Of a stretch of DNA of 34,455 bases, positions 1-34,455 are shown piece by piece (position 1 is the stretch's first letter; the number at the start of each line of letters is the position of its first letter). This DNA comes from Pseudomonadota bacterium (GTDB taxonomy: Bacteria > Pseudomonadota > Alphaproteobacteria > Rhizobiales > Xanthobacteraceae). Under the pieces are notes generated by a model. The model made no database searches, was not told the origin of the DNA, and saw only the letters and a list, made by a program, of their open reading frames with translations. Position numbers and translations under genes: made by a program. The stretch is from the NCBI GenBank assembly GCA_016195095.1, contig JACQAE010000021.1, forward strand, positions 1 to 34,455. The letters are read 5' to 3'.

Positions 1-814
1 CGATGCGCTCGAGCATGCGCAGGACTTCCGGACGCTGGCCCTTGAAATGCGCCCAAAGCTCGTCCGCGTCGCCTTCGGTATTCCAGCCCTCGACATAACG
101 ATCGGAATGGAAAACAGCGACCAGATTGTAAAGTTCGCCGCGGCGCAACGGATAGTGGACGAAGTGCGTGCGCGGCCCGGCCCACAATACGACATCGGGA
201 CGCCACAGGTCGGCTGGGACGTCCTCGCGCTTGAGAACGGCGCGATAGGCGATATGGCCGGCGACGCGCGGGCGGCCATCGCCGACGATCTTTTCGCGCA
301 CCTGCGACCAGATGCCATCGCAGCCGATGAGGGCGCGGCCGCGAACCTCCTCGCCCGATTCCAGGCGCACGGCGATGTGATCGCCATGGTCGGTGAAATC
401 GACAAGTCTGCGGTTGTTCTCAAGCGCGACGAGGTTGCTGCCCTGGCAGGCGCGCAGAAACAGACCATGAATGTCGGCGCGATGCGTGACCGCGTAGGGC
501 TGTTGAAATTTCGCGATGAAACGCTCGTCGAGCGCGATATCCGTAATAATGTCGCCGTTGAGCGCGTCGCGCATCTCGATGCGCCCGGGCACCCAGGCGT
601 CGGCCATCAGCCCGTCACGCAATCCGACCTGTTCGAGCACGCGGAATATGTTGGGCCCGAGCTGGATGCCGGCGCCGAGTTCGCGGAATTCAGACGTCTG
701 CTCGAGGACGCGGACGGGAAGTCCGTTGTGCGCCAGCGCATAGGCGGTGATCAACCCGCCGATGCCGCCGCCGGCGACGATGAAGGGGAGGTCCGACCCG
801 TTGCGTGCGGCCAT
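1..814 (-). CDS. FAD-dependent aromatic hydroxylase, 3-hydroxybenzoate 6-hydroxylase / salicylate hydroxylase type (C-terminus cut by window edge)
   Basis: The frame stays open from an ATG at 812-814 leftwards to base 1, giving about 271 residues of a family usually near 400. The N-terminus has the dinucleotide fold FIVAGGGIGGL (about residues 11-21), with the acidic strand end RVLEQ about 15 residues later. The text ELGAGIQLGPN and the second FAD/NADPH motif GCDGIWSQVR (near residue 165) are typical of single-component class A flavoprotein monooxygenases. These hydroxylate a phenolic ring with NAD(P)H and O2. The strings closest to my memory are Bradyrhizobium-type 3-hydroxybenzoate 6-monooxygenase/salicylate hydroxylase, but the substrate cannot be fixed from sequence alone. 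The GD(A)AHP motif expected in the C-terminal third lies outside the window. A purine-rich GGAA lies upstream of the start. The downstream neighbours that would identify the pathway are not visible. Confidence 0.85.
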   Translation of the reverse strand, partial: MAARNGSDLPFIVAGGGIGGLITAYALAHNGLPVRVLEQTSEFRELGAGIQLGPNIFRVLEQVGLRDGLMADAWVPGRIEMRDALNGDIITDIALDERFIAKFQQPYAVTHRADIHGLFLRACQGSNLVALENNRRLVDFTDHGDHIAVRLESGEEVRGRALIGCDGIWSQVREKIVGDGRPRVAGHIAYRAVLKREDVPADLWRPDVVLWAGPRTHFVHYPLRRGELYNLVAVFHSDRYVEGWNTEGDADELWAHFKGQRPEVLRMLERI

Positions 815-1149
815 GGTGTCACGTTCCACTTTCGACAATGCGTCGCCCGACGGTGCGGCGTCGATGCGCGGGATTTGCAAGTCAAGCGTCGGATCGCGGA
901 AGCCTTGGCGCTGGACGCCAGGCTGATCCGCGCACGGTCTCGTAGCCGGGTAACCTATCGCGTGCGGGTAGTTTTCGAAAGCGCGCCGACATGATAGGAC
1001 GCAGCCTAGCCCGATCGGCGCCGGCGGGCGCCGGCCGTGTCGGGGCCGGCGGCTTTGGATATGCCGGCGGGCAAGTGCCATGGGCCGCGCGCATGGCTGC
1101 CTTGCGCGCGCGCGTCCAGCATCGTGGCGGTGCTGCAATCGGGGTTTTA
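815..1149. other. 335-bp intergenic region between two divergent genes
   Basis: It separates the leftward flavin hydroxylase from the rightward antiporter, so it should carry both promoters. I see no convincing coding frame: the reading frame that extends the antiporter back to about 991 is Gly/Ala/Arg-rich and unlike the family. It contains a GC-only stem-loop at 1016-1033 (7-bp perfect stem CGGCGCC, 4-base loop) with no T tract. I could not point to a clear -35/-10 pair for either gene. Confidence 0.5.
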
Positions 1150-2877
1150 ATGCACGATCTGATCCGTGACATCGCGCTGTGCATTCTCATGGCCTGGCTG
1201 TTTGGCGTCGCGGCCAATCTTTCGCGCCAGCCGCTGATTCTGGCCTATCTCGTCGCCGGATTCGTGCTCGGGCCCTCGGGTCTGCAATGGGTGACGTCGG
1301 CGCAATCCATCGCGTCGATATCCGAGCTCGGTTTGATTTTCCTGCTGTTCATGATCGGGCTTGAAATCGATCTCAAGAAGATCATCGGCGCCGGGCACGT
1401 GATCGTGTTGACGGCAGCGAGCCAGATCCTCTTTGGGTGGCTCCTGGCTTTTGCGTTCTTTTTCTCCATGCGCCCGCTGATCGGCGGCGACGCGATCGCG
1501 TGGATCTACCTCGCCGTGGCGGCCGTCCTCAGCAGTACGGTGATCATCGTCAAGACGCTTTACGAGAAACGCGAGCTTGACACGCTGCCGGGGCGGATCA
1601 CGCTTGGCGTCCTTGTATTGCAGGATGTGTTTGCAATCCTGTTTCTGGCGATACAGCCGAGCCTCGATGACCTGCGACCGCTTCTGGTGGCCATTTCCAT
1701 TGGCCAGGCGGCAGCGCTGGTGGCGGCTGCTTTGCTGGTGAGCCGCTTCATCCTGCCCTGGCTATTCCATCAGATCGCGCGCCTGCCGGAACTGGTCCTT
1801 GTCGGTGCAATTGCGTGGTGCTTCGCGGTGGGCGAACTAGCCGTGCATCTCAATCTGTCGCGCGAAATGGGCGCGCTTGTGGCTGGCGTCGCCCTGTCAA
1901 CCTTTCCCTATGCGCTTGACGTGACCGCCAAGGTCACCGGATTGCGCGATTTCTTCGTCACGCTGTTCTTTGTCGGGCTAGGACTGGTGATGCCGCTACC
2001 GAATCTCGCTGTCATGACGATTGGGCTGATCGTGGCCGCCTTCGCGGTCGCGAGCCGCGTCGCCACGGTTTTCGTCCCCCTCTACGCCATGCGTCAGGGC
2101 ATCAGAGCGAGCCTGCTGCCGGCGCTTAATCTGGCGCAACTGAGCGAATTCTCGCTTGTCGTCATGCAGCTTGGCGTGGCGGCGGGTCAGGTGGACGCGC
2201 GGAGCGCCAACGCCGTTTCGGTTGCCTTCGTCCTGCTCGCCGTGGTCAGCACCTATTGCATCACGCGCAGCGAGGGCGTGACGCGCTCGCTCGTCACGGT
2301 TCTCAAGCGCATGGGCGTGCGCGATCTTGACCATGGCCACGTGCCGCCAGCGCCGGCGCAGGAAGGTGCCGCGAGTACCAGCCCGATCGTGTTTCTTGGC
2401 TTCTACCGCGTGGCAAGCTCTATCCTGGCTGAACTTGAGCGGCAGAAGACGACACTCATCGACCAGATCTGCGTCATCGATTTCAACCCGCAGGTGCACA
2501 AGGCGTTGAGCCTACGCGGCGTCAACGTGCGCTATGGCGACGTTAGTCACCCCGAAATGCTCGCCCATGCCGGCCTCGGCAAGGCGAACATTGTTGTCTC
2601 GAGCGTGCCGGATTGGCTGCTCGCGGGCACGAGCAACGAGAAGCTGGTCAAGGATGTGCGCGCGCTCAATGCCGCGGCGATGATCATCGCGACCGCCGAT
2701 GAGTTTCACAAAGTGACGAGGCTCTACGCCGCCGGTGCCGACTATGTCGTGGTCGCGCGCATCGACGAGGCGGACGATTTTCTCGACGCCATCAGCGCGG
2801 CGCAGGCCGGTCTTTTGGCCGACAAGCGCGCGCAGGTCGAGGCGCGGCTCGTGGCGCGCGACGAAGTCCTTCCCTGA
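1150..2877 (+). CDS. KefB/CPA2-type cation:proton antiporter with C-terminal TrkA-N-like domain
   Basis: This 575-residue integral membrane protein starts at the ATG at 1150, because the open frame upstream is low-complexity and the first transmembrane helix follows at once. About the first 390 residues form a dozen hydrophobic segments of the Na+/H+ exchanger (CPA2) fold. Recognisable family strings are LAYLVAGFVLGPSGL, LIFLLFMIGLEIDLKK and LAQLSEFSLVVMQLG. From about residue 415 a soluble Rossmann-like domain follows (IVFLGF..VASSILAEL, ICVIDFNP, YGDVSHPEML), as in the TrkA-N/RCK domain of KefB/KefC. The nucleotide-binding glycine motif is degenerate (GFYRVA instead of GxGxxG), so ligand gating may differ from the glutathione/NADH-gated Kef channels. 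A K+ or Na+/H+ exchange role is inferred from family. The gene stands alone and ends 3 bases before a strong hairpin. Confidence 0.88.
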   Translation: MHDLIRDIALCILMAWLFGVAANLSRQPLILAYLVAGFVLGPSGLQWVTSAQSIASISELGLIFLLFMIGLEIDLKKIIGAGHVIVLTAASQILFGWLLAFAFFFSMRPLIGGDAIAWIYLAVAAVLSSTVIIVKTLYEKRELDTLPGRITLGVLVLQDVFAILFLAIQPSLDDLRPLLVAISIGQAAALVAAALLVSRFILPWLFHQIARLPELVLVGAIAWCFAVGELAVHLNLSREMGALVAGVALSTFPYALDVTAKVTGLRDFFVTLFFVGLGLVMPLPNLAVMTIGLIVAAFAVASRVATVFVPLYAMRQGIRASLLPALNLAQLSEFSLVVMQLGVAAGQVDARSANAVSVAFVLLAVVSTYCITRSEGVTRSLVTVLKRMGVRDLDHGHVPPAPAQEGAASTSPIVFLGFYRVASSILAELERQKTTLIDQICVIDFNPQVHKALSLRGVNVRYGDVSHPEMLAHAGLGKANIVVSSVPDWLLAGTSNEKLVKDVRALNAAAMIIATADEFHKVTRLYAAGADYVVVARIDEADDFLDAISAAQAGLLADKRAQVEARLVARDEVLP

Positions 2878-2880
2878 GCG

Positions 2881-2914
2881 GGCGCCGGTCCCCTGGCGGG
2901 CGGCGACCGGCGCC
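2881..2914 (+). terminator. Stem-loop just after the antiporter stop codon
   Basis: A perfect 10-bp inverted repeat (GGCGCCGGTC / GACCGGCGCC) with a 14-base loop begins 3 bases after the antiporter TGA. It lies between a rightward gene and the leftward tRNA-Lys, where a terminator would be expected. There is no run of T after either arm, so it is not a classical intrinsic terminator. It may instead stabilise the mRNA 3' end or assist termination. Confidence 0.45.
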
Positions 2915-2988
2915 GGAGCGACGGCGCTCGGTTGGCGTCTGCGGGCGCATTCGCGGCGCGCGGCAAGCGGTCATCCATTTCCGGCAAT

Positions 2989-3064
2989 TGGTGAGCCCGC
3001 TGGGACTCGAACCCAGGACCACCTGATTAAAAGTCAGGTGCTCTACCATCTGAGCTACGGGCTC
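2989..3064 (-). tRNA. tRNA-Lys, anticodon TTT
   Basis: The reverse strand folds as a complete 76-nt tRNA. The 7-bp acceptor stem is GAGCCCG/CGGGCTC. The D-arm is TAGCTCAGATGGTAGAGCA. The anticodon stem is CCTGA/TCAGG around the loop CTTTTAA, which gives anticodon TTT. The T-arm contains GGTTCGAGTCC. Discriminator A is followed by an encoded CCA (2989-2991). Anticodon TTT reads AAA and AAG lysine codons. The fold was read by eye, but every arm pairs and the invariant positions are present. Confidence 0.97.
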
Positions 3065-3074
3065 CGTGGCCGCG

Positions 3075-3103
3075 TGTGTAGTTGTGGCATGCCACGTGGT
3101 CAA
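3075..3103 (-). promoter_or_regulatory. Probable sigma-70 promoter of tRNA-Lys
   Basis: On the reverse strand, TTGACC (3098-3103) is followed after exactly 17 bases by TACACA (3075-3080). The tRNA 5' end lies 10 bases beyond the -10 box, so the transcript would carry a leader of only a few bases. The spacer contains a perfect 12-bp palindrome GTGGCATGCCAC (3084-3095), which could be an operator or chance. Confidence 0.55.
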
Positions 3104-3180
3104 TAGCCGCGTTCCAGCCGCCTCGCGCGACGGTGGCGACGAACAGCGCGATAATTGCGCGTCCCGCGCGCGTCGACGCA

Positions 3181-3189
3181 TGCTACAAT
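3181..3189 (+). promoter_or_regulatory. Possible extended -10 promoter of the M20 amidohydrolase gene
   Basis: TGCTACAAT has the TGn extension plus a 5/6 match to TATAAT. No good -35 hexamer is visible, which fits an extended -10 promoter. A start near 3196 would leave a 45-base leader before the ribosome-binding site and ATG at 3241. This also argues against the longer open frame that begins at 3082. Confidence 0.4.
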
Positions 3190-3240
3190 GTCAGGGATTT
3201 CATGGCCGGTTTGTTGATCTTGAGGCCCGGAGGACACCCC

Positions 3241-4413
3241 ATGCCGATCGTCAATCGCGTCGCCGACCTGCATGCCGAGATCACCGCCTGGCGGCGCGAC
3301 CTGCACGCGCACCCGGAATTGCTTTTTGACGTGCATCGTACCGCCGGCGTGGTGGCCGAGAAGCTCAAGGCCTTCGGTTGCGATGAGATCGTCAGCGGGA
3401 TCGGCCGCACCGGTGTCGTCGGCGTCATTCACGGTCGCCGCAAAGGCGCGGCCGGCGCGCGCAAGGTCATCGGGCTGCGCGCCGATATGGACGCGCTGCC
3501 GATCGAGGAGGCGACCGGCGCCGCCTACCGCTCGACGGTTGCCGGGAAAATGCATGCCTGCGGCCATGATGGGCACACGGCGATGTTGCTGGGCGCCGCG
3601 AAATACCTCGCCGACACACGCAACTTTTCCGGTTCGGCCGTCGTCATCTTCCAACCGGCGGAGGAGGGGGGCGCCGGCGGACTCGCCATGGTGCGCGACG
3701 GCGTGATGGACCGTTTCAATGTGTCGGAAGTCTATGGGATGCATAATTTCCCCGGGCTCCCCGTCGGCGAATTCGCCATTCGCTCGGGCCCCATCATGGC
3801 GGCGGCCGATCACCTGCGCATCGACATCGAAGGCGTCGGCGGGCATGCGGCGCGGCCGCACCTTTGCGTCGACACCGTGTTGGTCGGTGCGCAAATCATC
3901 AATCAGATGCAATCGATCGTCGCGCGCAACGTCGATCCGCTCAAATCGGCGGTGGTCTCGATCTGCGTGTTTCAGGCCGGACACACCGACAACGTCATCC
4001 CGCAGACAGCGACGCTGAGCGGCACCGCGCGCAGCCTTGACGCCGGCGTGCGCGACCTTCTTGAAAAGCGCCTCGGCGAGGTGGTCGAGGGCACAGCGCG
4101 GATGCTGGGCGCCAAGGCGAAATTGACCTATCGGCGGGGATATCCGGTATTGCGTAACCACGTCCGCGAGGCCGAATTCGCCGCGGGCGTCGCCGCCGAA
4201 ATCGCCGGCGTGGACAAGGTGGATACCGAAATCGCGCCGGTCATGGGCGCCGAGGACTTCTCCTACATGCTCGAGGCGCGGCCGGGCGCGTTTATCTTTG
4301 TCGGCAATGGCGACAGCGCCGGGCTGCACCATCCAGCCTATGACTTCAATGACGCCGTTATTCCGCTCGGCGCCTCGTACTGGGTGCGGCTGGTGGAAAC
4401 GGCGCTCGCCTGA
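3241..4413 (+). CDS. M20 family amidohydrolase (hippurate hydrolase / N-acyl amino acid deacylase type)
   Basis: The 390-residue cytoplasmic metallopeptidase-fold enzyme matches the usual M20D length. The start is set by a strong GGAGGA ribosome-binding site at 3229-3234, six bases before ATG 3241. The metal-site motifs are in order: RRDLHAHPEL at about residue 20, LRADMDALPI near residue 80, MHACGHDGHTAMLLGAA near residue 105, FQPAEEGGAGG near residue 140 with the catalytic and metal-binding Glu pair, and GAEDFSYM plus HHPAYDFND at the C-terminus. The lid/dimerisation domain sits in the middle (GVGGHAARPH). The family cleaves N-acyl groups from amino acids or indole/benzoyl conjugates; the substrate here is unknown. 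The gene is monocistronic and converges on the glucan synthase gene with a 29-base gap. Confidence 0.9.
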   Translation: MPIVNRVADLHAEITAWRRDLHAHPELLFDVHRTAGVVAEKLKAFGCDEIVSGIGRTGVVGVIHGRRKGAAGARKVIGLRADMDALPIEEATGAAYRSTVAGKMHACGHDGHTAMLLGAAKYLADTRNFSGSAVVIFQPAEEGGAGGLAMVRDGVMDRFNVSEVYGMHNFPGLPVGEFAIRSGPIMAAADHLRIDIEGVGGHAARPHLCVDTVLVGAQIINQMQSIVARNVDPLKSAVVSICVFQAGHTDNVIPQTATLSGTARSLDAGVRDLLEKRLGEVVEGTARMLGAKAKLTYRRGYPVLRNHVREAEFAAGVAAEIAGVDKVDTEIAPVMGAEDFSYMLEARPGAFIFVGNGDSAGLHHPAYDFNDAVIPLGASYWVRLVETALA

Positions 4414-4442
4414 ACGCGCGCCGTGGATCGGGTTGGACGGTG

Positions 4443-7103
4443 CTACTGCGCCGCTTCGGCGCGGCGCTCCACCGGCGCCGGCGCATCGGCAAACTTGGCG
4501 ATGGCGGCGCGGCGGGCGTGAACCTCAGCCGCGCGCGAGCGCAGCGCCTGCCAGAACGCCGGATCGTTGACGCGCGAGCCGTCGAGTAATCCGAACCCCA
4601 CGGCGGCGAGGAATGGTAGGCTCTGCACCGCCAGCACCAGGGCGAAAAGGTTGACCTCGCGCACCTGCTCGTAATTTGTCGCGTAAACGACGATCGCGCC
4701 GATGACCAGCAATGCGCCGAGAACCGCCTCGTGGAAGGCCGGAAACAGCGGTCCCTTGCGCGTGCCGCCGCCCTTGGCCGTGCGCACGAAGGGTAGATGA
4801 TCCTTGAACAGCGTCACGGCAACCGCGCGTGCCACCGCCCATTGCATGGACATGGCGGCGAACATCGCGCCGAGCGTTGCTCCTGGCGCGATGGCGACGC
4901 GGCGGCGATACAGCAGCACGAAATGCGCAATCGAAACAACGAATGTCGCCAGGATCGGCAATGTCAGCACCTTGTCGGGGACCGCGATGCCGACGAAGGC
5001 GACGATCGGCACCCAACCAATGTTGAGGATGGCGACGAGCACGCCGACGCTTTCCGCGCCGAGCCAACTCAGCCAGCCCATAGCGAATTCGCGCTTCTGG
5101 TCGCGCGACAAAGGGCTCGCGCCGGGCAGGAAATTCCGCCAATGCTTCTTGCAGATCTGCAATCCGCCGGCCGCCCAGCGGTGACGCTGTTGCTTGAACG
5201 CCTCGAACGTATCGGGCAACAGGCCATATCCATAGCGGCGGTTGGTGTAGTGCATCTGCCAACCGCGCGTGAGAATGCTCAGGCCGAGATCGGTGTCCTC
5301 GCAGATCGTGTCACTCGACCATCCGCCGGCGGCCTCGAGCGCGGCGCGGCGCACGAGGCACATGGTTCCATGCACGATAATGGCATTGGCCTCATTGCGC
5401 TGGACCATGCCGATATCGAAAAAGCCGGCATATTCCGCGTTCATCGCGCCATGCATGGGACTGCGGCCGGCGTCGCGATGATCCTGCTGCGCCTGGATCA
5501 AGCCAGTCCGCGGATCGGCGAAATATGGCACCAGGTCCTTGAGCCAGCCAGGTTCGGTCGCGTAGTCGGCGTCGAGGACGCCGATGATATCCGCGTCGGG
5601 CGCGCTATGCGCCAACGCCAGACGCAACGCGCCCGCCTTGTAGCCTTCGACATGCTGCGCATTGACGAATTTGAAGCGCTCGCCAAGCAGCCGGCAATGG
5701 TCCTCGATCGGCCGCCACAGGGCCGGGTCGGACGTGTTGTTGATGACGACGACGCATTCGAAATTGGGGTAGTCAAGACGCGAAACGGAATCGAGCGTCG
5801 CCTTGAGCATGTCCGGCGGTTCCCGATGCGCGGGGATGTGGATCGACACCTTGGGTGCGTAGCCGCTCGCGGGCAGCGCTTCGGATAACAGCAGGCGGCG
5901 TGGAGCGCGGCCAAAGATGATCGCGGCAATTTCATCGACTCTACTCAATGCGATGAGCAGCAGCGGAACCAACAGGAGCATGCCGAGCGCCAGCGCGAAC
6001 GCGGCGCCGGGCACGAAGTAGTGCCCGTTCCAATAGGCAAAGACGGTCGCGCCCCAGGCCCCGACCGCGTGCGCGCAGAGCGCGAGAATGACCGCCTGCG
6101 GGAACGTCGCGCCGGCGATGGTGAGCATGGGCAGCGAGAGCAGGCACCCAAGCAACACCGCGATCGCGGCGAGTTTCCAATGGTCGGCGTTGGCGAGCGG
6201 TCCCGACCAGGCGAATTTCGCCTGCCGCTGCGTGTTGAACAGGCCCCAATATGGCCCGACGCTGCCTTCGAAGGTCTTCCACGGCTGATCGAATGCCTCG
6301 ATGATATTGTAGTCGATGCCGAGCGCGTCGGCGCGTTGCGCGAATGTGCGCAGGACCTGCGCCTGCTCGATCCGTCCCGGCATCGCCGCCTGCCGGTTGT
6401 AGCCGGCGCTCGGCCAGCCGAATTCGGCAATGACGATCTTCTTGCCCGGATAGGCGTCGCGTAGTTTGCGATAGATGAGAATCGCCTGGTCGACGGCGCC
6501 GCTTGCGGGGAATCCCTCCCAATAGGGGAGAATATGGGCGGCGATGAAATCGACCGCGGATACAAGTTCGGGATGCTTGATCCATTCATGCCAGATTTCG
6601 CCGGTCGTCACCGCAACCGCGCCATTGGTTTCGCGCTTGACCTGATGGATCAGCTTGATCAGCTCGGGGACGCTTTTTTCGCCGCGGAAGATTGTCTCGT
6701 TGCCGACGACAATGGCGTTGATGTTGTGACTGCGTCGCGCAAGTTCGACGACCTTGGCGATCTCGCTTCTATTGCGGTTCTCGTTGCGGTCGATCCACGC
6801 GCCAATGGCGACGCGCAATCCGAATTCGGCGGCGATTTCCGGGACGATTTCGCTCCCGCCTGTCGATGAATAGGTGCGCACCGCGCGTGTATAGGCGGAG
6901 ATCGCCTTGAGATCGGCGCGCACCTGCGCGGCGCTCGGCCGAAAGCCGGCCTGGTCCGGGTGCGCCACGCCCTCGAAGGGCGTGTACGATACGCTCGGCA
7001 ATAGGCCATCGAATTCGACGGCAGGTGTGTGGCTTTGAGTGATGGCCCATAGGCCAGCATGCACGCACGCAACGAGCGCGACGGCGGCGGCGACGAAGCG
7101 CAT
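4443..7103 (-). CDS. ndvB: NdvB-type beta-(1,3)-glucan synthase, GH17 domain fused to a GT2 glycosyltransferase
   Basis: The 886-residue membrane protein is predicted to polymerise glucose from UDP-glucose and remodel the product into periplasmic beta-glucan. One N-terminal anchor (about residues 2-20) precedes a periplasmic GH17 domain (about 35-300). Its acid/base Glu is in VVGNETIFRGE (about E136) and its nucleophile in IAEFGWPSAG (about E227). Several membrane helices follow (about 310-395), then a cytoplasmic GT2 domain (about 415-645) with VLDADYA (DxD at about 511-513), CEDTD (about 601-605) and QQRHRW (about 638-643), and finally more helices. This order matches the Pseudomonas aeruginosa NdvB type, whose GH17 domain acts as a beta-glucosyltransferase, not the very large cyclic beta-1,2-glucan NdvB. 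A TTG at 7118 could extend it by five residues; I prefer ATG 7103. It lies downstream of a small secreted protein gene on the same strand. Confidence 0.88.
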   Translation of the reverse strand: MRFVAAAVALVACVHAGLWAITQSHTPAVEFDGLLPSVSYTPFEGVAHPDQAGFRPSAAQVRADLKAISAYTRAVRTYSSTGGSEIVPEIAAEFGLRVAIGAWIDRNENRNRSEIAKVVELARRSHNINAIVVGNETIFRGEKSVPELIKLIHQVKRETNGAVAVTTGEIWHEWIKHPELVSAVDFIAAHILPYWEGFPASGAVDQAILIYRKLRDAYPGKKIVIAEFGWPSAGYNRQAAMPGRIEQAQVLRTFAQRADALGIDYNIIEAFDQPWKTFEGSVGPYWGLFNTQRQAKFAWSGPLANADHWKLAAIAVLLGCLLSLPMLTIAGATFPQAVILALCAHAVGAWGATVFAYWNGHYFVPGAAFALALGMLLLVPLLLIALSRVDEIAAIIFGRAPRRLLLSEALPASGYAPKVSIHIPAHREPPDMLKATLDSVSRLDYPNFECVVVINNTSDPALWRPIEDHCRLLGERFKFVNAQHVEGYKAGALRLALAHSAPDADIIGVLDADYATEPGWLKDLVPYFADPRTGLIQAQQDHRDAGRSPMHGAMNAEYAGFFDIGMVQRNEANAIIVHGTMCLVRRAALEAAGGWSSDTICEDTDLGLSILTRGWQMHYTNRRYGYGLLPDTFEAFKQQRHRWAAGGLQICKKHWRNFLPGASPLSRDQKREFAMGWLSWLGAESVGVLVAILNIGWVPIVAFVGIAVPDKVLTLPILATFVVSIAHFVLLYRRRVAIAPGATLGAMFAAMSMQWAVARAVAVTLFKDHLPFVRTAKGGGTRKGPLFPAFHEAVLGALLVIGAIVVYATNYEQVREVNLFALVLAVQSLPFLAAVGFGLLDGSRVNDPAFWQALRSRAAEVHARRAAIAKFADAPAPVERRAEAAQ

Positions 7104-7183
7104 GGAAGTCGGTACCAAACGGGGCGGGGTAGCGGTGGCCCGAGCCTGTCCCCTAGGCTCGATCCGGGCATTGACCGATAGAG

Positions 7184-7213
7184 AGCATATCCCGGTTGGT
7201 GGCGAGCGATCAA
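7184..7213 (-). promoter_or_regulatory. Candidate promoter of the ndvB-like gene
   Basis: On the reverse strand, TTGATC (7208-7213) is followed after 18 bases by TATGCT (7184-7189). It sits in the 208-base gap before ndvB and would give a leader of about 70 bases. It would let ndvB be transcribed separately from the small secreted protein gene upstream. The match is moderate and was read by eye. Confidence 0.35.
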
Positions 7214-7311
7214 TTAGGAATGTCGCATGGCGTTTTGAAGGCGCGCCGACCGCGCGCCGCGAAATATATTTTTTTCACACGGCGCCGCGGATCACGCGCG
7301 GCCGTGGGCCC

Positions 7312-7815
7312 TCAGCGTTTCGCCGGCGCTGCGGACGCTGGCGGCGGCGGCGCCGCCGCGGCAGCCTCGGTGGGCGCCGCAGAAGTTGGCTCGAGGGCCG
7401 GGTTGATCCAGCAGGCCTGAACGCGATTATTTAATGAATCCGGTGCTTTAGGGTCAATATCCCCATGCCTGACGAGGCAGCGGAACGTCGCCTGGATATG
7501 GCCGCCAGGGCAACCAAAGCGGTCATAGAGGTCAAGATGGCGAAAGGCGGTATCGAGATCGTCGCGCCACATCAGGCCGACGATGCGGCGTCCAAGCCAG
7601 ACGCATTCGGGATTAGCCGCTGGCCCAACCAGGGACTTGGCAACCTCGGCGATTTCGTCGATGCGCCGGCGCGTTGGCCCAGCGCGGTCGCCCTGCTGCG
7701 CCGGGGCGGCCGCGGCGGGTGGGCGTTCGCCACTTTGCGCTCCCGCCGGTCCTGGCATCAGCAGCAGGGTAGTGGCAAAGCAGGCTGCGACAATCTGTAT
7801 CACGAACGAGGACAT
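7312..7815 (-). CDS. Small secreted protein of the beta-glucan locus
   Basis: The 167-residue protein has a Sec signal peptide (hydrophobic core FVIQIVAACFATTLLLMPG, likely cut after AGA near residue 26). A low-complexity Pro/Ala segment and a mature core of about 85 residues follow, and then a disordered Ala/Pro tail. The core has four cysteines (PECVWLGRR, DRFGCPGGH, FRCLVRHGD, VQACWINPA), consistent with two periplasmic disulfides. I recall proteins with this core in Bradyrhizobium and Rhodopseudomonas beside ndv genes, labelled beta-1,3/beta-1,6-glucan biosynthesis protein; no activity is known to me. It lies between the ndvB-like gene (same strand, downstream) and the ndvC-like gene (divergent). 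A periplasmic helper role in glucan synthesis is inferred from position only. Confidence 0.8.
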   Translation of the reverse strand: MSSFVIQIVAACFATTLLLMPGPAGAQSGERPPAAAAPAQQGDRAGPTRRRIDEIAEVAKSLVGPAANPECVWLGRRIVGLMWRDDLDTAFRHLDLYDRFGCPGGHIQATFRCLVRHGDIDPKAPDSLNNRVQACWINPALEPTSAAPTEAAAAAPPPPASAAPAKR

Positions 7816-8025
7816 GTCGGCTCGCGGCGGTTGGCGGCTTGCGCCGTTCGGGTTACGTCTCGCGGCAAGGATACGTCACGGGTAAGGCAACGCCCCAGGT
7901 CGGGCTCCAGATTGCCGAACGTGACCGGTTTGTCCAGCGTCGTGCGTGCGCCGGGCGGCGAGGGGCGACTTGGCACCGATCGACGTAATCGTTAAGCGGC
8001 GTTGTGGGCAAAATCGAAACGACCA

Positions 8026-9729
8026 ATGAAACGCTTTCCGTTGGGATTGTTCCTGTGTTGCGCGACCGCGGTCGTGCTGGCGTGGTTCTGGCTTGGCCGT
8101 CCGGTGGCGATGCCGCCGCCGCCGCTGCCGGCGCACGCGCGGTTGTACTGCATTTCCTATGCCCCCTTTCGCGCCGAGCAAAATCCGCTGGTGGCAGGAA
8201 CCTATATCGAACAGTGGCAAATCGACGAGGATCTGGCGCGCCTGAAGACGCTTAGCCGCTGTGTGCGGACCTACTCGGTCGAGCACGGGCTTGACCAGAT
8301 CGCGCCTTTGGCGCGCCGGCACGGAATCAAGGTCCTGCAAGGACTTTGGCTCAGCAGCAACGCCGAAAAGAACCGGGTGCAGATCGACACCGTGATCCGG
8401 TTGGCGAACGACTACGCCGACGTGATCGAGGGTGTGGTAGTCGGCAACGAGGTTCTGCTGCGCGGCGAATTATCCGCCAAGGCGCTGGGGGAGATCATTG
8501 CGCAAGTCAAGGCCGCCGTACCGGTGCCGGTAACCTATGCCGACGTGTGGGAGTTTTGGCTTCGCAATAGCGAGCTTGCCGCGCTGGTGGATTTCGTGAC
8601 CGTTCACATCCTGCCCTATTGGGAGGATGACCCGGTGCCGGCCGCCGCGGCGGCCGGCCATGTCGATGCGATCCGGCGCCTTGTGGCCGCGCGTTTCCCC
8701 GACAAGGACATTCTCATCGGCGAGGTCGGTTGGCCGAGCGCCGGGCGCATGCGCGCGGGCGCGCTGCCCTCGCCGTCGCAACAGGCATTGGTGCTGCATC
8801 ACGTGCTCGCGGCGGCGGGGCGCGGCAACTACCACGTCAACATCATCGAGGCCTTCGACCAGCCGTGGAAGCGGCGGCTCGAAGGCAGCGTGGGCGGCCA
8901 TTGGGGCCTTTTTGCCACGCAGTCGGCCGCGCCGAAATTTCATTGGGGTACTGCGCTCTCCGACCATCCGAGCTGGCGCTGGCAGGCGCTGGTCGGGACA
9001 TTGATCGCGGCGGCGATCTTCGTCGTGGCCTGGTTCGCCCGCGCGCGCGGGACGGGTGAGCGGGGATATTTCATGGCTTGGTCGGGTGTTGCGGTTGCCG
9101 CCACGGCAGCGGGCGTACTCGCCGGAATCATTGCCGAAAAAGTGGCGATCGAGGGCCTTGGCCTCGGTGGCTGGGTGCAATCGTTGGCGTGGGCGGCGGT
9201 CGCGGCCGCTGCCGCCATCCTTGCGCCGATCGCGCGCATGCGCGGCGAGGCGATCGCGGGCTTTTCGCAGGTCCTTGGGCGTTCACGTGTGCTTGGGCGT
9301 TCACCACCACCGGCGCGCGCCGGCGCGCGGTTGGGCATCCCCTTGCCGGTCGCATTGGGGCTCGTCCTTGTCGCGCTGACCGTCCTTGCCCTGGCGAGCG
9401 CGCTGGCGCTGATATTCGATCCGCGCTATCGCGATTTTCCCTACGCGCCGTTGACGCTCGCGGTGGCCAGCCTTTTGCCGTTCGCGCCGCGGCAAATACC
9501 GTTTCGCCGGCCGACTGGCGCGGGGGCGGGCGAGAGCGAGAGCGAGGCCAATGCACGGCAGCCTTGGCGCCGCAACGGCACGCAAAGCCTGTGCGCCGTC
9601 ATATTGACCATGGCCTCGGCTTTCATCGTGTGGAACGAGACGATCGCCAATTGGCAGGCGCTGTGGTTTGCCGGTGCCAACGTCGTGCTCGCGATTATTC
9701 TGCTGGCGCGCGCGGACGCGCGAAACTGA
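8026..9729 (+). CDS. ndvC: NdvC-type GH17 beta-glucan glucosyltransferase with C-terminal membrane domain
   Basis: The 567-residue protein has one N-terminal signal-anchor helix (about residues 4-22) and a periplasmic GH17 domain (about 40-310). About seven hydrophobic helices follow to the C-terminus, with no GT2 domain. The GH17 acid/base Glu is in VVGNEVLLRGE (about E142) and the nucleophile in IGEVGWPSAG (about E233). The domain end IIEAFDQPWK...GSVGGHWGLF parallels the same segment of the neighbouring NdvB-like protein. In Bradyrhizobium, NdvC is tied to the beta-1,6 linkages or branches of cyclic beta-(1,3)(1,6)-glucan, needed for osmotic adaptation and symbiosis; that role is transferred by family. 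ATG 8026 is chosen over an in-frame TTG at 8002. The gene is divergent from the small secreted protein gene across a 210-base gap, and its last 35 bases overlap the convergent gene at 9695. Confidence 0.85.
   Translation: MKRFPLGLFLCCATAVVLAWFWLGRPVAMPPPPLPAHARLYCISYAPFRAEQNPLVAGTYIEQWQIDEDLARLKTLSRCVRTYSVEHGLDQIAPLARRHGIKVLQGLWLSSNAEKNRVQIDTVIRLANDYADVIEGVVVGNEVLLRGELSAKALGEIIAQVKAAVPVPVTYADVWEFWLRNSELAALVDFVTVHILPYWEDDPVPAAAAAGHVDAIRRLVAARFPDKDILIGEVGWPSAGRMRAGALPSPSQQALVLHHVLAAAGRGNYHVNIIEAFDQPWKRRLEGSVGGHWGLFATQSAAPKFHWGTALSDHPSWRWQALVGTLIAAAIFVVAWFARARGTGERGYFMAWSGVAVAATAAGVLAGIIAEKVAIEGLGLGGWVQSLAWAAVAAAAAILAPIARMRGEAIAGFSQVLGRSRVLGRSPPPARAGARLGIPLPVALGLVLVALTVLALASALALIFDPRYRDFPYAPLTLAVASLLPFAPRQIPFRRPTGAGAGESESEANARQPWRRNGTQSLCAVILTMASAFIVWNETIANWQALWFAGANVVLAIILLARADARN
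9274..9304 (+). repeat. Short tandem duplication inside ndvC
   Basis: The 13-base unit CTTGGGCGTTCAC occurs twice with a period of 18 bases, keeping frame and giving VLGRSR followed by VLGRSP in a cytoplasmic or periplasmic loop between membrane helices. It looks like a recent in-frame slippage duplication with no clear functional meaning. Confidence 0.75.
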
Positions 9730-10069
9730 CAACCAAAAGGGCGACGGCAAGCGCGGAAAGCGCGGTATTGTAAAGCACAATACCGAGCCCCGCCGCCGCC
9801 AGGGAAACGGCGAAATAGGCCAATGATGGCCGTATCAGATTGAGAATGGCGCCACCCAGCGCCACCATGCCGAAAAGCTGGAGGTTGAAGAAGCGCGTCA
9901 CCACGCGCCGCGACAGGCACGTCCAGGTCTCGCCCCCTGTGTCGCACGCAATGCCAACGGCGGACTGCTCGATAATCCGGTAGCGCATATGAAAAGCGTA
10001 AGCGAGCGAGCCTATGGCGATCAGCGCGAGCAGGCTGGCGGGTGCGAAGCGCAAGGCGCGAACGCGCAT
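9695..10069 (-). CDS. Small four-helix membrane protein of unknown function
   Basis: The 124-residue protein has about four hydrophobic segments: around residues 8-25, 58-78, 82-102 and 102-118. A loop between the first two holds two cysteines (IACDTGGETWTCLSRR), which could form a periplasmic disulfide. The start is supported by GAGGA five bases before ATG 10069. I do not recognise a named family. It is likely real because it has a good ribosome-binding site and coherent topology. Its 3' end overlaps the end of ndvC by 35 bases on the other strand. It lies 111 bases downstream of the SPOR-like protein gene on the same strand and may be cotranscribed with it. A link to glucan production is possible by position but not shown. 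Confidence 0.72.
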   Translation of the reverse strand: MRVRALRFAPASLLALIAIGSLAYAFHMRYRIIEQSAVGIACDTGGETWTCLSRRVVTRFFNLQLFGMVALGGAILNLIRPSLAYFAVSLAAAGLGIVLYNTALSALAVALLVVSFARPRAPAE

Positions 10070-10180
10070 CGTTTCCTCATGGGCGGCCGCGAGGCTGGAC
10101 GTGGCACCGACCGGTACGGGTCGCGCCGGCCTGTATGTCCGGGTGGAAAGTCCGCCATCGGGTGGCGCAATAGGCGCCGA

Positions 10181-11671
10181 TCAGTTTGCCGTCAACCGTT
10201 GGCCGTCGAAGACGGCTGGCTCGCACTGGCGGCCGGCGCTGGCAAAAGCGGCGCAGAGCCGCGCGGCAAGTGCCGCATTTGCCAACGGTCCGACGACTAG
10301 GCGCAATTCGACCGCATCGGACTTGTCGCGAACCGAAATCAACGGCTGCAGTCCGTCGACCAAAATATTCTGATTGGATTTGAGCGCCGTCCAAGCCACG
10401 CGCAGCGCGTCAATCGTCGTGGCACCGCCAAGGTCGACGGCGAAAACGGTCTTGGTGGCGACCGAGGATTCTGGACGCGACGCGGCTTTCTTGGTGACGC
10501 GCGCCGCGTGGCGCACGCGTGTTGCCCGCGCCGCGACCTTGGCCGGCGGCTGCGGTGATTTCGCGTCGAGGAGGGTTGCGGCAACGGTGCGCCTGGTCGC
10601 GGATGGCTCTCGCGGCGGCGGCGCCACGCGATCGGCCGACTTTGCCTTCGTTTGGGACTCGCGATCCGTCGGAGCTGCCATCGGCATGGGGATTGCCGCC
10701 GCCGGGGGCTCGTTCAATGGCATGCTCGTCGCCGTTGTCGATGCCTGCGCGGCCGAGTTGGCCGGGTCCGCAGGCGTCGCCGGCGCCAACGATGCGGCGG
10801 TGGACGGGGTCGCGTCGGCAGGCGGCCTATCCCGCACTGCGTGCACGACGTTTTTTTCAATCTTTTCAGTTTTTTCCAGGGATTTCCCAGAGATACTTGC
10901 CGTGGAAACAACCTCGCCGCCGGGCGAGCGTGTCGAGACTGTCCGCGCAACCGGCGCCGGCTTGCTGGCGGCAGGGCGCTCGGTTGTCGCCGGTGCGCCT
11001 GACGCCGCGAGCGTCGGCGGCATTGCCGACGGTACTGACGCCGATTGCGGCATTGCCGCAGGTTGTGGCTGCGTCGGCGAGGCCGGTTCGGCTTTCGCCG
11101 GCTTTGGCGCGGGGTAGTATACAACCAAGGCGGGTGGTGCCCTCGGCGCAGCCTCGCGCGGGATATCGGTCACGACGGGCGCGGAATCCGCAGGCCCGAT
11201 CGATGGTAAATCGGCGCCCCGTGGAGCGGGCGACGTCATCGGTTCCTGTGCAATCTGGGCCGACGGCGGTGCCGATTTAAGCGCGGCTCCCGGTGCCGGC
11301 GCGATCTGGCCAGAACGGATCGAGCCCGTCGTCTCATCGAGATTGCGCTCAAGCGCAGCGAGCCGCGATGACAACCGGTCACGGTCGGTGGTGAGCAGGC
11401 GGACGGTTTCGGCCAAACGCCGCGCTTCGCCCTGCGCCGTATTGGCATCCGCCATCAAATCGGCGGCGCGCGGGCGCTGCGCCGGTGCCGGGCCCTGCGC
11501 GGCGGCAACATTGCGCAGGCGTTGATCGCCAAAATCGGATCGGCTGGCCAAGACGACCGCGGTCAGCGCAACTGCCGCGCAGGCGCCCCAGGCACCAAGG
11601 TGCAAGAGCGCGCGGGTGTCGAATTGCGCCTTTGCGCGCGTGGTCAAAGTCGTTGTCAGGCGGCGAAACAC
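10181..11671 (-). CDS. Membrane-anchored Pro/Ala-rich protein with SPOR-like C-terminal domain
   Basis: The 496-residue protein starts at GTG 11671 with GGAG about nine bases upstream. A short basic cytoplasmic tail leads to one transmembrane helix (about 22-42). A probable coiled coil follows (about 70-113, with LAETVRLL and LSSRLAALERNL). Then comes about 290 residues of Pro/Ala/Ser-rich linker, and a folded C-terminal domain of about 85 residues (from FAVDLGG near residue 411, with LRLVVGPLANAALAARLC and a final FDGQRL). The domain length and the VGP...A..LCAAF..AG.QC pattern resemble SPOR domains, which bind glycan strands stripped of stem peptides at division sites. A cell-envelope or division role is inferred. 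A lysine-rich patch in the linker is encoded by A7 and A6 runs (10851-10857 and 10870-10875), unusual in this GC-rich gene. Confidence 0.75.
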   Translation of the reverse strand: MFRRLTTTLTTRAKAQFDTRALLHLGAWGACAAVALTAVVLASRSDFGDQRLRNVAAAQGPAPAQRPRAADLMADANTAQGEARRLAETVRLLTTDRDRLSSRLAALERNLDETTGSIRSGQIAPAPGAALKSAPPSAQIAQEPMTSPAPRGADLPSIGPADSAPVVTDIPREAAPRAPPALVVYYPAPKPAKAEPASPTQPQPAAMPQSASVPSAMPPTLAASGAPATTERPAASKPAPVARTVSTRSPGGEVVSTASISGKSLEKTEKIEKNVVHAVRDRPPADATPSTAASLAPATPADPANSAAQASTTATSMPLNEPPAAAIPMPMAAPTDRESQTKAKSADRVAPPPREPSATRRTVAATLLDAKSPQPPAKVAARATRVRHAARVTKKAASRPESSVATKTVFAVDLGGATTIDALRVAWTALKSNQNILVDGLQPLISVRDKSDAVELRLVVGPLANAALAARLCAAFASAGRQCEPAVFDGQRLTAN

Positions 11672-11819
11672 GGACGGGTCTCCGGGGCGCGAATCACCTT
11701 GTTGAAAACGTTAGCAGAATCCGTCAATCCTGGCGCGGGCCGGCGGCGGTGTTAATCACCGCTTCGCATTGGCGGCGCGGACAGCCGGGCACGGGCCCCA
11801 TGGCAGGAGTGATGTCGCG

Positions 11820-13193
11820 ATGCGCAAACGTTCGTGCCTGATCATCGTGCTTGCGGCGGGTGAGGGTTCGCGCATGCGCGCGCGCCGACCAAAGGCCCTG
11901 CATGCCCTGGCCGGGCGCTCCTTGCTCGCGCATGTGCTCACGACCGCCGCGGCGATCAGCCCGCATATCGCCCTTGTCGTCGGCCCGGGCCACAACGAAC
12001 TCGTTGCCGAGGCGCGCCGCCATGTCGCTCGTGTCGCCTTCCACGTGCAGACGCGGCGGCGGGGCACGGCGCATGCCGTGCGCATGGCGCGCGACGCGAT
12101 CGCGCGCGGCTATGACGATATTCTGGTGGTTTTCGCCGATACGCCCCTGGTGACCGCCCGGACGCTCGCGCGCCTGCGCCATGTTCTCGCCGAGGGCGCG
12201 GCGGTCGCCGTCCTTGGATTTGAGGCGCGCGATCCGCGCGGCTACGGGCGACTGATTGTGGAGAATGACACGCTGATCGCGATCCGCGAGGAGAAGGACG
12301 CGAGCGCCGCCGAATCCGCGATCACGCTATGCAATGGCGGCATCATGGCGTTGCGCGGCGAGCACGCCTTGCGCATCCTCGATCGCATCGGCAACGCCAA
12401 TGCCAAGCGCGAATATTACCTGACCGATGCCGTGGCGATCGCGCGCGGGCACGGCCTTGACGCGCGCGCGCTCGCCGCCGACGAGGACGAGTTGCGTGGC
12501 GTCAATACGCAGGCGCAATTGGCGTTTGCCGAGGGCGTGCTGCAGGCGCGACTGCGCGCCGCCGCGCTCGACGCCGGCGTATGCATGGTGGCGCCGCCGA
12601 CGGTGTTCCTCTCGTTCGATACGGTTTTCGGTCGCGACGTCACGATCGAGCCGTTCGTCGTGCTCGGGCCGGGCGTCATCGTTGACGACGGCGCGGTGAT
12701 CAGGTCGTTTTCGCACCTGGAGGGCACGCGCGTCGGTTCCAACAATCGCATCGGGCCGTTCGCGCGATTGCGGCCGGGTGCGCGCCTCGGCGCCGAGGTG
12801 CGTATCGGCAATTTTGTCGAGGTCAAGAATTCGCGGATCGAGGCCAAGGCGCAGGCCAACCATCTCGCCTATATCGGCGACGCCAGCGTCGGACCGGCGA
12901 CGAATATCGGCGCCGGCACCGTTACCTGCAATTATGATGGCCGCGAGAAGCACGAAACCAAGATCGGCGCCAAGGTCTTTATCGGCTCGAATTCGGCGCT
13001 GGTGGCGCCCGTGAGCATCGGCGACGGCGCCTATGTCGGCTCAGGATCGGTCGTGACCCATGACGTGCCAGCCAACGCGCTGGTCATTGCGCGCGCGCGC
13101 CAGGTGATCAAGGAGGACTGGACGGCGGCTCCGGCGCGCAAATCGCTGCCACGCCAGCGCGCCAAGACCGCGCGCCCATCGCGCAAGAAATGA
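11820..13193 (+). CDS. glmU: Bifunctional GlmU: N-acetylglucosamine-1-phosphate uridyltransferase / glucosamine-1-phosphate acetyltransferase
   Basis: GlmU converts glucosamine-1-phosphate to GlcNAc-1-phosphate with acetyl-CoA and then to UDP-GlcNAc with UTP, feeding peptidoglycan and lipopolysaccharide. The 457-residue length is normal. The N-terminal pyrophosphorylase domain has [17 protein letters not shown] (about residues 9-25), [14 protein letters not shown] and NGGIMA. The C-terminal left-handed beta-helix has hexapeptide repeats, with [12 protein letters not shown], the family string [12 protein letters not shown] and FIGSN. AGGAG ten bases upstream supports ATG 11820. It is divergent from the SPOR-like gene and lies 123 bases before glmS on the same strand, as in many bacteria. 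Confidence 0.97.
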
Positions 13194-13316
13194 GCGCGCG
13201 TTGCACGCCGTCGCAATGTGCGGCAACCTAAATTGATTTCGAATACGCGGTAATATTGCGTAAAGCCTCCATAACGAGGTGTGCGAATTTCAGGCGCGGG
13301 AGGCGGTAGGCTCTGG

Positions 13317-15143
13317 ATGTGCGGGATCGTTGGCATTCTTGGGCGCGGGCCGGTCGCCGGCAATATTTTCGACGCGCTGCGGCGGCTCGAATATCGCGGA
13401 TATGATTCCGCGGGCATCGCCACCCTTGAGCATGGACGCCTGGCGCGCCGGCGCGCCCAAGGCAAGCTCAAGAATCTCGAGGAGAGGCTGGCGCGCGAGC
13501 CGCTCGCCGGCGATATCGGCATTGGACATACGCGTTGGGCGACGCATGGAAAGCCGACGGAATCCAACGCCCATCCCCATGCCACCGACAAGGTAGCGGT
13601 CGTCCACAACGGCATTATCGAGAATTTTCGCGAATTGCGCGACGCGCTTGGCCAATCTGGCGCCGTTTTCGCAAGCGAGACCGATACCGAGGTCATCGCG
13701 CATCTGGTCAGCGCGGAATTGGCCGACGGCCGCTCGCCGCAGGAGGCGGTGGCGGCGGCGCTGCCCAAGCTCAAGGGCGCCTTTGCGCTGGCGTTTCTGT
13801 TCGCGGGCGAAGACGACCTCATGATCGGCGCGCGGCGCGGTTCGCCGCTTGCGGTCGGCTATGGAAGCGGCGAAATGTATGTCGGATCCGACGCCATCGC
13901 GCTGGCGCCGTTCACCGACACGATCAGCTACCTTGAGGACGGCGATTGGGTCGTTCTGCGCCGCTCTGGCGCGCAGATGCACGACGTAAACGATCGGCCG
14001 GTCAGCCGCCCGCTCATCAAGACCAGCGCTTCCGTGATGCTCGTCGATAAGGGCAACCACCGCCATTTCATGGCCAAGGAGATCCACGAGCAGCCGGAGG
14101 TCATCGGCCATACGCTGGCGCATTACATCGACATGGCGCGCGACCAGATCGTATTGCCGCACGCGCTTCCCTTCGACTTCCGTAGCATCGAGCGCATGGC
14201 GATTTCCGCCTGTGGTACCGCCTATTACGCGGGGCTCGTCGGCAAATACTGGTTCGAGCGCTTTGCCCGTCTGCCGGTCGAAATCGATGTGGCGTCGGAA
14301 TTTCGCTATCGCGACGCTCCATTCACGCCGGGAAACCTGGCGCTTTTCGTCTCCCAGTCGGGCGAGACCGCCGACACGCTGGCGACGTTGCGCCACGCGC
14401 GCGAGCAGGGCCAGCACGTCCTGTCCGTGGTCAACGTGCCGACCTCCACGATCGCGCGCGAAAGCCATGTGGTGATGCCGACGCTGGCCGGCCCGGAAAT
14501 CGGGGTGGCGTCGACCAAGGCCTTTACCTGCCAATTGGCGGTGTTGGCCTGCCTGGCGATTGCCGCCGGCCGCGCACGCGGCGTCTTGTCGGCGCTTGAT
14601 GAGCAAAGGTTGGCGCGCGCGCTGATCGAGGTTCCGCGTCACATGGCGCAGGCGCTCGCGCTCGAAGGCCGCATCGAGCACCTCGCGCGCGACCTCGCCA
14701 AGTGCCGCGACGTTCTTTATCTCGGGCGCGGGACAAGTTTTCCCCTCGCGCTCGAAGGCGCGCTCAAGCTCAAGGAGATTTCGTATATTCACGCCGAGGG
14801 CTATGCGGCGGGCGAACTCAAGCACGGCCCAATCGCGCTCGTCGACGAGGATCTGCCGGTCATCGTCATCGCGCCTTACGATCGCGTGTTCGACAAGACC
14901 GTGTCGAACATGCAGGAGGTCGCGGCGCGTGGCGGCCGCATCATCCTGATCACCGATCCCAAGGGGGCGCAAGCGGTGACATTCGCACCCCTGGACGTAC
15001 TCACCTTGCCGGAAATGCCGGCAACGGTCACGCCGCTCGTCTATGCCATACCTGCCCAATTAATCGCTTACCATACCGCCGTCGTCATGGGCACGGACGT
15101 GGATCAGCCGCGCAATCTCGCCAAATCCGTCACGGTCGAATGA
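13317..15143 (+). CDS. glmS: Glutamine--fructose-6-phosphate aminotransferase (isomerizing)
   Basis: GlmS makes glucosamine-6-phosphate from fructose-6-phosphate and glutamine, the committed step to UDP-GlcNAc. The 608-residue length fits the family. The start is fixed at ATG 13317 because the catalytic N-terminal Cys must follow Met directly (MCGIVGILG). The glutaminase domain carries RRLEYRGYDSAG, RWATHGKPTESNAHPH and VVHNGIIENF. Two SIS isomerase domains follow (ACGTAYYAGL, SQSGETADTL, ASTKAFTCQ, YLGRGTSFPLALEGALKLKE, YAAGELKHGPIAL). The C-terminus is PRNLAKSVTVE, as expected. The 123-base gap after glmU is AT-rich (TAATAT at about 13250) and could hold its own promoter, but I see no clear -35. 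No glmS ribozyme-like structure was recognised. Confidence 0.97.
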   Translation: MCGIVGILGRGPVAGNIFDALRRLEYRGYDSAGIATLEHGRLARRRAQGKLKNLEERLAREPLAGDIGIGHTRWATHGKPTESNAHPHATDKVAVVHNGIIENFRELRDALGQSGAVFASETDTEVIAHLVSAELADGRSPQEAVAAALPKLKGAFALAFLFAGEDDLMIGARRGSPLAVGYGSGEMYVGSDAIALAPFTDTISYLEDGDWVVLRRSGAQMHDVNDRPVSRPLIKTSASVMLVDKGNHRHFMAKEIHEQPEVIGHTLAHYIDMARDQIVLPHALPFDFRSIERMAISACGTAYYAGLVGKYWFERFARLPVEIDVASEFRYRDAPFTPGNLALFVSQSGETADTLATLRHAREQGQHVLSVVNVPTSTIARESHVVMPTLAGPEIGVASTKAFTCQLAVLACLAIAAGRARGVLSALDEQRLARALIEVPRHMAQALALEGRIEHLARDLAKCRDVLYLGRGTSFPLALEGALKLKEISYIHAEGYAAGELKHGPIALVDEDLPVIVIAPYDRVFDKTVSNMQEVAARGGRIILITDPKGAQAVTFAPLDVLTLPEMPATVTPLVYAIPAQLIAYHTAVVMGTDVDQPRNLAKSVTVE

Positions 15144-15327
15144 GTGTGTTGCGCGCGGCGCGCGAAAAATAACGTTCGGCGGGCCAATTCGAGCGCATGG
15201 AAGCGTGCGAATTTCAACCCCGCACATTGTGCCCTGGTCGTGGCCGGCGCGGGACCCTATATTGCGTTTGCCTATCGCCGCCAGGCGCGGCGGCCGCGCC
15301 AAAATCAACGCAAGGACAAATCGGTCG

Positions 15328-16122
15328 ATGGTCGTGACGCCGGACGATACTCCGCCAGGTTCGACGCTGGATGTGGTGGCAGGATCGGTTCCTCCGCCGC
15401 ATCATACCGGGATAGCCGGGCGTATCCGCACCTATTTCCTCACCGGCCTGATCGTGACCGGGCCGGTCGCCATCACGCTTTATCTGGTGTGGTCGTTCGT
15501 CACCTGGGTCGACGACCTGGTGCGTCCGATCATGCCGGCCGTGTACCGCCCGGAGACCTATCTCCCATGGAAAATTCCCGGCACCGGGCTGGTCATCGCT
15601 TTCCTGACACTCACGCTTCTCGGTGCGCTCACCGCCAATCTCGTCGGGCGCACACTGGTCGAGGCGAGCGAGCGCCTGCTGGGGCGCATGCCGATTGTGC
15701 GCGCGCTTTACCGCGGGCTCAAGCAGGTCTTTGAGACGCTGTTTTCCAAGTCCGGCTCGACATTTCGCACGGTGGGGCTGGTGCAGTTTCCCGCGCCGGG
15801 CATGTGGTCGCTGGTATTTCTTTCCACCCCACCTGGGGCCGATATTGTCGAGCGGCTGCCGGGGGGCAGGGATGGCGCGGAACACGTGTCGGTGTTCATG
15901 CCGTGCACACCGAACCCGACGACGGGGTTTTTCTTTTACGTGCGGCGCAGCGAGATCGTTGAGCTTGATATTCCCGTCGAAGCGGCCGCCAAGCTGATCA
16001 TGACCGCCGGCATGATTCAGCCGGGCGGCAATGCCCAACAAAAGAAGCTGGCCGGGCTCGCCGAGACGGCGCAATTGGCGCAAGCCGCGCGCCAGTTCCA
16101 CCAAAAATCGCCGGCCGAGTGA
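15328..16122 (+). CDS. DUF502 family membrane protein
   Basis: The 264-residue protein has two strong hydrophobic segments near the N-terminus (TYFLTGLIVTGPVAITLYLV at about 35-55 and GLVIAFLTLTLLGALTANLV at about 88-108). A conserved region follows with RMPIVRALYRGLKQVFETL, FPAPGMWSLVFLS and VFMPCTPNPTTGFFFYV. These are the hallmarks of the DUF502 family; its biochemical function is not established to my knowledge. The start is ATG 15328 with AAGGA about twelve bases upstream; the open frame continues back to 15205 but is arginine-rich and unlike the family. It follows glmS on the same strand after 184 bases and converges on recG with 17 bases between the stops, an order I associate with Bradyrhizobium-like genomes. 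Confidence 0.85.
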   Translation: MVVTPDDTPPGSTLDVVAGSVPPPHHTGIAGRIRTYFLTGLIVTGPVAITLYLVWSFVTWVDDLVRPIMPAVYRPETYLPWKIPGTGLVIAFLTLTLLGALTANLVGRTLVEASERLLGRMPIVRALYRGLKQVFETLFSKSGSTFRTVGLVQFPAPGMWSLVFLSTPPGADIVERLPGGRDGAEHVSVFMPCTPNPTTGFFFYVRRSEIVELDIPVEAAAKLIMTAGMIQPGGNAQQKKLAGLAETAQLAQAARQFHQKSPAE

Positions 16123-16139
16123 TCGGGTACCTGTTTTCT

Positions 16140-18239
16140 TCAGCCCGCCTGAAATAGCTTCGTCGCCGCGTCCTTCTCGAATAGATAGAGCAGCGTGCGC
16201 AGCGCCTCGCCGCGGGGCGAGGAGAGTTGCGGATCGCGCGCCAGGATGAGCGCCGCGTCGTCGCGCGCGGCCGTCAGGAGTTGCGCGTGCATATGCAGGC
16301 GTGCGATGCGCAAGCCCGGCATCCCGCTCTGCCGTACGCCGAGAACGTCGCCCTCGCCGCGCAGGCGCAGGTCCTCCTCCGCGATGCGAAAACCGTCCTG
16401 CGTCTCGCGCAGGATCGCCAACCGTGCCTTCGCCGCCTCGCCAAGCGGCGCCCGGTAGAGCAAGAGGCATATCGCGCGGTCGCTGCCGCGGCCGATGCGT
16501 CCACGCAATTGATGCAGTTGGGCAAGTCCGAAGCGTTCCGCGTGCTCGATGACCATGACGCTCGCCTGCGCCACATCGACGCCGACTTCGATCACCGTGG
16601 TCGCGACCAGAATGGGCGTTTCTCCCGAGGCGAAGCCGCGCATGGCGCGGTCCTTGTCGGCGCCGCGCATGCGTCCGTGCACGAGCCCGACGCGATCGCC
16701 AAAGCGTTCGCGCAGCGCCGCGTGGCGCTCCTGCGCCGCCGCGAGGTCGGACAGGGCCGATTCCTCGATCAGCGGACACACCCAATAGACCTGCCGCCTT
16801 TCGTCGAGCGCGCGTCCGATCGCGGCGACGACCTCGTCAAGCCGTTCGGCGGGCAGCGCGCGGGTATCCACAGGCTGGCGGCCGGCGGGCTTCTCGCGCA
16901 GCTCCGAAACGTCCATGTCGCCGAAACAGCTGAGCACCAGCGTGCGCGGTATCGGTGTCGCGGTCATGACCAGGATGTCCACCGCCTCGCCCTTGGTCGC
17001 GAGCGCCAGGCGCTGGTGCACGCCAAAACGATGCTGCTCGTCGACCACGGCAAGCGCGAGATCGTGATAGTGGACCTCGTCCTGAAACAGCGCATGCGTG
17101 CCGACAAGGAGATCGACCTCGCCGGCGGCAAGCGCCTGCAGGACCAAGGCGCGCTCGCGCCCGCGTTCGCGCCCGCTCAACAGCGCGACGCGCATGCCGG
17201 TGGCGGCGGCGAGCGGCGCGACGGTGGCAAGATGCTGGCGCGCGAGGATTTCCGTCGGCGCCATGATGACCGCCTGGCGGCCGGCCTCGATGGTGACCGC
17301 GCTGGCCAGGAGGGCGACGATGGTCTTGCCGGAGCCGACATCGCCCTGCAGCAGCCGCAGCATGCGCATTGGCCGAGCAAGATCGTCGACGATTTCGATG
17401 TACGCGTGCCGTTGCGACGGCGTCAACTCGAAGGCTAAGCGCGCCAAGATATCTTTTCTGAGCTCACCGCTGCCGACCGTGCTGCGCCCGCGCTGCCGGC
17501 GCAACCGCGCGCGCACGAGGACGAGCGCGAGCTGCCACGCCAGCAATTCGTCATAGGCCAAGCGCTGCCAGGCGGGCGAATCGGGGGCGACGTCGGCAAG
17601 ATCGCGCGGCCGGTGCAGCCGTTCGAGCGCTTGCGCGAAGCTTGGAAAGCCGCGGCGCGCGATCCAGGCCGGATCTTGCCATTCCGGTAGCGGGCGAAGC
17701 CGCGCCAAGGCGGATTGCACGGCCTTGCGCACCTGGTTGGCGTATAAGCCCTCGGTCAGCGGATAGGTCGGCTCGACCAGCGGCAGGTCCGCGAGGCCAA
17801 GTTCGTCGACCACCTTGTCGGGGTGGACCATCTGCAACACGCCGTCGTAGTGCTTGGCGGTGCCGCTGACGTAGCGGCGCGCGCCGGGCGGGTAGAGCTT
17901 TTCAAGCTGTTCGGGCCTGGCGCTGAAATAGGTGATAACGATGTCGCCGGTCTCATCGCTGGCATGGATGATGTAGGGCGCGCGCGCGCGGCCCTTCGGC
18001 GGCGGGCGATGATGATCGACGGTCACGGCAATTGTGACGACCTGTCCGGCAATGACGTCGCGCAATTTTGGCCGCGTGCGCCGGTCGATGGCCCCGCTTG
18101 GCAGATGCAGGACGATATCGACCAGGCGCGCGCCGTCCGCCCGATCCACCAGCCGGCGAAAGAGTTTTTCGACCTTGGGCCCGATGCCGGGGAGGGCCGT
18201 CACCGGGGAAAACAGGTCGTTTAGAATCGCGGGTCGCAT
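16140..18239 (-). CDS. recG: ATP-dependent DNA helicase RecG
   Basis: RecG remodels stalled replication forks and branched recombination intermediates. The 699 residues fit the family. The N-terminus (LPGIGPKVEKLFRRL, then an OB-fold wedge with VTIAVTVDHHRPPP and YFSARPEQL) precedes a superfamily 2 helicase core. Walker A is GDVGSGKT (about residue 300), the DEQH box is VVDEQHRFG, motif III is TATPIPRTL, and motifs V-VI are EVGVDVAQASVMVIEHAERF and QLRGRIGRG. All catalytic motifs are intact. It starts at ATG 18239 with only a weak upstream CAGG. It is divergent from sdhE-mfd and convergent with DUF502. Confidence 0.97.
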   Translation of the reverse strand: MRPAILNDLFSPVTALPGIGPKVEKLFRRLVDRADGARLVDIVLHLPSGAIDRRTRPKLRDVIAGQVVTIAVTVDHHRPPPKGRARAPYIIHASDETGDIVITYFSARPEQLEKLYPPGARRYVSGTAKHYDGVLQMVHPDKVVDELGLADLPLVEPTYPLTEGLYANQVRKAVQSALARLRPLPEWQDPAWIARRGFPSFAQALERLHRPRDLADVAPDSPAWQRLAYDELLAWQLALVLVRARLRRQRGRSTVGSGELRKDILARLAFELTPSQRHAYIEIVDDLARPMRMLRLLQGDVGSGKTIVALLASAVTIEAGRQAVIMAPTEILARQHLATVAPLAAATGMRVALLSGRERGRERALVLQALAAGEVDLLVGTHALFQDEVHYHDLALAVVDEQHRFGVHQRLALATKGEAVDILVMTATPIPRTLVLSCFGDMDVSELREKPAGRQPVDTRALPAERLDEVVAAIGRALDERRQVYWVCPLIEESALSDLAAAQERHAALRERFGDRVGLVHGRMRGADKDRAMRGFASGETPILVATTVIEVGVDVAQASVMVIEHAERFGLAQLHQLRGRIGRGSDRAICLLLYRAPLGEAAKARLAILRETQDGFRIAEEDLRLRGEGDVLGVRQSGMPGLRIARLHMHAQLLTAARDDAALILARDPQLSSPRGEALRTLLYLFEKDAATKLFQAG

Positions 18240-18340
18240 CGCGTCGGCCTGGAATATTCCCGTCGTGTCATGCGGTTATCCTGGTCCTGGGGAGAATCAT
18301 CGCGCACGCGGACAAAATCCACGTCTTGGCGCTGGATGCA

Positions 18341-18369
18341 CTGACATCGGCGCCGAGCATAGCTATATC
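18341..18369 (+). promoter_or_regulatory. Sigma-70-type promoter of sdhE-mfd
   Basis: CTGACA (18341-18346, 5/6 match to TTGACA) and TATATC (18364-18369) are separated by exactly 17 bases. Transcription would start near 18376 and leave a leader of about 38 bases that includes the GGAGG ribosome-binding site at 18404-18408. It lies in the 174-base gap between divergent recG and sdhE. Confidence 0.55.
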
Positions 18370-18413
18370 AGACGCGCTCGGCACGTCCGGGCTATTGGCG
18401 TTCGGAGGCGGCA

Positions 18414-18701
18414 ATGACCGGGAGCACGATTTCGAGCGCGGGCCTCGACGCGCGGCGGCGGCGCTTGCTCTACCGCGCATGGCACCGCGGAACGCGCGAA
18501 ATGGACCTGATCATCGGCCGCTTCGCCGACGCATGCATTGCCGACCTGTCCGATGACGATCTTGACGCGTTCGAACGGCTGGCCGACGCGCCCGACCGTG
18601 ACCTTTACGCCTGGATCAGCGGCGAATGGGAAATTCCAAACGAACATGACGGGCCGGTTTTCCAGCGCCTGCGCGCCTATCATTTCAGCGCCAAGGGCTG
18701 A
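18414..18701 (+). CDS. sdhE: SdhE, succinate dehydrogenase flavinylation / assembly factor (DUF339)
   Basis: The 95-residue cytoplasmic protein helps attach FAD covalently to SdhA. The hallmark RGxxE motif is present (R25-G26 to E29 in AWHRGTREMD), followed by DLSDDDLDAFERLADAPDRDLYAWI, the usual acidic C-terminal half of the family. GGAGG at 18404-18408 lies five bases before ATG. The stop codon is three bases before the mfd start, so the two genes are almost certainly one transcript; this pairing is common in Alphaproteobacteria, although no direct functional link is known. Confidence 0.93.
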   Translation: MTGSTISSAGLDARRRRLLYRAWHRGTREMDLIIGRFADACIADLSDDDLDAFERLADAPDRDLYAWISGEWEIPNEHDGPVFQRLRAYHFSAKG

Positions 18702-18704
18702 TCA

Positions 18705-21700
18705 GTGGAGCCGCGATCCCAGTTCACGCAGATTGCCGCCGGACGTCCCTTGACGATTTCCGGCGTCGCCGACGGCGCCGAGGGGTTGGTGCTTGCGGAT
18801 CTCACACGCTTCCTGGCCGCTCGCCGCCCGGAAGCCGCGCCGGGCACAAGCGTCGTCGTCGTGTGCCGCGACGGGCAGCGCATGGCGCAGCTTTCGCGCG
18901 CATTTGCGTTCTTTGCGCCTGAAATCGCGGTGATGGAGTTTCCCGCCTGGGACTGTCAGCCGTACGATCGCGCCTCGCCGCATGCCGCGATCATGGCGCA
19001 GCGCATGACGGTGCTCTCGCGGCTGGCGCGATCAAATGGCCGCGAGCGCGCGCGTGTCGTGCTGACCACGGTCAATAGCGTGCTGCAACGCCTGCCGGCT
19101 CGGGCGCTGGTCGCGGTGCTGGCGCTGTCGGCCGCGCCCGGCAACATGCTGGCGATGGATACGGTCGTGGCCTGGCTTGACCTCAACGGCTTCATGCGTA
19201 GCTCGACGGTACGCGAGCCCGGCGAATATGCCGTGCGCGGCGGCATCATCGACTTGTTCGCCGCCGGCAGCGCGCAACCGCTGCGGCTTGATTTCTTCGG
19301 CAACACGCTGGAATCAATCCGCAGTTTCGACGCACAAACGCAGCGCACCAGCGACCAATTGCGCGCCGTCGACCTTATTCCCGCGGCCGAGTTCCAGTTG
19401 ACCGCGCAATCGATCAGCCGCTTCCGCACCGGCTATGTCGCGGCGTTCGGCGCCCCGGCGGCCGATGACCAGCTCTACGCGGCGGTCAGCCAGGGGCGCC
19501 GGCATGTCGGCATGGAACATTGGCTGCCGCTGTTTCACGACGAACTCGATACGCTTTTCGATTATGCGACCGATGCCGCGATCGCGCTCGAGCCGCTGGC
19601 CGAGGACGCCATGCGCGAGCGCTGCGCGCAGATCGCGGATTATTTCACCGCGCGCCAGGATGCGCTCCGCGCCGCGGACACCGGCGTTGCCTATAAGCCC
19701 TTGCCGCCGGAACGCCTCTATCTCGCGGACAAGCAATGGCGCGAGCACCTTGAGCGCCGCGCGGTCATTCGCATCATGCCATTCGCGGTTCCCGAGGGCG
19801 GCGTCACCGTCACCGTCACCGACGCGGCAACGCGGCCCGGGCGCAACTTCGCGCCCGAGCGCGCTCTGCCCGATGCCAACGTGTTCGAGGCGGTGAAGAC
19901 GCATATCGACGCGCTGCATTCGGGCGGCAAGCGCGTCGTCGTCGCCTTGTGGAGCGAGGGCAGTCGCGAGCGCATGGCGCATGTGCTGGCCGACCATGGC
20001 GTTGGCAATGTCGCGAGCGTGGCGTCGTGGTCGCAGGCCATGGGCCTGGCGCGCGGGCAGGTCGCGCTGGCGACGCTCGGGCTTGAAAGCGGATTTGAAT
20101 CCGCGCACGCTGCCATGATCGCCGAGCAGGACATTCTCGGCGATCGGCTGGTGCGGCCGCGCCGCGCGTCGCGCCGCGCCGAGAATTTCATAACGGAAAT
20201 CACCAGCCTGACCGTCGGCGACATCGTCGTGCATGTCGACCACGGCATCGGCCGGTTCGTCGGCCTGCGCACCATCGAGGCGGCGGGCGCGCCGCATGAT
20301 TGCGTCGAATTGCATTATGCCGGCAAGGACCGGCTGTTCCTGCCGGTCGAAAATATCGAATTGCTCTCGCGCTATGGATCGGAAGAGGCGACCGTCGAAC
20401 TCGATCGACTGGGCGGTGGAGCCTGGCAGGCGCGCAAGGCGCGCATGAAGGAGCGCATTCGCGAGATCGCGAGCGAACTGATCAGGACGGCCGCCGCGCG
20501 CCAGTTGCACGAGGCGCCACGCCTGGCGGCCGGGCCGGGCGCCTATGACGAGTTCGGCGCCGGCTTTCCCTATGACGAGACCGACGACCAGCGCGCCGCG
20601 ATCGAGGCGGTGCTCGACGATCTTTCGACCGGCCGGCCGATGGACCGGCTCATTTGCGGCGATGTCGGTTTCGGCAAGACCGAGGTGGCGCTGCGCGCGG
20701 CATTCGCCTGCGTCATGAATGGCAAGCAGGTCGCCGTCACCGTGCCGACCACGTTGCTGGCGCGCCAGCATTTCAAGACGTTCGGCGAGCGCTTTCGCGG
20801 CTTTCCGGTGAACGTCGCGCAGATGTCGCGCCTCGTGGCCAAGGGCGACGCCGCCAAGGTGCGCGAGGGGCTCGCCAATGGCCAAGTCGATATCGTGATC
20901 GGCACCCACGCGTTGTTGGGCAAGGCCGTCAAGTTCAAGGATCTCGGCTTGCTGGTCGTTGACGAGGAGCAGCATTTCGGCGTTGCGCATAAGGAAAAAC
21001 TCAAGGCGCTGCGCGCCGACGTACACGTTCTCACGCTGACGGCGACGCCGATACCGCGCACGTTGCAGCTTGCGCTCAGCGGCGTGCGCGAATTGTCCAT
21101 CATCGCCTCGCCGCCGGTCGACCGGCTGGTGGTGCGTACTTTCGTCTCCCCATTCGATCCGCTGATCGTGCGCGAGGCGCTGCTGCGCGAGCGCTTTCGC
21201 GGCGGCCAGGCCTTCTACGTTTGTCCGCGCATCGAGGACTTGGCCGAGGCCAAGGCGTTTCTCGACCGCACCGTTCCCGAGGTAAACGTCGCCGTGGCGC
21301 ACGGGCAGATGCAATCGGCCGTGCTCGAGGACATCATGTCGGCGTTCTATGACGGTAAGTTCGACGTGTTGCTCTCGACCACGATCGTGGAATCCGGCCT
21401 CGACATTCCCAACGCCAATACGCTGATCGTGCATCGCGCCGACATGTTCGGGCTGGCACAGCTCTACCAGTTGCGCGGCCGCGTTGGGCGCGCCAAGTCG
21501 CGCGCCTATGCGCTGTTCACGCTGCCGACCAACCGCAAAATCACGGCGCAGGCGGAACGCCGCCTGAAAGTCCTGCAATCGCTGGATTCTCTTGGCGCCG
21601 GCTTCCAGCTCGCTTCGCACGACCTCGACCTGCGCGGCGCCGGAAATCTTCTTGGCGAGGAGCAGTCGGGACACATCAAGGAAGTCGGCTACGAGCTCTA

Positions 21701-22229
21701 TCAGCAGATGCTGGAAGAGGCGGTGCTGAGCCTCAAAGCCGGCGTCACGGCCCCAGCCAGCGAGCGGTGGTCGCCACAGATCACCATTGGTGCCCCCGTC
21801 CTCATCCCGGAGGATTACGTCGCCGATCTCGGCGTGCGGCTCGGCCTCTACCGCCGGCTCGCCGACCTCAACGACGAGCGCGAGATCGATTCATTCGCGG
21901 CCGAGCTTGCCGACCGCTTCGGCAAGCTGCCGGACGAGGTCGGGCATCTCTTGGAGATTGTCGGCATCAAGAACCTTTGCCGCCGTTCCAATGTCGAGAA
22001 GCTTGACGTCGGCCCAAAGGGTGTCGTGTTGGCGTTCCGCGACGGAAAATTCAACGATCCGGAGGCGCTTGTCGCCTTCATCCACGCGCAGGCGCCGCAG
22101 GCGCGCGTGCGCCCGGACATGAAGGTCGTTTTCATGGCCGATTGGGAAACGCCGGCGCAACGCCTTGGCGGTGTCGCAAGGCTCTTGCGGCGGATCGTCG
22201 CCCTCGCCGAGCATGCCAAGGCGGCGTGA
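18705..22229 (+). CDS. mfd: Transcription-repair coupling factor Mfd
   Basis: Mfd removes RNA polymerase stalled at DNA damage and recruits UvrA. The 1174-residue protein starts at GTG 18705, supported by AAGGG seven bases upstream inside the end of sdhE. The N-terminal UvrB-homology region covers roughly residues 15-340. The CarD-like RNA polymerase interaction domain is near 500-570 (VGDIVVHVDHGIGRFVGLR, HYAGKDRLFLPVENIELLSRY). The RecG-like translocase follows: Walker A GDVGFGKTE at about residue 652, VVDEEQHFG, TATPIPRTLQLAL, ESGLDIPNANTLIVHRAD, QLRGRVGRAKS and the TRG-type DLDLRGAGNLLGEEQSGH. The C-terminal TRCF domain covers about 1010-1110. All motifs are intact and the length is normal. 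Confidence 0.97.
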   Translation: MEPRSQFTQIAAGRPLTISGVADGAEGLVLADLTRFLAARRPEAAPGTSVVVVCRDGQRMAQLSRAFAFFAPEIAVMEFPAWDCQPYDRASPHAAIMAQRMTVLSRLARSNGRERARVVLTTVNSVLQRLPARALVAVLALSAAPGNMLAMDTVVAWLDLNGFMRSSTVREPGEYAVRGGIIDLFAAGSAQPLRLDFFGNTLESIRSFDAQTQRTSDQLRAVDLIPAAEFQLTAQSISRFRTGYVAAFGAPAADDQLYAAVSQGRRHVGMEHWLPLFHDELDTLFDYATDAAIALEPLAEDAMRERCAQIADYFTARQDALRAADTGVAYKPLPPERLYLADKQWREHLERRAVIRIMPFAVPEGGVTVTVTDAATRPGRNFAPERALPDANVFEAVKTHIDALHSGGKRVVVALWSEGSRERMAHVLADHGVGNVASVASWSQAMGLARGQVALATLGLESGFESAHAAMIAEQDILGDRLVRPRRASRRAENFITEITSLTVGDIVVHVDHGIGRFVGLRTIEAAGAPHDCVELHYAGKDRLFLPVENIELLSRYGSEEATVELDRLGGGAWQARKARMKERIREIASELIRTAAARQLHEAPRLAAGPGAYDEFGAGFPYDETDDQRAAIEAVLDDLSTGRPMDRLICGDVGFGKTEVALRAAFACVMNGKQVAVTVPTTLLARQHFKTFGERFRGFPVNVAQMSRLVAKGDAAKVREGLANGQVDIVIGTHALLGKAVKFKDLGLLVVDEEQHFGVAHKEKLKALRADVHVLTLTATPIPRTLQLALSGVRELSIIASPPVDRLVVRTFVSPFDPLIVREALLRERFRGGQAFYVCPRIEDLAEAKAFLDRTVPEVNVAVAHGQMQSAVLEDIMSAFYDGKFDVLLSTTIVESGLDIPNANTLIVHRADMFGLAQLYQLRGRVGRAKSRAYALFTLPTNRKITAQAERRLKVLQSLDSLGAGFQLASHDLDLRGAGNLLGEEQSGHIKEVGYELYQQMLEEAVLSLKAGVTAPASERWSPQITIGAPVLIPEDYVADLGVRLGLYRRLADLNDEREIDSFAAELADRFGKLPDEVGHLLEIVGIKNLCRRSNVEKLDVGPKGVVLAFRDGKFNDPEALVAFIHAQAPQARVRPDMKVVFMADWETPAQRLGGVARLLRRIVALAEHAKAA

Positions 22230-22249
22230 GGATTGCAAAATAGGTTTTT

Positions 22250-22273
22250 GCCCCGACGCCGAGGCGCCGGGGC
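22250..22273. terminator. Hairpin between convergent mfd and frnE-like genes
   Basis: GCCCCG (22250-22255) pairs with CGGGGC (22268-22273). After one A/C mismatch the stem continues with CGC/GCG around a four-base loop. It lies 20 bases after the mfd stop and 4 bases from the stop of the opposite gene, so it could serve both. There is no T run on either side, so termination is only plausible. Confidence 0.4.
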
Positions 22274-22276
22274 GAG

Positions 22277-22966
22277 CTAGATTGGCGCGATCGCCGACGC
22301 GCCGGCGCCGCTACCGGCAAGCTCGGTAGCGGCGCGGCTGATCGCGTCGGCGAGATATTCCGGTGCCTGGGCGCCCGATACGGCGAAGGCGCCGCCGAAG
22401 ATGAAGCAGGGCACGCCGTCGATGCCGGCGTCAGTGGCCGATTTCGCCTCGCGCGTGACGCGATCGATATCGTGGTCGGACGCCAAGAGCGTGGCGACCT
22501 GCGCCGCGTCCAGGCCGCAATCGGCGGCGGCCTGCACCAGCACCTGGCGGTCGGACAGGTCGGCGCCCTCGCTGAAATAGACATCCATCAGCCGCTGCTT
22601 CATCTCGCCGGCCGCGCCGATGGCGTCGGCCCAGGCGATGAGGCGATGGCAGTCGATCGTGTTGGGCTGGCGCGACATTTTCTCGACCGCGTAGACGAGC
22701 CCGTCCGCCTCGGCGGCCATCGCCACGCGCCGCGCGATGCCGTCATACTTTGCGACCGAGCCGAATTTTTTCGTCAGGTAATCGGCGCGGCTCATGCCTT
22801 CGCGTGGCACCCAAGGATTGAGAAAATACGGCCGCCAATGGGTGACAATCGGAATATCGGGACGGAGTGCGGCGGCCTTTTCGAGCCGGCGCTTGCCGAT
22901 GAAACACCAGGGACAAACGACGTCGGAAATGACGACAACGGGCAGCGGCGTGGCAGACGCAGGCAT
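22277..22966 (-). CDS. DsbA-family thiol oxidoreductase, FrnE type
   Basis: The 229-residue protein has a thioredoxin-like fold with the active site CPWC (residues 18-21 in ISDVVCPWCFIGKRRLEKA) followed by the long helical insertion typical of FrnE/2-hydroxychromene-2-carboxylate isomerase-like proteins. The C-terminal strand has the cis-Pro segment GIDGVPCFIFGGAFAVSGAQ. No signal peptide is visible, so it probably acts in the cytoplasm as a disulfide oxidoreductase or isomerase; the physiological substrate is unknown. AAGGAG upstream of ATG 22966 supports the start. It stands alone, convergent with mfd. Confidence 0.9.
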   Translation of the reverse strand: MPASATPLPVVVISDVVCPWCFIGKRRLEKAAALRPDIPIVTHWRPYFLNPWVPREGMSRADYLTKKFGSVAKYDGIARRVAMAAEADGLVYAVEKMSRQPNTIDCHRLIAWADAIGAAGEMKQRLMDVYFSEGADLSDRQVLVQAAADCGLDAAQVATLLASDHDIDRVTREAKSATDAGIDGVPCFIFGGAFAVSGAQAPEYLADAISRAATELAGSGAGASAIAPI

Positions 22967-22995
22967 GGCGCGCTCCTTGTTGGCGCAAGCCTAGA

Positions 22996-23038
22996 GCATT
23001 TTCCGGCGCCATGGGAACCGGTTCGTCGCCGAAAATGC
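22996..23038. repeat. REP-like palindromic intergenic element
   Basis: The outer arms are GCATTTTC (22996-23003) and GAAAATGC (23031-23038), a perfect 8-bp inverted pair extended by GGCG/CGCC with one unpaired base. The centre is the perfect palindrome GAACCGGTTC (23015-23024). I recall very similar elements scattered between genes in Rhizobiales genomes. No second copy was found in this window. It lies between the FrnE-type gene and the DUF1428 pseudogene. Confidence 0.65.
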
Positions 23039-23117
23039 GACAGGATCAAGGAAAATTGAGCGCTATCCGGTTCGCACGAATCGCGATGCACTCCGGGGGA
23101 AATGGCGGCATGCATTT

Positions 23118-23459
23118 TTCGGGGGTTATGTCGTTGCGGTGCCCTGCGCCAGCTCGCCGCCTGCCTCAAGCTGGCGCAGCTCATGGCACCCATCCTCAGG
23201 AGCACGGCGCGCTCAAGGTCGTCGAGTGCTGGGGCGAGGACGTGCCCGGCGGCAATGTCACGTCCATTCCACTGGTGTCAAATGCGGCGCGGACGAGACG
23301 GTGGTATTTTCGTGGGTCGTGTGGCCCTCGCGCGTGGCGCGCGACGAGGGTTTCATGAAAGCGACGGCCGACCCGCGCATGCGGCCCGCCTTCAACGCCA
23401 TGCCTATTGACGGCATGCGCATGATCTTTGGCGGATTTGCGGTGAAGCTGGACGTATGA
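23118..23459 (+). pseudogene. DUF1428 (YbaA-like) gene broken by three frameshifts
   Basis: Pieces of a DUF1428 protein (E. coli YbaA family, about 117 residues) appear in order but in different frames. GGYVVAVP (from 23121) is in one frame. LAACLKLAQLMAPILR (23153-23200) is in the second. EHGALKVVECWGEDVPGG and on to LVSNAA (23200-23289) is in the third. ADETVVFSWVVWPSR on to MRMIFGGFAVKLDV and the stop (about 23289-23459) is back in the first. Each change is what a single lost base would give, so three deletions restore the original frame. No start codon in frame precedes GGYVVAVP. The full span is close to the length of an intact gene, so it appears to be a recently decayed copy and not a fragment. 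The function of the intact family is not established. Confidence 0.82.
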
Positions 23460-23473
23460 ATGCGTCTGGCGCG

Positions 23474-24733
23474 TCAGCCGGCCGCGACGGCGATCGAATC
23501 GTTCACCCGCACGATCAGCGATTCAATCGTGTCGTCGCCCTTGAGCGTCGCCAGCGTAATGGACGCCTGCGGCCTTGCCTCGGTTTCGGCCGCCGAGAGC
23601 ATCGTGTGCTTGAGAACGCTGGCGATGCGGCGGGAAATCACGTGCGCGCTGGCGAGGCCGGTTTCCGCGAAGGCAACAAGGATCGAGCCGTCGGTGGTGG
23701 CGCAAGCGAAATCGGATCCGCGCACGAGCCGGCTGACCAGGCGGGCGGCGTCGGCGCGGCGTCGCCGGCCGAGCGACTGTGCAAACGAAAACCGCGCGAT
23801 CGACAGGCCGCCGGCGCGCTCGCCGGCTTCGACGATCGCGCGGCGCAATTCACGCAGGAAATGCGCGGTCGTGAAGAGCCCGGTGCGCGTGTCGATCAAG
23901 CCGCGCGCCTCCGCCGCGGCAATGACGCGCGTGATCTGCGCGGCAAAGGCGTTCTGGCCGACCAGTGGCAGGAAATGCGCGACGACCTCGCGCGCCGATC
24001 CGGAAATGATTTCCATGTTGGCCAGGCGCGCAGGATCGCCGGCGCCATTGGCGCTGGCGACGACGGCGACCGGCAGGTCGCGAAACCGCGCATCGCTTGC
24101 CAGAACGGCGAAGAACGCGTCGAGCGCGCGCGCCGACAGGCCGTCGCCGATCATGACGCCGTTGACCTCGCGCGCGTTGAGGTGATTGACGGCGGATTCG
24201 AGGCTCAGCGCCCCGACGACGCCGGTGCGCTCCCCGACCGCCACGGAGAGATCGGGAAATATGCGACCGCGCCCAACGAGCAGGACGGTCGCGTCCTCGA
24301 GCGGATCGCCGAGCGCGTAGCAGGCGGTCTCCTCGCCGGCGGCGCGCAGCGTCTCGACACGGCGCGCGGCGGCGGCGGCGAGCGTGCGCACGCGCAGCGC
24401 GCTCGCCAGCCGCGCAATGATGCGCTCGGGCGTCGCGGTGTCGGATATGGGCAAAATGTTGGCCGCCAGGCAGTCGCTTGGCGACGGCGTCAGTGCCAGC
24501 ACGGGTCGATAGGCGGGCGGCTGCGCGCCCGTGGCGTGGCAGCACGCGGCGAGGTCAAGGAGATTGCCCGTCTGCGCAAGCACGATCGCCGCCGGGTTGA
24601 TGGTCTGGATCGCGTCTTGCGCGCCGATCGCGGGAGTTTCGACCACCGGAAACGCGCCGGCGCCTGACAGGGCGCCGACCAATGCGGGTACCGGCGTATC
24701 CGCGACGACGACGATGGGGCCCTGCAAGCTCAT
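23474..24733 (-). CDS. PleD-like protein with two receiver-like domains and a degenerate GGDEF domain
   Basis: The 419-residue cytoplasmic protein has no membrane segment. The N-terminal part resembles a receiver fold (IVVVADTP...PAAIVLAQTG...YRPVLALT, about 1-110). A second receiver-like unit follows (ATVLLVGRG...VNGVMIGDGL...DLPVAVVA, about 145-230). The C-terminus looks like a diguanylate cyclase domain (DTRTGLFTTAHFLRELRRAI from residue 281, matching the DxLTGLxNRRxFL signature). However, the GGDEF site reads RGSDF (338-342), and the domain between the two motifs is shortened to about 57 residues. It is therefore unlikely to make c-di-GMP and may bind nucleotide or act as a scaffold. The phospho-acceptor aspartates of the receivers are also not evident. 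It has no close operon partner: 111 bases separate it from the upstream ligase-like gene on the same strand. Confidence 0.7.
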   Translation of the reverse strand: MSLQGPIVVVADTPVPALVGALSGAGAFPVVETPAIGAQDAIQTINPAAIVLAQTGNLLDLAACCHATGAQPPAYRPVLALTPSPSDCLAANILPISDTATPERIIARLASALRVRTLAAAAARRVETLRAAGEETACYALGDPLEDATVLLVGRGRIFPDLSVAVGERTGVVGALSLESAVNHLNAREVNGVMIGDGLSARALDAFFAVLASDARFRDLPVAVVASANGAGDPARLANMEIISGSAREVVAHFLPLVGQNAFAAQITRVIAAAEARGLIDTRTGLFTTAHFLRELRRAIVEAGERAGGLSIARFSFAQSLGRRRRADAARLVSRLVRGSDFACATTDGSILVAFAETGLASAHVISRRIASVLKHTMLSAAETEARPQASITLATLKGDDTIESLIVRVNDSIAVAAG

Positions 24734-24844
24734 GGCGGCGCACGCGGATCGTTGGGAATTGTGACGCCGCCAGCCTAGCGCATCGACGTTAATGGCCGGT
24801 CAATGGCGCGCGCGCCAGCGCGGGGCGGACGGCAAATGAACTGC

Positions 24845-26428
24845 TCAGGCGGCGCTCGCGCGCTCCACGGCCACGTCGACTGTCCGGTGTTGCCGGAACG
24901 CCGCGATCACCAGCGGATTGGCGTCCGCTTGCGCCAAATGCGCGACCATACCCGCCATGTCGGCGGCGTTGCCCGTCAGCCGCTGGCCGAGGAGCGAATC
25001 GGGCAGCGCCGTCAACGTGCTGCCGGATTGGGCGCGCGCGATGATGGCTTGCAGGTCGCGCAAGTTGAAACGGTAGCCGCCGACACTGACCATGCCGACC
25101 GGGGGCCGCGTGACGGTGAGGATGCCGGTCGCTGCGTCGACGCGGCAGGCATAGCCGGTATCAACAAACCCGTCGGTTGCGACCTGAAGTCCGCCATTCG
25201 GCGCGCTCGCGCCGCCGATCGGAAACGCCGAGCGCGGCACCATGGGGCCGCGCAACGCCACCGTCCCGGCGGTGTTGCGGCGCACCTCGGCAACGCGCAC
25301 CGCCGCGTTCGTTCCGCGTCCGGCGACCACCGGCCCAAGCCCGATCGCCGCCGGCGCGCCGGTCGGTCCGCGCCGCGCCGCCAGTAGGGCGATTTCGCCG
25401 AATACCTGGACATCGACAAGGTCAATGCCGCGGTCGCGCCAGATTGGGCTTCCGGCGACACGTTCCGGCGCGCGCCACACCGCCAGTACGCTGGCAAGGC
25501 CGTGTCCGGCGCCGATCAAGCCGGCGTCGGCGAGGCGCGCCACGACGGAACCGGGAAGCACGACGGCGGCGCAGCGTTCCCCGACACGCTGCGCCTTGAA
25601 CATCGCGGCATCAAAGCGGTGTTGCAGCACCAGCGTTCCGCCGCTGATCAGCCAGGGAATGAGCGATACCGATATCGCGCCAAAAGACGCCATCGGCGGC
25701 GTCGAGAGGATCGACGCATCCTGGCCAAGGCCGCTTTCGAGCAGCACGGCGAGCCCGCCGGCCAGGAGTTCGCCGTGGTTGCGCGCCACCGGGACAAGTC
25801 CGCGCGTGTCAACGTCCCAGGTGATGACCGCGACATGCGCCGCCGCGTTACCGCGCCGCTCGAGCGGCGCGGCGCGTTCGGAACGACCGGCGAGGAACAA
25901 TTCGTCGAGCGGCATGACGCCGTCGGGAATATCGGCGCCGAAGCTCGCCACGTGCCGAATGGTGAACACGTCCGCGGCGGTCTGCATCGCCAGTTCGCAA
26001 TGATCGGTGCCGCCGACACGCGCACACACGATGATGGCGCGGGCGCTGACCTGTGTCAGGGCGGCGGCCAATTGCGCGCGGCGCCACAAGAGCGGCAGCG
26101 GCATGGCGATCATGCCGGCGCGCAGCACCGCGAGCAGCGTGAGCGCGCTCTCGACGGTGTTGGGCAATTGCAGGCCGACGATCGAGTCCGGCGCGAGATA
26201 TCGCCGCAGCCGCGTGGCGATCGCCGACACGATGCGGTCCGCCGCCGCATAGGTGAGCATGCGCGGCAGCCGCCCGATCAGCGCCGCCGTGTCCGGCGGA
26301 TCGATCAGGGCGGGCGCGTCCGGCCGGCGCACGCCGGCGCGGCGGAATAATTCGTCAAGCGTCGTGCGGTTGGCATCGTCGCCTGCGGCAAGTTCGGCTG
26401 GGCGTCCAAGGATCATGGCATCGCTCAT
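24845..26428 (-). CDS. Acyl-CoA synthetase-like protein (ANL superfamily) lacking the ATP-binding signature
   Basis: The 527-residue protein has the layout of an AMP-forming ligase: LDELFRRAGVRRPDAPALID near the start, VGLQLPNTVESALTLLAVLRAGMIAMPLPLLW (about 80-112), a large middle region, and FVDTGYACRVDAATG...GMVSVGGYRFNLRDLQAII near 430-465. The hallmark motifs are missing. The P-loop [ST]SGTTGxPKG is replaced by ITWDVDTRGLVPVARNHGE, the YGxTE segment reads VQVFGEIAL, and no Lys-containing PKTxxGKI end is present. It is probably inactive as an adenylating enzyme. I recall similar degenerate homologues in Bradyrhizobium, so it may be a conserved pseudoenzyme and not a decaying gene. The start ATG 26428 overlaps the upstream gene's stop (ATGA), indicating translational coupling to the peptide-binding protein. 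Confidence 0.75.
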   Translation of the reverse strand: MSDAMILGRPAELAAGDDANRTTLDELFRRAGVRRPDAPALIDPPDTAALIGRLPRMLTYAAADRIVSAIATRLRRYLAPDSIVGLQLPNTVESALTLLAVLRAGMIAMPLPLLWRRAQLAAALTQVSARAIIVCARVGGTDHCELAMQTAADVFTIRHVASFGADIPDGVMPLDELFLAGRSERAAPLERRGNAAAHVAVITWDVDTRGLVPVARNHGELLAGGLAVLLESGLGQDASILSTPPMASFGAISVSLIPWLISGGTLVLQHRFDAAMFKAQRVGERCAAVVLPGSVVARLADAGLIGAGHGLASVLAVWRAPERVAGSPIWRDRGIDLVDVQVFGEIALLAARRGPTGAPAAIGLGPVVAGRGTNAAVRVAEVRRNTAGTVALRGPMVPRSAFPIGGASAPNGGLQVATDGFVDTGYACRVDAATGILTVTRPPVGMVSVGGYRFNLRDLQAIIARAQSGSTLTALPDSLLGQRLTGNAADMAGMVAHLAQADANPLVIAAFRQHRTVDVAVERASAA

Positions 26429-28347
26429 GGCTGTTGTGGTTGGCGCCACCACGCTTCCGGCAAATAGCCCGAGAGCGAGGTTCGTGCGGGCCGGCCGATA
26501 CGCGCCCAGCGCGCGACCCACTGCGCGGGCAAGTGAAACAACGGCACGACATAGAACCCCGACAGCAGCACGCGATCGAGCGCGTGCACCGCCGCGACAA
26601 GGTCGGCGCGCGTGCGCGCCTTGAGGATGGCCTCGATCATGGCGTCGACGGCGTTGCTGCGCACGCCCATGTAGTTGCGCGTGCCCTGCGCCGCCGCCGC
26701 CGCCGAGCCCCAGTAGAACGCCTGTTCGTTGCCGGGCGATAGCGAGGCGTCCCAGGTGTTCTGGATGACGTCGAAATCATAGGTGAGGCGTCGGCGGTCA
26801 TATTGCACGGCGTCGACGATACGCACGCGCGCGGCGATTCCGGCGCGCTTGAGATTGTGCGAATAGGCGAGCGCCAGCCGCTCCTGGTCCTTGGTCGTGA
26901 CCAGGATCTCGAAAGCAAACGCGCGCCCGCTCGCGCGCTCGCGCAACACGGTATCGTGAAGCTCGAAGCCGGCCCCCTCGAGCAACACGAGCGCGCGGCG
27001 CAGAACGTCGCGGTCGCGGCCCGAGCCGTCGCTCACCTGTGGCGACCAGGTTCCCGCCATGATGTCGGTGCGCACGGCGTCGGGAAAGGGCGCGAGGAGC
27101 GCGCGCTCGCGCGTGTCCGCGGCCTTTCCATTGGCGGCAAGCTCGCTGTCGGCGAAGTAGCTCGCGCTGCGCCGGTAGAGGCCATGAAAGAGGTTGCGAT
27201 TGATCCATTCGAAGTCGAACAGGAGCGAAAGCGCCTCACGTACGCGAATATCGGAAAAGGCCGGCCGGCGAGTATTCAAGGCATAGGCGGTCATGCCTTT
27301 TGGCAGCCCGTTGGGCAGTGCCTCCTTGACGACGCGGCCATCGCGAAATGCCGGGAAATCATAGGCGGTCTGCCAGCGGCCGGGGTCATGTTCGGAACGA
27401 AAATCGTAAAGCCCCTTCTTGAACGCCTCGAAATGAGCGTTGGCGTCGCGGTAAAAATCAATGCGGATTTCATCAAAGTTCCACATCCCGCGATTGACCG
27501 CGCGGGCATTGCCCCAATAGGCCGGATTGCGTTTGAGGGTGAGGCTCTGCCCGGGGTCGACCGCGGCGACCACATAGGGACCGCTGCCGAGCGGGGCCGT
27601 GAAACTCGTCTTGTCGAACGTCTCGGGGTCGGTCGCGTGTTTGGCCAGCACCGGCATCAGGCCAAGGATCAATGGCAGCTCGCGGTCCTCGCTGCCCGAC
27701 AGATCGAAGCGCACCGCGTCCGCGCCGACGCGTTCGGCCTTGGCGACTTTGGAATAGTACGTGCGGTGATTGGGGCGCCCCTTGTCGCGCAGAAGTTGCC
27801 AGGAGAAGACGACGTCCTCGGGCGTGACGCGCCGGCCGTCGGAAAACGCCGCCGCCGGATCGAGCGTGAAGGTGACGAAGGAACGCGCCCGGTCGGTCTC
27901 GACCGAGCGCGCGATCAGCCCATAAAGCGTAAACGGTTCGTCATAGCCGCGCGTCATCAGGCTTTCGATGACATAGCCGCGGATGGACTGAACCGTCAGG
28001 CCGTGGACGATCAGGGGATTGAGGCTGTCAAAGGTGCCAAGCTGACCCTCGACCAGGCGCCCGCCACGTGGCGCGCGGGCGTTGACATAAGGAAAGGCCG
28101 TGAAATCCGCGGGTAGGGCAGGCTCGCCATGCATGGCAATGGCATGGGTCGGACCGGCAGCCTGCGCTGACCTTGGCGCCAGGCAGGCAACGGACATCGC
28201 GAAAGCCCCGGCAACGGCCCATGCCCTCGCGCGTCGGCGGCGCGGCGGGTTCGAAGGGGCGCGGGGGCGACCACGTTTGCGGGTGGCGTTCACGTGCAAG
28301 CTTGATTCGTCGCGAAATTGCGCGATCTTATAGCACAAGGCCGTCAT
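26425..28347 (-). CDS. ABC transporter substrate-binding protein, family 5 (YejA/oligopeptide type)
   Basis: The product is a periplasmic solute-binding protein of about 620-640 residues. A long basic N-region leads to a signal peptide core (WAVAGAFAMSVACLA, likely cut after AQA). Family 5 strings follow: GTFDSLNPLIVHG, FTLDPAAAFSDGRRVTPEDVVFSWQLLRDKGRP, PLGSGPYVV, LTLKRNPAYWG, DIRVREALSLLFDFEWINRNLFHGLYRR and VIQNTWDASLSPGNEQAFYWGS. These match the YejA/peptide-binding branch. Two starts are possible, ATG 28347 or GTG 28293; neither has a clear ribosome-binding site and a TATAAG hexamer lies just after the first. No permease or ATPase genes adjoin it, so it must pair with a transporter elsewhere or act on its own. 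Its stop overlaps the start of the ligase-like gene. Confidence 0.85.
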   Translation of the reverse strand: MTALCYKIAQFRDESSLHVNATRKRGRPRAPSNPPRRRRARAWAVAGAFAMSVACLAPRSAQAAGPTHAIAMHGEPALPADFTAFPYVNARAPRGGRLVEGQLGTFDSLNPLIVHGLTVQSIRGYVIESLMTRGYDEPFTLYGLIARSVETDRARSFVTFTLDPAAAFSDGRRVTPEDVVFSWQLLRDKGRPNHRTYYSKVAKAERVGADAVRFDLSGSEDRELPLILGLMPVLAKHATDPETFDKTSFTAPLGSGPYVVAAVDPGQSLTLKRNPAYWGNARAVNRGMWNFDEIRIDFYRDANAHFEAFKKGLYDFRSEHDPGRWQTAYDFPAFRDGRVVKEALPNGLPKGMTAYALNTRRPAFSDIRVREALSLLFDFEWINRNLFHGLYRRSASYFADSELAANGKAADTRERALLAPFPDAVRTDIMAGTWSPQVSDGSGRDRDVLRRALVLLEGAGFELHDTVLRERASGRAFAFEILVTTKDQERLALAYSHNLKRAGIAARVRIVDAVQYDRRRLTYDFDVIQNTWDASLSPGNEQAFYWGSAAAAAQGTRNYMGVRSNAVDAMIEAILKARTRADLVAAVHALDRVLLSGFYVVPLFHLPAQWVARWARIGRPARTSLSGYLPEAWWRQPQQP

Positions 28348-28567
28348 TGCGGCCGCGCCAGTGCGCCAATAAGCGGCGGCTCGCGGTGTCGGATGGCTTT
28401 ATCGGTAGCGCAAATTGCGTTATGCAGGCGCGCTGCCGCGTCACGCTCCTGCCGCATTTGCCGCCGAGAGAGCCTGCAAATGGGGCGAATTGGCTGGAGC
28501 CGGGCCAAAGGCGTTGGCGCGAAAAGCCGTGCTGGCGCGAGAAATTAAAATAGAGGACAACGTACTC

Positions 28568-29329
28568 ATGGACCGTCGGATCATGCACGCCCGCGCCGCG
28601 ACAATGCGCAACGCTGTGTTGGCGACCGTGGCAGGCGCGCTCGTGTGGTCGGGCATGGACGCGTCGGCGCTGGCGCAGCAGCCCCAACCCCAGCAGCGGC
28701 CGGCGCCTCGCGCCAAGCCGGCGCAGGCGCAGCAACGCCCCGCCCAGCCCCCGGCGGCGGCGCCGGCGGCGGCGGCGGATCAACCGCAGCTCATCTATTC
28801 GCCATGGACGAAATTCTGCCTCAAGGGCAAGGAGGCCAACGCCAAGCAGGTGTGCTTCACCGGCAAGGATGGCCGTATTGAATCCGGCATGCCGGTTGTG
28901 GCGGCGGTGCTCATTGAGCCGGAAGGCGACCCCAAGAAGGTGATGCGGGTGACGCTACCGCTGGGGATGCAATTGGCGCATGGAACGCGCGTGCTGATCG
29001 ACCAAGGACAGCCGGCCAACGGACCCTATGTGATCTGTTTCACCAATGGCTGCATGGCAGACTACGAAGTGCCCGCCGACATGGTCACGCGGCTCAAGAA
29101 GGGGCAATCGCTGATCATCCAGGCGATCAACGCCACCGGCCAGCCGATCAGCCTGCCGCTGCCCTTGGCGGAATTCGCCAAGGCCTATGACGGTCCGCCG
29201 ACGGACCCCAAGGAGTTCGAGGCGCAGCAGAAAAAATTGCAGGACGAACTGCAAAAGCGCGCCGAGGAAGCGCGCAAGACTCTGGAATCGCAGCAGGCGC
29301 AGCCGCAGACGCCAAACAAGACGCAATAG
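28568..29329 (+). CDS. IalB (invasion-associated locus B) family periplasmic protein
   Basis: The 253-residue protein starts at ATG 28568 with GAGGA about ten bases upstream. An N-terminal signal peptide (NAVLATVAGALVWSGMDASALA) is followed by a Gln/Pro/Ala-rich linker (about 40-75). The IalB domain has WTKFCLKG..A.AKQVCFTGKDGRIESG, VLIEPEGDPKKVMRVTLPLGMQL, GTRVLIDQGQP, ICFTNGCMADYEVPADMV and LIIQAINATGQPISLPLPLAEFAKAYDGPP. Four cysteines sit in the family positions. A charged Gln/Lys/Glu helix ends it. In Bartonella IalB aids erythrocyte entry, but the family is widespread in free-living Rhizobiales, where its role is unclear. The gene is divergent from the substrate-binding protein gene. 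Confidence 0.88.
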   Translation: MDRRIMHARAATMRNAVLATVAGALVWSGMDASALAQQPQPQQRPAPRAKPAQAQQRPAQPPAAAPAAAADQPQLIYSPWTKFCLKGKEANAKQVCFTGKDGRIESGMPVVAAVLIEPEGDPKKVMRVTLPLGMQLAHGTRVLIDQGQPANGPYVICFTNGCMADYEVPADMVTRLKKGQSLIIQAINATGQPISLPLPLAEFAKAYDGPPTDPKEFEAQQKKLQDELQKRAEEARKTLESQQAQPQTPNKTQ

Positions 29330-29508
29330 TTGCGCGGTGCGCGCGCGGCGCCGGCATCGACCCGTTCGCGCGCGCCGGCACGCATTGGCGAGAGCCCTAT
29401 CGCTTCAGGTTGAGTCGTACGATTGCTGTAACCCATTGTTCGCGCATGTTTTATGCGAAAAATGGTTTTTGCTTTTCAGTGGTCATCCGCTCATGCGCGA
29501 AGTAAAAA
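29330..29508. other. 179-bp gap between convergent ialB and hspQ, with an AT-rich end and a small hairpin
   Basis: The last 80 bases are much richer in A/T than the surroundings. CGCAT/ATGCG with a five-base loop (29443-29457) is followed by AAAAATGGTTTTT on the top strand. It could be a weak terminator for ialB. A GC-rich pair of GCCGGC blocks lies nearer the ialB stop. I see no coding frame. Confidence 0.4.
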
Positions 29509-29841
29509 TCAATTGATGACGCTATTGCGCAGCCGGTAGCCGCCGTCCTTGCCGCGCTCGAATATCTCGGCGATCTGCGGGTGGCGAACGGGCTCGCGCG
29601 ACGTGTCCGGCAGCAGATTTTGCTCGGAGACATAAGCGACGTATTCGGTCTCCGCGTTCTCCGCCAATAGGTGATAAAACGGTTGATCCTTGCGCGGCCG
29701 GATATCGGCGGGAATTGATTGGTACCAATCTTCGGTATTGTTGAACTCGGGATCGACATCGAATACCACGCCGCGAAACGAATAGACGCGGTGTTTCACA
29801 ACTTGGCCCAGCGTATACTTTGCCATCTTGGTCTTGTGCAT
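29509..29841 (-). CDS. hspQ: HspQ, heat shock protein / hemimethylated-DNA-binding family (YccV)
   Basis: The approximately 110-residue protein has the family strings YTLGQVVKHRVYSFRGVVFDVDPEFNNTEDWY, RPRKDQPFYHLLAENAETEYVAYVSEQNLLPD and EPVRHPQIAEIFER, which span the single YccV/HspQ domain. In E. coli HspQ is a heat-shock protein that binds the DnaA508 variant and enhances Lon activity toward some substrates. Three in-frame ATGs (29850, 29841, 29826) lie close together and none has a clear ribosome-binding site; 29841 gives the usual length, but the choice is uncertain by up to 8 residues. It lies 59 bases downstream of the lyase gene on the same strand. No heat-shock promoter could be identified with confidence. 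Confidence 0.88.
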   Translation of the reverse strand: MHKTKMAKYTLGQVVKHRVYSFRGVVFDVDPEFNNTEDWYQSIPADIRPRKDQPFYHLLAENAETEYVAYVSEQNLLPDTSREPVRHPQIAEIFERGKDGGYRLRNSVIN

Positions 29842-29900
29842 GATGGTCATCTGCTTGCGATTTACAATTGACCTTGTTTGGCCGACCCCCGCGATCAATA

Positions 29901-30986
29901 TCAGAGCTGGTAGCGTGGCGCCATATCCCCGTCCCGCGCGGCCACAAGGCGGGCAAGATCGACGATCACCTTGGCCTGTTTCCAGGTGGCGTCATCCTGC
30001 ATCTTGCCGTCGATCATGACGGCGCCCCCGCCGTCGGGCATGGCGTCGAGAATGCGCTTGGCGAAGGTCACCTCGGCGGGGTCGGGTGAAAATACACGTT
30101 TTGCGATATCGATCTGCGATGGATGCAATGTCCAGGCACCGGCGCATCCCATCAGGAACGCGTTGCGGAACTGCGCCTCGCAGGCTTGCGGGTCGGCGAA
30201 ATCGCCAAACGGGCCGTAAAACGGCTTGATGCCGGCGGCGGCGCAGGCGTCGACCATACGCGCGATCGTATAATGCCATAGATCCTGTTGAAAACTGGCG
30301 CGCGTGTCCGCGCGCGGCGCGCCCTTGGCGTCGCCGGCGGCAGCGCCAAGGGTAGCGCCGTGAGCATCGCCAAGAACCCGGTAGCCGGGATGGCCGCCGC
30401 CGACGCGCGTCGTCTTCATGGCGCGCGAGGCCGCGAGGTCGGCGGGACCAAGGCTCAAACCGTGCATGCGCGGCGACGACGCGGCGATCGCCTCTACGTT
30501 GCGCATCCCCTCCGCGGTTTCGAGAATTGCGTGTATGCGGATCGGCTTGCGCAGGCCGTGCTTGCCTTCAAGCTGCGCTAAGAGCTGGTCGAGATAGTGG
30601 ATGTCCCAGTCGCCCTCGACTTTCGGCAACATGATGCAGTCGAGCCTGTCGCCGACCGCGCCGACGATGGCGAGGATGTCATCGAGCGCCCACGGTGAAT
30701 CAAGCGCGTTGACGCGCGTCCACAGGCCGGTCGCTTTGAAATCATTGGCGCGCGCCATGGTGATGAAGCCCGCGCGCGCCGCCTCCTTAGCCTCGGCCGG
30801 CACCGCGTCTTCCAGATTGCCGAGCACGACATCGACGGTGCCAATGAGGCCGGCCACCTTTTCCCGCATTTTTTCCACATGGGGTGGCACGAAATGGATC
30901 ATGCGCTCGAGCGCGACCTCGGGTTCGCGCGCGGGCGCGGGAGCGCCGATGGCGAGCGGCCGGTAAAAATTGCGTGGCTGTTTCAT
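29901..30986 (-). CDS. Malyl-CoA / beta-methylmalyl-CoA lyase family (HpcH/HpaI, CitE-like)
   Basis: The 361-residue TIM-barrel lyase is of the CitE/Mcl group, which splits 3-hydroxyacyl-CoAs such as malyl-CoA, beta-methylmalyl-CoA or citramalyl-CoA into acetyl- or propionyl-CoA plus glyoxylate or pyruvate. Signatures are [19 protein letters not shown] (about residues 53-71), [11 protein letters not shown], the Mg2+ Glu in [13 protein letters not shown] (about E156), the second ligand in [11 protein letters not shown] (about D183), [11 protein letters not shown] and [24 protein letters not shown] before ATG 30986 fixes the start. Relative to Mcl as I remember it, the loop after [17 protein letters not shown] carries an Ala/Gly-rich insertion that contains an inverted repeat. 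It is divergent from the AEC carrier and CaiB-type genes, which suggests a shared pathway. The substrate is undetermined. Confidence 0.87.
30322..30352. repeat. Inverted repeat inside the lyase gene
   Basis: CCCTTGGCG (30322-30330) and CGCCAAGGG (30344-30352) are perfect 9-bp inverted arms around a 13-base loop. They encode the Ala/Gly-rich surface loop ([11 protein letters not shown]) of the lyase. It may be an inserted palindromic unit or a chance product of biased codon use. Confidence 0.6.
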
Positions 30987-31136
30987 GGGGCTGGCTTCCT
31001 GGCCTGTCGAGGGTCCTCGGCGCGGCGCGCGGTTCGCGCGCGCGGTCGCCACGCGCGCGAGCGCAATATGTTACGCTGCGCCATCGGCCGCGCGGCACGT
31101 GCGCGACCGGCGGCAGGTTTGGCGAAATCCGTGACC

Positions 31137-32096
31137 ATGCTCGACATTCTCAACCTGGCGCTGCCGTTCTTCGGATTGATTTTTCTCGGGCTTGCCGCCG
31201 GCAAGATCAAGCGGATCGACGACAGCGGCTTGCGATGGATGAATTTCTTCATCTTGTACATCGCCTTGCCGGCGCTGTTCTACCGCATATTGGCGCGCAC
31301 CCCGCTCGATGAATTGCGCCAGTATGGGTTTATCGGCGCCACCACATTGGCGACCTATTCGGCGTTTGCCCTCGCTTTCTCCTTCGCGACCATCATCCGC
31401 GACGGCCGCCTCGACGAATCCGCGATCGCCGGGCTGGCCGGGGGATATGGCAATATCGGCTACATGGGACCCGGTATCGCGCTTGCCGCCCTTGGGGAGG
31501 CGGCGGCGGCGCCGGTGGCATTGATTTTCTGCTTCGACACGCTGCTCTTGTTTTCCATGGTACCGCTGCTGATGGCCTTGGCGGCGCCGCAACGGCGCAA
31601 ATTCGGCACGGTGGCGCTTGGCGTCGCGCGTCAGATCCTGCTGCATCCGTTGGTCATTGCAAGCGCGCTGGGCATTGCCAGCGCCGCGCTGCGCCTCGAA
31701 CTGCCGGTGGCGCTCGATCGCTCGCTGCGCCTGCTCGAGGCGGCGGCGGCGCCGAGCGCCTTATTCACGCTCGGGGTGACCGTTGCATTGCGGCGCGTCG
31801 ACAGCCTGGCCTGGGAAGTCCCGCTCATGGTGGTCATCAAGCTTGTGCTCCACCCGCTGCTGGCGCTGCTGTTCCTTCACCTGCTCGGTCCCTTCGACGC
31901 GGCCTGGGTCAACGCGGCGGTTCTGATGGCGTCGCTGCCGCCGGCGCTCAACGTCTTCGTCTTCGCGCGCCAATATGACGTCTGGGTCGCGCAGGCCTCG
32001 TCCGCCGTTCTGGTCGGCACGGCGGCGTCGATCGTCACGCTGACGACAATCATGTGGCTGGTGCGGGCCGGATACGTGGCTAACCTTGCAAATTGA
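31137..32096 (+). CDS. AEC (auxin efflux carrier) family permease
   Basis: The 319-residue integral membrane protein has about ten hydrophobic helices. The family pattern is clear: ILNLALPFFGLIFLGLAAGKIKRID at the N-terminus, FFILYIALPALFYRILA, GLAGGYGNIGYMGPGIALAALG in the middle, KLVLHPLLALLFLHLL, and LPPALNVFVFARQYDV near the end. AEC members such as MdcF and MleP-type proteins move malonate, malate or other carboxylates, which fits the neighbouring CoA-ester enzymes; the actual substrate and direction are inferred. ATG 31137 is chosen because the upstream extension is arginine-rich; an in-frame GTG at 31131 is possible. The stop is 11 bases before the CaiB-type start, so they form an operon. 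Confidence 0.88.
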   Translation: MLDILNLALPFFGLIFLGLAAGKIKRIDDSGLRWMNFFILYIALPALFYRILARTPLDELRQYGFIGATTLATYSAFALAFSFATIIRDGRLDESAIAGLAGGYGNIGYMGPGIALAALGEAAAAPVALIFCFDTLLLFSMVPLLMALAAPQRRKFGTVALGVARQILLHPLVIASALGIASAALRLELPVALDRSLRLLEAAAAPSALFTLGVTVALRRVDSLAWEVPLMVVIKLVLHPLLALLFLHLLGPFDAAWVNAAVLMASLPPALNVFVFARQYDVWVAQASSAVLVGTAASIVTLTTIMWLVRAGYVANLAN

Positions 32097-32107
32097 CCGG
32101 AGACGCC

Positions 32108-33226
32108 ATGGCACAGCCGCTCGACGGCATTCGCGTCATCGATTTCACGACGCTGCTGCCGGGACCGCTGGCGACGCTGATCCTCGCGGAAGCGGGCGCG
32201 CAGGTGACCAAGATCGAGCGTCCCGGCGGCGAGGACATGCGCCGCTATGCGCCGCGATTTTCCGATAGCGGCGCGGCCTTCGCCATGCTCAACCGCGGCA
32301 AGGCAAGCCTCGTCGTCGATCTCAAGGACACGGCCGCGCTCGCACCATTGCTTGAGCGGATTGCCAAAGCCGACGTGCTCGTCGAGCAGTTCCGCCCCGG
32401 CGTCATGCGCCGGCTCGGCCTCGACCATGCGACGCTCACCGCGATCAATCCGCGCCTCGTCTATTGCTCGATTTCCGGCTATGGGCAGACTGGGCGGCGG
32501 CGCGCGGAGGCCGGCCATGATCTCAACTATATCGGGGCCGCCGGCCTGCTTTCGCTACAGCCGGGGCCGCTCGACCGTCCGGTCGTTCCCCCCGCCCTCG
32601 TCGCCGATATCGGCGGCGGGGCATTCGCGCCGGTCATCAACATCTTGCTGGCGCTGCGCCAGCGCGACGCCAGCGGGCGCGGCGCCTATCTCGATATCGC
32701 CATGAGCGAGGGCGTGTTCACCTTTGCCTGGCTGGCGCTGGCCACGGGGTTCGCGGCGGGCCGCTTTCCGCGCGCGGGGGAAATGCTGCTGACCGGCGGC
32801 TCGCCGCGTTACAATTTATACCCGACAAGCGACGGCCGGCTCGTGGCCTGTGCCGCGCTCGAGCAGAAATTCTGGGCGGCGTTCTGCGACGTCATAGCGC
32901 TGGAGCCGGGGCTGCGCGCCGACGGCGCCGACCGGCAGGCGGCTATTGCCGCGGTCGCGGCGATCATCGTGCGGCAGCCCGCTGATTATTGGCGCGCGCG
33001 TTTTGCCGCCGCCGATTGCTGCGCGACCATCGTGGCGTCGATCGAGGAGGCCGTGCGCGACCCGCATTTCGCCGAGCGCGGTCTTTGGGACCATTATATC
33101 GCCGGCGCGCAAGGCGCGCGCATGCCGGCATTGCCGGTACCCGTGGCGCACAATTTTCGCGAGCCGGCGGGCACCGCCAAGGCGGCGCCTGCCTTGGACG
33201 ACGCCTCCGCCATGCGCAACGGCTAG
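32108..33226 (+). CDS. CaiB/BaiF family CoA-transferase or alpha-methylacyl-CoA racemase-like enzyme
   Basis: The 372-residue enzyme has the class III fold strings LDGIRVIDFTTLLPGPLATL, LAEAGAQVTKIERPGGED, LNRGKASLVVDLK, VLVEQFRPGVMRRLGLD and YCSISGYGQTG. GHDLNYIGAAGLLSL and PPALVADIGGGAFAP follow. The His of GHD (about H137) and the Asp of VADIGGG (about D167) are 30 residues apart, like the His126/Asp156 pair of Mycobacterium alpha-methylacyl-CoA racemase. The protein may therefore epimerise an acyl-CoA instead of transferring CoA. GGAG five bases before ATG 32108 supports the start. It is cotranscribed with the AEC carrier and divergent from the malyl-CoA-lyase-like gene. Its stop is nine bases from that of the convergent permease. 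Confidence 0.87.
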   Translation: MAQPLDGIRVIDFTTLLPGPLATLILAEAGAQVTKIERPGGEDMRRYAPRFSDSGAAFAMLNRGKASLVVDLKDTAALAPLLERIAKADVLVEQFRPGVMRRLGLDHATLTAINPRLVYCSISGYGQTGRRRAEAGHDLNYIGAAGLLSLQPGPLDRPVVPPALVADIGGGAFAPVINILLALRQRDASGRGAYLDIAMSEGVFTFAWLALATGFAAGRFPRAGEMLLTGGSPRYNLYPTSDGRLVACAALEQKFWAAFCDVIALEPGLRADGADRQAAIAAVAAIIVRQPADYWRARFAAADCCATIVASIEEAVRDPHFAERGLWDHYIAGAQGARMPALPVPVAHNFREPAGTAKAAPALDDASAMRNG

Positions 33227-33235
33227 GGGAGGCGC

Positions 33236-33991
33236 TCAGCGATGCGCCAGGGCGAGATGCGCGCCGAGGGCGAACATGGCGATGAAAAAGCAAAGGCGGA
33301 ACGTCGCCGGCCTGACGTAATGGCGCAGTATTTGGCCGATTGCCATGCCGGCGACCGCGGGCGCAACCGCGGCAGCCGATACCGGCACGTTTCCCAGATT
33401 GAGCACGCCGTCAATGGCCAGGATGGCCGCGAGCGCCAGTGTGGCGACGGTAAAGCCCAGGCCCTGCGCCTGAACCAGGTCGTCCTTGTCGAGGCCGATG
33501 GCCTGAAAGTAGGGCACAAGCGGGATGACGAACACGCTTGTCGCCGCCGATATGACACCCGTCGCAAAGCCGGCAAGCGGTCCAAGCCAGGATTCATCGC
33601 CGCTGCGAACGGCGATGTGGACGCGCGCAAGTCCGATGGCCGCATAAAGCATGAGGACGATGCCGAGCGCGACGGTTGCGCGCGCCGCCGCCGCCGGCGT
33701 CAGCAGGCTGACGCCCGCCAGGCGCGCGAGCCACGTGCCAACACAGATCGCCGCCATGGTCGGCCATAATCGGCGCAGGATCTGGCCCGCCCGTGGTCCG
33801 GCGAGAAATTGCCAGATATTAGTCACGACCGAGGGAATGACCAGCAGCGCCGCCGCCTCCGCCGGTGACACCACCAAGCTCATGATGCCGACCGAAACCG
33901 TCGGCAGTCCCATGCCGATGACGCCCTTGACCGCGCCCGCAAGCAGGAACGCCGACGCAATGGCGATCACCACGGTCGCGGAAAGTGTCAT
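33236..33991 (-). CDS. TauE/SafE family (DUF81) membrane permease
   Basis: The 251-residue protein has about eight transmembrane segments and the internal two-fold pattern of TauE/SafE permeases. The first half has VVIAIASAFLLAGAVKGVIGMGLPTVSVGIM and AAALLVIPSVVTNIWQFL. The second half has LGPLAGFATGVISAATSVFVIPLVPYFQAIGL. Members export sulfite, sulfoacetate or other anions, but most are uncharacterised and the substrate here is unknown. ATG 33991 is preferred over an upstream extension to 34045; no clear ribosome-binding site is seen at either. It lies 101 bases downstream of the UbiH-type gene on the same strand. Confidence 0.87.
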   Translation of the reverse strand: MTLSATVVIAIASAFLLAGAVKGVIGMGLPTVSVGIMSLVVSPAEAAALLVIPSVVTNIWQFLAGPRAGQILRRLWPTMAAICVGTWLARLAGVSLLTPAAAARATVALGIVLMLYAAIGLARVHIAVRSGDESWLGPLAGFATGVISAATSVFVIPLVPYFQAIGLDKDDLVQAQGLGFTVATLALAAILAIDGVLNLGNVPVSAAAVAPAVAGMAIGQILRHYVRPATFRLCFFIAMFALGAHLALAHR

Positions 33992-34092
33992 GAGACCATT
34001 AGCCCCAACACCAAGCCATGCACAATTCGCCTTTGGTGAAAGCACTCACGGCGTTGACGGACGTCACGCGAAAGCCGCGCCATGGCGATGGG

Positions 34093-34455
34093 TCAAACCG
34101 GCAGCCCCAAGGTCAGGCGCGGTTCGAAATACGCCGGCGCCAGGCCCGCGCGCATCACCGATCGGCGCAGGGGTGCTATGCGATCGAGCAGATATAGGCC
34201 AAGCCCGCGCGCGCCCTGGACGGGAATGAAGTCGGTGAGCAGGGAGCGATTGAGGAGATCGACGGCGAGGACACGCGAAAAGACGTCGCCTTGCCGCGCC
34301 CGCTCGTAATCGCGCAGGGTCTCGGCGCCACCGCAATCGCCGCCCTTGCGGCAGGCCGAGGCGGCCAGTTCCGCGATCGTCGCCGCGTCGCGAATGCCCA
34401 GATTAAGGCCTTGCGCGCCGATTGGCGGCAGCACGTGCGCAGCTTCCCCGACCAG
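34093..34455 (-). CDS. UbiH/Coq6-type FAD-dependent hydroxylase, C-terminal third (N-terminus beyond window edge)
   Basis: The frame is open from the right edge to a stop at 34093, giving 120 residues. It begins with LVGEAAHVLPPIGAQGLNLG, the GDAAH-type flavin motif of ubiquinone-biosynthesis hydroxylases, here with GEAAH. It continues with IRDAATIAELAA, LRDYERARQGDVFSRVLAVDLLNRSLLTD and LGLYLLDRIAPLRRSVMRAGL, the usual C-terminus of UbiH/UbiF/Coq6. These enzymes hydroxylate the ubiquinone ring precursor with O2. Which ring position it serves cannot be told from this fragment. Confidence 0.9.
   Translation of the reverse strand: MVGEAAHVLPPIGAQGLNLGIRDAATIAELAASACRKGGDCGGAETLRDYERARQGDVFSRVLAVDLLNRSLLTDFIPVQGARGLGLYLLDRIAPLRRSVMRAGLAPAYFEPRLTLGLPV

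Follow-up and report, generated by a model that had tools for sequence, protein, structure and literature searches.

The closest described counterpart of the locus analyzed here is the ndvB-ndvD-ndvC set of Bradyrhizobium japonicum and B. diazoefficiens, in which the same three genes occur with ndvD in the middle. The ndvD mutant studied by Chen in 2002 reportedly contains no glucan in vivo, yet its membranes are said to synthesise glucan in vitro; the mutant is also reported to be osmosensitive and symbiotically ineffective, and NdvD is reported to have a mass of 26.4 kDa. In two later genome papers, blr4614, blr4613 and blr4612 of strain USDA 110 are named ndvB, ndvD and ndvC, respectively (PMC3927601), and the order ndvBDC is given for four genomes, with NdvD listed as a conserved hypothetical protein possibly involved in glucan transport, citing Chen 2002 (PMC4070871). 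NdvC has elsewhere been hypothesised to be a beta-1,6-glucan synthase (PMC10514313). The NdvB of Pseudomonas ('Orphan') is a GH17-GT2 fusion too, for which beta-1,3-glucan synthesis and cyclisation have been proposed (PMC10237404). For Glt20, a GH17 enzyme of B. diazoefficiens, reducing-end cleavage and beta-1,6 products have been described (PMC11005184). Both Glt20 and RmBgt17A, the enzyme of structure 4wtp, are GH17 transglycosylases, and the GH17 domains of the locus described below match 4wtp. Glt20 is reportedly the GH17 domain of NdvB (Dobruchowska 2016).

The window, that is, the whole stretch of 34,455 nucleotides that was analyzed, comes from a genome assembly of 3.8 Mb in 307 contigs and carries the following genes.

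2992-3064, minus strand: tRNA gene (Rfam RF00005)
4443..7103, minus strand: ndvB, beta-glucan synthase, with GH17 at about residues 30-300, membrane helices, GT2 at residues 417-645 and again membrane helices
7312..7815, minus strand: ndvD, encoding a small four-cysteine protein, secreted or anchored in the membrane, with a helical core at residues 45-137
8026..9729, plus strand: ndvC, GH17 with a C-terminal membrane domain and without a GT, divergent from ndvD-ndvB
9695-10069, minus strand: ORF for a small, membrane-protein-like product of 124 aa, convergent with ndvC, without a Pfam match at E 1e-5

ORF calling confirmed the reading frames 4443-7118 and 7312-7815 on the minus strand and 8002-9729 on the plus strand, with ATG 7103 and ATG 8026 as the likelier starts of the synthase and the GH17 membrane protein, respectively; ndvD lies directly upstream of ndvB on the same strand, with a gap of 208 bp here. 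In the synthase, the GT2 domain was recognized by PF13641 (E 1.6e-26, residues 417-645), and the comparison with solved structures returned the GH17 beta-1,3-glucanosyltransferase 4wtp (E 1e-27) as well as BcsA (about 1e-20). The NdvC-like protein also matched the GH17 structure 4wtp (E 4.8e-19), belongs to no GT family and has six hydrophobic stretches behind its GH17 part. ORFs, Pfam and structure matches thus bear out an earlier note on this DNA, which had described a GH17-GT2 gene and a GH17 membrane gene without a GT flanking a small secreted four-cysteine protein. Because the Pfam GH17 family (PF00332) scored below its curated cut-off in both proteins (23.6 and 22 versus 28.2 bits), the GH17 assignment rests on the matches to solved GH17 enzymes.

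The window NdvB is 58-67% identical to the NdvB proteins of the sister loci, and both Glu motifs are kept there in 76/76 NdvB and 78/78 NdvC; L103 and L106 fell outside the acid/base search pattern, yet read FIVGNE. In the NdvC-like protein, the nucleophile Glu falls on the 4wtp nucleophile in the alignment, a position at which the sequences of 4wtr and 4wts have Ala, and E142 and E233 are invariant among 24 aligned NdvC. A strict motif pattern applied to 45 other NdvB missed many acid/base or nucleophile sites and was probably too narrow. The catalytic Glu pair that the same note had read as intact in both GH17 domains is also conserved in the sister loci. Since the window NdvC has a GH17 domain and no GT, it is likelier, judging by its domains, to be a transglycosylase than a beta-1,6-glucan synthase.

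Only two GH17 matches were found in the window's genome, both within the ndv locus, and neither OpgG nor GH94 had a match anywhere in that genome. The proposed identity as a beta-(1,3)/(1,6)-glucan locus of the ndvB/ndvC type agrees with the domains, the catalytic Glu residues and the B. japonicum-like gene order, and we regard the locus as almost certainly a Bradyrhizobium-type ndvB-ndvD-ndvC set for cyclic beta-(1,3)(1,6)-glucan, an osmoregulated periplasmic glucan. It is an ordinary locus of an already known kind, and the leader RNA before ndvB is its new part, the one that merits attention.

The small protein had been thought to be undescribed, which proved wrong. The locus of B. japonicum in8p8 (L135) has the same gene order and orientation as the window, and its small protein is 58% identical to the window's, with 196 residues versus 167 when both are counted from the likeliest starts. 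The L135 protein has a mass of 20.4 kDa from the likeliest start and 24.5 kDa from an upstream ATG, both below the 26.4 kDa that NdvD is said to have. Given this homologue, the shared gene order and the published ndvB-ndvD-ndvC naming, the small protein is, by gene position and homology to L135, NdvD, which goes back to work on B. japonicum in 2002 and appears in later genome papers (PMC3927601, PMC4070871). The USDA 110 genes are all printed as 'blr' in PMC3927601, whereas ndvC is divergent in both the window and L135.

The N-terminus of NdvD is hydrophobic and carries a conserved, processing-like A-Q site; past this site lie four cysteines, and a fifth is inside the signal peptide. Across 49 aligned NdvD sequences, the window's included, C71, C102, C113, C135 and W136 do not vary, and two disulfides are likely in the exported protein. 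Structure modelling with an alignment of 49 sequences gave a confident helical core (pLDDT of at least 90 for 70 residues) with helices at 45-61, 69-83, 87-99, 104-117 and 125-137, and loose Ala/Pro-rich ends. NdvD belongs to no family in Pfam or NCBIfam, and sequence comparison with solved structures yielded no relative (two matches, E 0.5 and 0.9). With the model, Foldseek gave a best E of 1.5 and no informative PDB match, and VIA-align a best Z of 4.1 over 53 residues, with unrelated helical proteins. As these sequence and structure matches are too weak, an assignment of NdvD function from family or fold was rejected. Elsewhere in the window, at 22277-22966 on the minus strand, lies a DsbA-like gene (PF01323) for a disulfide-forming enzyme; its relevance to the four-cysteine NdvD is only a thought.

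A search of named genomes found 168 relatives of the small protein, and the best 80 of them were kept for analysis of the neighbourhood. All 80 of these best-matching loci, whose hosts include Bradyrhizobium, Rhodopseudomonas, Nitrobacter, Afipia and Tardiphaga, have NdvD adjoining ndvB and/or ndvC, and 74 have the order NdvC(-) NdvD(+) NdvB(+); the remaining six lack one neighbour at the filter and have a contig edge on that side. The near sample consisted of the window's own genome together with 60 relatives, 61 in all, of which 37 are from the same family and 24 from others. NdvD was detected in 32 of the 37 family genomes, with one weak match (E 0.003) among the 24 others, and GH17 proteins in 35 of the 37 and none of the 24; two family members are without both. 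GH17 occurs without NdvD in three family genomes: in G015 ndvC is cut at the contig end, in G029 the ndvB match begins at contig base 19, and G032, the sole real exception, has a lone 37% ndvC-like gene with neither an ndvB match nor NdvD. Candidate second copies of NdvD in G016 and G024 (L185 and L186) were rejected, as the matches are weak or vanish and no ndvB or ndvC is nearby. Two separate ndv clusters are present in G011, on contigs C129 and C261, explained either by duplication or by an assembly that mixes two strains.

The class-wide sample comprised 289 genomes, in each of which the best 12 NdvD and the best 4 GH17 candidates were scored. NdvD was found in 5, including the window's own, and GH17 in 57; all 5 are within the 57 (Fisher p 2.6e-4, with kinship ignored), NdvD being detected in 0 of the 232 sampled genomes without a GH17 match. 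Conversely, NdvD went undetected in 52 of the 57 genomes that have a GH17 match. Four NdvD-bearing genomes outside the window's family, belonging to two families, keep the four cysteines and have ndvB directly downstream; in G157, NdvD stands beside ndvB, about 220 kb from the ndvC-like gene. When ORFs of at least 50 aa from 51 loci were searched with a profile for divergent NdvD in NdvD-lacking loci, only the four known ones scored below E 0.4, and the genes upstream of ndvB in NdvD-lacking loci are mixed. NdvD was also absent from the plasmids searched. Thus, NdvD implies ndvB, whereas ndvB together with ndvC does not imply NdvD. The expectation that the small protein always occurs with ndvB/ndvC-type genes held in 80/80 of the best 80 of 168 relatives, with the amendment that the tie is to ndvB and not to ndvC.

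A quick NdvB tree was built from 61 sequences, namely the window's, 15 chosen from sister loci and 45 others, with SH-aLRT as the only support measure. All 20 NdvD-bearing NdvB fall in one clade (support 100), which also holds L188, without detectable NdvD, and L187, cut by a contig end. With L187 counted as NdvD-lacking the tree needs 3 changes, and with L187 uncounted one gain and one loss fit. Since many NdvB/NdvC pairs and L188 are without NdvD, the protein appears dispensable for some such synthases. The spread of NdvD within one NdvB clade shows where its partner should be sought.

The best overall explanation, which we hold to be very probable, is a known glucan locus with NdvB as the polymerase, NdvC as a second GH17 enzyme and NdvD as a periplasmic helper of NdvB. 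The GT2 domain of NdvB would polymerise beta-1,3-glucan and pass the chain to the periplasm, where the GH17 domain of NdvB would transglycosylate it; NdvC, the second membrane-bound GH17 enzyme, would work on the same chains and may influence the beta-1,6 linkages. NdvD would be exported, remain free or anchored in the periplasm, and fold into a small helical domain that disulfides probably brace; it would aid NdvB in vivo, with binding to the periplasmic or membrane part of NdvB as the most likely mode, an activity inferred for NdvD. Such a three-way division of labour among NdvB, NdvC and NdvD is plausible, if putative, and we give a direct partnership of NdvD with NdvB about an even chance. 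The gene order outside the window's family points to NdvB rather than to NdvC: the middle position of ndvD in the window's family would suit a partner of NdvC, but four genomes of two other families have NdvD at ndvB, and ndvC is distant in G157, which leaves a partnership with NdvC very unlikely. It is also possible, though we doubt it, that NdvD acts on the glucan itself rather than on NdvB, by binding it, handing it on, aiding ring closure or releasing it. The N-terminus exports the protein into the compartment where the product forms, and glucan transport is mentioned in PMC4070871, but no carbohydrate-binding family or fold was found for NdvD, a result to be read with the caveat that weak fold matches exclude nothing.

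The gap between ndvD and ndvB, which spans 173-282 bp across 74 loci with a median of 196.5, contains a conserved element, which in the window is laid out as follows.

7184..7213, minus strand: candidate ndvB promoter ahead of the leader, TTGATC-N18-TATGCT, seen by eye only
7101..7164, minus strand: structured ndvB leader element, model R1 (E 3.5e-12, this copy being part of the model)
7141-7161, minus strand: leader hairpin CGAGCC...GGCTCG with the loop GGGG at 7150-7153
7121-7124, minus strand: leader CCCC, matching the loop GGGG and followed by the conserved GGT at 7114-7116 and then the ATG

Aligned gaps display a hairpin of 6-7 pairs with the loop NGGGGAC, then GCCCC, TGGT and the ATG. 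Of the 75 aligned rows, 67 have an exact GGGG, 62 an exact CCCC and 73 an exact GGT; in 70/75 loci, 34-39 nt separate the end of the stem from the ndvB ATG. Over these 75 rows (70 distinct), 93.9% of the cells pair, and both-side changes occur in 47 cells versus 16.7 in shuffles. The covariation score was 0.246 versus 0.156 for shuffled alignments and was reached by 0/500 shuffles; double changes were present in 5/11 pairs, a less telling measure, reached by 34/500 shuffles. Furthermore, 17 loci new to the model, found by it and aligned without it, served as an out-of-sample test: 94.7% of their cells pair, the score was 0.254 versus 0.146 (0/500 shuffles), and 7/7 hairpin pairs show at least one both-side change that keeps the pairing, with G-U steps present. 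Including one known sequence and altering the alignment slightly gave 6/7 pairs and 93.4% paired. Shuffles lose the relatedness of the sequences, whereas slid controls keep it, and the latter stayed below 67% paired. The ndvB leader hairpin is a covarying helix conserved between species.

The GGGG loop and the downstream CCCC may form a pseudoknot. GGGG:CCCC was paired in 95.3% of the cells of the 70 distinct rows, with one both-side change, and was invariant in 17/17 further loci; as these pairs hardly vary, they provide no test of the pseudoknot. In an alternative, nested fold returned by RNAalifold, the conserved GGTT is paired by the 5' arm and GGGG by CCCC; 96.9% of its cells pair with no covariation, the hairpin alone covarying. 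In the 62 of 75 loci with the pattern (13 without it were left out), median energies were -15.9 kcal/mol for the hairpin, with the pseudoknot uncounted, and -17.5 kcal/mol for the alternative, and the hairpin was lower in energy in 21/62. A two-state leader that frees or hides the start region is conceivable, since the two folds are close in energy and only the hairpin covaries. No usual ribosome-binding sequence was seen by eye before the ndvB ATG.

These features could also belong to DNA, the hairpin before ndvB being an operator or a chance palindrome rather than an RNA structure. Palindromes near promoters often bind regulators, single sequences often favour another fold, and GGGG:CCCC is nearly invariant, so that its pairs are no test of a pseudoknot. 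The compensating changes in 7/7 stem pairs with G-U steps in the 17 new loci, and the loss of pairing when the partners were slid, argue against this reading and make it improbable. Two further explanations were rejected. Measured from GGGG to ATG, the spacing is spread over all three reading frames (35, 19 and 18 of 72 loci), which does not suit a coding explanation; the frame before the ndvB ATG was open in 5/6 loci inspected. A CsrA-type site does not serve as a general reading, because the loop GGA is not kept (variants GGGGTC, GGGGCA and GGGGAA). We cautiously favour an undescribed regulatory leader of the ndvB mRNA in the Bradyrhizobium family, in which a hairpin with GGGG:CCCC pairing would compete with a fold hiding the GGT, making up a translational switch of the glucan synthase that responds to a protein, a sugar signal or osmolarity. 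Should this switch prove real, it would be a new class of leader for alphaproteobacteria, and the control of cyclic glucan synthesis in soybean symbionts and their photosynthetic and nitrifying relatives becomes testable by reporter fusion.

Model R1 matched 24 places at E <=0.002 in 23 of the 61 genomes, all at ndvB. The next match (E 0.005) is not at ndvB, and outside the family the model scores nowhere as well as E 0.01. Among the 33 family genomes in which ndvB was matched, 10 lack an R1 match at E <=0.002; two of these, G020 and G021, have weak ones at ndvB. In a search of 49 loci, including 44 at ndvB in other families, nothing convincing turned up (best E 0.62). The leader had no match in Rfam 15, where a search at E up to 10 gave a single chance match elsewhere in the ndvD-ndvB gap (E 9.8), and no published description was found in the literature searched. 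The SAM-II riboswitch (metA element) is likewise a compact alphaproteobacterial leader with one stem and one pseudoknot (PMC1273637); the ndvB leader differs in being without an Rfam match. A consensus promoter and terminator scan of the leader region found nothing, and a loose promoter pattern fits 25/75 loci.

By eye, a variant hairpin (CGACC, GGGG loop, GGTCG) was observed upstream of ndvB in L026, L027, L029 and L030, where the covariance model missed it; L028 shows none. A second conserved block lies in the ndvD-ndvB gap at 7225-7245 of the window, on the minus strand, reads CCCTCAAAACGCCA in many loci and is perhaps a promoter or operator.
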